This document shows positions 1 to 64,000 of a stretch of DNA of 64,000 nt, piece after piece. Under the pieces are notes generated by a model. The model saw only the letters and a program-made list of their open reading frames with translations. It had not been told where the DNA came from and ran no database searches. The translations under genes were made by a program, and so were the position numbers. The DNA is from Moniliella sp. 'wahieum' (Eukaryota; Basidiomycota; Moniliellomycetes; Moniliellales; Moniliellaceae): the NCBI GenBank assembly GCA_003971905.1, contig RSEE01000137.1, forward strand, positions 89,387-153,386, in the 5' to 3' direction. Position 1 is the stretch's first letter, and every line of letters starts with the position of its first letter.

Positions 1-440
1 ACTGTGTGCCCCTTCCCCGACAGCACTTCTGGATCACGAGCCACGGACACGCTACGTAGCCTTACCCATTCTCCGGCACATAGCCGTTGCCACGCGAGCT
101 GTGCCTCCCCGATTAACAGAGTCCTCACCTTGTCTCTAGCCCCACTCGGATCTGTCGATGGTGCTCACAGTTACAATCAACCAATGAGTGGCACATCCTT
201 CTCCAACTAAGTAAACCATCCTAAACTATAGGGTAGGGTCCAGTCCAGGGTCCCTGTCCCTTTTTTTTAGTTGGTGGAGGTGATATAAACGCGTACTGAG
301 AAAGGGGACGCTTTCGCCATTGGCAAAAGCATAAAATGTGTGAAGTAGATTATCGCCAACGGGAATAGCTCACGGCGAACATGATATTGCTTTTTGGCAT
401 TCCATCCCTTCTTTAGGTTGTCAAACTTCATGTTGTTGAA
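1..440. other. Gene-poor left edge
   Basis: No coding region, RNA gene or clear repeat can be supported here. Open frames are short and have no recognisable composition. The base composition is less GC-rich than in the genes farther right, as in much of the first 7 kb. Confidence 0.5.
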
Positions 441-605
441 CTTATTGTGCAGTTAACGGGGGATGGAGCTGTAAAGTCATAATGTTCACAGCATAGCTCC
501 TAAGAGCTAAATAAGAACATTGCTATCATTTGCAGTGCCACTCTGGTCGCATGTCACCAGTTAGAGTGTGCAGCACGCGATTCATCCGCACAGCAGAACA
601 GAACT
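441..605 (+). repeat. Dispersed stem-loop repeat, copy 1
   Basis: This segment aligns by eye with 6095-6280 and with the complement of 48050-48152. Shared landmarks in order are a GCAGYTRAC start, GGGATGGAG, AAAGTCAT, an inverted repeat AGCTC/GAGCT, AAGAACA and a TGCAGTGCCACT block. Here the stem is TAGCTC (494-499) with GAGCTA (504-509) around a four-base loop. It has no coding capacity. It looks like a decayed non-autonomous mobile element or a structured repeat. Confidence 0.6.
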
Positions 606-1639
606 CACCCAAACCGTGACATCCGCCAGTGTTGTCGAATTTCACAAGAAGTTTGTCGATCATAATCTGTGGGGGACTATGCGCACACTCTCATGGCGGA
701 TGAGGTCAGTAAGCTTGCCCGATGCGCTTCCGCCCCCGTTGTTGTCTCTCCTTTAGTTGCCTGAATGTATGACCATCAAATTTTGGTGGAACTGTGGACT
801 GGCCTCGACCATGCCCATCATTATGGGAGAATGGGCGTCCACCCTCATCCAGACCGATCACGGGACTGCACTACACAGTAACAAACGAATGAACCTCCCC
901 AATTGATGAGAAAAAGCAGTCACATACCATATTCCTCAATGGAGACAGTGCAGCCGGCGGTGTCTGTGCATCGGGGAAGAGTTGAATGCGAAGAGAAACG
1001 GGAGAGTCCGTGCAGCGTTAACATTGAAACTCTTCATGCTAGCATTACTGATCTATGGTTGCAGCCACATCTAAAAACCCAGCTTCACAACTTGGAATAT
1101 GTGGCGGAGACGATCTGGTTGGCAATTCTCAAAGTCTTCCATATTCGTGATTATCTAGATGTACGATCGCTCCCAACGGCTTATGTCGACTGTATCCATG
1201 CTTTCCTCGAAATCCTGGTTGTCTTCCATGCAGCTGTAGTCCGCTGAAATCGCTTATTTGTCCGACGTACTGGATATCCCTCGCGCCCTAATGCTGTTGA
1301 TGATCGGAAACCCTGTGAACCAGTTGGCTTCCCTAATTGCTGTGGCTATGAATTCTGGAAATTGTTGATATCCCTCGTTATTATCATTGATTTCGGGGGT
1401 CCTCCGTGGTGAATGAGTAGGTGAACATCATTCATGATGAAGGGCAATAGGACGCTTGATTCCTCTACTCCTGGCCAACCTGTGTTTATTGTTATAGCTG
1501 TTTTCCGTTGATGTGGTGGCGATAGTGTCGGAGGAGATCTGCCCAGCGGTCTGCTATCGGTGAGGAGGGAGATGGTGGACTAAGGAATGAATTACTGTGT
1601 CGCGGGGGGCGCCGCCAGGGGGCCCGCCCTGGGGTTTTT
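606..1639. other. Gene-poor stretch with one short open frame
   Basis: The only notable open frame runs on the + strand from an ATG at 906 to 1247, about 113 codons. I recognise no domain in it and see no supporting intron, promoter or neighbour. It may be chance. The rest shows nothing I can name. Confidence 0.4.
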
Positions 1640-2310
1640 GGGGTACAATCCCTTAGGCGACGGTAGGTCGACTCACGGTAGTTTCGGGCTTGGGCTGGTT
1701 GGTGAATCCGAGCGGAGCTAGGGACGAGGAGAGGCCTTTGGTGGGGCGGCTGCACGTGTGGCAAGGCTGCGTCTGCACCGGCTTGGGCCGTAGTAACGTG
1801 TCTGAAGCCTCCGGGACTTAGGGACGGGAGGAGACAGCGGGGGACAAACACTGCCTCAACTGAGACTGGGAATTGACGCGACCAAAGGAGGGTTCGCGCG
1901 ACTGGACTGACGAATGGCTGGAGGATGAGGTCGGAGGAGATGTCGGACGCGAACAAGAGTAGGCTGCCTGTACTGGATCGATTGGCTGGAAAACGGGCAG
2001 GGATCGACAGGATAGGTGGGAAGGGACGAGAGTGGAGACGAGAGGATGACGAGAATGGAAGGTGGGGGAAAGGATCCCCATCAACCAGGGGTACAGGCAG
2101 GATCAAAAGGGAAACGGATACAAGAGGGGTGTAGAAAGGAAGACACGTCAAAAGCGGGGTGGTCGCCGCAGGCGCGACCGAGAAAGGAAAAGGAAACGGG
2201 GACGGGGCGACAGACGCTGCCACGGCACTGGAAGCTCGGTGGCCTTATTTAGGCCGGCCGACTTGGACTTGGGCGGGGGGCGACTATTGTCGCACGGAGC
2301 ATGACCCTTC
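1640..2310 (+). repeat. Large dispersed repeat family A, copy 1
   Basis: This segment is colinear with 7262-8010, and its middle part also matches 41384-41505. Shared landmarks in order are GTCGACTCACGG, CTTGGGCT, GCAAGGCTGCG, GGGCCGTAGTA, CGTGTCTGAAGCCT, GGGACTTAGGGAC and GACAAACACTGCC, then near the right end a GGCGACTATTGTCGC palindromic block. On the minus strand 2223-1492 stays open for over 240 codons, but from a non-ATG codon and with low-complexity Pro/Ser/Leu content. The equivalent frame in copy 2 is broken, so I do not call a gene. Confidence 0.6.
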
Positions 2311-2604
2311 GGGCCACGGTACTTAATTTAGCCAACCATCATCACACTTGGTTGGCCCGCGTGCACGCACTACTGGACATGTGCGGAGCAGACGGGCCTT
2401 AGCTTGGGTTGGACCATCTCGTCTCCGCTGCAGCCCGTGACATACTGGGGGCAGAAGTCTCGGGAAGATCTACTCCGGAATAAACCGGAGGCGGAATGGG
2501 CTGGGCCGCAGGTGGCGTCTCACTCAACAGATAGTGGCATACAGGTTATCTGACCCTCTTAATGGACAATGGGCATCGTGGCAATATCAAGCACTAGAAG
2601 ACCA
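2311..2604. other. Unassigned sequence between repeats
   Basis: No gene or repeat was recognised between family A copy 1 and the double hairpin. Confidence 0.4.
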
Positions 2605-2644
2605 CCGGGCCTACGGCCCGGTCAGCTGGGGCTTCGCCCCAGCT
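2605..2644 (+). repeat. Double-hairpin element
   Basis: Two perfect GC-rich hairpins stand three bases apart. The first has stem CCGGGCC/GGCCCGG (2605-2611 with 2615-2621) and loop TAC. The second has stem AGCTGGGGC/GCCCCAGCT (2624-2632 with 2636-2644) and loop TTC. This is the architecture known as a double-hairpin element in mitochondrial DNA of Allomyces and some chytrids. Just downstream, 2657-2720 has short direct repeats of GCCACCGT type. Confidence 0.6.
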
Positions 2645-5289
2645 TGGTGCTTGGTGCACCGTCGCCACCGTAGCCACCGTTCCCCCGTCGCCACCTTAGC
2701 CACCGTTCCACTGTTCCACGCTGGAGGAATTTTATCACCCATGTGCATGGCTGAGCACGCGGGGGTGGGGTGCGCATTCCGCCCGCGCAAACAAATAGGT
2801 AAGCATGACGTAAAGAAAAAAGGGGGTCTGCGATATAAAAAGGGAGATTACAAGGATTGAATGTTCTTTAGAGTGATCAAGGCCGAACGAGTAATATGTA
2901 AATAAAAATCGCCAAATGGAATAAATACTGCGTTGTCGCTGCTATGAACTGACCCAGAGTGGCTGCGCCACACAGTCTTCAATTTTTGAGCTACCGAATC
3001 CGAGGTGATCAAGCCATACTATTCATTGCCTACCTGGAGCAAACACCTAAGGAACGGCGGTGCTTAAGTGCAATCCTAAGCTGGTCCTGACGGGGACATT
3101 GCATTGCAAACGGACGGCTGTTAGATTCTAGCTCGTTTTATAACCAAACAGACGCACAGTGTTTGTAAGAAAAATCACCTTTTAGACACAAACGATTTTT
3201 TCATTGGCCGTATACACACATGTGCTCATGACCATTACCATACACCTCAACCAATTCCTGAGAAAACTGTAGGAATTGGCTGACGTGTAAAGCTTCAGGG
3301 CCTGACTAAGCGAGGATACTGTAGCTGGGCGTGAACTCCGGGGGAGTTAATTCTTTCTTGGCATCCACTTAAGTATGCACATTCGACTGGTGCGCGAAAT
3401 GCGCTTCGAAAACACTGGATACGGACAATGTGCCGCTCAATATCTCCCATTGGATGCAAATACCTTATGTAAGACGGGGGAGCCCAAGGGGTTGGGTGAA
3501 GAACCTCTGGAAATGTAGAGCAATGTAATCGCGATGGTGCTGGTTCAGGTCGAAGCTTTATGAGAGGAGACTGGGGTTTAAACAAGCCTGCCTATGCACG
3601 TGGAGGCTTCGGAGGTCAAATCGGGGGCGAAGGGTGATGAGGCGCCTTGGCCTATGTACGGCACCGCAGTTCCCAACAACTTCGTTGGGGAGAGTACCTT
3701 GTTCTTTTTTGCGTAGCACAGTCATGATTTACTGTGAATTCAGTTGTAGCCAAATGATGATGATGATGATACCGCCAATAAGATGACTGGTTGAAACCTG
3801 TATCAGTGCACAACTATTTTGGAAGTTTGTAAGTACTCAAGGCCAGGCTGTACAGCTATCTCTAATCCATAACAGCCTGTTGCCCCAAGATTCGATGCAC
3901 GGTGAAACCCCTAACGGACATACCACTCACCATTTGCATCTGCCATTATATAGGGAAAGAGCGCCCAAACCTGTCATTGAAAAACGGGAGCAATTTTTCT
4001 TGAGCAGGAAACAGTGATCAATCACGGGAGCAGATCATTCGAACAATTATTCCTACCTCCTGAAATCGTTTGGCGCGGTGACGGAAGCGACACCGCCCTT
4101 ATATCTCCAAAGGATTGCCCCTCATTATGTAGCTGCGGATGAAGCGTTAATCGTTTTCCCGCAATACCCAATAATATTTTATGTTGGCTCAAGTTTGCTG
4201 TTTGCCACTGCGTCGAGTAATTCATTAGGGTATCGGCACACATATGAAATACACGATTCCGTCGGGTATCGCTGGCGGAGTGCTTAATATCCCGCTGTTG
4301 TTTTGGTGTATCAAATCTGTAGCATAACTCGATGTTCATTCCTGCTGTCCTCGGTCGGTCCCTTCTTTGCTCATGTCGTAATTGTTTAGGGCGCTCTTAT
4401 CGAGCACAGTGTTATAATGGTTACGTCTATTGAGTTTTTTGGAAGGGGGGCGCTTTATTGTGTTGAATGCCGCCCGTAAATTTGGCTGACTTCACCCAGA
4501 CCGAAGGTACTCACTCGATCATACCCCTCTATTAACCGTTTTCTTTTTAATTGCCATCTGTTACCCAAACCCATCAGGACACAGTGCACTGCGCAAATGC
4601 ATATTCCAACAACTTGCGCGTCCAATTAGCAGTGAAGTGACCACGGTAACCCCAAGCCACGGCACGAGATGACCCAGCATATAGGACCGAATCCGGGTAC
4701 ACTCGCTTATTCACTGTCCTCGTAATGCGCGGAGGTGTTGAAAGCCATACCTGTACATACCCACGCTTTTCTCATTGAATTAGGACAGTTATACTCGGTC
4801 TTAATAAGTCCCTCCATCTGATTGTGAAGTTTCCCCGCAAAGAACCCCACACTAACTGTCATAATTTATGGGTATCGGTTTGGTACCACAAACAAAGGAT
4901 GCTTTCACAGCACACGGCAGCAACCCCCGTCCCCTCCTGTGCCACTGACTTTGAAGATGAACATCGTATCTGTATAAAATGATGTCAGTGCAAATATGAG
5001 CAGTTTGGGACGATGCCGTGCCAATTGTAAATGCCATAACAAATAGCTGTAGCTCAGGTTCCCAGCCAACATCATTTGAATTACATCTTTCAACTCCACT
5101 TTAGCTGACATTGATTCGTCATTCGATGATGTAAAAAGACCAACTCCGGAAGTTCTTATAATGGTTCTGAACTTCTCCAATTTCTGAGAGCAACTGTGGG
5201 GTATGGAATCGCATCGACCCCGTTGCCTCTCCATTTCCTCCAGCTCATCTGACATTAACACATGTGGAAATTCACTAGAAACATTGCGC
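2645..5289. other. Gene-poor, AT-richer stretch
   Basis: Only scattered short open frames are present on either strand (for example 4022-4339 and 4905-5312 on the minus strand), none with a recognisable domain. A TGATGATGATGATGA microsatellite lies near 3757. No rRNA or tRNA signature was seen. Confidence 0.4.
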
Positions 5290-5442
5290 TGACCGCAAGG
5301 ACCTTGAGTCACGTGAGTCAGTTTTCATTCTAGGCTCGCAATTCTTGTTCTGGACAACTGTCAGTCGCAGAAGCTCGTTAGTCCAATACGACATTCAGGG
5401 CTCACATCCTGTGGTAGTAGTGAGGCCGACATAAGCGTGTGG
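5290..5442 (+). repeat. 150-bp direct repeat (family B), left copy
   Basis: This segment aligns with 6702-6855. Shared blocks are GAGTCACGT, AAGTCAGTTTTCATTC-like, TTCTGGAC, TCAGT, GCAGAAGC, GTCCAATACG, TGTGGTAGT and GAGGCCGACAT. Both copies are in the same orientation about 1.41 kb apart, so together with the enclosed 1.26 kb they look like a small element with terminal direct repeats. Confidence 0.6.
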
Positions 5443-6094
5443 CGTTGGGCGAGAATGCCATCCTCGTCACACCGTCTGCCGCTATTGAGGAGAGGCAATC
5501 ATATTCCGATCTGCACCTATTCCCCGCACAAACCTATTCCGCAAGAAGTGTAAACGAACCTAAACGAACTGTGTTCCAGCAACATCGTGAAGAGATGGCA
5601 GTGTCAAGGAAAAGAATAAAACTGCAGTTCATGCCAACACATTTCCCACCCGCTTTCTGCAAGATGAACTCGTAATGGACACCCTTTTGGCCGCAGGCAG
5701 GGTGGGATGAGGGGTGAATGAAGTAACAGAAGTGCACAGAACATGAGTAGCCGTGTCGATAAAAAATCCGAGGCTAGCATCCATGACTCCAATGTTGTCA
5801 ACCCACGCTATTGCGAGAGCTGTCATGGGCGTACAGGACGCCTTGCCGAATCATGTCAAGACGAGGTGATCCCAGGACAGACATATGTGGGGGGTCGTCT
5901 GCACGTAAATTTTACTCCATTCTCACATAGTACACTGAAAGGGTAGATCAAAGCATGATGCCCTCTTTGTATTGGCGTCCGTTGCGATATTGCAAGATGT
6001 ACGAATGGTCGCAGCTGCTTTGCAAACACTTTTAGACAACGTACTCAATGCTAGCGCGACGTCCTCTCTTTGTGAAGGGAGCAGGGCGTGCAAC
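5443..6094. other. Sequence enclosed by the family B repeats, left part
   Basis: No long open frame is present. A purine-rich primer-binding site or polypurine tract typical of LTR elements could not be identified with confidence. Confidence 0.35.
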
Positions 6095-6280
6095 TATTGC
6101 GCAGCTAACAAATGGGATGGAGGTGGAAAAGTCATAACATTCACTGTGCACAGCTCCCACAAGAGCTATGCTCCCATTCACAGGCCCGAAGGGAAAAGAT
6201 AAGAACACTGCTGCTGCAGTGCCACTGGCAGCATGTCACCAATGTAAGACGCAATTAAGCCGCACAACAGCAACCACTCT
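6095..6280 (+). repeat. Dispersed stem-loop repeat, copy 2
   Basis: This is the second copy of the repeat at 441-605. It lies inside the interval bounded by the family B direct repeats. The core stem is AGCTC (6152-6156) with GAGCT (6163-6167) around loop CCACAA. It shares the flanking GGGATGGAGGTGG, AAAGTCATA, AAGAACACTGCT and GCAGTGCCACT blocks and is somewhat longer than copy 1. Confidence 0.6.
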
Positions 6281-6701
6281 CGATCTTGCTGCATCACCTC
6301 TTGTTCATCACGTTCTGCGCCTGGGGCACTTGGCATACCATTGAATGGAAGAACAACTAAGTGCGAATGATCCAATGTGGCGGGGGGATATAGCCGGGCT
6401 GTAGCGTGTTGAGCCACCGCGTGGCTCGTGCTTTGGCCAAAGTCCCTTCATTCCTCCTCAGGCCTCGGAGTTCCGTTGTTTTCTCTCTCCTGTTTTTCCT
6501 TGTTCCGCAGCTTAGTAGCCCCTGGTGGCGATTCGCTACTTGATGTTCCTCTGTAGTAGGCGTCGGTGTTTGGCTTAGACCACCACCACCACCAGTGCGA
6601 TTGCATCACCCTCGAGGACCCTCCGGACTCCAGGTCTCACCGTAGCGCACAGGTGTGTCTCACACTCGCTTGCATGAAGCGTGTTGACATCTGTCCTAGT
6701 A
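6281..6701. other. Sequence enclosed by the family B repeats, right part
   Basis: No gene was recognised. A short CCACCACCACCACCA microsatellite lies near 6581. Confidence 0.35.
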
Positions 6702-6855
6702 GGACCGCGCGGACCCCGAGTCACGTAAGTCAGTTTTCATTCCTTCCGAGCTCGCACCAGTCTTCTGGACGAGTCAGTTGCAGAAGCTTCTTCGTCCAAT
6801 ACGCCGTTCAGTGCTCATTCTGTGGTAGTCGCGAGGCCGACATCGCGTTCGGTAC
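6702..6855 (+). repeat. 150-bp direct repeat (family B), right copy
   Basis: This is the partner of 5290-5442 in the same orientation, with scattered substitutions and small indels. Divergence between the copies argues that the arrangement is old. Confidence 0.6.
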
Positions 6856-7261
6856 GTTCCGGGTTTTCTGTACGTGGGGGTGAAATCTCGAACCTGCGTG
6901 GACGTTTATCGGCGTGGATCAAAACTTCCATTGTACGCGACGGACGAACGCCTGGCGCGAAAAAATGGTTAAAGTGCAGCGCGGACCTGAAGGCCATGTC
7001 CACGCATGCAAGAAGACAGCTATACGTTCACACTTGTTGGCCTGCGGTAACTGCATACAGGTTCACTTTGCCACTGCCCTAGTTGGTGCATTCCACAGAG
7101 TGTGTGTTGGTGTACATGTGGGCGGATGCGATGCGCATTTGGCCCAAGCACCGCAGGCACGGGCACAAAAATCAGTCTCATATCAGCTCGGACCACCGTT
7201 GGCCACTGCTTTATGTCATGGGCGGGCACCGACTGGGGGCTCGCTCTGGGGAGCGTATAAA
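6856..7261. other. Unassigned sequence
   Basis: A + strand frame is open here for about 140 codons (6914-7345) but runs into repeat family A and has no recognisable motif. I do not call a gene. Confidence 0.35.
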
Positions 7262-8010
7262 GGGATGCAATCCCCTGGAGATCCTATAAGATCGACTCAC
7301 GATAGTTACGCACTTGGGCTCATTGCTGGGTCCGAGTGGGGTTAGGGACAAGCATTGGCCTCTCGGCGTATATAGCAGAGGCGGTTGCTAGTGTGTCAAG
7401 GTTGTGTGGCACCGCCTTGGACGGTAGTAACTCGTGTCTGAATCCTTCAGGCTCAGGGACGGGCATTGGCAGCGGAAGACAAACACTGCCAGACAGGAGC
7501 TGTGATGGACTGGAACTGAAGGCGGCAGGGGCGTGGCCGGAAGCGGGGCTCACACGCGGCTGAACGGAGCTGGACTTCGGAGTGGCACGAGGAGGGCACA
7601 CGCGAACTGCCACTGGATTGTCTGTGACCGGGAGCTGGAGATGAGAACAGGTCGAGAAGCTGAGGAGCAAGAAGGAGGTGTCTGGCACACTGGTGTACTG
7701 GGCTGATCATTTGACGAGGACATGAGAGGAAGACGCTGATGGACCATGGAGGGAAGCCACGCACCATTGCTTACGGACAGGGACTAATGGGGAAACAACG
7801 AATACAGTAGAGGAAGAACGGGGAACAGGAAGAACAGGGCGAACGGTTGTTGCGCAGGCGAGGCAACCTAGAAAAAGGTAAGATAAACGGGCACAGGGCG
7901 AATCTCGTCGCAAAGGAGAATACTGACAAGGGTGTCGCCGCGCGGTGGATACCGAGACTCACTTGGGCAATAGGCGACTACTATCGCGCGGATGCGTAGA
8001 ACTGGTGCTT
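7262..8010 (+). repeat. Large dispersed repeat family A, copy 2
   Basis: This is a colinear but diverged copy of 1640-2310. Matching blocks include ATCGACTCACG, CTTGGGCT, GTCAAGGTTGTG, GGACGGTAGTAA, GTGTCTGAATCC, CTCAGGGACGGG and AGACAAACACTGCC, and at the right end ACTTGGGC with GGCGACTACTATCGC. Indels relative to copy 1 break any shared reading frame. Confidence 0.55.
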
Positions 8011-10406
8011 CCGCGGATGGACTGGCTCGCGTTTGTGTGTGTACGGTGGCGCAGGGGACCGACCACCCGTGGAAAAGGAAAAGGGCCTCTCGATGATCCA
8101 AAACGCGTGCAGTTGCCCAGCCTTTTGGGGGGTAGGTACCAATACACGCATTGTTATTGGCGGCACAACAGAGGCTTGCATTCCCATCCTTTTTTCGGGA
8201 TCGTGCATGGGCAGCCTCTTGACAAAGGCAATTGAACGTCCAATCTGCGTGTCGCAAGACCCAATGCAAGTAGTACCTTTTTGCCTCTGTACTACAAATA
8301 GGCTGCGCAAACAAGAGTCGAGAGAGGAGACGGAATCGCTGCCGGAGTGATAGCCCACTGCTAATGTCGAAGGGGCCTGGGGGCAAGACCCAGCCGGAGG
8401 GGAGGGGGCGGTGAGGACAGAGTCCTTCAGATTCCGGCGAGCTCAGCCCGACAGGACGTTCTAAGGGAGAGGAAGGAGGCAACCCACTAAAGGCGGGTAG
8501 TTTTGTTCGAATCGAAGACCAAGCAAGCCAGGAGGAGGGCGGGGGGGTCGGAGAGAGCAGAGAGGAGAGCGAAAGCCACCGCGGCCAACACCATTATCCA
8601 CCTCTGAAGAAGACCGCCTGAGCCTTATATACTTCGGACTATCGATACCAGCGAAGAGAGAGATGCAAGAGGAACCATCAGATCACGTGGGATATGTCGG
8701 TTGCGGGCTCTGGAGGAGGACAGAAGAGTGCGTAGCAGGAAAATAAGTGCAATAATGTCTGTGAGAGCCCAAGTGCAGTGGTCGTCTTTGCAGGTTTCGA
8801 CTTGCCCGTCCGATGGGGCGGGGGCATCGTGTCATATACAGGACTTTGTTCTTAGCCTCTTGCTTTGCTTGTCGTTCCATTCTCCTTGTGTCACATTGCA
8901 CTTGCTATATACTTTCTTGGGTGGAGGCGAAAATCTGCATATTGACCGTGTTGTCGTCGAGACCGGCCGGTTTCTGCATGGTCTCAAGAATCGTGCAGTG
9001 TATACGCTTGAGTCGGCGCGCCGCTTGCCCTCTCCAAGTTCTCCCCCTTGCGCGTCCATCAAAAAGCGACAGGCGGCTGGGCCATTAGAGCCTCCGTTCT
9101 GTCGACAAGCCCTACACCGTCTTGTTCGTGGAGCACAAACTATGCGTAGGGGTCTGCTGTAGCCAATGCGGAGAGAAAGGATATATAGGAGACACAGACT
9201 GGAGATGTCGAGGGTGCTGCGTGCCTGCTGTCACGGGTGTGAATAATAGAGAGGTAGGCAGTAATCAAGAGGGGTCTGATCAGGTTGTTATGATTCTACT
9301 TGGGCTTGGCGGACGGGCAAAACAAGGCAACACCGTACGCCGATCGCAGCCAATCGTGGGCTACTGCACGTGGGCTGGGTTGTGGATGGATACGCGACGC
9401 ACGGCACATCCTCCATGGGGGGAATCAAGGCATGAGAGGTACGATGTGAGCGCCGTGCGCGTTGTGTTGTTCATATATGATTCCTTTGACGTGATCAGCC
9501 CAAACTGAACCAACCCAAACGCAAGGCACTGCGTTGATGTACATCGCACCCACATCCATCCATCCATCCATCTTGACTCTGTACATTAACCACTCCGTGC
9601 GTGTCGTTGGACCCCACCTGCTCTTTCCGCGTCGCCAATTCGCAATCAGCGCTCAGCTCAGCAGACATTGAAGTGACATTGGCCAACACGCTATTATCTC
9701 TCGTGGGTCCCGTCCCAACCTATACAGATGGAACCAAGCGGCGGCGGCGTTCCACACGGCGACGTTGATGCATTGATTGCCTCACCTTCGCCGCTTACCG
9801 TCCCGCTCTCACCTACGACGGCTGCTACTGGTCGTGGGAGGCGTGCTGGGGGGCGGGATGTGCGAGGCTAAAAAAGCAAGCAAGGCGGGCGGTGACTAGG
9901 TGACTGGGTCAGAACCCCACGCCACCATCACACGCCATCACATGTCACACATGCTGTCACAGGGCGTGCTACTGAGTGAGTGTTCATCGGCAGGCGTGGC
10001 AGAGGCAGTGGCGCCGTGCGGCGTCTGCCGGGCGAGGCGAGGCGGGCAGGGGGGCAGTGAGAGGGGCAGGATGACTGCCCCCGTGGCTGCGATGGCCTGA
10101 GGGTGCGCCACACCGCCACGTCAGCGCTCAGCCGGAGCACCCCGTCAGCTCCAGCGGGTCTAGCCTGGCCGACTAGTATCCCAGTGCCGCCGGAGCCGTT
10201 GTTCCTCTCATCTCTCACCATCTCATCTCTCATCTCATCTCTCATCGCACATACAGAATCGATTTCCACAGCATCCGAAGCATCGGCAGCATGCGCAGCA
10301 CGCGCAGTGGGCGCCGCAGCATAGCATCCCCAACCGGCCACGCGAGAAGAATCCACGAGCAGAAGCCAGGGGACGTTAAGGCTACACTGGCGTGTGCTGC
10401 AGACGC
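8011..10406. other. Gene-poor stretch downstream of the b5 reductase gene
   Basis: No recognisable gene was found. A CATC microsatellite of five units lies at 9553-9572. The long minus-strand frame 10406-9928 is only read-through beyond the stop and last intron of the b5 reductase gene. Confidence 0.4.
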
Positions 10407-11420
10407 TTAGAAGCAAAACACCTGGTCTGGCATCTTGGAGATGACTTTGGCCTTGGCAAAGCCCAGTTGTTCCAGGTGGAGCTTCATTGCGTCCAGCATC
10501 CCCGGCGGCCTGTCCACGCACACATGCACACACAGACCCAAAGGAGAAAGCAAAACAAAGCAGAGCAAAGCAATCGGTTAGGTCAGCCGCCACCTCCTGC
10601 GCCATCCAGCAGGCGAGAAAGAGAGAGAGAGACGTACCACACAACAAGACCTTGGTGTCGTCGTGTGCTGGCGGGAGGTAGTGCGCAATGGCATCTTTTG
10701 TCACTACGCCCTCATGGCCCGACCATGCGGCGGGCGGGGTATTGAGGAAGTAAACGAGGCGGAACTGGTCTGGGTGAGCGGCATGCAAGGCGTCCAGTTC
10801 GTCGCGCAGTAAGATATCTTGTTCGGTGACGTTGGCGTACAAGAGCGTGATGGGAGTCGAGTCTTGCGGATCTTGCAGCGCAGCACGGAGGATTTGCAAG
10901 CACGGTGTGATACCTGTTCCACCTTGCGATCATGCCGATTTGGCGCGCGTACTGGCGGTGGTACTGCATCTGACCCTTGGGACCGCGGAAGGCCAAGGGC
11001 GCACCGAGCGGCAGCTGACCAATGTACTTGGACACCCTGCCTGTCGGGTAAGCCTTGACGAGCAACTCCACCACGCCCGTCTGTTCGTCAGAGGAGATAG
11101 GGGTGTAGGAGCGCATGACCATCCGGCCCTCGACGGGCGCTTGAACAGAAACGTGTTGTCCGATCGGCAGGCCCAGCACCGCCGTCGGCGACGGCAGCGC
11201 GAAGCGGTAAATCGCCGTGTTGGGCGCAACGGGCTGCTTGGCAACCAGCGTCAGCTCGCGCCATTCGCGCGCTCCAAACCGGGGAGGACATGGTGGGGGC
11301 AGAGACGGGGGCGGAGGCGGGGGCGTCAACGACGGAGGAAGGAGGGTGTGGGTGGGGGGTGGCTGGGTGCTCGGGGGGCGCGATACCAGGCCGTTCCTGG
11401 CGTCGAAGCTGCAAGGGCAA
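10407..11420 (-). CDS. NADH-cytochrome b5 reductase
   Basis: This is an FAD/NADH oxidoreductase of the ferredoxin-reductase family that passes electrons from NADH to cytochrome b5 for lipid desaturation and sterol synthesis. Visible in order are the strand NTAIYRFALP, a flavin-binding RSYTPIS (family RxYTP(I/T)S), the linker GRVSKYIGQL, GPKGQMQYH, the NADH-binding GGTGITPCLQIL and LLYANVTEQDILLRDELD, then VLLCG, PPGMLDAMK and a QVFCF C-terminus ending in TAA at 10407. A 128-nt intron with a GTACGT donor lies at 10510-10637. One extra A near 10925 shifts the frame exactly inside the GGTGITP motif, and one base also seems missing at the last splice join. The N-terminus is uncertain: 11420 is the 5'-most plausible codon, while a weaker ATG lies at about 11292. 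A typical membrane anchor is not evident and may sit in an unseen upstream exon. Confidence 0.88.
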
Positions 11421-12198
11421 GAGGTGGAGGTGGCAACGTAGCCTTAGCCAGAAGCTTCGATGTGAGCGAGGCTACCTCAGCGGTACACGGCATCGGGCGA
11501 GGTCACATGGTCACAGGTCACGTGGCTCTCGTCTGCCTCGGTTGCCCCCGAGGGCGGCTACCGAATAGGAAGGAGTACTGGGACTGAGTAACTGACCACT
11601 GACCGGTGACCACGCCGCGTCAGCCAGCCACCCGCCAGCCACGCCGTGCCGATCTGGGAGATGAAAGCTCCGATTTCCAACACCAGTGCTAAGCTTGTAC
11701 CTTGACGCTGGAAGCTCGACAACGAGGAAAACTATGCCGGTGCTTGAGCACCATTGTAACCAACAGAGATGGTCTATGCATCATGCTTGGTTTGATCAGA
11801 ATCTTAGTCAACTTGATTCCTGTTTATACCCATTGCACTGTGGAGAAGGGGAGCGAGCTAGGGAGGGAGCAGAGACAGCATATGGGCCGGTACGATATAA
11901 AGAGGGAGACAAGGGGACGGAGGGATAGAAGATGGAAAGAAGGATGTATATGATTAGCAAAAGAGAGAGGAAGTTGCCTCGTCGAGCATCCAACAGGAAC
12001 CAAGGAGGGGAGGGGCGAGGCCCAAGCGAAAGCTAGTAGCTAGTAGCTAGTAGCTAGTAGCTCGCAGTAGTATTAGCAGTGTGCGCAACCATGGATGTAG
12101 TCGGTGAAGGTTGCTCTGCGGGAGCTAGAGTAGGTTGCTCGTGCTAGTAGGCGCCTAATAGGATAATGGGCACAGAGGGAGGACCAAAAAGAGTAAGT
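11421..12198. other. Intergenic region, b5 reductase to SCOT
   Basis: Both flanking genes are on the minus strand, so this holds the b5 reductase promoter and the SCOT 3' region. A 7-bp tandem repeat, AGCTAGT about 4.5 times, lies at 12031-12062. No gene was seen. Confidence 0.5.
12031..12062. repeat. AGCTAGT tandem repeat
   Basis: About 4.5 head-to-tail copies of a 7-bp unit; simple repeat between two genes. Confidence 0.8.
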
Positions 12199-13872
12199 TT
12201 ACTGCTGCAGGGCGACCTTGAACGGTGCGCCAATCTTGGCCTTGACATCTTCGAGTGTAGCGCCGTCCATGAGCTCGATGAGGGTCAGGCCGCCCTCGGG
12301 GGAGGATCGATCGACATCAAACACGGCCAAGTCGGTGATGATGCGGGAAACGACCTGTGCACCCGTGAGGGGCAGCTGGCAGTTCTGGACGATCTTGGGG
12401 TTACCATGTTTATCGACGTGTTCAGTGAGGACGATGACGCGAGTAGAGTCAGGGGACGAAACGAGGTCCATGGCGCCACCCATGCCCATGACAACAGCGC
12501 CTGGGATCATGTAATTGGCCAAATCGCCATTGGCGCCCACTTGGAACGCGCCTAGCATCGTCACGTCCATCCGTCCACCGCGGATCATGCCAAAGGATTC
12601 GGACGAGTCAAAGAACGCGCCACCAGGCAGGACCGAGGTCGTCTCGTCGCCCGAGTTGATCATGTCGCCATTGACCATGGGCAAGGTAGGTGGACCGCCG
12701 AGGCCAGTGATGCCATTCTCCGATTGGAGCGTGATGTTGATGCCTTCCGGGACATAGCCTGCGGCATGGTTGGGCAAGCCAATGCCCAAGTTGACCACGT
12801 CGCCGTTACGGAACTCTTTAGCTGCGCGCATGGCGATTTTTTCGCGCGACTGTTGTTTGGCCGACAGGGCAGGCGGGTTGTCGCACGCGACGACAACGTG
12901 GGCAATCTTCTTGGGTTCGGTGGCCTTGACGACCGATTTGACATAGACTGCTTGGAGGTCAATCTCGTTGGGGTCCAACGCGCCAATCGGGACGATTTCC
13001 TCAGCTTCGATAATGGTGTTTGGCGTTCTTGGCAAAGGAGGTGTTAAAGTTACTTGCGGTCATGCGGAAGACGGCGTTACCTGCCTCGTCTGCTCGCCAC
13101 GCATGGATCAATGCGACATCGGCGTAAATTGCTTCTTCCAAAATATAATCTTTGCCACGGAACCTACGTTCTTCCTTGGGCTCCGATACTTTGACTGCTT
13201 CCCCCTTCTTGTCTTGCGAGTAGCGAACGACCATCCCGCCACGCTGGACCAGCGTGTTGTGCCCTGCCGCAGTGTAAAATGCTGGAATGCCAAACGCTCC
13301 AGCGCGCATGCGCTCCGCCAAGCTGCCTTGCGGCGTCAGGTGCAAGTCCAACTCGCCGTCCTTGTTGTACATTTGCACGGCCAACTTGTTCAGGCCAACG
13401 TGGCTGGCTGGTCAACAGGACGCCACCTTGCCGCTCGAAAGAGTTCGTCTGTTCAACGTTCACCGTTCGCCCACCCAGCATCATGTCAGCAACTGAGTCC
13501 ATCAACGTTCACTTAGGCTACCCAACCAGGGTTAGGGCTGGGGGGGGACATACCAATACCCTGACCGTTGACCGAGACACTCTGGTTGACCAGATGCAAG
13601 TCCTTAATATCGTCGCGCTTAGCCAGAGCGGTCAACAAGGTAGCCGGAACGCCGCAGGAGCAGAAGCCGCCGATGGCCAAAGTGATGCCGCTCTTGAGTT
13701 CCGGTGCGGCAGCCAACGCTTCCGGGGCCGAGTTGAGCACTTGCTCACTTTGTTCAGTACTGACGGGGAGGTGCAGGCTGAGCATGCGAACGCGAAGGAG
13801 CGAGGCGACGTGCGGCGGGACCGAGCGCGCACGCATGGTCGGTGCGCCGCTCCGAAGTAGAGGGAAGAGCAT
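12199..13872 (-). CDS. Succinyl-CoA:3-ketoacid CoA-transferase, mitochondrial
   Basis: This enzyme moves CoA from succinyl-CoA to acetoacetate in ketone-body use and belongs to the family I CoA transferases. The A-half is seen as ITLAIGGFCSCGVPATLLTAL, ELDLHLTPQGSLAERMRAG, GIPAFYTAAG and YADVALIHAWRADEAGN. The B-half is seen as RNGDVVNLGIGLPNHA, the active-site LQSENGITGLG (its Glu is the catalytic residue by family knowledge), GGRMDVTMLGAFQV and MDLVSS. The protein ends in KVALQQ with TAA at 12199. The ATG at 13872 opens an Arg/Ser/Leu-rich leader suited to mitochondrial import. An intron fits 13493-13553 (GTATGT donor, CTAAC branch). Frames shift near 13395 and near 13035, where the conserved join to TIIEAEEIVPIGALDP needs an indel. 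Without these shifts the length would be close to the usual 500 or so residues. Confidence 0.92.
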
Positions 13873-13913
13873 GGTGGGCGCAGCACTCAGGCAGTGGGAG
13901 AAGGTGGTGGTGA

Positions 13914-13934
13914 GGGGGGGGGGGGGGGGGGGGG
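13914..13934. repeat. Poly-G tract (21 G) in the SCOT leader
   Basis: An uninterrupted run of 21 G on the + strand, which is poly-C in the sense of the SCOT gene. It lies between the putative TATA element and the start codon. Runs of this length are prone to sequencing error, so the length is approximate. Confidence 0.8.
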
Positions 13935-13975
13935 AGCAACAACGTAACCCACGACAGGCGCGAAGGGGACGGGAC

Positions 13976-13985
13976 TATATATATA
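13976..13985 (-). promoter_or_regulatory. TATA-like element of SCOT
   Basis: A TATATATATA run about 105 bp upstream of the SCOT start codon in otherwise GC-rich DNA. Position and composition fit a core promoter; this is inference. Confidence 0.4.
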
Positions 13986-13989
13986 CTGA

Positions 13990-15600
13990 TGCCAGGGACA
14001 CTTTGTGCGTGGTGTGTGTGTGTGAGTGCGCCCCTTCGCCTCAAGATCTGCGCCTGCTACTTCGTCCTCAGTCCTCGACCAGGCCCGCGTCCGACCAAGC
14101 CAAGCCCATGCGCCATGGCCTGCCCCAAACCGACACCGCTTCAGGCCGTGGCGCCTGGCTTGAAGCTGCAAGCTGGAAGCTTCAATTGAAGCTGCACCAC
14201 ACGGGGCGCTGCGTCATAGGCGCGTCGCACGTGTCGGGCGTCACGCGGGCGGCGTCCGACCTGAGGCTCAGGCCGTGTAGCGTCTGGCCTCAGGCCTCAG
14301 GCCTCACGCGTCAGGTTCACCAGCGGGCACAGCTTGCACTGGGAGGGTGCGGGCTGGGATTGAGACACAAAAAACATGAACAACATGGAAAACATGGCGA
14401 CGCGCCCGTGTGCGGATCTGGATCTGAGTCTGAGGCCTGAGGTCGATCGGAGGTAGGCAGGTCTGAGGCTGCGCTGCACTTCGAGCTTCACGTTGTGCGT
14501 TGTGGCCTGTCTCCGTCACACGCGTCACTAATCACTCTGCGACGCGCTAAGCGCTAAGGTGTTAATAGGCGCTAGGCAAGCTTCAAGTGACAGTCACTAG
14601 TCACTAGTCACAAGTCACGCTCCACACACGCTCCCGTGTCGCGCTCGGGGCTCGGTGGTCTGCCTTCTCCCACTCCCATCCACGGGCCATGAGTATATGA
14701 GCACGGGGGAGTGAATAGTGAGTACTGTAAGGCCAATTGAAACCAGCCATGCAAATCAATCAAATCATCTTCATCACCAGTACAGTAGTTCAACACACGT
14801 TCCGACCAACCAATCAAAAGGCCCGCGTCGGTTGTCACATGTCCCACACACACGGGCTCTCGATATCTCAATAGCTTTTGACCCCGTCAGCTAGCGAATG
14901 AACATTGGAATCCCCCGATCCCACGTCCTCACAGACTCCTCATTGCCACTACTCACTCACTCACTCACTCGTCTCCTGTTGGGCGTGGTGCGCATGTGCG
15001 TCCCGTTGGGGGTCCTCTGTCGCACACGCCACGCCCCCCGCCTCCCAACGGGCCCCACTCGACGTTCCACGGTCCACCCGCTTGGAGGTGCATGGGTCCA
15101 TGGGTACGTGAGCGTGAACGTGAAGGTGAACGTGAGAGACGCGAAACGCGTTGCCCGTCGCGTCGCGTGTCGGTGCGGCTGGGATGGCGGAGCGGGGCGA
15201 TGGAAGTGAAGAGTGCTAGTGAAGAGTGAATGTGAATACGGAGGATTGGATGGAGTTGGCAAGCGGCAGGACCGAGGGTACATGCTTTACCTGGTACAGG
15301 CCATACAAGGGGTTGACGGTCTTGAAGCTTCAAGCGCTGTGGCAGGCTGGGCAGGCGGCAGTTTGATTAGAGTTGGTTGTATTTGAGTTGGTTGCAACAG
15401 GGTTAGACCGTAGATCGTAGATGGTGCTAGGGTTGGGCCTTGGGCGTCGCTTGGGCATGGCCACTGCGGGGTTAACAATAACCACACGCGCGGTAGGGTT
15501 GGCCCTCCATTAACTAAGCCCGGGCAGAGTCTTACGTACTCAGGGTCGACTTACAGGGTACCCTCCATGGCATCCATTCAGGAGGATGGACCCATCAGGT
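13990..15600. other. Intergenic region with iterated palindromic motifs
   Basis: No gene was recognised. It carries runs of short palindromic words: GAAGCT/AGCTTC variants at 14159-14195, CCTCAGGCCTCAGG at about 14285-14315, GTCACTAGTCACTAGTC at 14592-14608 and the perfect 14-bp palindrome CTTGAAGCTTCAAG at 15321-15334. Similar words recur in other intergenic regions of the window but not in the genes. Confidence 0.5.
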
Positions 15601-15692
15601 GGGTTCGTGGTGTAGTGGTATCATGCTCTTTAGGGTTGCAGTTGCAATTGCCTGGTGTAGAGGTGGTCCTCGGTTCGATCCCGGGCGGACCC
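15601..15692 (+). tRNA. tRNA-Pro (AGG), intron-containing
   Basis: The acceptor stem is GGGTTCG with CGGACCC (one G-T pair). An A box TGGTGTAGTGG lies at 15608-15618 and a B box GGTTCGATCCC at 15672-15682. The T stem CTCGG/CCGGG closes loop TTCGATC. The anticodon loop reads TTAGGG, giving AGG for proline, followed by about 20 extra bases before the 3' side of the anticodon stem, as expected for a nuclear tRNA intron at the canonical place. The anticodon stem is one base short or has a G-G mismatch, so an indel error or a decayed gene is possible. A T6 tract follows directly. Confidence 0.75.
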
Positions 15693-15693
15693 C

Positions 15694-15699
15694 TTTTTT
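15694..15699 (+). terminator. RNA polymerase III terminator
   Basis: A run of six T begins one base after the tRNA 3' end, the standard Pol III stop signal. It supports transcription of the tRNA gene. Confidence 0.75.
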
Positions 15700-15985
15700 G
15701 GGTAAGGGCGGCAAGATGGGGCACCCTGCCAGAGGAGGCACTGCCAGCGAAGCTTGAGTGTAAGCTCCTCACGCTATTCCAACCTTCAATGCAACAGGGA
15801 GAAGAGGAAGGAGGGGAACGCGGGCGCGACGGTAACCAATCCGGAGCGCGCGAGTCGCGGAACTCTATAGCCAGTTCCGCTTGCCAGCGACATGGCCGAT
15901 CCAGCCATCACACCACGTGGTGCCACATGCAACCACACTCCAACAGCTGCTGCCTCCTTTCCCCCACTTTTGGCTTCAATTGCCC

Positions 15986-16130
15986 CTGCCTGACTCCTAC
16001 CCGGCTTCTGCCATCTCGACTCGTCACCTACCTCGCTGCTTCCCTCTGCCCTCGCCTTGATCCCCGGTACTTCTCTCTGCCACAAACCGTACTTTCGCCA
16101 GTCCGATTGCTCGGCCAACACAACAAGACC
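15986..16130 (+). repeat. 145-bp direct duplication, copy 1
   Basis: It matches 16400-16550 in the same orientation, from CTGACTCCTACCCGGCTTC through ATCTCGACTC, GCTGCTTCCCTCT and TTGATCCCCGG to CGATTGCTCGGCCAAC. Copies are about 415 bp apart. Confidence 0.7.
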
Positions 16131-16399
16131 ATCTTTTCACACTACAATATGCCGAGAGAGCACCGAACTGCGTTCCTCATCTGTTTCGCTGTTTCCGGTA
16201 TTGCCTATGGTTGTGGTTGGATACCCAACCCAGTCTCAAGACTCATTGGTGTTGAAGACGCGTATGCAAGAAGGAACTCTCAGAAGACGCCAACGAGCTC
16301 AAGCAAGCTCATCAGTCTTGAAGCTTGAAGCTTTTGACGCGTCTTTTAACATCTCCAGTGACATGTGACAAGAACTACTTTCCTTACCAAGTAGGGTTT

Positions 16400-16550
16400 G
16401 CCCCCTGACTCCTACCCGGCTTCGTGCCATCTCGACTCCTCACCTAACTCGCTGCTTCCCTCTCTGCCCCTCGCCTTGAAGCTTGATCCCCGGTGCTTCT
16501 CTGCCACAGACCGTAGTTTGTCGCCAATCCGATTGCTCGGCCAACGCAAC
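16400..16550 (+). repeat. 145-bp direct duplication, copy 2
   Basis: This is the partner of 15986-16130. It differs by small insertions; one of them adds the GAAGCTTGA-type word that is common in these intergenic regions. Confidence 0.7.
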
Positions 16551-17248
16551 AATCCAGCGCCTATTCGGAGGATTCGCCGGTGAGGTCATCGATTCATCCC
16601 TGAGCCTGCGGGCCTACTGCCTAATGCCCCGCGGTACGCGGATGGATAGATTGGGTGCCAACCAGAAAAAAACGGTTAAGGGTCTGATTCTCAGGTCGCA
16701 GGGCCTCAGGGCCTCAGGGCCGGCCTTTGGGCTGGCCCCAGCAGGCGCCCGGCAGCCCCAGGACGGGATGGGCGCGTGGGCGTGTACTCCCACCGCCTGG
16801 TCTGCGGGGACTAGGTCAATACCACTCTTCCGTGCGCGCGTTTCTCGAACTGTGCGGCGGCTCCCACGGGAGCAGTGTGGATTCGGACTGATACTGAACC
16901 CGTCGGTACTAGGCATCACATGTCACAATGTCACAGCGCGAGAGGCAGGCATCGAGCTAGTCACTGGTTATCACTAGACTAGATCACTCGCCCTCAACAC
17001 TTTTGTGTCGACCGGACCTGGCCTGTGTGTGTTTTTTTCTTCTTTTTGGGCCGGCTTGTGCGAATCGTTTCAGATGATGCATGCCACAGTGCCACCCCTC
17101 TTTCTCTCGTCTCTTTCCGTGTGTTCGTCGTCTGCATCGACCCAACCTCGACGCTGTCTGGCCCCTGTTTTGCCTGTTGCCTCCTTCCATCTCCTCCTCC
17201 GCTCTCCCTCTCCCTCTCCCACCACCTCCACCCCACCTCGTTGTCACC

Positions 17249-18312
17249 ATGTCCATCCCCACCATGGCCGACGCCTCTGCCCGCCCAACCCGGAATCATG
17301 GCGTGTTCCCCGCCTGGTCCCAGAGCCCCAACATGGTCCTCGTCGCATCGAAGGCCACATCAATCCCACCACGACTTGCGTGCTGTGGTACGTTGCATTC
17401 TCCCCTGTCCGCTCGCTCTCGCTTGCCGTTTCCCCCTTCCCCGCTTCTTGTGCCCACGTGCCAGTGGTGAAGTTTGGCGCTAACCTTATCCCGGATCCCT
17501 CATCTCCATTTTGCTTTGCTGCGCTTTGCTCTTCTGTACTTCGTTTCCTCCTTACCCTCTTCCCATGTGGGTCGTAGAACGCGCGTGACGGGGAAGATTC
17601 TGTTCCGGTTCAAAAAGTCCGAGACGCGGGAAGAAGGTACGCTTTCGTTGAAGCGGGTCACGTTTGTGGTGCAAGACCGGGAGGGGAAAGAACTGTTGCA
17701 TGTGATCCAATCGGCCGCGGCGTTATTTGGTACCGAAGGCGGATGGAAGATCACGAATGCGGAAACGGGTGAGGTGGTGTGCAAGTTGCAACATCATTTG
17801 TTGAGTTTGGATGTGCTCAAGCCGCGTCGCGCGATTTATGCCACGTTTGCCAATACTGCTGCCGGAGAGGCCGGTGTGGGAAAGCAGGCAAGGCACCGAG
17901 CAAGACGGTACAGTTGCACCCGGTCAATGGGGTGGGCGAATGGGACATTAAACAAGACGACAAACATACCCTGCTTCAAATTGTTGAACCTTTGGCGGCT
18001 AATAACGTCCATGCTACCGTTCCCAGTATGTTCTTGTTCTTCATCTCTCTCTCTCTCTCCCTCTTTTTCTCTCTCTTTGGCCCTCTTCTTTTGCTCTCTC
18101 CCTCTTTGGCTCTTTGGCTCTCTGCTCTGTCTCTCTCTCTGCAGCCGCACTAACTGACCGCACCGTACCCCACTCCAGTCCCGCCCTACGCCGACGTGCT
18201 ACTGTTCACCACACTCGGCTTGATCGCACGGCAAGAAGATGTGCACAGCCTACAATCCCCTCGCGGCGTCATCATGGACAACTATGCCGCCGGCAGTTCC
18301 ATGAACAAGTAA
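17249..18312 (+). CDS. LOR/tubby-C-like domain protein (tentative)
   Basis: The clearest part is VTGKILFRFKKSE, GTLSLKRVTFVVQDREGKEL, LFGTEGGWKITNAETGEVVC and LQHHLLSLDVLKPRRAIY. This alternation of hydrophobic strands resembles the LURP-one-related/tubby-C fold (also related to phospholipid scramblases), whose function in fungi is mostly unknown. The last exon reads PPYADVLLFTTLGLIARQED and ends NYAAGSSMNK with TAA at 18312. A 153-nt intron fits 18026-18178 with a GTATGT donor, a CACTAAC branch at about 18149 and a CAG acceptor. The ATG at 17249 has a good context (TCACCATG). A further intron between about 17385 and 17575 is likely, since only there does the frame join the domain. At least one shift remains near 17880. 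The family call is mine from pattern alone. Confidence 0.6.
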
Positions 18313-20270
18313 CCGCGCCACCGAGAGCCACCGAGAGCCACCGAGTCAACGAGCCAACGCACCAATGCGCCAACGAGCCAATGAAGCAACGAGCCCAGCA
18401 GTATACACCAGTAAACCAGTAACCGCACCGCGCCTCGTTCTCGTTTTTGACGTGCGTGTACGCTACGGGCTGGGTAGGTAGGTAGGTTGGCGTTTGGAGG
18501 TCCTGGATCAATGATCATTCGATGGCTCTTTTCGTTTGCTGTTGGGTTTGCCGTTGGGTTTGCCGTTGAGTTTGCCGCTGGGGTCCTATCCCCCCTTTGC
18601 CCCCCTCTATGCCCCATATCTATCCCCCTATTCGTCCCCCTATACATATACATACATATTGATTTTCACTGTGTGCGCAGTGACCGCCCTGGCATGTTGT
18701 GCCCGATAGTTGGTGTCCCGTACAACCTCAGTCCTTCCTACCTGCGCTGAAGACTTTAGTTCGTTAGTTCGCCCACCCGCTCCCGCTCTCGCTCCTGCCA
18801 CCCACCTCAGGCGACGGATGCTGGCGCTTGGCCTGCACGTCCACCCCCCCTCTCAGGCGAGATTTGAGAGTCGAGAGTCGAGATTCGAGAGCAGTGTGTT
18901 CCGCAGGCGCCGGCGCGTAAAGTATATCGGTTGGGAAGGTTGGTGGGGTTGGGGTTGCGGTAGGGATATAGGTGTACTGTTTGAGCCGATGTATACGTGG
19001 ATACTTCTGCATGCACTACTACTAAGTAGTAGTACGAATATAGGTACCGTTTGGGTACGTTGTGGCCACGCACCTTAGACTTAAGACTTTGGCTGGACAG
19101 GGTATTACCTCATTTCAATGATTAATGATGGGACGACCCAAAGCGCACACCTTAGTAGTCCACCTCTGGCTCTCATCTCCACCAGAGCCAGGCCCACAAG
19201 GCCGCACTAGCCACAGCTACAGCACGCTTACGAGTACGCCGTGTGTCTTTTGGTTCCAGAAAAGGTGGACGCCATATATATCGCCATATAGACTGGGACT
19301 GGGACTGGGCCTGGGACATGGACTGGAACGGGGACGAGGACGGGGACCAGGGACCGGGGGAGAGAGAGGCCGACCTCAACGTGGCCTAGACAAGAGAGAG
19401 AACGGGGCAGAGGCCCTAACGAGACACGCCAGTCACCCGCCCCAAAGAGAGAGAGAGAAAGACCGAAGAGAGAGCCAAGCCGGTGAAAAAGGAACAGTAA
19501 AAGAGCGGAGAACGAAGGCAACAGAAGAACAGGAAAAAAAAGGCCACCAACAAGGCTACCAAGGCCACATACTAGAGAGAGGAAAAAAAAAAAAACTGTC
19601 TGAAGCGCACACTGGACGCTGGACGCTGGACGCATATCAAGAAGGATGCATAGCACCAAGACCATAGGGTGACGGGAGGGAAAGGAACAGCGTAACCAAT
19701 TCGGTAGGTAGGTAGGTAGGGAAGCGGGGAGGGAAGGTAGGCTTATAGGTAAGGGGTAGGTAAGAAGGTAGGGAGGGAAGGAGGGAGGGAGGTATACTGT
19801 GTGGGGGGGAGAGTAAGATGTAACAAGCCAAGGCTACCCCCTACCCTACCCCCCCTCCCATCGGGGAGAAAGGGGAAGAAAGGAGGTAAACGCAAAGAAA
19901 AGAGGGCCAGCATCCTAAACTCAACCAACTTGCTCTCCCAGTCTGCCCACCACACATCCGCCATCGATCGTACTCACCAAGGCAGACGTCCACCGGGCAG
20001 ACGGGCAGCCAGCCAGGCAAACAGAAAGACAGACAGACAGACAGAGAGGCAGACAGGCAAATAACCAGAGAGGCAAAGAGACAAGCTAACCGAGACCCAC
20101 GTGCCCCGTCCCATCGAGGGGTGAGGCGGGATGAGCGGGACACATGAAAACCCCAGCTGCTCGAGCGGCTCAAGACACTGGAGCCCATCTCGCGGTCAGG
20201 CACGCACGTCGGAGCGCGCGCGCATTTCCACCTGTCCCTCCGCACCGCATCCGCATCAGGATCAGCATCG
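18313..20270. other. Intergenic, low-complexity region
   Basis: A + strand frame with ATG near 19128 stays open to 19667 (about 180 codons) but is Arg/Gly/Glu-rich and looks driven by composition (GACTGG-type repeats near 19290-19350, AGAG tracts). GGTAGGTAGGT runs lie near 18473 and 19706. Here the LOR-like gene and the Cu-ATPase gene converge. I call no gene. Confidence 0.4.
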
Positions 20271-23200
20271 TCAGCCACGCGGGCGTACCCCCGCGGGCTG
20301 CTGGTGGCCAGCCAGGGGAACCAAGTGCGCCAGGCCACGGGCGACCAAGGTACCCAAGGTACCCATGGAGCGGCCGGATCTTGCGCTGGCTCCCCTGGCA
20401 CGGTAGCTGGGCGCAGTCCCGCATGTTGTTCTCGGTGTTGTTCTTGCCCGGGGGAGGGGGAGGGGCTGAGTGAGCTGTACGGGTCTGTGCCAGAACCGCA
20501 ACGTCAACGAGGACAGGACGACAGAGACAGACGAGAAGGCCATGAGGGCAGAAGCTAGCATGGGAGGAAGGTGGATGCCCCAGGGGAGAAGGATACCCAT
20601 AGCCAACGGGATGGCCACTAAGTTGTACCCTGTAGCCCAGAGGAAGTTGAGGTGAATTTGGCGTAGGATGCGACGGGATAACAATACGGCTGCTACCACG
20701 TCGCGTAAATCGTTTCGCATCAACACTACGTCCGCAGCTTCCATCGCCACGTCCGTCCCGCTTGCCAGGGCGATCCCAACGTCCGCACAGGCTAGCGCGG
20801 GCGAATCGTTCACCCCGTCCCCGACGAAGGCTAAGGTCGCCCGGGGCGAAGCGATGGGCGAAGCAACCCAGCCTCCGCACCAACGTTCCCTCCTCCTCCG
20901 CCTCGCAGCTTGCGCGAGCGAAGCAGCATCACCAGTTCCACCAGCAGCACCAGCACCATCAGCAGAAGAAAGAGGAAGAGAACCTGGCTCGTCCGGTACG
21001 TCCCATACGTGGTCCTCTTGCAACTCGCGCACCAACGCCGCCTTGCCCGCGGGGGATACGGCTGCGTACACGTGACTTTGGTCGATACCGACTTGACGGG
21101 CAACAGCTAGGGCGGTACTGCGCGCGTCGCCTGTGACCATGGAGGACTGAATGCCCCACTGAGCCAAGAGACGTACGACCAACGCTGCTTCAGGTTTGAG
21201 TGTATCGCTCAAGGCGAATGCGCAGCACGCCGAGCCGTCCAGAGCGACGTGCACGACGGTCTGGCCTTGCGTTTGGTGGTCGTGCGCAAAGGCCAGCAAG
21301 GTCGCGGGCGCAGAGACTGCCATGGTCTGCGAAAGGTGCGCGAGTGTGCCAATGGCCAAAGTGTGGGTCGTGTGCTGCGCCGTACGTACTTGTGCTACCA
21401 CCCCGGCGCCAGGGACCGACTCAAATTGAATCACATGCGCACTGTCGTCTTCTCCACGGGGTTCTGCTCCTGTTCCTTCCGGGTCCTGCTCTTGTTCTTT
21501 GATTTCTTGCTCTTGCTCCGTGGTGTCGGGTTGGTGGTGTGCGCGGCGCGAGGGCGAGGGGTAAAGGCAGTCAAAGCCTTGGCCAGCGGATGCTCCGATA
21601 AGCGTTCCACCGCATGGATCATAGCCAAGACGGTGGTGTGGTGCGCATCGGTACAGCGGGTCCGTGTTGGTGTCGGTGTCGGTGTCGGAGTCGGAGTCGG
21701 CCCAGGCCAGGTGCTGCACCGAAAGGCGACCGACAGTCAAGGTGCCCGTCTTGTCAAACAAGACGCGGCGAATGGAGTGGCTCGCCTCGAGTGCCGGAGC
21801 GCCCTTGATCAAAATACCATTTGGGCGCCGGTGCCTGTGCCGACCATGACGGACGGCGGTGGGGGTGGAGAGGCCCAATGCACAGGGACAAGCGACGACG
21901 ACGACAGAGATGCAGAGTTTGAGACAGACCATGGTACTGGACATGCTGGCAGTGACAAAAGCCGAAGGCAGTAGGGTAGGCGGTAAGATCCAGTGCACCA
22001 AAGCCATCCAGACAAGAAACGTTCCCAAGGCCAAGCTCACTACGACAGGGACAAAGATCGCTGCGATGCGATCGGCAAACGCTTGGATCGGAGCCTTGCT
22101 CGCCTGCGCTTCTTGCACCAACGAAACGACTTGCGCTAACGCCGTCTCCTTGCCCACCCGTGTCACACGGACATCCAACGTGCCCGTCACCCCATTTACC
22201 GTACCGGCACTTACACGAGCTCCGGGCTTCTTGCTCACGGGCAAACTCTCGCCCGTCAACATAGACTCGTCCACCTCGCTCACCCCACGTTCGATCGTGC
22301 CATCAGCCGGCACCTTGGTACCCGGCAAGACCTTGAGCAAATCGCCCACTTGCAACAGGTCACTGGCAATTTGCTTTTCGGCCGCGCCGGCACCCGTGGG
22401 ATCCGTGTAAATCGTCGCGACGCTCGGGGCCAAACTGATTAGCTGGGACAAGGATTCGCTCGTTTTGCCCTTGGCCGTCGTTTCCAGGTACCGGCCGAGT
22501 GAGACAAACGTGATGAGCATCACCGAGGTATCAAAGAACGTAGCGGGCGGCATGCACATGCCAGCATGCATCGCCATGCCAGGCGTTGCGGTGGTGGTGC
22601 TGGTGGTGCTGGTGGTGGCAGCGGCCATGGTCATGCCAGCCGATGTGCCTGCCAATGCGTCGTCGGGGCATCCGATCCACAACGAGACCAACAGCGACAC
22701 GAGACTAAATGCAAACGCTGCCGTTGTGCCAAACACGACGAGCACATCCATGTTGGCCGAGCCGTGGCGGAGCGCCTTGGCTGCCGAGCGGTAAAATTGA
22801 GCGCCCAAACCAAATTGGACAGGCAGGACGGGCGAGGACAAGCAGATCTTTAAGAAACAGTCCGGGCCACAGTTGCCATACCAACCATCTGCGTGCCCAT
22901 GCGACCTTCATCAAAACCATGATCAGCATGACTGGCAGGGCAAAGCTCAATGCGATCCAGAACGACCTGCGCCACTTGACGGCCTCTTCGACGCGGCTCA
23001 AGGACCGCAACTGAGTCGTATTGCTCTCGTCGTACACGACCGCATCAAATCCCATATCTTCAATTGCCTCCACCAGCACACGTACGCCCGCCACCTTGGC
23101 ACGGTCGAACCGGATGCGCGCCTGGTTGAGCATGAGGTTGACCGACGTCCTCGACGCCCGGCAGGGCATCGAGACCTTGCTGGATGGTCGCGCTGCAGGA

Positions 23201-23821
23201 GGCACACGTCATGCCGTGGACTTGGAGGACGACAGTCTGGCTGCCCGAGCCCGAGCCCGAGGCACCGTGGGCTGGACTACCAGATGCCGGCTGGAGCGAA
23301 GCAGGCTCCGCCTCAAACCCAATATCGTCAATCTCCTCGGCCAGCTTGGCGGGCGTCCAGGCCGAGTCGGCGGCGTAGGTGATGAGCGCACGCTCGGTGA
23401 TCAGGGCGACGCTGGCGTCGTGCACGCCCGGCAGGCTGCGGAGCATGCCTTCGATCGTCTGGCCGCGCAAAGGGGGGGTTAGCGGATCGGGGGACCGAGG
23501 GTGGAGGCGGCAGGAGGGACGTACGGCGACACAGGAGGCACAGGTCATGCCGTGCACGACGAGGACGCAGGTGGCGAGGTGGGGCGGGCGGGGCATGCGC
23601 ATGGGCAGCAGCCATGGCGGGGGGGGGCGGGGATGGGGATGGGGATGGGGATGGGGATGGGGATGGAGAGGGGGAGAGGGGATGGAGATGGGGATGGAGA
23701 TGGGGATGGGAAGGGAGGGGGAGGAGGATGCCGAGGGCTGTGGCGGTGGGGGTGCTTTGCTGCTCAGCTGGGCACTGCGGGGGGGGCGATGGGTGATGGC
23801 GGTGGGTGATGCGCGTGCCAT
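20271..23821 (-). CDS. Copper-transporting P1B-type ATPase (CCC2/ATP7-like)
   Basis: This pump exports Cu(+) from the cytosol, usually into the Golgi, driven by ATP. After a Pro/His-rich start come two heavy-metal-associated domains, each with GMTCASC. The first is split by a 66-nt intron (23459-23524; CTAAC branch) that restores CASCVATIEGML. Then come membrane segments, the TGES-like LTGESLPVSKK actuator loop, the copper-binding ACPCALGLSTPTAV in a membrane helix, the phosphorylation site DKTGTLT, SEHPLAKAL (HP motif), MVTGDARSTA, and VGDGVNDSPAL before the final membrane pair. These define the subfamily. Frames shift near 23140, 22900, 21850-21790 and 21600, each inside conserved sequence. 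The ATG at 23821 gives a full N-terminus. The last part, after FWHRPV, is uncertain and may contain another intron. Confidence 0.95.
23630..23712. repeat. GGGGAT-type hexamer repeat in the Cu-ATPase N-terminus
   Basis: Imperfect GGGGAT/GGAGAT units. In the Cu-ATPase frame they encode His-Pro and Pro-Ile-Ser runs ahead of the first metal-binding domain. The strand richness in GGGG also gives G-quadruplex potential. Confidence 0.75.
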
Positions 23822-24535
23822 CGGATGGCTGCATGCCGATCGCCTCCGTGCAGCGCTGACCTAATCTGATCAGATTGCTGCGGCGCACATCACACTCCGG
23901 TCACCGGCTGGTCGCCCCCATCCCGTCGCATCACTGCTCCACCTGCGCCTCCCCCGTCCCTCTTGCTCCTTCGCCGCCTTGTGCTTGCTTGCCTGCGCTT
24001 CTTCCCCCTCGCGCATAGCGCAGGAACGGAGCGGCCGGGCGGTGGACGGTGGATATTGGATCCAGTATTCCGATCCGGAAGACAAGGCGACTAGTGACTA
24101 GTGACTGGTGACCGGTGCGGCGCCTCGGACTGCGATCGGAACGGCGACCAGGCCACAGCGCGTTGTGTGTGCCTGGGCCGGTGCAAGCTCCGTAACCCCC
24201 GCTAGGGTTACTTGGCATGGCGGCCGATACGCGCGGGATAAGCGCCAACCCTAACCCCAATCAGCTGCGTCTGCCCAATCAGAGCGCAGGCGATGCGTGA
24301 CCGGTGATATCCCTCTCCTCCGCTCCAGTGCCTTTGCCCCGCCCGGACAGTCACCGCCATCGCCACCGTCGCCATCGCCGTCGCCATCGCCACCGCCGCA
24401 CTACCATCACCGCCACCGCCATCGCCACCACCACCACTCCTTCCCCTACCACCCACCACCACCTCCTCTCCTCCTCCCGACAGGTGCCACCTACGCCGCT
24501 CGGCGTTGGTCTGCAGCCTGTCCCCTCTATCTGGC
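23822..24535. other. Divergent promoter region
   Basis: The Cu-ATPase (-) and the multi-pass membrane protein (+) are transcribed away from each other from here. It contains GACTAGTGACTAGTGACT at 24089-24106, a short CCAACCCTAACCCC at about 24245, and a CACCG/CATCG microsatellite at about 24350-24450. No clear TATA box was seen. Confidence 0.5.
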
Positions 24536-26545
24536 ATGTCAACCCTACGCGGTGCGAGTGGCACGGTCCTTTCCGGGCTGCGTGCGCGTGCCGGGACGCC
24601 TGCGTCGGCGGACCCGTTGGTGCGCATCGATGGCCTGGACCCGATACGTGGGCGATCGTCATGTGGTTGCCTGCCCAGCAGACGGCCATGCCATCAGCAA
24701 CACGGTTTCCATCTTTGTGCCGTTTTGGGAGTACTGCGTCTTGTTCCCCAGCGAGGTGCAGATGTACGTGTGTGCTTCTTCTTCTTTTAATCCCTTTTCT
24801 TTTGGTTGTTTTGGTGTTGGTGTTGGGGTTGGGCGGGATTGCGTCCCATCGCCCTCCTCCCCCCCCCCCAATTCTTGCTTTTGTGTTTCTGTTTCTCTTT
24901 CTTCCGATACTGACAATGACCATGACAATGATGATGATGATGCAGATGGCGGCGGATGCTGCGCAGCAAACCGTTCCGATGGCACTTTGCGCCGATTATG
25001 ACGCTGGTGCTACGCTACCTACTGATCGTGTTTGCGTTCAACGATGCGTTACCCAGTGGAGCACGTCCAACACGGACTTTGAATGTGCGTTGCAGAGCGT
25101 GCTGTTCTGCGGGACGAACGTGTGCTGAGCACGTGTGCGGTGGTGGCCATGGCTGGCGGACGAACGCCGTGGTGCGCGGGGTGATCCAGCAACCTGCGCG
25201 TCGCCTGGCCATGCAGACCCTACTGGGCATACTCTTATTGGCCAACGTGGCGATCTGCTGGGTGTTTTTGATCCAGGCCCAGTTCACCGGGTCCTGGTCC
25301 AACACTGCCGTGCACGGCGTCTGCCTCGCCTCCGCCACCGAGGAGCTCACCCAGCCCGTCGCCGTCGCCCACGACATGGAGTTTTGGTACTACGTCGTGT
25401 CGATCCTGTTTGATGCGTACTGCGCTTTGACCATCACCTTGGCCCTGCGTCGCCTTGCAAGCCACAGCCACGGCTTCTCCAAATTGATCCACCAGTACGC
25501 ACTCCCCCCCCCCCCGCCTCCCTCTTGATCGTCTCTTGATCGTCTTTTGATACCCCCCTCCTCCCCCCTGCGCGCGTCGAAATCCTCATTGTTCTAACTC
25601 ACTCTTCTCCCCTTTTCTGTGTTTGCTGCGGCGGTACAGACTGGTGCTGCACAGCGTCGGGTACCTGGTACTCATCCTACTGCTCATGCTGCTCGGCATC
25701 ATTTGGCTCCGCGTCCAAAACGCCTTTTTCGCCGCCAACTTTATCCAGATCATCCAGGCTGCCATCGTCGTTCGTACCTCATCACCGAACAGGACCAGGC
25801 TCAGCACGCTCACGACGCGGAACCTTATCCTGGCTACACGTACGGGTTCGTTTACGACCACTCCCTATCGCGGTCACGCTCGCGCTCCTTCCGCCGCCAC
25901 AGCCTCGCCGAGTCGTACCCGGGCCAGTCCGTGGCGTGCTCCGGGATCGAGCTCCCCGAACCACAGCATGCAAACCCGCACAGCACTTACCACCCTTCCC
26001 ACTCTCCCCCCGATCCTTATCCTTATCCCGATCCTGGCACGTACGCGTACGCCTACCCAGCCCAAGACACCCACACCTACCCTCACACGCACACCCACCC
26101 GGACACGGAAAAGGATACAGACGAAGACAAGGACAAGGACAAGGACAAGGATAGGGATTTCGCATTGCCTTATTGTCCCCACGACGATCCTCTCCGCCCA
26201 CCACTACCACGCACGAGCCTCGACATTACCCGGTGCACATCTCAGTCCTACCCCCTCCCTTCCCCCTTCACATCCATCCTCGTATTCGTATCCTCACCAC
26301 TTTCACCACGCACCTCACTTGCGCTTCCCCCTTCGCACGACCTTTCGCATGACCTTTCGCACAGGGCGCTGCACGCGCCCTACCCCCCACTCCCGCTCCC
26401 GCTAGGCACCTACACCGCCACCGACGCGTACCTCAGCGCGCGGGGCGGCACACGCGCTACCCCGCTGGCACCTCCGGCTCAGGCCAGTCAGGCGCATCCG
26501 GTACCTCAGGCGTATCGGGTGACTCTGGTGAGTCAGGCGGGTTGA
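24536..26545 (+). CDS. Multi-pass membrane protein, DUF6533-like (tentative)
   Basis: Hydrophobic segments include VSIFVPFWEYCVLFP, MTLVLRYLLIVFAF, LLGILLLANVAICWVFLI, WYYVVSILFDAYCALTITLA, VGYLVLILLLMLLGIIW and FIQIIQAAIVV. The order WEYCVLFPSEVQ-IWRR, then a segment with an RY pair, then a late GYLVL helix, recalls the fungal DUF6533 seven-helix family of unknown function. Introns fit 24764-24945 (GTACGT donor, TGCAG acceptor; restores IWRRMLRSKPF) and 25495-25639 (restores IHQLVLHSVGY). A long hydrophilic C-terminal tail follows with an Asp/Lys run (KDKDKDKD) and Tyr/Pro-rich sequence. The start is uncertain: 24536 is the first plausible ATG, and an ATG near 24628 lies in another frame. 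The family call is tentative; the membrane topology is firmer. Confidence 0.65.
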
Positions 26546-28461
26546 GGGGCTGCGAACGCACCGGGACGCGCGAATCGAAAACGAGTGGGGAAAACGAGTG
26601 CGAGGGGAAAACGAGCGCCAGTGGGAGTGGGAGTGGGAGTGGGGTGGGAGTGGGAGTGATAAGAGCAGTAAAGTCGAGGTGGATTCCATCCCGATCCATG
26701 TCTTGCCCAAACGGACCCCCCACGATCACATCACGGCGCGCTGACGCCGACGGGGACGCGTACGCGTACGCATACGCTTCCGCCGACAGGGATAGGGGTA
26801 GGGACCAAGCTGAGACGTACCACACCTGTACTTCCCCCGCGGCCCTGTGCATGTGGATCGCTACGCTCCAGGCGCAGGTGTAGGTGCAGGTGCAGGTGCA
26901 GGTGTAGGTGCTCCCGACCGACCCCACGACTGGGACGGGGGTTGGGACCGACCCGCGACTGGACCGGGACTGAGACCGGGGGCGGAGACTACACCGGAGA
27001 CTGGGACTGGGATTGGACTGCAGATGCAAATGCCGACGGGGACCCACACGGGAACCCACACGGGAACCCACACGGGGAGGAAGGGATGAGCAGGCACGGA
27101 CGTGCGGAGGAAAATACGGTGCCTGCACGTCCGCCCCGCGCGTCGGGTCGGACGTGGGTAAGGCAAATTGGTCTGGTGCGCTCGACCCCGGCTAGGTCTA
27201 GTTGGACGTACGCTTCACCGCCACCGCCACCGCCACTGCCACCGGAAGCGGAAGTGGTACCATCGGTGTTGCCCTCGTGGTCTGCCCCCGCCCACGGTCC
27301 TGCTGGCGGTGGGACGGACCCTGCCGCGTACGTCTCCCCCCCCGCCCAGGGTTTTTTCCAGGAGCGGTGCCGCGCACGACGTGATGCACGTACCGGATGG
27401 GACGGAGAGGAGGGATGGGACGGACGCGACGACGCGACGGATGAGACGGATGTGAGGGATGTGAAGGATGGGGATGACAAGGCGTGCGTGTCGGTGCGGT
27501 CGATTGTGTTGGGTCGGACACGTGATGTGCATGTGCCACGTGGGACTTGGACCCAGATCTACCATCTACCTTGCAGATCCACGTCCCAGATTCACCTCCC
27601 AGGTGCACGTGGCAGATGCACGTCGCAGCGTCCGACGTCTCTCCGCTGGCTGGCGTGGGTGCGGCGGCGTGGTCGTGCGACGGGGGCCGGACACGCGCAG
27701 GACGGGGTGAGGGGTGAGGGGTGGGACTGGCGACGTACCCCGTACCCGTACCCCCTACCTCGTACCAGTACTCCGTACCCAGTACCCCGTCCTGCGAGTA
27801 CGACGGACAGCGTACGATGTGCGATGTCCCCCCGCCTCCCGCCCTGCCCAGACCCCCAAGGCCCGTCGGGGTCGACCGGCCTGTGGTGTTGGCTTTGCTT
27901 TGCTTTGCTTTGCTTGTTTTTGTTTTGTTTTGTTTTTGTTTTGGCTTGTTTGGGAGTAGGGCGTTTGTATGTGCGTGGACGTGGGCTGTACTTTTGTGTG
28001 TCGGGTGGGGTGTGTGTTGTTGTTCCCCCTTCGGTTGGCCCTGCTCCGCTCTGCTCTTCTTGTTGCTCTTGTTGCTGTTGTTACTCTTGCCCACGTTGAT
28101 GCTGTTGCCCACGGTGCTCTGCTTGGTGGTTGTGGGGGGTGTTCTTGGGGGGGGGGTGGTGTTGCTAGGGGGTTGGTTGCATAGTACACTGGCGACGGAT
28201 GTCCGTGCCTGGTCAATTATTGACCTTTGCTACTGCAGATCCACTGGGAGTGTGTGTAGCGTCACGTGCGCCCCACACGCGGAATCCAGCGGAAGCCTGA
28301 AATGCGCTTCCGCCCCGGGGCGGAATGCGCCGCCTGGGCGCCTTTCGCCCGTGCGACCCACCGCCGCACCACCACCATCTCTCTCGCCTTGGGCCGCCGC
28401 CGCCACCGCCACCGCCACCGCCACCGCCACCGCCGCCCCCACCCGCGGCGCCGTCGCCACC
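26546..28461. other. Low-complexity region upstream of the KDM5 gene
   Basis: Long frames are open on both strands, but all are built from short repeats (CAGGTGCAGGTG near 26870-26905, GGGAACCCACAC near 27040-27075, CTTTGCTTTGC near 27895-27915). None shows a domain. The region may hold more of the preceding protein's tail, a small repetitive gene, or only promoter DNA. I support no gene. Confidence 0.4.
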
Positions 28462-31400
28462 ATGGCCTCCCCGCACCCTCGCCCGGCCTCGCCCGCCGCG
28501 TCCTCCAGCGCCGGCTCCAGCGACGAGCAGCCGCTCATCACCGCCTTCCCGCCCGCCCTGCCTTCTTCCGTATCGGCGTCCGTGTCCATGCCCGCCCTGC
28601 CCGCGCCCACGCCCACAGCTGCGTCCGCGTCGGCCCCCGCGTCGGCCTCGGCCTCGCCCGGCGCGCCCAGCCCCGCCGACCAGCTCGCACACCACCGCCG
28701 CATGGTTGCCACTAACATCAAGGCCGCGCGGCAGCGCTTCTACTCGGGCCCGCACACCACGTCTTCGCGCCAGTTCTCGACGCCGCCCAAGGACGAGTGA
28801 TCAAGCGCCGGCCAGCCAAGAACTGCGATGTGCGCACCGAGCATCACCCGTGCACAAGTACCCGCGCATCAAGCCCGAGCCCTCGTTACCGATGCTCGAG
28901 ATCCCCACTGCGCCTGCGCGTCGCGCCCCCCCCTCTTCTTCCTCCACTTCCAAGCCTGCCGAGCGGCCCATGGGGATTCCTGAGGCCCCTGTGTTTTATC
29001 CCTCCGCCGCCGAGTTCGCCAACCCCATGCAGTACATTCGCCATATCGCCAGCCCCAGTGGGGGCGACGCTGCCGCCTACGGCATCTGCAAGATCGTCCC
29101 CCCGAAGGATGGGACATGAACTTTGTCCTGGACCAGCAGGTACGTTCTTCTATATTCTGCTTTCTCCTCCCCCCCCCTTTTTTGTTTCTTCTTTCTGACC
29201 ATCCTTGCCTATTCGTAGCGTTTCCGCTTCGCGACGCGTGTCCAACGGCTCAGCGACTTGCCCGCCGAAGTGCGCACGGGCCAACACTACGTCCACCAAC
29301 TGCACAAGTTCCATGCCACCCGGCTCCAGAGAGACTTTACCATCCCGATCCTGCGTGGCGAAGGGCTGGACCTGTACCGGCTCAAGGTGCTGGTGCAGAA
29401 CGGGGGCGGATTTGACGAGGTGTCACGCAACCGCCAATGGACGGACATTACGCGCAAACTCGGGTACCCTAAAAACGTCTCAACCCGCTCTCTCAGCAGG
29501 TCAAGGTCTCCTACGCAAAATCATCGCCCCGTACGAACTGTGGCGCGAAAAGATCCGTGCGGGCCAGACCCCGTTGCCAGAGGAGGGCGGGCTGACTTCC
29601 GTTGCCGCCGCTGTTGCTGCTGCTCCTACTGCTACTGCCCCGCCCGCAGCGGCGGCAGTGTCGGAAGCAGCAGGGTCAGTCGCGCCCGCGCCGGGCAAGG
29701 GCAAGCCGCAGGGCAAAGCGCACGCAAGGCGCATGGCAAGGCGTCTCGCCATGTGGCCGCTGCGGCAGCGGCAGCGCCGGCGCGCAAGTCGTTGGACCTG
29801 GAGCACTTGTTCTGCACGCAATGTGGCAGTGGGGAAGATGCGGAGCACATGTGCGACGACTGTGACCGCGGTTTCCACCTGTACTGTCTCTCGCCCAAGG
29901 TGGAGTCGGTTGCCGTACGGAGAATGGATTGCGAGAGGTCTGGCAGTACTGAAGGAAGACTTGGGTTTGACGGGGCGACACGCACTCGCTCTACTCGTTT
30001 TACCGTCGGTCCGAGGAGTTCCGTCGGGCGTGGTGGACGCGTCATCCGGACCGGATCAGTGAGGGCGGCACGTCGTTACGCCAGCCGTTGCCGGGGTTGG
30101 TGTGTGTCCCGTCCGAGGCGGATGTGGAGAATGAGTTTTGGCGCCTGACCAGCTCCAAGAAGGACAGTCGAGGTGGAGTATGGCGCGGACATCGATGCGG
30201 TTATCCATGGTGGACCAGCACCGACGCTCGAGTCGCACCCTCTCGACCCGCATGCGCGCGACGCGTGGAACCTCAACGTACTGCCGATGCTCGACGGCAG
30301 TCTGCTGCGCTACGTCCAGTCCGGCGTAGCGGGCATGACGTCGCCATTCGTCTATGTCGGCATGCTGTGTTCGCCGCGTTCTGCTGGCACATGGAAGACC
30401 ACTTTTCCTACTCGATCAATTACCAGCACTTTGGGCATACCAAGACGTGGTACGGCGTGCCGGCATCGCACGCAGAAAAGTTCCACCAGGCCGTGCAGAA
30501 GTACGCGCCCGACTTGCTCGAGGGCAACCCGGACATACTCTACAACTCGTCACACTCTTTAGCCCCGAACAGCTGCGCGCCGAAGGGTGGACGTGTGCGC
30601 CGTCAACCAGCGCGCAGGCGAGTTTGTCGTCACGTTCCCCAAGGCCTTCCATGCTGGCTTCAACCACGGCTTCAACCTCAACGAGGCCGTCAACTTTGTC
30701 CTGCCCGACTGGATCGACATGGGCAGCGAGTGCGTACAGACCTACCGTGAAATCGTGCGTCAGCCAGCGTTTTCTCACGACCAGGTCCTCTGGGCCGCAG
30801 GCGTGTTCGACCTCACTTTCGACACGGCTACTGGCTCCTCCCGCCACTCAAGGCGATGGTCACGCACGAACTGCTCTGGCGCCAGCGGATGCGCCAGCTC
30901 GCTCACGACACGCCCACACTCACTGTTGTGGATATCTGTGCGCCAAGGGTAGAGGACGAAGTGCCACGGTTCTGCGCCCTGTGCAAGTGCTCCACGTACC
31001 TCACCTCGGTCGAGTTGGCAGACCACGACGACCGCTCTTTGATGAAGCCCAGCGCGCTTTCTCCTCGTCTTCGTCCTCCCCTTCGTCTTCCCCTTCGTCC
31101 TCCCTTTGGCGGCGGCGCCGCGCCTCACGTCCTGCATGGAACATGCGCCCTGGGTCTTTGGCCTGCCCAGCTCCAAAAAGTTCGCCCCGCCCGGCGCGAT
31201 CGCACTGGCGACGTGGGAGCACTGGTCCTACACCCACCTCCCATCGCTGTACGCATCCCCTACGTCCGAACCTCCATCTGGGTCCGCATCCGGGTCTGCA
31301 CCCACCGTGCTATCCGGCCCACGCACCGTGGTGCTGAGGCAAGTCTACCCGGACGGCGTACTGCGTCGGCAAGTTGCGGCGGTGGAAGCGCGTGCACGGG

Positions 31401-32429
31401 TATCGCGTGACTGGGTCCGACATTACCGCGCCGTGCTACAGGCTACACCGACACCGACGGTACCGCAGCTACAGGCGCTGAGGGAGCAAGCGCGCCGCGT
31501 ACCGGCGCACATCCCCAGGTCGCTCAGCTCACACGGTTCCTCCACCAAGTCGAGCGGTGGCGGCGCAAGGCCGCACGCGTGATCACGGCCAAAGTGAACC
31601 ATCCTCGACTGTTCTTGCCCTTGCGCCCGACGGGGCAGGGCAAAAGTGCAGGCAAAGGCGGAAAGGGTAAAGCTAAGACCGGTAGGGGCAAGCGCGTCCC
31701 AACAGTCGCTAGGGCCGAAGCGTTAGTGGCGTCAGGCACTCAGTTACCTGTTGAGCTAGAGGAACTGACGCAGCTCCAACAACTCTCCCGCCCGCACAGC
31801 AACTGGAGCGTGAACTGGCCAAGTTCATCCAAGTTGTCTGGGGCAGCCAGCCTGCGGAGCAAGACGCACAAGATACGAGTCCTGTCTCGCGCGAAGGGGC
31901 TAAAGGCTTAGTGCACAAATTGGCCCAACAACCGTTTGCCCTGCGTGGCGCAGCGCGCGTCGCTACTTACCTCGCTCACACGTGGAAAGAAGAGGATGCA
32001 AAAGGGCTCGACCCGGCGCTCGTACAGCTCTTCCAAAGTGGCTTGACGGACGTGGATGCGTCCCTGCAGGCGAATGGCCAGGGCGAGGATAAGGTCCCGG
32101 AAGTGGACCAGGAGCAGGGGCAGGAGCAGGGGCAGGAGCAGGACGATGATGAGGATGACGATGAGGATGATGATGAGGATGAGGATGATGACGATGACGA
32201 TGTCGATGAGGATGCGGCGGACGAGTTCACGGGGGGCAAGAGGCTCGACCAGGCTCCGAAACGCGAGCGCGGTAAACTTCACTCTGGTGACACCAAGTCA
32301 GAGCGGACCAAACCTGCCAAACCCAAGTCGACACGTACCAAGTCGTTGTCGTCAGCAGCATCATCAGTAGTAGCCCCTCTACCGCCGCCACTGCTACCGC
32401 CACCGACGACGACGACTGGCACACCGACA

Positions 32430-32473
<44 letters not shown>

Positions 32474-35400
32474 TGGGGCGACGCCGCTGCCGTCGGGGGT
32501 GGCACCACCGGTGCTCGTGCCCGAGTCGCGCAACCACCCGGCCGGCACGTGGGCGGCCAAGGCCGAGGCGGCACTGGAAGAGCTGCCGATCACGCTGGCG
32601 CAGCTGCGGGCGCTGACGAGCGTGCCGGTCGCTGTGCTGACTGCTGCGCCGGGGAGCTGCGGCGGGAGGTGAGGAACGGCTAAGGGTAGTCACGTCGTTG
32701 GAGAAGGACATTATCCTGCTGACGGAGCAGGAGACCAAGGACCGTAGCGCAGTACTTGCGCGTGCCGTGTCGGGGCCCAGCCAATCGAGGAAAAGTCCTT
32801 ACTGGACGCAAGGCTGGGGTGGCAAGCACGCCTAGACGAGGCACGGGCGATCGTCGCGCGCGCCCATGCGCACGGCGTCACTTCCGCCTCGGTCCAGCGC
32901 GTCGAGGCGGCCCTAGCGCGCTCCGACGAGTGGCTCTCCACCGCCTCGCGACGCTCACGGCACAGCTGCTGCCGTCGCCGCTGTTTGCTGCGCCCGACGC
33001 CCGCCGGCACGCTGCAGCGCTTTGCTGATCGCGTGCGCCTCGCGCTGCAGCACGACGCTGCCGAGACGGCCCCGCCGACCCACTGCCCGCTGTGCACGCG
33101 GCCAGCGCCCGTCGTGCTGGACGGTGCGCAGGGCGTGGTGCCGCGTATGCGACACGGCGTTCCACACGGCCTGCGCGCGCGGCGGGATGCTGGGCGACGC
33201 TTCCTCCGCCGGCGGCAGTGGTGCCGGGCACGCCGTACGTGTGCGAAGTGTGCGACGGCAGCGCGCTACGACGGGTGGTGCGGCGCGCCCGGCGGTGCGC
33301 ATGCCCCGCGCTGGTCGTCGGCCATGCCTTGCGAGCCCTTTTTGGCGTTAGTCCGCCCCAAGCGGAGCGCATGCTACGCTCCAAAGACGCGCTCCGCACA
33401 CACTCCTCCCTCCACCGGCGTTGTTCGTCGTACGCCCTGCTCCATCCCGCGTACTACTTTGGATCGCGCGCCGCTGCGCTCGCTGCGTCTTTGCGCGCGA
33501 TGCCTTCGTCCCTCGACCCGCCCACTACGGGATCCAGCTCGGGATCCAGCACGGCCTCCACGCCCCGTAAACATCTCACCCACGTTCTTCGCCAGGCCCT
33601 GCTCTTGCCCGTCGTGCTGCTCGACGGCGCGCCGCTGCCCATCGCCGACGCGCTGGCCGCCGCGCTGCTCGGCGATACGCAGCACCCCCATCCCCACACT
33701 CATCCCCATGCACATCCCCATGCACATGCTCATGCACACGCGCGCGCTCGCGCCGCCACCCTCTCCCCCCCCGTGGTACGTGCACCCAGCGCGATGGCCA
33801 GCTACGCCCCTGGGCCCAGCGTGGCGTGGGCCCCGCGCGCACATAAGGCGCGTCTCGTGTTTGCCGAAGAGGCGCACGAGCCGTTTGGTATGTATCTGCC
33901 AGGGCCGCGGGCGGGGCGAGACGGTCGGTGTGGGTTGTGTGCGGTGCGCTTCCACTTGGCCTGTGTCCAGCGGCCGCCGGCTACGGTAAGCGTGAGCACC
34001 ACCATGAGTACCATGAGTACCGTCAACACTGTCAACGCGTTCAAGTCGTCGTTTGTGTGTCCGTTGTGCTACCTCCGCAACGGCCACACCTACCCGTTCT
34101 TGCCCACCGTCGTGCTCCCCGCCCCGGCCCTCGCCCCCCCCTCCTCCTCTTCCACCGCCCCCGGCACCGCGACCACGACCACCACGGCGACCAGTCCCAC
34201 TGGCGCGTTCCCCCCACCGCCGCCGCCCGGAAGCCAGTGCGCGATCGACGTGCCGGCCACGCTGCGCTCCGACACGGAACCTGTTCTGGGCGGCTTGGTG
34301 CCCTGGGACCCGGCCATCGTGCTCCACCTTACCCACTTTTCTCCCGCACAGGGATCCGCCACGGACCGCGCCGAGATGGTGTTGGACGAGGACTTGAGCC
34401 GCTTCCTTGCCCTCCACCCGCATTCGCACCCGCCCTTGCCCTCCACCTCCACGTCCATCTCGACTGCGAATGCGACGGCGCAGCCTGCAACTCTCAGTCC
34501 CACACCTACGGCCTCCGTTTCGACCTCCGTTTCGGTCTCGGGTTCGGTTGGCCCGGCCAAACGCCCCGCCAGCCCGTTCGCGCCGTCTACCCACCCGCTC
34601 AGCGAGCCCAAACGCCCACGCACCTCCCTCTCCCACCCGCACCCACACGCACACCCACACGCCCACCCGCACCCTCTCCATCCCCACCCGCACCCGCACC
34701 CCACACTCACACTCACACTCACACTCACACTCTCCCACTCGGGCCCGTCGCCGGACCAGGCCCGACGCCCACCCCCACCTCCACTCCGCATCCCAACCCC
34801 ACTCCGAGCCCGCGGCTACCACCCGCCACCACGGGGAGCCAACGCATGCCCCCGCTTCCCCCCGACTACAGCGGACCCACTGGACGAACTCCTTGCGCGT
34901 GGGGTTCCTGAATCTATGGCGCTCACGCATCACATTTACTTTGACGGTGTCGACCTCGTCTCGCGCCAGCCAGACGGAAGACTCTACCCTCGGCCCACAC
35001 ATCCATATTGATCACCTGCACGATCCCGACGGCACAGCGTTCATCCAAGCTGCCTTGGCTGGCGCGCCTGTGGCTACCGCCACGCCTGTCCCACAGGGCA
35101 CGGGAACGGGACCGGGCACCGGCGCAGCCGCAGGTCCAGTGTTGTCGCACCGGGTGGACCAGGTGGACCGGGACTGGCTAGTTTGCCCGCTTTGTCGCCC
35201 TTGTCGCCACCGCCTCTGCCCGCCCCGGGCTCAGGCTCAGGCTCGAGCTCAGCACCGGGCTGGACCGGGAGTGGGACCGGGAGTGGGAGTGGGATCGGGA
35301 GCAGGGTCAGGGTCGAACACGTCGATCCCGACCCCGCTCATGCGCCCGCCCGGTCGCACTTCTCTCCCGCGTCGGGCAGTGGCTCTTCCCTCCCCGGTAA

Positions 35401-35812
35401 CCTCCCCGGTGGAGGACCAGTGCCAGGTGCCGTCCCAGGTGCCGTCCCAGGTGGAGGTCCATGTGCAGGTGCAGGCGCCAACGGAAGTCGGATGAGTTTG
35501 ACGCCCAGTCCCGCACCGTACTATGGCAGCAACAGTAGTGGCAGTATGTTCCCTCTACGTGCGCATTCGCCGTTCCAAGTGACACCGGATGGGTATGCGT
35601 CTTTGTCCCTCCGCCCCGCGAGCATAATCCCTCCGCCCCGTTCTTCCCCCCCCCACCGCCGCGCCGCGGTCTTGAATGCCCAGCTGCAGGGGCATGTGCA
35701 ACAGGAAAAGGGAAGAGGAAGAGGGAAGAGGGAGGAGGTGAGGAGAGAGCCTGGTTGGTCATCGTGGGTTTGGCTAGGTGGCCATGTTGGACCCGATGGA
35801 AATGGACGTTGA
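28462..35812 (+). CDS. JARID1/KDM5-type histone H3K4 demethylase
   Basis: A nuclear Fe(II)/2-oxoglutarate enzyme that removes methyl groups from H3 lysine 4. Domains in order: JmjN ([25 protein letters not shown]); ARID ([12 protein letters not shown] through [18 protein letters not shown] and [13 protein letters not shown]); PHD1 ([28 protein letters not shown]); JmjC with metal ligands in FCWHMEDH, the cofactor lysine in GHTKTWYG and the second histidine in [17 protein letters not shown]; a C5HC2 finger ([27 protein letters not shown]); then PHD-like fingers [18 protein letters not shown] and [17 protein letters not shown] with [14 protein letters not shown]. The start ATG at 28462 lies in a perfect GCCACCATGG context. 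A 79-nt intron is at 29140-29218. A single missing G at about 29107 breaks VPPKGWDMNF, and many more one-base shifts follow. The end at 35812 is the last stop compatible with the tail and is uncertain. Confidence 0.93.
32140..32225 (+). repeat. Asp/Glu-encoding GAT/GAC tract within KDM5
   Basis: Trinucleotide-type expansion that codes for a long acidic run in the KDM5 protein, probably a disordered linker. Confidence 0.75.
32405..32474 (+). repeat. ACG trinucleotide tract within KDM5
   Basis: A near-perfect ACG repeat that encodes more than ten consecutive threonines in the KDM5 frame. It is likely to vary in length between strains. Confidence 0.75.
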
Positions 35813-36260
35813 ACTTGAACTTGAACGATGAAGGTTGAAGGTTGAAGGTTGAAGGTTGAAGGTTGAAGGTTGGCCTCAATAGTGACCTCGAGTTGTGGTG
35901 TGCCGTGCGTGGCGGAACGTGGGGGAGGCAGGCGAGGCGGTGTTGGGGTGTGTGTCGTAGGAAAAGAGTGTAGTTGCGGTGATGTTGTAGAAGAACGATG
36001 GTCGCTCCGTTTCTGTCTGAGTGCTACCGTCGAAAACGTCGGACTGGGGGTGTAGCTGCCTGTGCCCGTCCACAAGTGGAGTGACACTGCGACTACGACA
36101 GACGATGTTGTTGCGGAGCCCACTTCTGCTTCATCTGCAGTCGGAGTAACATGTTATCAAGTGGCTTCCATGAGTCCTTCGATTCAACCAATATTCAACC
36201 AATATTCAATCAATCAATGCTCATATGTCCATCCCAACCCATCCGCCCCGCCTTCAAGCT
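35813..36260. other. Intergenic region between convergent genes
   Basis: KDM5 (+) and the F-box gene (-) end here. It contains a 7-bp AAGGTTG tandem repeat at 35829-35872 and otherwise nothing I can name. Confidence 0.5.
35829..35872. repeat. AAGGTTG tandem repeat
   Basis: About six head-to-tail 7-bp units just after the KDM5 stop. Confidence 0.85.
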
Positions 36261-38793
36261 TCACCCCACCACCACCGTCCGCATCTCCCGGCGGGCCTGG
36301 AGCAGCGCCGACCGCGCCGGAATCGGCCCCACGCGGGAAACCCGCCACGGGCGTTCCTGTGCTACGTCCACGCTCGTGGCCATCTCCGTGTCCTCGGCGT
36401 CCGCCTCGGTACCCGTCTCGAGCGCAGCGAGGAAGCGCATGGCGTGCGGGGCGAGCGGGCAGCGCTGGAGACAAAACTGGAACGTATCTGGTGCGTCGTC
36501 GGCAAAGCGGAACGGTCGTAACCGGTACGCGGCCAGCGGCGCAGACGTCACAATGGACACGCACGCGCTTCCAATGCAAGCTCCAACGCTACGTCGATGC
36601 CCCTCGCCTCGGTACCTTCACTTTCTGGCCCTGTCGCGGTGACCGCTTGGTTGTCGGTGGTGGTGGTGGTGGTGTAGTTGCGCGTTCCAGCAGACGAGAC
36701 GGGGAACACGTCCCGTACACCACCTGCGCGAAGGGCGTTGACAGCGCTTTTGGCCTCGGCCTCGTCGTCGGGACACACCAAGGCAGAGCGTACGTGAGCG
36801 AGGGAGCGTGCTCCACGGTACGCAAGCACGATCGCCGTTGGTCCGTCCCACACAGCCCATCCGTCCTGCGCATGCAACCCCGTTCGCGCCCACCTCGTCC
36901 GCCACCCGGCTCCACTCGCCCCACTCCCGTACCCACACGGCACGTACGGCCCCACTCGACCGTACATGTCGTACGGCTGCGCAGGCGGTTCGGGTAGTTC
37001 AATGTACCCCACCTGCACGTCGTCGGGGCCATGGTCGTTGGCAGTGTCCTCGGCAGTGTTCTCGGAAGTGTCGGTGGCAGTGTGGCTGACAAGGCCGTCG
37101 CCGCTATCGTCATGGTCGTTGTCAAGTTCGCTTGGGGCGACCGGGGTCGGGCGGGCAGGAGGAGGGGGTGGGGTAGGTGGCAAAGCACGTAACCGAGCAA
37201 AGTACGCAGGGTAATCTTGCACGATCGCGAGAGTTGCGCCACTCCCAACGAGCAACGTGCCTGTCGCACTGTCCAGCTGGACCGACTGCCACGCGCGTCG
37301 GTACTGCAATCGCGTGTAGAAGCTCCAGTGCGGCTAAGGGGCCCATTGTCAGTTTCCTCTTCAAATGGCAAAAAAGGAAGGAGTGGCGGGGGAGACGTAC
37401 GTGGAAGTCGCGCCGGTCTGCCTCGAGGCCGCCTTGGAACGTCGGGTGGCGGTGAGCTGGCCTGGGTGGGTGGTGGTGGTGCTGTCGGCATCAGGACACC
37501 ACGAGGGGAAGGTGAGGGCAAAGTAAGGGGCGAACGGCCGGGGCAGCAGACGAAGGTGGTGGGAGACCGAGGCTCGCACGGCGGAGAGGGTCCAGAGGCC
37601 ACGCGCCCTGAGTCAAGGACCAGAGCAACGCGCCCGAGTGCCAGTCGATCGCACATGCGTCTGCGCCCATGAGGTGCGCGACGCCCAGTGCTCCTCCTGT
37701 GTTGTTTGTGCGCCGCGCGCCAGCCCACCTGGCCCGCGAGGACGAGCGTGCCGTGCGCTGGGTCGAGGTCGAGGGCTGTGATGCGCTGAAAGCGGCAGTG
37801 CCTGATGTCCACCATTCGCGATTCGCCCCGCGCGAGGTGGAAGAGGTGCACCTGCGTGCCTGTCGCGTCTGTCACGGCCAGCACGGCGTCGCGCAGCGCC
37901 ATGTGCGCCACCGCCACAGGCGTGCTGAGTGTCGGACAGCGCGTCAGGTGCCCGTGTCGGTGCGTGCACAGCTTGAAGACTTGTATGTGCGTCGGGCCTG
38001 TCATCCGTCCGCCACGCACCAGCACCAGCGCCATACACACAGCAGATCCAACGCAAAACAAGTACAATCAATCAGTCAGTCAGTCAGTCTCTCCCACATC
38101 CCGTTCCTACGGCGGGCATCGAACACATACCTTGCTGCGGAGCAATGAGGACGAGGAAGCCGTCGCCAACTTCGATGCGCGCATTGGCCGGCACCTCCTT
38201 CTCCGATACGCTCCACAACGGCGGCTCGCACAAGTCGCCCTGCTCCGACTGAACTAGCAGGCCACCGCGCGTACCTGTCGCAGCTACCAGGCCATGGCCC
38301 AAGGGACGGAACTGGGCCACCTGAAACGTCGCCCCTGGTGCCAACTGCCCGCCGAGCGGGATGCTGGTCGGACACAGCTGCGGCGTCGCCTGCGCCGCTC
38401 CATCAACCCCACGCCCAAAGGACAAGCAGGACAGGTGGTGTAGCGTGACAAACGTCCGCCACGTACTTATCTCTCCCGACTGGGGCGGACCCAGCAGCGG
38501 AGGGTGCAAGGCCACCGCGTCGGCCAACGTGCTGCCACTACTACTGTTGTTGTTGTTGCTGTTGTTGCTCAAGGTGGTAGGGGTGGTGGCAGCGGTAGAG
38601 GTGTGGATGTGGCGGTGGGGGTAGGTACGGAACAGAGGGACCAACGCTGGGCAAGCGTTTTCCAGATAGCCTCGTCGGCGACGAGGGTGTGGCAGTACTT
38701 GGCGACGCTGGCCACGCGCGCTAGGTCGGTCGGGTCGAGGATGCCCGAGGCGAGCACGTCGCACGCCACCTCGTACGGCAGCTTGGCGAACAT
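36261..38793 (-). CDS. F-box protein with a propeller-like C-terminal part
   Basis: The N-terminus from the ATG at 38793 is an F-box: LPYEVACDVLASGILDPTDL, ARVASVAKYCHTLV and DEAIWKTLAQRWS match the usual LPxE...L..L.....V.K.W..L pattern that binds Skp1 in SCF ubiquitin ligases. The rest has repeated short strands such as FRPLGHGLVAATGTRGGLLV, ITALDLDPAHGTLVLAG and WQSVQLDSATGTLLVGSGA, which look like WD/Kelch-type propeller blades for substrate binding. The last recognised frame (FADDAPDTFQFCLQRCPLAP) closes at 36261. Several frame shifts and possible introns lie near 38150, 37700-37600, 37330 and 36560, so the exon structure is approximate. The substrate cannot be guessed. Confidence 0.72.
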
Positions 38794-38916
38794 GTCGAGG
38801 AGGTACCTGGTGGAAGTGGTGGAGGTGGAGAAATGGAGGTGGTGGTGGAGAAGAGAGGAGAAGAGGGGATGACGTGCGCACAGGAGGAGGTGAAGAGAGG
38901 TGCACCGAACGGGTGC

Positions 38917-38923
38917 TTTATAT
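38917..38923 (-). promoter_or_regulatory. TATA box of the F-box gene
   Basis: ATATAAA on the minus strand about 125 bp upstream of the F-box start codon, in GC-rich surroundings. Inferred core promoter. Confidence 0.45.
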
Positions 38924-41383
38924 CCCAAGCGCCACCTTTCACCGCGTCTGCTCGGACACAACCGGAGCGGTGTTTCAGCCACAAAATACTCAAAGCAGCG
39001 CACCCGGCCAGTCTTCGTTGCGTTCCCCTTCTCTTTCTCTTTCTCTTTCTCTCTTCTCTGGCGCTCCTCCTGCTCCTCCGAGTCACTCGCCCACGCCCCC
39101 CCCCCGCACACGCCATGCCTTCCGACGCACCCTTCTGCTGCCCCCCGCCACCAACACAAGAGAACGATGGTGTGGAAACGGTGGACGGTGACCGGTGAAC
39201 CGGTGGCGATGATGAAGATGGAATCCGAATGATTAATGATGCACTGCTGACGTGTGACTGATAAGACGGAAGGATGACCGATGATAGCTATACTCGATCC
39301 GCTGAGCTCAGCGCTGGCTGGTCGCTGATGGAGCTGATCGTTGATCATTGATCGGGGCTTGGGGCGCATGATCGAGATCGAGTTGCTTGGTGGGCCGGTG
39401 GGTTAGCTTAGAGCTTGGCTTGCAGGCCGCAGTGTGAAAGAGGTGGGGATGGGACGGATGATTAATGATTGAGATCATCTCGACGGTCGACGTGCGACGT
39501 TCGAGCAAGAACACAGAACACAGGTCGGCGCGGGGCCGCGCGGTCCCGCGCCTGTCTTTGCGCTCTCCGCCGGCTGTAGTAGGGCTTTACGAGCGGCCGT
39601 CACTGGTTACCTATCCTGAAGCACTTGAAGCTCGAAGCTTGACGCTTGACGCTTGACTAGTTGACTCGTCGTCAAGTCACACGTCACGCGCCACAAGCAA
39701 ATAGCAACGAGCACTGCAAGTAGCTTCGCGTTCAGCCGGAGCTGAGGCTCAGCGCTAAGGCTCAGCACTCACAACTCAAAACTCACAACTCACAACGCAC
39801 AACTCCCCCGCTCCTTCTGAGGGATCTCTTCGTCGGTCGGCCTCACATGTCACACGTCAAACGTCAAATGGAGAAGAGAGACGCGAACCGAAGGGGTGTT
39901 CTGGGTAAGGCCAGTAACCGGGGTAACCGGTTACCGGTAACAGGTAATCTTGGTTACCCAGCTGTGGCTGCTGTGCCATCTTTTCTCTTGTTTCCCGACC
40001 AACGGCGGCCGCGCCACATGTGACTGTCACACGTCCCACGGGGGTGGCTATACTACGGCTCTCCCTCTGCGGGTCCTGTTTCTCTCCCTTCGAATATACT
40101 CGATCTTTTCTTGCTGGGAAACGATCCACGTCTAGCCGGTGGAGACGGCCTGGTAGCATTTCAGTATTCGGACCATTGAGAAGGGCCGGAAAGCAGCACT
40201 GGTACTGAGCATTCTCAATCTTGACCCTCAATATTGACCTAAACCGGTTACTTCCTCGAACTCATCCGTGTAGTGCATCCCCTTACGGACCACCAGAATA
40301 CACAGGTCACAGAGGATTAGTGACTAGTGACTGGTGACGGTTCCTTTTGTGGACCGTGAGAGAGATGTCGGTCAACGACTCACTGTGTCCCAAAGGCGGG
40401 TGCTGTGCTTGCATCTATTGTTTTGGTTGTTGGGCCTTGAGGTGGATCACCGATATCAGAGTGGATCCCCCAAAAGTCTACGTCTTGTTGGGGTGAAACA
40501 TACTTCGATTGAGAAGTAGGCGGTACGGGGTGGTACAGATATAAGTATAACCCACAGCCGATGGGCCACCGGAGGCGACCGGAAGAAAAGAGAAGATCCC
40601 TGAGGCTCACAGGCCCGAGGCCTGATCACTGATCCATGATAAATGTCAACTCGATGACCGCCCCGCCCACATTCAGTACTCAACGTACTCAAGTCCCCGT
40701 GTTGGGCCGACAGCGGTTGCGGTTGTGTGTGCGGGGCGCGAGACATGGGTGAAACATCTTTCTGCCGCCGGCTTCCGCCCCAAGATGCAATGCAACCGCA
40801 ATGGCAGTGGCGATCCGACGGCAGCGGATGGCTTGAAGCTTGAAGCTTAAAGCTTAATCAGACTGCAATGGTTGGGTGAGATGATCGACGATGACTCGAT
40901 GACTATAATAGCTCAGTAACTAAAGACGATGGGTATCTGAAAAAATGTGTGGCGCAGAGCCCCCTTGTACGTAACACTTCAGCTCGGAGGGCTTGAAGCT
41001 TGATGCTTGATGCACGGTGCTTCTTCGTCCTTGCCTATACTGTCCGCTCCGACTTGGCCCGATCCGGGGGAGCAACCAGAGTATAACATGTATCGCTGAA
41101 GAAAAAATATAACGCGCAACGTCTTGTACTCCCATGCGTTGGTGGTGGTGATGATGGTGATGATGGATGATGGTCCTGGGCATCTGTTGGTTTCTCTTCT
41201 TGGTGGGTCTACCGTCGACTGGCCCTGGTTCGCGCCCCCTGTCAACATCGTCACGTAGTCCCTCCAACGATAATGATGATGCCGCTGTGAGTGGCAAGGG
41301 GCATCCCACTGTGTTGCATGTCCAACCGCGCCCCCGACCTACAGTGGTCGTCGGCTGATGACTCTCGCTCGCAGTGCAATGTG
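38924..41383. other. Long intergenic region with palindromic words
   Basis: No gene could be supported. Short iterated words include a perfect 14-bp palindrome GGTAACCGGTTACC at 39922-39935, GAAGCTCGAAGCTTGACGCT at 39628-39647, TTGAAGCTTGAAGCTTAAAG at 40833-40852, GACTAGTGACTGGTGAC at 40322-40338, and CTCACAACTCA-type repeats near 39768-39803. It separates divergent genes (F-box to the left, PPR to the right). Confidence 0.5.
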
Positions 41384-41505
41384 TAGCAAGGCTGCGACTG
41401 CCCCGGCCTGGGCCGTAGTACCGTGTCTGAAGCCTACGGGACTTAGGGACAACAGGAGGCAGACGCACACAAGATACTACCTCGGGGGAGAACTGGACCG
41501 TGTAC
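41384..41505 (+). repeat. Dispersed repeat family A, partial copy 3
   Basis: It matches the central part of 1640-2310: GCAAGGCTGCGACTG, GGGCCGTAGTACCGTGTCTG, AAGCCT and GGGACTTAGGGAC. Only about 120 bp is shared, so this is a fragment near the PPR gene. Confidence 0.6.
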
Positions 41506-42170
41506 TTCTGCCTAGTTATATGGAATTCGATAGCCGAGCAGGCTTGCTAACAGGCAGCACCAACGCAGAGCGACGTTTCTGACATCCAGGTGGTTTCCCA
41601 AGGAGTGTCCAACTTTGACTTTTGCCATTGCTCTCCTCTACGCCCTCAATACGGTCCCTTCCCTCCGTCCTTTGCGGGCGCGGCCCGTATGTAGCTCTGC
41701 TGGAGGTCACAGCCGCTCGAGCCGACGCCCGTGCCGGGATGGAGCTGTTTTTGACCTGATGCAGAGAACGCCGCGTTGCCGCAAGACTCCATTACCCCAT
41801 GACGTTCGTCCCTTCTCCGCTCGCTTGTGGGCCACAAGTTGCTGCAGCCCTCGAACTCAACGTCGACTGGCACGAACCCTTTTCGAACTATGCTGTTCCC
41901 CCCCCCGACGCCGACACGGCGTGGAAGGTTGCGGCCTGCAGAGGTTGCAGGTTAGGGTGTTGTTTGACGCTGCGGTGCACCATTGGTTCATCGGCACGTC
42001 GCCAGACTCGACCGAGCCAAGTTCCGGTTCGAAACGTCCCTTTTCGACGTCGGATGGCCACTTTCGTCATGGGAGAACATCCAGCCTCTCGCACTCGCCT
42101 GGAACGCATGATCCATGCTCATCTACTTCCTCTTGGGGCAGACAGAGGGTGCGCTTCGTGTGTTTGATCG
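41506..42170. other. Region directly upstream of the PPR start
   Basis: Frames here carry protein-like pieces such as LFDVGWPLSSWENIQPLALA and LIYFLLGQTEGALRVFD that could be the N-terminal part of the PPR protein broken by shifts. No upstream ATG fits convincingly. Confidence 0.35.
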
Positions 42171-45100
42171 ATGGCCAACCAAATACCTTCCAAGACGGTT
42201 TCCATACCGGCGTCCAACATTCCTCCGCCCATGCGGGACACGGTGACCATCATGCTCGTCAGTCTCGCTGCCAACCAGGGGGTTGCCGCTGCGACCGCGT
42301 GGTACACGACCTTGCTTAGTACTCACAAGAGAGTCGCCATCCCATCCTTTGAGCTTCTGCTCTCCTTGACCAACTTGCACGTGGACTCGGCGTTGGGGAA
42401 GGCGGATGCGGCGCTGTGGGAGGAGGGCAAGGCGACGGGACTGTACGCGCATCTGCTCAAGGCAATGGCGAGCCACATGAAGCAAGCGCGTCTGCGCCAC
42501 ACGTTCATCCACTTGGACCTATTTGAGAAAATCGTGTCGCCGCAGGTGGTGGCCAAAATGGATCGCGCGCAGCTGTCGGCGCTCTTGTCCTTGGTCCACA
42601 CGGCCTTCTCCTCGGGCGTCGCGCAGGGATACGCCTTGCCCCTGCCCCAGACGACCCAGTTTAGCGCCGCCGCGCGTTGCTCTTGGCGCATGTGCTGCGC
42701 TGGACGACGGCGTGCGTCGACACGGTCCTCGGCGGCTCACCGAACGAGTACCGGCTCAAGATGGCCACCCTGCGACGCAAGACCGCCGCGGTGGCCAGGC
42801 GCATGTGCCAGCTGATCGGCCTGACGATGCGCCATCCGGCCGGCCAGCCCAAGTTGGCGCCCGCGACGCTCCTCCGCGCGGCCGTGACCACCTTCACGCC
42901 GCTCCTGCGCACCTACCCGTCGCTGCTGCAGGCGTGGCGGACCGCAGCAGCGGCGTGGCCTATGTCGACATCTGGTCCCCTCGCCTCGCTGCGGTCTACC
43001 GCCAAGTCCTCAGCACCAGCGACGCTCTCCTCCGCCTGTTTTCCGCCGACGAATGGACAACGCTCCTCCGTGCGTTTGCCCATGAAGAGCAGGCTTTGGA
43101 CGCCAATCTGGCCCGCCTGACGTCTCGCGGCCCCGGGATGGTGGCCGACGACTATGCGCGCCTGCTGCCCTCATGCTCCCGCGCCCCACCAAGTCCAAGC
43201 CCAAGGACATGTACAAGGCCAAGTACAAGACGAAGAACAAGACGACCGAGACGACCGAGACCACGGAGAGCGTCGAGGTGGTGCGGAAACAACCCGCCGC
43301 GCCCTACATCGTTCGTCCCAGCATGGGCGCCGCCTTTGCCATGCTGCTGACACGCTACTCGGAGGACGTGGTGGTTCCCCTGCTCGAGAAGATGAACCCC
43401 TACTACTTCCGCGCGGTGTATACCATGCCATGGGAGGCGCCCCTCTTTGGGGAGCCTCCCGCTCCGCCCGTCTCGCTACCCAACATGCGGCTGCCGGTCA
43501 TCTCGCAGAGGGCGCGTGCATCGCTCGGCACCGACGCGCAGACACTGGAAACCATCGCGCACAAGCTGCCATGCGCCTGTCGCGCGTGGTGGAGATCAGC
43601 GCCAAGGTGAGCGCGGCGGCGCACGAAACGTTCAGCTCGGAATCGCTCGAGTTCCGCATGGAGCGCGTCTGGGACCAGTTCCGCGCCTCTGCGCGGCACG
43701 GCAGGTACCCCACCCGTCGTACGTCACGGCGCTGATCCAGGTGTGCGCGCGCGGTACGAGATGGAGAACGTCAAGAAACTCTACCTCCTCGGCTTGTACG
43801 TCACGCGCAACATGACCGACTCGGTTGCCCACATCATCCACGCCTGGGTCCGCCTGGAGAATGCGGTGATCTGTGCCTTGTCGAACATGGGCCGTATCCA
43901 GATGGCCAACGCGCACCGCCAACGCCTCCTCGACGCAGGACAGCTGCCTTCGGAGCAGGCGTACAGCGCCATGATCAGCGGGAGCCAAGCCTTGCCGGAC
44001 GACGTGGTGGTGGCGAGGGAACTGTTTAGCGAGGCGATCCGCCTCGGCGTCCCGCCCACCGTCGACCTCTTCAACGCCATCATCACCGCCATGGGCCGCG
44101 CGCGCCGGGGCAAAGAGACGCTGGACTACTACAAGCTGATGCGGGACTACCGCATCCAGCCCTCCAAGGCCACCTACCACGCCCTGATCACCGTCTTTGC
44201 CCGCCGCAACAACATCCCCCGCGCCTGTTTCTTCTTCGAACGGCTGCGCGAGATGGACCACTTCCGGCCCACGACGGCCCTACAACACGTTACTACTCAG
44301 CTGCTTTGTCCGCAACGGCAGGCGGGACTTGGTGCTGCAGTACGTTGAGCAGATGCGGTCCTACCACCCTCGTCTTTGCGGGCTACACATGGAAGCTGCT
44401 GCTGGACGCGTATGGGTCGATCGAACCGGTGGACGAAACCAAGCTGCTCGAGACGTTTGATCAGATTCGCGACGCCAACGCGATCGAGGCCATGCACTTG
44501 GCCACGCTCATCACCGCGTACGGCATCCACACACAACAACATCGACAAGGCACAGGGGATCTACGATTCGATCACCCAGGTGTCGGGGACGCGCTTTGCG
44601 GCGTCGCTGCCCGACGCGCTGTGCCACCAGGCGATGATGGAGGTGTACGCCCACCACAAGAAGCTGTGTGCTGTATGACTTTACGCAGCGCCTCGCGGCC
44701 GAGGGGTGGAGTTGACGCCGTACCACGCCAACGTGGTCCTGCGTGCGTATGGCGTCGACGGCGAGCAAGGCGTGGCCGAGGCGCGCAAGGTGTTTGCCTC
44801 GATGCGCGACAAGGTCGACCCGCACGACGTCCAAGCCGTCCCGCACGACCGACTGGCGCGCATGAAGGCCGCCCACCCCATGCCCTCGTCCTACGCCGAC
44901 ATCATGCCGCCGGAGGTGGATAACCGTGCCGCCCCCTCCCCGCCTCCTGCCGATGCGCGTGTCCCCTCCCGCACTACCCCCCTCCCTCCCATGCCCACTG
45001 CCATCCCCATTTCCCCTCCACCTCCCCGCCCGCCGCCGCTCCGCCACGATCGCCGCCACCAGCGGCGGCCACGCTCAACCCATGGCACTCCACCGCCCGC

Positions 45101-45396
45101 GACACATCGACGTACCTTGTCATGATCCAAGTCGAGCTCGTTGCCGGCCACCTCGACGCCGCGCAGTGGCTGCTGGACCGGATGGAGTGCCACGCCTTCC
45201 CTCGCATGGTGGTGAAGCAGGTGCGCACCCTTCTTCGCGAGTACGAGGACATTGGCTTGGCCGCACTCCACAACCATTCGCTCTTCTCGGGCAAGGACAT
45301 GAACATGGCCCTGCCCTCGCTCGCCTGCAAGATACCTCGGCGGCCGTGGCCCTTCGCGAGATGGCGGTGCCGCCTGCAAACGACGACTCGGTGTAG
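42171..45396 (+). CDS. Pentatricopeptide repeat protein, probably mitochondrial
   Basis: PPR proteins are arrays of 35-residue helix pairs that bind organellar RNA; fungal ones steer mitochondrial mRNA stability and translation. Clear repeats are MANAHRQRLLDAGQLPSEQA-YSAMISGS, ARELFSEAIRLGVPPTVDLF-NAIITAMGRARRGKET, YYKLMRDYRIQPSKATYHAL-ITVFARRNNIPRACFFFERL and a further one ending NTLLLSCFVRNGRRDLVLQY. The upstream helical part (MDRAQLSALLSLVHTAFSSG, AAFAMLLTRYSEDVVVPLLE) and SVAHIIHAWVRLENAVICAL recall the fungal CYA5-like group, which acts on cox1 mRNA in Neurospora; this closer match is tentative. The protein ends AVPPANDDSV with a stop at 45396. I count at least eight frame changes between 42660 and 45300, none at convincing splice sites. 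The start at 42171 is the first ATG in frame, and the true start may be farther left. Confidence 0.82.
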
Positions 45397-46512
45397 TGCG
45401 TGCCTGGTGCTACCCTCGTCTCTCGTTTGTCTCCCCCCCGATGCCTTGGGGGGCCCGCACTGGCCCCCTCTCAAAAAGTCTACTTGTACTCACAGGCGCC
45501 AGTGGCACTGGTGGACCACTCTCATATGCATATTGTTTGCTCATCATCTGCGTGTTGGAAGGTTGGGATACTAGGCTGGGCCAAGTCTGTAGTAGGAATG
45601 GCAGAACGCCCAGTCGGATCGGACAGGCTTTTGCCCTCGCCCCGCTGCAATCCGCCGGGGGGCGAGGATACCGGCCTCAGAAAGAATATGATCGGAGAGG
45701 ACATTGAAAGGAGAGTATGTATTAGTATCTAGGCCCCACTCTTCTTTCTGTCTTCATCTCTGCCATTTGAAGCACTATGGACCCGTGGTACTCTCTGGCA
45801 GCTGAGTAGTGGCATACTCCAGCGATTGGACGTGTCCGTAACCACTCAAAGAGATGCATGATCTCGTAGTACTAGATCGTCCGCGTCATCGATCAGTGGG
45901 GGCGCTTTTTCATTAATCATTACTCAGTCGTCCTGTCTCCTCTCTTTCATTGTACCGGCTGGTGTGCATTGTGGACATCGGCCCCTCTTCGTCCCTCTGG
46001 CACCATGCCATCCTGGCCGTTGTGTCCGCCTCGCACGCCATGTCGAGGGGCCAGAGCAACGGGAAAGGGCCTCAGCGGGCCTCCGCTCGCGAGATGATTT
46101 GTTCTGGCGAGGACTCAACCTGGGCTGGATACTATAAGCAGTAGTAGGAGCCAGCGCCTCTCGGTTCGAGGCTGGGTGAAAGGCACGAGACTCTCGCACT
46201 GAGTTCCTGGGTCGTTCAGAGGGTGCGCAGCTTCCGAGCGCCGCACGAGACGAGAGGGAGGCGGAGGAGTGGCCTTTTCCTACTGCGCTCCAGTGCCGTC
46301 GCATCTGTTCCACAGGCCGTTTCGCCGCCCTTGGGTTTTACACTGCGCCGGTGCCTTTTCTCCCTCTCTTCTGACGCCCTCTCACGCCCTCCCATATGCA
46401 CCCTTGACTTGGCCGCTGTATATAATACCAACACGCCTTTCCCTCAGCCCTCCGTTCCTCGCTTCCATCACCTACATCCCCCTGCCCAGCCCATCCTCTC
46501 CCTCGGCACACC
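45397..46512. other. Intergenic region, PPR to HMG-box gene
   Basis: Both flanking genes are on the + strand. No gene was recognised. A CCCCCCGATGCCTTGGGGGG inverted repeat lies near 45434-45453. Confidence 0.5.
46419..46426 (+). promoter_or_regulatory. TATA-like element of the HMG-box gene
   Basis: TATATAAT about 90 bp before the HMG-box start codon. Inferred core promoter. Confidence 0.4.
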
Positions 46513-47469
46513 ATGGTCCTCGTCCCGGCGCTGCGGGCCGCCTTGCCGCTCGTGCGCCCTCGGACCCTTCTCTCCGCCGCCGCCCCCCTTTGCCTCCACA
46601 CGCTCCACACGACTACACAACCACTGCAGGGTCGGCGCGGCGGACGCAGGGTCCTCCGCGTAGGCATCTTTCCGACGATCAAGCCCTTCACTCCGCCGAC
46701 GGCCCACCGCGCCAGGACGCGACCAGCTCCTGACCCGCTCCTGCCGCCGCTCTAGCCTCCACTCCGGCCTCTGCTCCAGCTTCCGCACCTGCACCTGCAT
46801 CTGCTCCGCTGCCCACTCAGAAGAAGAAAAAGTCAACGAGGAAGAAGAAGTGTACACCGGCGCGGAGCATCTCCACTACCAACAATACCTCCAGCTGATT
46901 ACGCCCGATGTAATGCGAGACAGCAAACTCTATGGCAGATTCCCCGGCAGTGCGCCGTGATGGGAAAGGGCGCGACGGTGGCAGGTGTACAAGCGGGCCA
47001 TGTGGGAGGATCAAGTGACGGCGAACAAACCTGGGTTCATCTTGTTTGAAGAAGAGCAGGAGAAAGCCATGCTGATGCGCCAAGAGCAGAACAAAAGCGA
47101 ACACCCGGACCAACCCTTGGTTGAGTTGCTTCCCTCGCAGAGGAGAGAGCATATCCTGATGCAATGGAAGAACTTGGGCGCGGTTAAGCAGAGCGCTATG
47201 CTGTTCGGGAGTATCGCGAGGTGGTCGCGATCCTATTTCCCGTATTGTTTCGAGAGAATCCAGAGTGGTCCATGGAAACTACGATGAAGAAGGTGGATCA
47301 GGTTTGGAAGAAAAGCAAGATTGTCGGTCCCGTCAGCGTATTCAAACGCCCCTTTAATGTGTTTGCCAAAACGGAGATCCCCCAGATTTGTAACCAGTAC
47401 CCAGACTGGTCTGCGGCCAAGCGGTGCCAAGAGCTGGAACGACGCTGGGTGTTAAAGAACAAAAAGTAA
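46513..47469 (+). CDS. Mitochondrial HMG-box protein (Abf2/TFAM-like)
   Basis: HMG-box proteins of this type bend and package mitochondrial DNA. The ATG at 46513 (CACACCATGG) opens ALRAALPLVRPRTLLSAAA, an Arg/Ala/Leu-rich leader without acids, typical for mitochondrial import. A Lys-rich stretch (QKKKKSTRKKK) follows in one frame. The first box-like part is NKPGFILFEEEQEKAMLM with a helix LPSQRREHILMQWKNLGAV. The second box is clearer: KRPFNVFAKTEIPQICNQYP followed by SAAKRCQELERRW, the HMG pattern of (K/R)RPxNxF and a tryptophan in helix 2. The protein ends VLKNKK with TAA at 47469. Frames change at about 46640, 46900 and 47210; introns or indels could account for this. The size fits a two-box mitochondrial protein. 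Confidence 0.75.
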
Positions 47470-48919
47470 CCTGGGACGTATACAACCGCACACGGCGGCT
47501 ACTATATTGGATCTTGGACATACATGGCTTTTTTGGGGGGGGCGGTGTTGTGCTAGCAAAACTGAGTGGTGACGACAAGAATGATGGACAAGCGGACGCA
47601 CATCATCTCTGCAGAGCATGTTTCCATCCTCCTATGTTCCACTGCATACCAAAATGACATGACTTCGCTTGCGTCATCCCTCTTTGCCTTTTCCCCTGCG
47701 AACGATAGTGCCACTCTATGCACGCCAGCAGATGACACGATAGGCATGTGGAGCGAACTGACCCCCGTTCCTTCGGCTCACAGACGGGCGCGAAGTTGGT
47801 CGAGCAAACAGCATCTATCGTCCACGGCGTTCCCTGCTATTATAGTACACAACTCAACGAACACATTCCCTCAAGGCCTCGATTATGGACCACTACACAA
47901 TCCTCCGCCGTACCGCGGCAATTGAGACGGTACAAGAACACGACACTGCTGGCATCGCAAACACGGCCCAAGACGCACGAGGAGATCTGGACGATGGAAC
48001 ATCTGGTCAAGAACGGGAGCCATGGTGCGCACGTCGCACACTTTCTTGCTGTGAATGAGAGCATAGCTCCTACATATAGCTCTTGTGGGAGCTATGCAGT
48101 GCATGCTATGATGACTTTACCACCTCCATCCCCAGTCAGCTGCACAATACAGACAGACTATATGTTTCCATCGTAGCCTCTCGGGCTGACGCTGCACATG
48201 TGAACTGGCGCACCACCGCAAGAGTTAGTTCTGTTTGCCGAGATTGGGCGAAATGGGTAAACATTTGTCTACCATTGATCAGCCCCAATGAGAAGGAGGC
48301 AGGCGTGAACAAGGAGTGGCTGATCGTAAAAGGGTGAAATCCCGGCGGGCCTCGCACCCGCAACGTCCTGAGCCTCGACCCCTGAGTCCCCTCTACAGAT
48401 TCATCCAATATCATCCGTATCGCGCTCTAATCTTCCAAAGTGTACACAGGGTTTCGATCCTGTCTTTCGCTTCGTTACTCGCCTCTGTTTCGTTTTGCCC
48501 TTTCCCTCGCCTTGTCTCTGACCTCGTATCATTCGTTCTTAGCCCTCACTTCTCCCCCCCATTCACTCGCTTCCCCCTTACACTGCAGACCTACTATTGG
48601 TATTTCCTCTGTTCCCCTTTTCTTATATATGTTCCCCTTTTCTTATATATATTACATGAGACACTGTCCAGGTATTCCGTCTCCTATAGCGATCGTGTTG
48701 GACGTGGTATCGTAACGTGTGGCAAAATGTGGTGTTCGGGAACTCGTTCCTGTGTGGTTCCAGCCCCGGTTTTCCCACGTAAAAACGAAAACGGGGCAAC
48801 GCAGAGGCAGGGGGGTGGGTACACGCACTAACTGACCCTGGATGCCCAATAAAGAAAGAAGAACGCACCGAGAGACAGATGGGAGGACACCTCTGATGCC
48901 ATCGCGATTGGATGGGCAG
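47470..48919. other. Intergenic region between convergent genes
   Basis: The HMG-box gene (+) and the OPT gene (-) converge here. It holds stem-loop repeat copy 3 and an imperfect direct repeat of GTTCCCCTTTTCTTATATAT near 48611-48650. No gene was recognised. Confidence 0.5.
48050..48152 (-). repeat. Dispersed stem-loop repeat, copy 3 (inverted)
   Basis: On the minus strand it reads GTGCAGCTGAC, GGGGATGGAGGTGG, AAAGTCAT and then CATAGCTCCCACAAGAGCTAT, matching 441-605 and especially 6095-6280. The core stem AGCTC/GAGCT has the same CCACAA loop as copy 2. A larger stem GCATAGCTCC (48061-48070) with GGAGCTATGC (48088-48097) encloses it. Confidence 0.65.
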
Positions 48920-51669
48920 CTAAAAAGGCAAGGGGAAAAGGATTACGGTCGTTGACGCTGAGATCTGTCGACAGACTCCGGCTGGATGTTCTAAGGGACG
49001 ACTAAGACGTGGTGGAAGGCGCGTTCCTGTTGGGGAAAAACGTGTCGTTCCAGACCAGAAGTTTTCCAGGGCATCGCCGTAGTCGTTCTGGGGCCCAAGT
49101 TTGCTCAGGTGATTGAGGAAGCGGGTAAAGCGGTTGTCAGTACCCTCTGTAGCATACTCCATGGCCGTGGTGATGGCTGCACAAAGCGAACATCCCACAG
49201 AAGCGGCGGCAGAGAGAATGTAATTCATCCTGTCGACAACCAATCCAGAGATTTTGTTAGAGAGAGAGTTAGCCACATTCATAACTAGAACAATTCCAAG
49301 TGAAGACAGAGTAGTAGGCGTACGCAATCCAATAATTCAATTGCCGACGACGGGAGAACAGTAGGTGAGTGACAGCCCCCCAGAAAAACCAGGAGGTCCA
49401 GCAAACCGTTGAAAAAAATGCGAATTGCGATACACCACCAAGAAGAGCGGCCAATGGATCGAGCGGAGGTGAGCAAAGTGATTCATCTGGGGGACACGCG
49501 TCCGGCAAGGTACAAGAACAGTGGCGCGACTGCACCAATAAGGAAAATACAGAGTCCACTGGTATTGATGCAGGAAGCCGTTCTTGTATGCCCCGATGCC
49601 AGTCCAATATATGGGATCGTACAAACCTATAACCTGCGGTTGGGCTGAGGTGGTGAGCTTCAGCGTATCGGAACTCCATCCCACCCAAATTCCACTTTGC
49701 AACACTGAGCCGGCGAACTGGGTTCCAACGAGTACAAAGAAGGTGATCCGTGGCGGGATTTTAAAGTAGACTGCCAGTTTGGAGCAGCCACAGTAGAGCA
49801 TCGCCTGTTGGATGGTCCCCGCGCAGCATATCTGAAAAAGAGGAAGGATAGTCGTGTGCCCAGGCAGAGAAACACTAGCAATTAACGTCGCCAAGTGCTC
49901 CACACACTTCATTCCACCGACGTCCGGCCCAGCACAAGGCCTACTGGAACATGAAAATTGCAGCCAGCGCCAGGGCAAGCACAATCGCCCAAACCGGTAC
50001 CGAGGTGTGGTACACGTGCACCATGGGGATGGCAAAGGCAAAGGCAACCAGAAGCAAGCACAGGTACCACCAAGTGGGAACAGACGGGTAGCGGGCGAGT
50101 TGGCGGGTGGGGGTCAGGGGAATCAGCCACGTTGGACACCTTCCACAAGCGGCGTAGTTCGCCGCCATGGAAAAGCGGGGTGTGCACGAGTAAGGCGGTG
50201 CAGGCAGCATAGGAAAACGCCCAGGCCATGACGCTTGTGGCAGAAAAGTATCCCTGGGGTGGATGGGGCAAAGCAAACTGGGAGAGATCTAGATCCATGT
50301 CTTGGGGCAAGGGGTTGGTAGCATGTCGGTGGTGTTCAGCTGTGGGTACCAAATCATGTTCATAACGCTATAGGGAATGCAGGCCGCTAGGCTCCGGTTG
50401 GTGAAAAAGGTCGGGAGGGCAATGACCCACATGGCAACGGCGAAGCCACAAAATACGTTGACCAGCGCGCCCCATGGGACGATCAAGGGTGAATTCAACG
50501 CTGAGATCACTGCAGTCCAGTCCAGGGACCAAAAAGACCAGCCCATGCCACCCTTTCCATCAAACAATAGATTGGCCACAAAGTTGGACGGAGCAATCCC
50601 GTTGGCCACTGGAACATTGACAGAGGTGGGTAGAAAATAGTGGGAGCCAGTGCCAGATGAACATGACCGTCGCCACAATCCAGAAAATGCGGCGACGGTT
50701 CCAGTTGCCACGCCGAACCCCGTGTAACGCCGTGAGCATTGCACTGGTCTGAAGCTGCTGAGGATAAATCAGCTCACCAGGCCAAATGAGAAGACGTGTC
50801 GCAAGACCGGCCAAGGCAAATCCAAAGAATGGGGTCGAGAGATAGATAAGAAAGAGGAAGCCGGGTGGGAATGTGGTCTCTTGTTTTTGTGCCACCATTA
50901 GTCAATGAGGATTCGTCAGAAAGACATTCCGGCCAAGTATTGCATGGTTAGGTTGGAGCCCATGGCAACCGCAGCGACGATGGTGCAGATCCTGCGCGAA
51001 CACTCACACGAGTCAGACAGGGTCTCCTTACCTGGAACCTCACCATCTCGGAAGGTGGGACGCACGTATGTTCCTTGAGGTTGAAAGGGCCCGGGTTGAT
51101 GAACCAAGCCAGGGGCCAGTGGATGGGTACGGTATTTTCGATAGCGCAAAACCCAAACAGTAGGCGAATGGCTGCACCCAACACTGCACTTGTAGACACA
51201 AATATCTGTGGGTTGGCCGAGGTTCCTCGGGTCTCCATAGCAACGAGGGGCGTGGTCAGGCCGAGGGCCAGCACCATGGAAAGCAGCCAGGTGCGGATCG
51301 TATTGATTGGCATGTCTGGGTCGTCTTCGTTAGGCACGACGGCACGTACACGCGCATCAGCCAAGTCCAGATCCTTCTCTTCGTCTGTGTCGTTTTCATC
51401 TGCATTGTTTGTGCTTTCACCCCACTGATCCGATTCCTGGTTCTCGTTCGTCGCGGATCGTGTCCCAGACGGTTCATCATGCCGACTCAGCAGCCGGTCG
51501 TTTTGATAGAGCGCGTTTTCCAAGAGCGACTCTGTTTCGATCCTATTTTCGTAGTCGTCCTCGACTGTGTTTGTAAATGAAAATGGGTAGTATTCTTGTA
51601 CGTCGCGTGGTTTGTTATTGTTATGCTATCAATTGTGAGAGGCCGAAGAGAACCGATGGCATCCGGCAT
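48920..51669 (-). CDS. Oligopeptide transporter, OPT (ISP4) family
   Basis: A plasma-membrane proton-coupled importer of tetra- and pentapeptides or glutathione-like substrates. Family hallmarks in order: a charged cytosolic N-terminus, then DDPDMPINTIRTWLLSMVLA, WFINPGPFNLKEH (the NPGPFNxKEH signature), MGSNLTMQYLAG, IWPGELIYPQQLQTSAMLTA, ALNSPLIVPWGALVNVFCGF, IPYSVMNMIWYPQLN, TALLVHTPLFHGGELRRLW, VWAIVLALALAAIFMF, LCQIC-like loops with LAVYFKIPPRITFFVLVGTQ, and near the end MNYILSAAASVGCSLCAAI and DNRFTRFLNHLSK. This covers the family from end to end. Frames change about every 300-500 bases; some changes can be short introns (near 51040-50960), others single-base errors. The ATG at 51669 would need a very short intron (about 51565-51601), so the start is uncertain. 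Confidence 0.92.
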
Positions 51670-52158
51670 GGACGGAAGGTCCGAGCCTTTGGAAAGTTTG
51701 TTGGTCCGTTCCTCATCTGTTTCGTTGGGCTCGCTCGAGCGAGGAGTCGACAGATGTCAGGCCTTTGTTTTGCTTGTGGCGTTGCTGTTGTTGTTGTTGG
51801 TGGTGGTGGTGGCGAATCACAGTCATTGTGTTGAGCTTGCAGTTATCCTATGAGAGGTCGTCGTCCCAACTCCGTTCCGACTCGCAGGTCGTCAAGTGCT
51901 CCCTTCCTCACTCTCCCGCTCATATCATGCTCTTGTGTGCTCGAGCCTGGAGGCGATAAACTTCCCAACCGCGCCAAAGGAATGCAACACTTAGCCGCAG
52001 AAGCGCAAAACCCCACCAAGCATATTGGTACGGTCGCTCCCTCCTCACCTCCTGTTATCCGCGCCCGCTTCACCTAAGTGTTAGCATTATCGACTGTATA
52101 ACCCCGAGGACAGAACAAGCAGTGGGACAGGGTGAACACGTCGGCGCAACTGTAGGGT
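51670..52158. other. Intergenic region
   Basis: This is the upstream region of the OPT gene. It contains a GTTGTTGTTGTTGGTGGTGG microsatellite near 51788. No gene was seen. Confidence 0.5.
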
Positions 52159-53569
52159 CTAGCTTTCACATCTTTGAATCGCGGGCAAGGCACTGGTGGG
52201 TGATGTGGCAACAATTCGACGCACATCGCGCTTCAGAAGGTTGTTAAGGACTGTGGGATGGAACTGTGCCGCGCGGGCTGCAATCGGGGTTCGGAGAATG
52301 CGAGCCAGGGAGCGACAGTGACTAGTGACTCGCGAGCGGAGGATGTATCCCGTGTGCAATGGTTCAACCGACGGCTGCAAGCGAGAAGCAAGTCGAGGAA
52401 GAGCGAAAACAGGAGCGTAAACACCCGGGTTACTTTGAGACCGCTTGCGGCGGTACGACCTGCCCATCCGGACATGGCACGGCGGCGCTCCCGAAGCCAA
52501 CCCGCTCCGGCCGGCACGCGTGTCCTGCTCGTTACAGTCAGTCAGTTGGCGCAAAAGGGCTTGGGCGACTGTATGGTCATCTGGCTCGGCGTGCCATTTA
52601 CCGGACTGGACTTGATCCAGGCAGCCGGCCGCGCTGCTTGTTGGTCCAACAAGCAGGACGACATGATAGTCGCTGCGGTGCCAGGACGTGGAGGGAGCCC
52701 GCAAGTGTACAGCATGCGAGCGACGAGGCCCATGCTGCGCCCCACCGCGTGCGCAGCTGCCACCCATTCTTCTTCCCCCGCGCATGGAGCCAGCAGCAGC
52801 GACCAGGCAGCGCGACGAGCAGTCACCACCCTGGCTCCCGCACGACTCGCCCCTGTATGGTCCAGGCCCCAGCCGCGACTTGTCCCCTCTGGAAACCAGC
52901 CCCCGCCTCGTCGTCAGCGGAGCCCACCCCATCTGGTCTTGGATCTGGGCCGCGATGACCCTGTCAGCTGTTTCTCCCAAATCCACGTTGAACCAAAGGG
53001 GCTTTGCCTGTCCACATATTGAAAAGATGTGCATCCCACCCCAGGGGAAGGAAGTAGCATGGCGCGTCTCCTTGTCAAGCAGGGAATCCAACACCGTCCG
53101 TTCCTGCCGGTCGAACGCACAGCCGAAGAACAAAAGGCTTGTTAGGGGATCAATCCCCGCTTTGTTCTGGATCGGAACTTGGGCCGTGACGCAAACGATG
53201 GTGTGTTGCGAATCGATGTGGACCCAGATCGGCGTGGAGGTGGGACGCGAATGGGGGCGCGGTTCGAGTGGGTGCTGTTGGCGTCCCCAAGAGGCCGCTC
53301 ATCCCGCTGTAGGAGTTACGGGCGAGCGAGAGACAAGTGCGGGGGGCCGGGGGGAGTGAGTACTGAGTGGAGGAGCGTGGCCTGGACGCTGGCCATCGTG
53401 CCGCTGGGGTGCTCGGCTGCGGTCGACGGGGAGCGGGGAGCAGCCAATCGGCGGCGGTTGCGTTTAAGGCCCGGCAGTGGCGGAACGCCGCAGCAGGCGG
53501 AATAGCACGTGCCATGACATAATGCACCGATCGGCCGGCAGCGTGGGGGTATTTGATGGTGCCCCACAC
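52159..53569 (-). CDS. Unidentified protein-coding region
   Basis: The best protein-like stretch reads IWVHIDSQHTIVCVTAQVPI, QNKAGIDPLTSLLFFGCAFD, RQERTVLDSLLDKETRHATS and FPWGGMHIFSICGQAKPLWF, followed by NVDLGETADRVIAAQIQDQM (about 53235-52900). It has mixed hydrophobic strands and no low complexity, unlike shadow frames nearby. Farther left, pieces in other frames (MLYTCGLPPRPGTAATIMSS, VFTLLFSLFLDLLLACSRR) may belong to it. I do not recognise the family. The start, exon structure and even the left end are uncertain, and a + strand frame (52258-53022) overlaps it. I favour the minus strand because of the quality of the stretch above. Confidence 0.35.
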
Positions 53570-54103
53570 GCCCCCGCTACCTTGGCTCGACCCACCCGTC
53601 TATACGCATCAGTACGCGTACTCTCTGACCATTCCCACCTGCTTTTGTCCCGCTGACCGGGTACTGCCGTTTCGTATCGTCAGACAACCTCGTGTGCTGC
53701 GGCTGCTCTTCCGCCCACGACTCCACTCCCGCTCGTTCCACTGCGCCGTTTCTCCTCCCCCTGGGGCTCCTAGTACTCCTGCCGCCCCCGCTACCCCGCC
53801 CCTGTCGTCATCCCAGCTCTCGCCTTGGGCGATCACATCCCGTCTTTCGCGTGAGGCGCACAGACGCGCCGGTCTCGTTGCCCGCTCTGCCCCTCTCCTC
53901 CATTGTGGCTTCACCCCACGCCACAAAGCAAATCCAACAAGTCAGATCAACGCAAAGCAAAGCGAAGCAAAACAACCAGCAAATGATGCAGTCTATCTGA
54001 GGAGGGCAAGGTTGCCAGGCGCCGGAACAGAAAATGTGCACTGCATGCATGAGGGGAGGCGCAATGTGGCCCCAGTAAGGTCCGCCACAGATCTCATGCC
54101 AAA
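53570..54103. other. Intergenic region
   Basis: No gene was recognised between the two unidentified minus-strand genes. AAAGCAAAGC-type repeats lie near 53950. Confidence 0.45.
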
Positions 54104-55134
54104 CTAACTAGCGCGCCAGAGTGGGAGTGAGAGTGGTAGTGAGAGTGGGAGTGGAGCAGGAGCGAGAGCTATGCGCAGCCCGGCCGCCACTGCTGCCGCT
54201 ACGACTGTGGCAATAGCGGCCCATACAAGCCGCGCGCGACGGGCGTCGCAGGCTGGATCCCACAATGCCGAAGCAAGCAGCGCGTGTCCCGCCCCCCCCC
54301 CCCCCCAAGGCTGTATAGGCTGCGGCGCGCTGGGCGGGCGTGGTATGGGCCGAGTCGTTGGCAATGGCCGCGAGGGATTGCAGGCGCTCCCACTCCTCGT
54401 GCGAAAAAACACGGACGGTTTGGTAATCGTAGACAAGGCTCAAGCTCTTGTGCGTCTCGGGCAGGAGATGTTGGCGTCGATCTGGATCTGGATGTAGCCC
54501 TCGGGTTGGTCTTGCGGCAATAGGCTCAAGATGCCGCTCGGATAGGTCGCATGCCGAGTCAGTTTCACCGCCACCTGACCCGGGGCTGGGGGCCGGGGCG
54601 GGGGGTACACGGCACGTGGAATCAAGGAGAAACTGGATAGTTTGCTGCATTTTCCTCTGAATCTTGGGGCTGGGGTGGTCAGCGTAGAACAAGTCGGCCT
54701 TGACATAGAGTGGTACGCGTTCCTCTACGGGCGCACGCCGCGCAAACGCCGCATTGGCCTTCTGCATCCATCGCAGTTTGCACTCAAACACCTCAGCCTT
54801 TGACTCTCCCACGATCTCGCGCCCCACACCGCACACCCCCCCACGTCTGCCCGCGCGTCGCGGCGCACCTCGGGGAGAAAGCGGAACACGCCGCGGTCCG
54901 GCCAGGACCGCACTCCGTTCGGGACGAGTTCCCACCGCACGCGAAGCGGCGGAGGCGGGAGAGGTAGGCGCGGCCCCGTGCCACGGCCCAGGTGAGAAGA
55001 CGCGCGGCCCAGTACACGAGCATGGCCCAGGAGACGAGGAGCAGCGGGATCGGCCATGCCAGCATCTTGGCGAGGAGGAACGAGAGCGCTTGCAGCAGCA
55101 GCAGCAGCAGCAGTGCTTGTTGCCACAGCGTCAT
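54104..55134 (-). CDS. Unidentified membrane protein with terminal membrane segments
   Basis: The ATG at 55134 opens TLWQQALLLLLLLQALSFLL and MLAWPIPLLLVSWAMLVYWA, one or two membrane helices followed by basic residues (RLRR). A soluble part follows: AEVFECKLRWMQKANAAFAR, ERVPLYVKADLFYADHPSPK, IQRKMQQTIQFLLDS, then YIQIQIDAN and ETHKSLSLVYDYQTVRVFSH with EEWERLQSLAAIAND. Near the end comes another hydrophobic segment, VWAAIATVVAAAVAAGLRIA, before the stop at 54104. The leucine run is encoded by a CTG repeat (55092-55112). I do not recognise the family. At least three frame changes occur, and a low-complexity insert (about 54280-54305) contains a C14-type run. It is the last chromosomal gene before the rDNA. 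Confidence 0.5.
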
Positions 55135-56576
55135 GCTCAGTGGCGTCGCTGGTGGCGGTTAGGGGCAGACGCTGCTCAATGTGGCGTTGGTGGTCCGGCG
55201 GGGCATGCAAGGAAGCGCCCTGGGTGGGTTGGCTACTGTTGGTGGGGGGGAGAGGAACGGGCGCAGCGCCACAGCCCCGCAGTCTAGGCAACCGATCCCA
55301 CATCCGTGCGAGCAACCCGCGGGGTTTCGGGTGCTGCTCGGATTGCCCCGGCACGCACAGATCAGTCACGTGAAGGCTGCCGCGTGTCACAACCCGGTTT
55401 TTATTGTCCGCTTGGCCCTCCCCTCGGCGTGGCCGAGGCCGGTATCCGCGCTTGCCGCTCTGCTGGCTCACCTGCATTTGCCAGCCGCATCAACCCCTGC
55501 ACCGCTAGCCGATCTGCCTTCTAGTGGCGTCCTGTCGGGCCTGCTCAGCTCGGTGATCGGCCACCTGCACACTTACGCGGCTTGCCCTACCGCCGCTAGA
55601 CGAGCAGGATCATTATTGTACTACGTTTCCATGTCCCTTGTGTCTTATCATTTCCACACGGAAGCTTTTCCTGCGGTGTGGGTCGATCCAGACGGATCGA
55701 ACCTGGTATCGGTTTTGTTTTCCTGGGATGAACAGATTGAAGGGGACCGTGTTTGTGTGTCGGAATCGTGGGCATCTCTGTTTTCATCGCCTTGCCCTCC
55801 TCGGGAGCGAGCGACAGTTTTTGTTGGGCCTCGGCCAGGATGCTGATTGGAACGATATGGGCCGGCGGTTACCGGCTCAGGCATAGTTAGTCACTGTACT
55901 GCCGAGCTCGCCTGCTCTCTGGTACTTCGCATTGAGAGAGTCGATGGGGCTCACGCCTAGTGAACGGTTGATGCTACGTCTGAATGGTATTGGTATGAGT
56001 GATAAAGGGGGTGAAGGAGTACCTCTGGGTGTGGGGTGAGAGTGGGGGTATGAATGGATGGGCATGGGCGAGGGGTCAACATGGTAGGTACTATATATGG
56101 ACTGTAGCTCTTTACTGTGGTGGACGGTGGGGACGAGGTATGTTAGTACCCAAGGAAGCTACGGATGGGGGCTGTGTGCATGCAAAAGGGAAGATGTCAG
56201 GGAGAACGTTCAGAGGAGAGTGGGGCCAAGTAGGGAAATATGGGGCATGTATTGGTCTGGCGTGGGGGGCGGGGGGCAGCCCCCCGTGCGGGGCGCAGGC
56301 AGCGGGGAATTACCACCTACTGGGTGCGTGCTCTCAGGGCACCGCCCTAGTGGTCAGTCTAAGTCTGTATTTTCAGGGATCAGTATGTCGGAAGAGAGTC
56401 AGTATATCTACAAGTCGGCATCCTACTACAGATGGAGGTGCCGCAGTAGAGACGCAAGAAGGGGATCAAATGGCAAATTCATTTCTTTTTTTCGCTCCGA
56501 AATTAGTGAGTAGGGTTGGATTTGAAAAGGTGCTTAAGCCCCCCTCTCTGAGGAGAGAGGGGGGAAAGAGGCACAC
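55135..56576. other. Spacer between the last gene and the broken 28S gene
   Basis: No gene was recognised. From about 55980 rightward the sequence becomes G-rich on the + strand with words such as GGAGTACCTCTG, GGTAGGTACTATATATGG and TTAGTACCC, in the same style as the intergenic spacer at 62.9-64 kb. Hairpin CGGGGGG/CCCCCCG with loop CAG lies at about 56269-56285. It could be spacer or insertion sequence fused to the 28S gene. Confidence 0.45.
56539..56564 (-). repeat. Perfect 11-bp hairpin next to the 28S break
   Basis: Stem CCCCCCTCTCT (56539-56549) with AGAGAGGGGGG (56554-56564), loop GAGG. In the direction of rRNA transcription it lies 13 nt after the last 28S base. Confidence 0.85.
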
Positions 56577-56660
56577 AGTAGATAGGACAGTGGGGGTCTC
56601 GTTAATCCATTCATGCGCGTCACGAATTAAATGACGAGGCATTTGGCTACCTTAAGAGAT

Positions 56661-56692
<32 letters not shown>

Positions 56693-56708
56693 GTTGAATC
56701 TCTTCACT

Positions 56709-56742
<34 letters not shown>

Positions 56743-58517
56743 CGTCAACACCACGTTATGGCCATCGCAATGCTATGTTTTAATTAGACAGTCAGATTCC
56801 CCGCGTCCGTACCAGTTCCAAGTCGCTTGTTCAGCGCACCTTTCGGACCGCGCCGCAGCGCGCGCCAGCCGCCAGGAGCTTGCGCCCCCGGCGCCAGGCC
56901 GCCCACCCGCACGCCCCGGCCAGCACCCAAGCCTTGGAGCCAATCCTTCTCCCAAAGTTACGGATCAAATTTGCCGACTTCCCTTACCTACGTTCTCGTT
57001 TCAACTAGAGGCTCTTCACCTTGGAGACCTGCTGCGGTGATCAGTACGACCGGGCGAGAGACTAGACACGCACCAGGATTTTCACGGGCCGTCGAGCACA
57101 CACCAGATGCCAGCGTAGCGCCAGCACTCTTCCCACGCCCCTGCACCGTCTCTCCGGATAACCCGATTCCACGGCGCATTCTCAGCATGGTTAAGCAGAA
57201 AAGAAACTCTTCCTGGGTACTCGCCAGCGTCTCCTGGCTTGCTTGCGTTTACCGCTCTGAACATCCTCATCCCGGCGACGGAATCTTAACCGTCTTTCCC
57301 TTTCCCGAACCACACCCCCCAAAAGGGTGCTATGGATCAGCATCAGCCTATCGGTTAGGATCGGCTCACCCATGTCCAACTGCTGTTACCATGGAACCTT
57401 TCTCCACTTCAGTCTTCAAGGTTACTCGCTTGAATATTTGCTACTGCCACCAAGATCTGCACCAGGGGCCGTTCCACGCAGGCTCACGCCCAACGCTTCG
57501 GCACAAAACCCCCGCGCCTGCCTACTCTTTCGCACAACTCTGGCACGAAAGGTGTGGTATGGGAGACACGCTTCAGCGCCATCCATTTTCAGGGCTAGTA
57601 CATTCGGTTGGTGAGTTGTTACACACTCCTTAGCGGATTCCGACTTCCATGGCCACCGTCCACTGTCTAGATGTACCAACACCTTTTGTGGTGTCTCATG
57701 AGCGTGTACTCTGGCTCCTTAACCACACGATCGTTCATCCCGCATCGCCAGTTCTGCTTACCAAAATGGCCCACTAAAACTCACATTCAACGCACAAGCT
57801 CAACCAAGCAGCAAGTGCTTCTTACGCATTTAAAGTTTGAGAATAGGTTAAGAACATTTCGTCCCAAGGCCTCTAATCATTCGCTTTACCTCATAAAATT
57901 GTTCTCACACGAGCTTCTGCTATCCTGAGGGAAACTTCGGGCAGGAACCAGCTACTAGATGGTTCGATTAGTCTTTCGCCCCTTTGCCCAGCTCAAACGA
58001 TCGATTTGCACGTCAGAACCGCGACGGACCTCCACCAGGGTTTCCCCTGGCTTCATCCTAGCCAGGCAAAGTTCACCATCTTTCGGGTCCCAACAGGTAT
58101 GCTCTTGCTCAGACCCATCTTGTGCGCACACGCAGGGCCGGCCGGTACTGCACCCGAGGGTTCGTACCCACATCACTTTCATTTCGCACGCCGGGTTTGC
58201 CACCCACATACTCGCATACATGTTAGACTCCTTGGTCCGTGTTTCAAGACGGGCCGCTGAAAGCCATTAAGCCCATGTCCACCACACGGCAGTCCTCGTC
58301 GTCCGCAGGGCATCCACAGCGCGGCTATAACACTCCCCCCAAGGGAAAGCCACCTTCCGCGCTGCCTTCTCCCCCACACACAACCGACATGGGCCCCACG
58401 CCGCCACAGTACACCCCCCGAGAGGGCAGACGCGGCGCCGCTCCGGCACTGACTTCCAACGCTTCCCTTTTGGCAATTTCACGTACTCTTTAACTCTCTT
58501 TCCAAAGTGCTTTTCAT

Positions 58518-58551
<34 letters not shown>

Positions 58552-58886
58552 TCCCCCATATTTAGCCTTGGATGGCCTTTACCACCCCTCTTTGCGCTGC
58601 ATTCCCAAACAACGCGACTCGTCGAGCGCACCCCACAACACGGCACCAGGCCAGACCAAGCACGGGATTCTCACCCTCTCTGATGCTGCTTTCCAGCAGA
58701 CTTGGCGTCCAGCCGCACCGCACGAGGCACGTCTCCAGCTTACAATGCGCCCGCAAGGGAGCTTTCAAATCTGGGCTCATCCCGCTTCGCTCGCCGCTAC
58801 TAGGGGAATCCATGTTTGTTTCTCTTCCTCCGCTTATTGATATGCTTAAGTTCAGCGGGTAGTCCTACCTGATCTGAGGTCGAATC
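56577..58886 (-). rRNA. 28S (LSU) rRNA, 3'-truncated
   Basis: The 5' end at about 58886 is set by TTCGACCTCAGATCAGGTAG and the complement of the ITS4 site GCATATCAATAAGCGGAGGA (about 58829-58848). About 2.3 kb is colinear with eukaryotic 28S genes, including GGTGTTGACGCAATGTGATT, AGCGCGGGTAAACGGCGGGA, CTCTTAAGGTAGCCAAATGC and GACGCGCATGAATGGATTAA. Homology stops abruptly after CTGTCCTATCTACT at 56577 (the usual sequence has CCC, here CC). The remaining third, including the peptidyl-transferase centre and sarcin-ricin loop, is not found in the window. No intron is needed in the part present, since its length agrees with intron-less genes. As it stands the gene cannot give a functional large subunit rRNA. 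Confidence 0.95.
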
Positions 58887-59006
58887 GGGGGGGGTGTTCG
58901 TATCGGCCTCCCACTACAACGTCTCTTCCTAGTGGTACCTTAGTACTTTCAGGAGAGACCCCCGATGGATCAAACTCCACATCCATTCCACCGAATGAAA
59001 GGATTC
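58887..59006 (-). other. ITS2
   Basis: Spacer between 5.8S and 28S, about 120 nt by these approximate boundaries, which is short. Its ends follow from the flanking rRNA genes. Confidence 0.85.
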
Positions 59007-59161
59007 ACAAACACTCAAAAGGCATGCCGGGGGGAATAGCCCCCTGGCGCAAGATGCGTTCAAAGACTCGATGGTTCACGGTTCTGCAATTACACTACCT
59101 TTTCGCGTTTCGCTGCGTTCTTCATCGATGGGAGAACCAAGAGATCCATTGCCAAAAGTTG
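59007..59161 (-). rRNA. 5.8S rRNA
   Basis: It contains the conserved CAATGGATCTCTTGGTTCTC, CATCGATGAAGAACGCAGCG, AATTGCAGAACC, CATCGAGTCTTTGAACGCAT and CTTGCGCC. The length of about 155 nt is normal. Compared with common fungal 5.8S it reads GCGAAACGCGAAAAGGTAGT where most have GCGAAATGCGATAAGTAATG, and it lacks two or three bases around GCAGAATTC. Ends are approximate. Confidence 0.93.
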
Positions 59162-59253
59162 TATAATATCAGTGATACTTCCTTGCCTTGCTAAGAGGTG
59201 TTTGTGTGTTCACAGGTGGACCATGGGGCGAGCCCCAAGGTGTTTGGTCCCAG
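59162..59253 (-). other. ITS1
   Basis: Spacer of about 92 nt between 18S and 5.8S, unusually short for a fungus. It contains the imperfect hairpin GGGGCTCGCCCC near 59224-59235. Confidence 0.85.
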
Positions 59254-59893
59254 AATGATCCTTCTGCAGGTTCACCTACAGAAACCTTGTTATGACTTGT
59301 ACTTCCTCTAAATGACCAAGGTTTGCACAAGTTTCCCAGCCCGCCGCGCCGGTAAGGCACAGCACGGCCAGTCCCAAGGGCTCACTAAGCCATTCAATCG
59401 GTAGTACGACAGGCGGTGTGTACAAAGGGCAGGGACGTATCACGCAAGCTGATGACTTGCGCTTACTAGGAATTCCTCGTTGAAGAGCAACAATTACAAT
59501 GCTCTATCCCCAGCACGACAGAGTTTCACAAAGTACCCGCCCTTCCGGCAAGGAGCGTCTGCACAAGGCAAACCTACTCGCTGGCTCTGTCAGTGTAGCG
59601 CGCGTGCGGCCCCGAACATCTAAGGGCATCACAGACCTGTTATTGCCTCCAACTTCCGTGCGCTTATACCGCAGCACAGTCCCTCTAAGAAGCCAGCCAA
59701 CAGCGAACATGCGCCAGAGGGCTAGTTAGCAGAGAAGGTCTCGTTCGTTATCGGAATTAACCAGACAAATCACTTCACCAACTAAGAACGGCCATGCACC
59801 ACCACCCATAGAATCATGAAAGAGCTATCATCTGTCAATCCTTCCCATGTCTGGACCTGGTGAGTTTCCCCGTGTTGAGTCAAATTAAGCCGC

Positions 59894-59927
<34 letters not shown>

Positions 59928-59928
59928 T

Positions 59929-59962
<34 letters not shown>

Positions 59963-60098
59963 AGAACCCAAAGCTTTGATTTCTCGAAACGGTGCTGACC
60001 CTGTTGACAAAATGTACAAGGGCCATCCCGAGCCGGCATCGTTTACTGTCGAGACTACAACGGTATCTAATCGTTTTCGATCCCCCGACCTTCGTTCC

Positions 60099-60136
<38 letters not shown>

Positions 60137-61052
60137 AGTTTGTCTTGACACAATCCAAATTTCACCTCTAGCGTGTCAATACAAATGCCCCCACTGTCCC
60201 TATTCATCATTACGGGCAGTTCCGTCACACCAACAAAACAGAACCACAATCGTCCTATTTTATTATTCCATGCTAATCTATTCCGGCACAAGCGCCTGCT
60301 TTGACACTCTAATTTCCTCAAAGTAAACCGGGGGCCGCCTCACCCTCCCATAGGAAGAGCAGCACATCCCCCCAGAAGCCCGACACACGCAGTACACGCC
60401 GTGAGGCGGACCACAACCGCCGAGCCCCAAGTTCAACTACGAGCGTTTTAACTGCAACAACTTTAATATACGCTATTGGAGCTGGAATTACCCCGCGGCT
60501 GCTGGCACCAGACTTGCCCTCCAATTGTTCCTCGTTAAGGATTTAAATTGTACTCATTCCAATTGCGAGACCCAGAGGGCCCCGCCATCGTTATTTATTG
60601 TCACTACCTCCCCGTGTCGGGATTGGTAATTTGCGCGCCTGCTGCCTTCCTTGGATGTGGTAGCCGTTTCTCAGGCTCCCTCTCCGGAATCGACCCTTAT
60701 TCCCCGTTACCCGTTGTCACCATGGTAAGCCACGACCTTACCATCGAAAGTTGATAGGGCAGATATTTGAATGAAGCATCGCCGGCACAAGGCCATGCGA
60801 TTCGATACTTATCATGACTCGCCACACGGTTGCCCCGATGGTTTGAACCTAATCAATCCGCCCTTCTTGCGTCAGCATAATGACATGTATTAGCGCTAGA
60901 GTTGCCACCGTTATCCAGTAGCATACCATCAAATAAACTATAACTGATTTAATGAGCCATTCGCAGTCTCGCTGTACAATGTGCTTATACTTAAACATGC
61001 ATGGCTTAATCTTTGAGACAAGCATATGACTACTGGCAGAATCAACCAGGTA
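59254..61052 (-). rRNA. 18S (SSU) rRNA
   Basis: Complete gene of about 1.8 kb without introns. It begins TACCTGGTTGATTCTGCCAG at 61052 and ends GGATCATT at 59254. The universal segments are present, for example GTCAAATTAAG-type and AAACTTAAAGAAATTGACGG complements near 59880-59940. In the 3'-terminal helix 45, two positions differ from the usual sequence in a paired way (TTCTG with CAGAA instead of TTCCG with CGGAA), so the helix is kept. It stands upstream of 5.8S and 28S in one transcription unit read leftwards. Confidence 0.97.
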
Positions 61053-62554
61053 GCTACTACTCGCCCGCAGGCGCGCGCCCAAAGAGGCACCCCCGTGTTC
61101 ACCACGTTCCCACTCAATCCACACCGCAGCCTAGCCATCGATCCCTCCAGTTGCCCCGCCGACCCGCGAGATCAGCGCGGCAACCAATGCCTTGCCAAGA
61201 GCTTGCCCCCCCAGCGTCACAATCCACAATTGTCAGGACAAGCCAACGCAAGCCCATCCACACCTACTCCAGCCAGCCTCCCGCGAGGGGAGCCGATCCC
61301 ACAAGCCCAAACAACTCACCCGCCGCCATACGCGCCCGGTTACGAGTGGCTGCCGCAGACAGCCCCCGCCCAGACCTAGGTGGCGAGATGCATCCAAAGT
61401 CAAGTTACTTTCCAATTGGCAACCTCTCGCGCCGTGCCGTAGCTGCAGCCCAGGCACCACGCACAGCATCCACGGGAAAGATTCCCCCGCACACACCTGA
61501 CCCAGCGCCTCGACCACGGCTTCCGCCCGCCACAAAATGCAGCCAACCAGAGGGTCAGTCGTCCTCCCTGGCTTCCTGCCGGCCAGCAGCCAAGCAACCA
61601 CGCACCCAGCAGCAGAGCCCCCCAGCCGCGCAGCCGTCCGGCCACAGACCTTCAGATAAACCAAGAAAACAACCAACCAGCTGTTCTGCAGGACAACAAC
61701 TGAGCAACCACGCAGCAAGCGGCAGAGCCACCCAGCAAACATGGCAGCCCGGCAGCATCCTGCAGAGCAACCAACCAACCAACTGACCAGCCAACCAGCC
61801 AGCTCCTGCAAACAGCCACTAGCACACCACACAACCAAGCACAGAGCCACCTGCAGCATGGCAGTCCGGCAGCAAATCCTGCAGCAACCAGCCAACCACC
61901 ATCAGCCAACTGCCAACCAACTGAGCCCAACCAACCAGCTGTCCTGCAGAAAAGCCACTATGCACACCACACAACCAATCAGCAAAGCCACCTGCAGCAT
62001 GGCAGTCCGGCAAGCAATCCTGCATAGCAACCAACCAGCCAACCAATCACCAACCACCAGCAAACCAACCAAGCATGGGGCATCCCGCCAGTCTCCATTA
62101 ATTCCCAGCCGCTGCAGCAGCACCGGCACCAGGCCAGCGTGCACAACGTGAATAAATTCCCATTGCACACACTCACCCAATTCCTCGACCACCACACCAA
62201 CCAAGTACCAACAGCGCCCAACAGAACACGACCCCCGCACCAGACCACTGAACAGTCCCACGACCAACCAAGCGGCTCACGTTATTCCGTCTCGTCGCTC
62301 AAAGCGAGTACCCATATGTACGCAATTGCCCAGCCAAACAGTTCTGCACCGAAATCCAATGCAAAGCCAGAGATACCCCTCAGAAAGCCTACAGAACCCT
62401 ATTCCAGCCATAAAATGGCGAAAAAGGGATTTCCAATTTTTTGCCCTCGGACCACCCCCCTCCATATAGTACACAACAATATCCACCCCCCCTGCGACCG
62501 CCACCTCACGATCACCGCTCAGCCCCAGGGGCTAAGGAGACTAGCCTGACAACT
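61053..62554 (-). other. rDNA 5' external transcribed spacer / intergenic spacer
   Basis: Upstream of the 18S gene in transcription direction. Rich in CAACCAACCAGCC-type sequence on the + strand, so the long minus-strand frames (Gly/Trp/Cys/Leu-rich) are composition artefacts. The rRNA promoter should lie in this region or farther right, but I cannot place it. Confidence 0.75.
61727..62050. repeat. Three direct repeats in the rDNA spacer
   Basis: Units begin near 61727, 61849 and 61988 (spacing about 120-140 bp). Each contains GCATGGCAGTCCGGCAGCAA-like sequence, ATCCTGCAG, AACCAACCAGCCAACC and a CACACCACACAACCAA block. A weaker match begins near 61672. Confidence 0.75.
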
Positions 62555-63190
62555 AGAGAGCAGCCGCTGGACGGCCCGGGGGACACTGCACGGGTGCTGG
62601 CAGGCGGGGGCACACTGCCCGGGTGCTGGCAGGCGGACGACCGTGATTTTGATCTGAAACCCGCTGACCATTTGCCACGCCCCGTCGTATTGAAAATCAA
62701 TTTTAAATGCATGCAGCACGCAATTCTGTAGGGTTGAACTTGCGCGGCGAATACTCGCCAACCGTTACTCTCCCCCGCTGGGGTCAATTAATAGTTGTAG
62801 CGGGGGTCACCCCCACCTCGGGTGCAAGTGGTGCAGACGCACAACTTGCCGGGCACCGTGCAGCCTCCAAGTTTTTGCTGTATTTTCCTGCCAGCTCCTG
62901 TGCGTTGGAGCTACAGCTGGGGGTACTAATTGGACATTGTCACGTCTGTCCAGGAGTACCTCTGGTGAAATCTATGCAGACGGTAGGTCCAATACTGTGG
63001 GAGCTATGGCGGTTGGAAGTTTGAGCAGAGGTGTACACCGGGTGCAGCTCCTCCATGGGTGGTGCTACCGCCGTGGTGTATTAGAGGGAAGTGTAGAGGG
63101 AGGGAGGGACTACCGCTGTGCAAAGTGGGCGGCGGTAGGTACAATACCCGTCGAGCTACACACGGTTGGTAGGTATCAACAGAAATCGAA
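62555..63190. repeat. rDNA spacer tandem repeat, unit 1
   Basis: A unit of about 635 bp repeated at 63230-63800. Shared landmarks in order are GACACTGCACGGGTGCTGGC, CTTGCGCGGCGA, CTCGCCAACCGTT, the CCCCCGCT/AGCGGGGG hairpin, TCGGGTGCAAGTGGTGCA, TCCAAGTTTTTG, GGAGTACCTCTG, TATGGCGGTTGGAA and GAGCAGAGGTGTACACCGGG. Confidence 0.85.
62772..62806. repeat. Conserved spacer hairpin, unit 1
   Basis: Stem CCCCCGCT (62772-62779) with AGCGGGGG (62799-62806) and an AT-rich 19-base loop containing TCAATTAATA. The stem is kept exactly in unit 2 while the sequences around it differ. Confidence 0.75.
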
Positions 63191-63229
63191 ACTGCACGTT
63201 TGCTGACACTGCCCGGGTGCCGGCATTGA

Positions 63230-63800
63230 TTGAGAGTACAGCCGCTGACAGCCAGGACACTGCACGGGTGCTGGCAGGCGGACGCACACTGCCGGTGCTG
63301 GCAGGCGACCACCGTCGATTTTAATACAGCACCCTCGTATTGTAAATCAATTGGCTGCACTTGCGCGGCGATAACTCGCCAACCGTTGTTCCCCCCGCTG
63401 GGCCAATTAATATTAGTTGTAGCGGGGGACCCCACCCTCGGGTGCAAGTGGTGCAAGCAGCGCACAACTTGCAGGGCAACCGCGAGCCCTCCAAGTTTTT
63501 GACGTATTTTCCTGCATAACTCCTGGATGGTTGGAGCTACACCGGGAGGTTACTAAGTGGGACGGTAGAGGAGGGCAGGAGTACCTCTGCTGAAATATAC
63601 CGCCGGGGGTGCAGTACTGTTGGAGATATGGCGGTTGGAATTTTGAGCAGAGGTGTACACCGGGTGCAGCTGCTCCATAGTGGTGCTACAGTCGGGATGT
63701 ATTAGTGGGAAGTGTAGAGGTAGGGTGGGAGTACCGCTGTGCAAATGGGCGCGGTAGGTACAATACTCACCGAGATACAACGGTGGGTTGTATATACAGG
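63230..63800. repeat. rDNA spacer tandem repeat, unit 2
   Basis: Second, slightly shorter copy of 62555-63190 with many substitutions and small indels. After it, 63800-64000 continues as G-rich spacer with GAGTACGTCTG and GAGTACCC words. Confidence 0.85.
63392..63428. repeat. Conserved spacer hairpin, unit 2
   Basis: Stem CCCCCGCT (63392-63399) with AGCGGGGG (63421-63428) and a 21-base loop with CAATTAATATTAG. It matches the unit 1 hairpin. Confidence 0.75.
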
Positions 63801-64000
63801 GGTGTGTAGGGTGAATGGTACTAAGTGAGTGTACTAGGGTTGCTGCTGTGGCGGAAGTGCACTAATGGGACTTGGTGAGTGAGGCTGGGAGTACGTCTGA
63901 GGGAAGTGGCGCAGCTGTCGGATGAGTACCCATGGAGGGTGACGGTTGGTAGGGGTATCGACAGTATATATGGTCCCATAGGGTGAAGAGCACGGAGGGA

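What the first reader, a model, noticed from the sequence alone, without database searches (positions are those of the whole stretch)
56560..56660. 28S gene ends exactly at the R1 retrotransposon target position
Homology to 28S stops after CTATCTACT at 56577. This is 73 bases (74 if the missing C of CCC is restored) past the AAGG/TAGCC site used by R2 and I-PpoI. In arthropods R1 elements insert 74 bp downstream of R2, with a duplicated segment ending in CTATCTACT. A break at this exact base is unlikely by chance and suggests an R1-like insertion, an intron, or a rearrangement that uses the same nick. R1-type elements are not established in fungi. No reverse transcriptase is visible to the left, so any element would be truncated or lost.
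Basis: partly seen in the sequence, partly recalled or inferred. Interest (0 to 1): 0.75.

Follow-up and report, generated by a model that had tools for sequence, protein, structure and literature searches.

The report
Broken 28S gene near chromosome ends
In this fungus-like genome most readable ribosomal-RNA gene copies near contig ends lack nearly the last third of the 28S gene, cut at almost the same base, which looks like one old deletion copied from end to end rather than a mobile element sitting there.

Summary
The break is real: 28S homology stops at 56577, 73 nt past the R2 site (74 in intact copy L023). It is not a misjoin: of 39 readable places in the same assembly, 33 on 33 contigs stop at or within a few nt of this base and 6 continue as true 28S. 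The canonical array contig is masked, so intact copies are undercounted. The left flank is not a retrotransposon. It is the end of the same rDNA unit: a remnant of the 28S 3' terminus, a hairpin and, in 12 of 16 flanks searched, a decayed 5S. About 970 nt of 28S are missing. The class B consensus carries 24 nt matching 28S nt 847-870 (23/24, 0 of 2000 shuffles). Identity among copies falls from 95-99% to 53% at the join. A tree of the adjacent subtelomere fits one origin and spread. Why it sits at the R1 position is open. No PF14529 endonuclease was found; 16 PF03372 matches were not examined. A REL-type retroelement sits elsewhere in 28S, and a second 28S fragment starting at the recalled R1 nick lies further in. 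R1 insertion is not supported; a repaired cut there is possible.

The parts
56577..58882 (-). 28S rRNA gene, 5' part only, ending with CTATCTACT (R1 position) at 56577
   Evidence: cmscan LSU 56500-58882; junction checked against intact copies
56565..56576 (-). Remnant of the 28S 3' terminus fused to the R1 position (shorter than in the 31 class B copies)
   Evidence: alignment with intact tail CACCTCTGATT of L010 and L025
56539..56564 (-). Hairpin, 11-bp perfect stem and 4-nt loop, in the place where intact units have a hairpin after 28S (role as Pol I terminator or processing signal is inferred)
   Evidence: intact counterpart in L010 and L060
53819..56579 (-). Decayed rDNA spacer and subtelomeric sequence shared with C175 (91.7% over 2.8 kb)
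56645..56653 (-). R2/I-PpoI-type site AAGG/TAGCC, 73 nt before the break
58013..58036 (-). 28S nt 847-870, which the 24-nt filler in the class B consensus matches (no filler at the window's own junction)
59009..61052 (-). 5.8S (59009-59160) and 18S (59253-61052) of the same unit
61053..64000 (-). Intergenic spacer with internal repeats; the contig ends at 64000 (C137:153386)

Best explanation
The window ends in a subtelomeric rDNA array whose innermost unit is a relic. In an ancestor a break at or beside the R1 position of 28S was joined to the last ~27 nt of the same gene, with a 24-26 nt templated filler from 28S nt ~845-870. About 970 nt of 28S were lost and the hairpin after the gene was kept. 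Subtelomeric exchange copied this end to at least 33 places. The side toward the telomere (28S 5' part, ITS, 18S) stays homogenised with the arrays, while the chromosome side, no longer matching a functional unit, drifts; hence the identity cliff at the join. Class C (window, C175) is a descendant that lost the filler and 5S. Shown: anatomy, filler in the class B consensus, recurrence, cliff, hairpin retention. Inferred: single origin, direction of spread, break repair. Not resolved: whether a site-specific nuclease made the break or the position is coincidence.
For: 33 of 39 readable places share the stop, 6 run on into 28S. Flank homologous to hairpin, spacer and 5S of intact units. Class B consensus (31 copies): nt 1-24 match 28S nt 847-870 at 23/24 (0 of 2000 mononucleotide shuffles as good), nt 26-52 match the intact 28S tail at 22 of 27 columns, the latter not tested against shuffles. 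Cliff 95-99% to 53% in 13 of the 31 class B copies, those with enough rDNA side read. Class C flanks are nearer to class B (mean 0.64, 26 of 31 class B copies used) than to canonical units (0.45-0.49); no unrelated baseline was measured. Tree of the neighbouring subtelomeric gene, 19 sequences: the ten places labelled A and the four labelled B fall on opposite sides of a branch with support 1.00. The 5S-side spacer of a further unit lies outside the truncated junction on nine contigs: C10, C24, C30, C37, C39, C73, C98, C135, C136.
Against: Single origin is not proven. Class C keeps CTATCTACT (+14) while most of class B reads CTATCT (+11), which could mean two events. The tree is unrooted, 5 of its 19 places could not be classed, and two fetched loci (C136, C110) gave no long enough match and were left out. 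The event cannot be dated without relatives of this species. The position at the R1 site is unexplained if no nuclease was involved. The canonical array is masked, so the share of truncated copies in the genome is unknown.
Confidence: 0.72

Rival explanations
1. Abortive target-primed reverse transcription at the R1 nick. A retroelement protein cut 28S at the R1 position and inserted cDNA made from a read-through rDNA transcript (filler, 28S tail, hairpin, 5S, spacer). The insert would be bounded by the 5' junction at +11/+14 and by the inner 28S fragment that begins TGTCCC, i.e. an R1-like target duplication of 11-14 nt.
For: A second 28S fragment of about 70 nt beginning at TGTCCC (the recalled start of the R1 target duplication) lies 1.3-1.5 kb inward of the junction in class B copies C33, C73 and C21, in the same orientation. 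14-nt duplications, non-templated nucleotides and microhomology at 5' ends are described for R1 (PMC2718515 passages). The filler looks like a template jump. Matches to the REL-type element are many and one family sits in 28S.
Against: The same inner fragment lies 2.3-2.6 kb behind complete 28S genes in class A (C219, C53, C14), so it need not belong to the junction event. BLAST found it in only 2 of the 16 class B and C flanks searched. No element end, RT or poly-A was recognised between the two. The two junctions may have separate histories.
Confidence: 0.15
2. A true R1-clade (or other) retrotransposon was inserted at the R1 site and later lost, leaving the break.
For: Position matches the R1 5' junction (+14) in the window and C175.
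Against: No PF14529 match in the genome. What follows the break is rDNA tail and hairpin, not an element end. PMC5035012 never found R2 outside animals (passages); for R1 in fungi my paper searches listed no report. The 16 PF03372 matches were not examined.
Confidence: 0.06
3. The truncated units are working parts: boundary units kept because their hairpin stops Pol I or replication forks before they enter the chromosome.
For: 31 of 33 truncated copies keep a perfect stem of 8 bp or more, against at most 7 bp in 131 control windows of the same flanks, although the flanks outside the hairpin columns are only 46-69% identical. Stem letters differ between truncated and intact units while pairing is kept.
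Against: Inverted repeats of short units may persist through local mutation bias; no covariation test was run. No transcription data. The 5S in the same flanks is decayed (no 5S match in L024 or the window at gathering score; 71-83% identity in the 12 of 16 flanks where found).
Confidence: 0.15
4. Assembly misjoin at 56577.
For: rDNA is a classic place for misjoins; the window's 28S lacks a base near the junction.
Against: 33 places with diverged flanks share the junction.
Confidence: 0.02

Closest known systems
R1 non-LTR retrotransposons of arthropods (28S-specific)
   Same: Break at the same 28S base as the R1 5' junction (+14 in the window, +11 in most of class B); an inner 28S fragment starts where the R1 3' junction would be (recalled sequence)
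   Different: No element between; no PF14529 endonuclease found; flank is rDNA
Telomeric rDNA arrays of fungi (e.g. the rDNA telomere of Magnaporthe oryzae, PMC7367193, passages)
   Same: rDNA next to telomeres with truncated units; TTAGGG-type repeats directly on rDNA (C211, C199)
   Different: In M. oryzae the truncations are at the telomere side and variable. Here the inner edge is truncated, at one base, at dozens of places
R2/R9/NeSL-type REL retrotransposons in 28S genes
   Same: In this genome a REL-type element (my reading) sits in 28S near the sarcin-ricin loop; R9 uses another 28S site than R2 (PMC5035012 passages)
   Different: Different 28S site from the finding; about 250 nt of 28S repeated around it; in a fungus-like genome; clade not tested

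Membership tests
R1 retrotransposon insertion | 28S interrupted at the R1 position | tested here: met
   33 of 39 places, within a few nt
R1 retrotransposon insertion | Element with RT and APE-type endonuclease following the 5' junction | tested here: not met
   flank is 28S tail and hairpin; PF14529 0 matches; no RT match within 14 kb inward of any of the 33 junctions
R1 retrotransposon insertion | 14-nt target duplication with 28S resuming on the far side | tested here: inconclusive
   28S fragment starting TGTCCC found 1.3-1.5 kb inward in C33, C73 and C21, but also in class A behind complete 28S
Group I intron or other intron in 28S | 28S resumes precisely after the insert | tested here: not met
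   about 970 nt of 28S absent before the tail
Subtelomeric rDNA array edge (decayed innermost unit) | Lies between chromosome and rDNA units, near the contig end or telomere | tested here: met
   contig positions; telomere repeats at 6 of 18 loci examined that reach a contig end, two of the 18 masked there
Subtelomeric rDNA array edge (decayed innermost unit) | Unit escapes homogenisation on its chromosome side | tested here: met
   identity 95-99% versus 46-80% across the join, 13 of 31 class B copies

The most novel reading that the evidence does not exclude
A 28S-targeting retroelement protein of this fungus (REL type) cuts the R1 position and, by reverse transcribing rDNA transcripts there, created an rDNA-derived insert with R1-like junctions. 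It then became the standard inner cap of the subtelomeric rDNA arrays, kept for its hairpin.
Probability: 0.1. Interest if true: 0.75.

Novelty: new variant of a known kind. Interest (0 to 1): 0.42.

Why it matters
If right, one broken 28S unit has colonised the inner edge of rDNA arrays at most readable places (33 of 39) of a fungal genome, which makes spread by subtelomeric exchange and the edge of concerted evolution visible to the base. It also warns that 28S-based copy counts or markers from this group can come from relic units. The coincidence with the R1 position would turn into a test of site-specific cutting of 28S outside animals.

Tried and rejected
R1-clade element search: PF14529 gave nothing; PF03372 gave 16 places, not followed up. 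RT search: 71 places, none within 14 kb inward of a truncated junction. Flank ORFs of ten loci looked to me like chance frames in GC-rich DNA plus gene pieces; they were not run against a family library. The idea that the flank is an element 5' end was dropped once the intact unit L010 showed a hairpin of the same kind after 28S. The idea that the inner 28S fragment with zinc-finger frame is the 5' end of a live element could not be carried further: no RT or REL match was found directly behind it in the loci read. A protein search with the REL piece found nothing at E <= 0.001 among 2,164 candidates. Species identity: in the best 120 copper ATPase matches, those with a species name are all fungal but one plant record, best named Tilletiaria anomala 64%; not named further. 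Paper searches (listings only, plus passages of PMC7367193, PMC4640811, PMC2718515 and PMC5035012) listed no report of a fungal R1 or R2 element or of a truncated subtelomeric 28S like this. Loci L063, L064, L070 and L071 were fetched and not used; of L062 only the ORF table was read.

Full report
Observation. The minus-strand rDNA unit at the right end of the window runs 18S (61052-59253), 5.8S (59160-59009), 28S (from 58882). The 28S stops after CTATCTACT at 56577, 73 nt past the R2-type site; in the intact copy L023 the same stretch is 74 nt. The window is the end of contig C137 (153,386 bases) of a 69.5 Mb genome in 223 contigs. Among the best 120 matches of the copper ATPase in the window, those with a species name are fungal except one plant record, the best named one at 64% identity. 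The species is not known to me.

Recurrence. The 200 bases around the junction match 39 places over most or all of the 28S side, plus 8 weaker matches to flank pieces. I read all 39. Six (C219, C53, C33 outer unit, C2, C14, C201) run on into true 28S. Thirty-three stop at or within a few nt of the R1 position: the window and C175 as class C, and 31 as class B. C33 and C2 give identical matches up to about 9 kb, and the class B junctions of C41 and C89 are identical in the stretch printed, so places are not all independent. The canonical tandem array (C193, period about 10.1 kb) is masked over its rRNA genes, so intact copies are undercounted.

What follows the break. Comparison with intact units L010 and L060 shows that the flank starts with the end of the same gene. 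In the class B consensus nt 26-52 match the intact 28S tail at 22 of 27 columns; then comes a hairpin and, from about 340-460 nt in, a degenerate 5S in 12 of the 16 class B and C flanks searched. The mature 28S end is inferred from the hairpin position. About 970 nt of 28S are missing. Between the R1 position and the tail lie 24 nt matching 28S nt 847-870 at 23 of 24 in the consensus, with 0 of 2000 shuffles as good; single copies keep 16 to 23 of 24, in 30 of 31 class B copies. Class C lacks the filler and 5S, but its flank is nearer to class B (0.64) than to canonical units (0.45-0.49). So the flank is neither an element nor unrelated chromosome.

Cliff. In the 13 of 31 class B copies with enough rDNA side read, mean pairwise identity is 95-99% up to the R1 position, 53% in the next 40 columns and 46-80% further on, the highest values in the hairpin columns. 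This is expected if the telomere side is homogenised with the arrays and the chromosome side is not; it does not by itself show a nuclease.

Hairpin. A perfect stem of at least 8 bp is kept in 31 of 33 truncated copies (exceptions L038 and L048); the best stem in 131 control windows of the same flanks is 7 bp, mean 4.7. The stem differs in letters from that of intact units. This suggests a kept function, perhaps transcription termination, but repeat mutation bias is not excluded. No covariation test was run.

History. A tree of the neighbouring subtelomeric gene and its upstream part (19 sequences) puts the places labelled A (C219, C129, C201, C53, C3, C69, C2, C158, C14, C12) apart from those labelled B (C33, C73, C64, C21), with unclassed C62, C128 and C208 on the B side and C118 and C19 on the A side. 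C129, C3, C69, C158 and C12 were labelled A by the near-canonical spacer seen beside them, not by a 28S junction. C136 and C110 were fetched but gave no long enough match. This fits one truncation and spread; the tree is unrooted. On nine contigs (C10, C24, C30, C37, C39, C73, C98, C135, C136) the 5S-side spacer of a further unit lies outside the truncated junction.

The R1 coincidence. R1 insertions of the ancestral type have 14-nt target duplications (PMC2718515, passages); that the duplicated segment reads TGTCCCTATCTACT is recalled. The window and C175 keep this segment up to its last base (the window lacks one C), most of class B keeps 11 nt. A second 28S fragment, beginning TGTCCC and ending GCAAGAAG (about 70 nt), lies further in: 1.3-1.5 kb from the junction in class B C33, C73 and C21, 2.3-2.6 kb in class A C219, C53 and C14 behind a complete 28S. 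It is followed by a zinc-finger frame (my reading) related to the N-terminus of the REL element. Both R1-type ends are thus present in order, but class A shows they may have separate histories. No PF14529 was found. The C-terminal piece of the REL element has 136 matches at E <= 0.01, several per element in places, from 127 of 393 candidates scored.

A 28S-resident REL element. On C33, C2 and C158 an element with zinc knuckles (my reading), RT (PF00078; 25.4 bits for the C33 piece, below the 29.6 cut-off; 45.4 bits on C158) and an R2-like C-terminal region (my reading; no Pfam match) is inserted in 28S just past GAGAGGAACACCGG, with about 250 nt of 28S repeated on its far side, in a run of copies about 4.2 kb apart on C158. 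The frames on C33 and C158 are broken. PMC5035012 (passages) states that R2 was never found outside animals and names NeSL-clade families in planarian 28S genes, also in PMC4640811 (passages). Whether this element is R2, NeSL or another clade was not tested.

Verdict. Most likely this is one old internal deletion of 28S at the inner edge of subtelomeric arrays, copied among chromosome ends. Site-specific cutting as its cause is open.

Noticed in passing
L023:4790-8815, L028, L029 (C33, C2, C158; matches to its C-terminal piece also on C24, C30, C63, C69, C222): REL-type non-LTR retroelement (my reading) inside 28S near the sarcin-ricin loop, about 250 nt of 28S repeated around it, in a run of copies about 4.2 kb apart on C158; a 28S-resident element of this kind in a fungus-like genome
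   Followed up: partly
L010:1286-1320 and element 3' junctions in L023, L028, L029: The otherwise complete 28S of C219 carries ATGCACCCCCGGG where C33, C2 and C14 read GTTACCACAGGG; the same variant stands right after the element's 3' end, as if an element had been lost by recombination
   Followed up: partly
L010:3425-3500 and relatives listed: 28S fragment of about 70 nt from the R1 position, beside an intron-like GTAAGT...CACAG stretch (my reading) and a zinc-finger frame, repeated at many contig ends
   Followed up: partly
L011:1-60, L016:1-60, L028:1-40: TTAGGG-type repeats attached directly to 5.8S at the same base on C211 and C199, and directly to the retroelement on C158
   Followed up: no
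L018:6450-9400 (C80): On C80 the truncated unit's 28S match also stops on its other side, at window-equivalent 57976, with two reverse transcriptase matches about 2-3 kb further out: perhaps another insertion in 28S
   Followed up: no
window 61053-64000: Intergenic spacer made of diverged internal repeats (e.g. 63170-62555 against 63788-63233, 75%)
   Followed up: no
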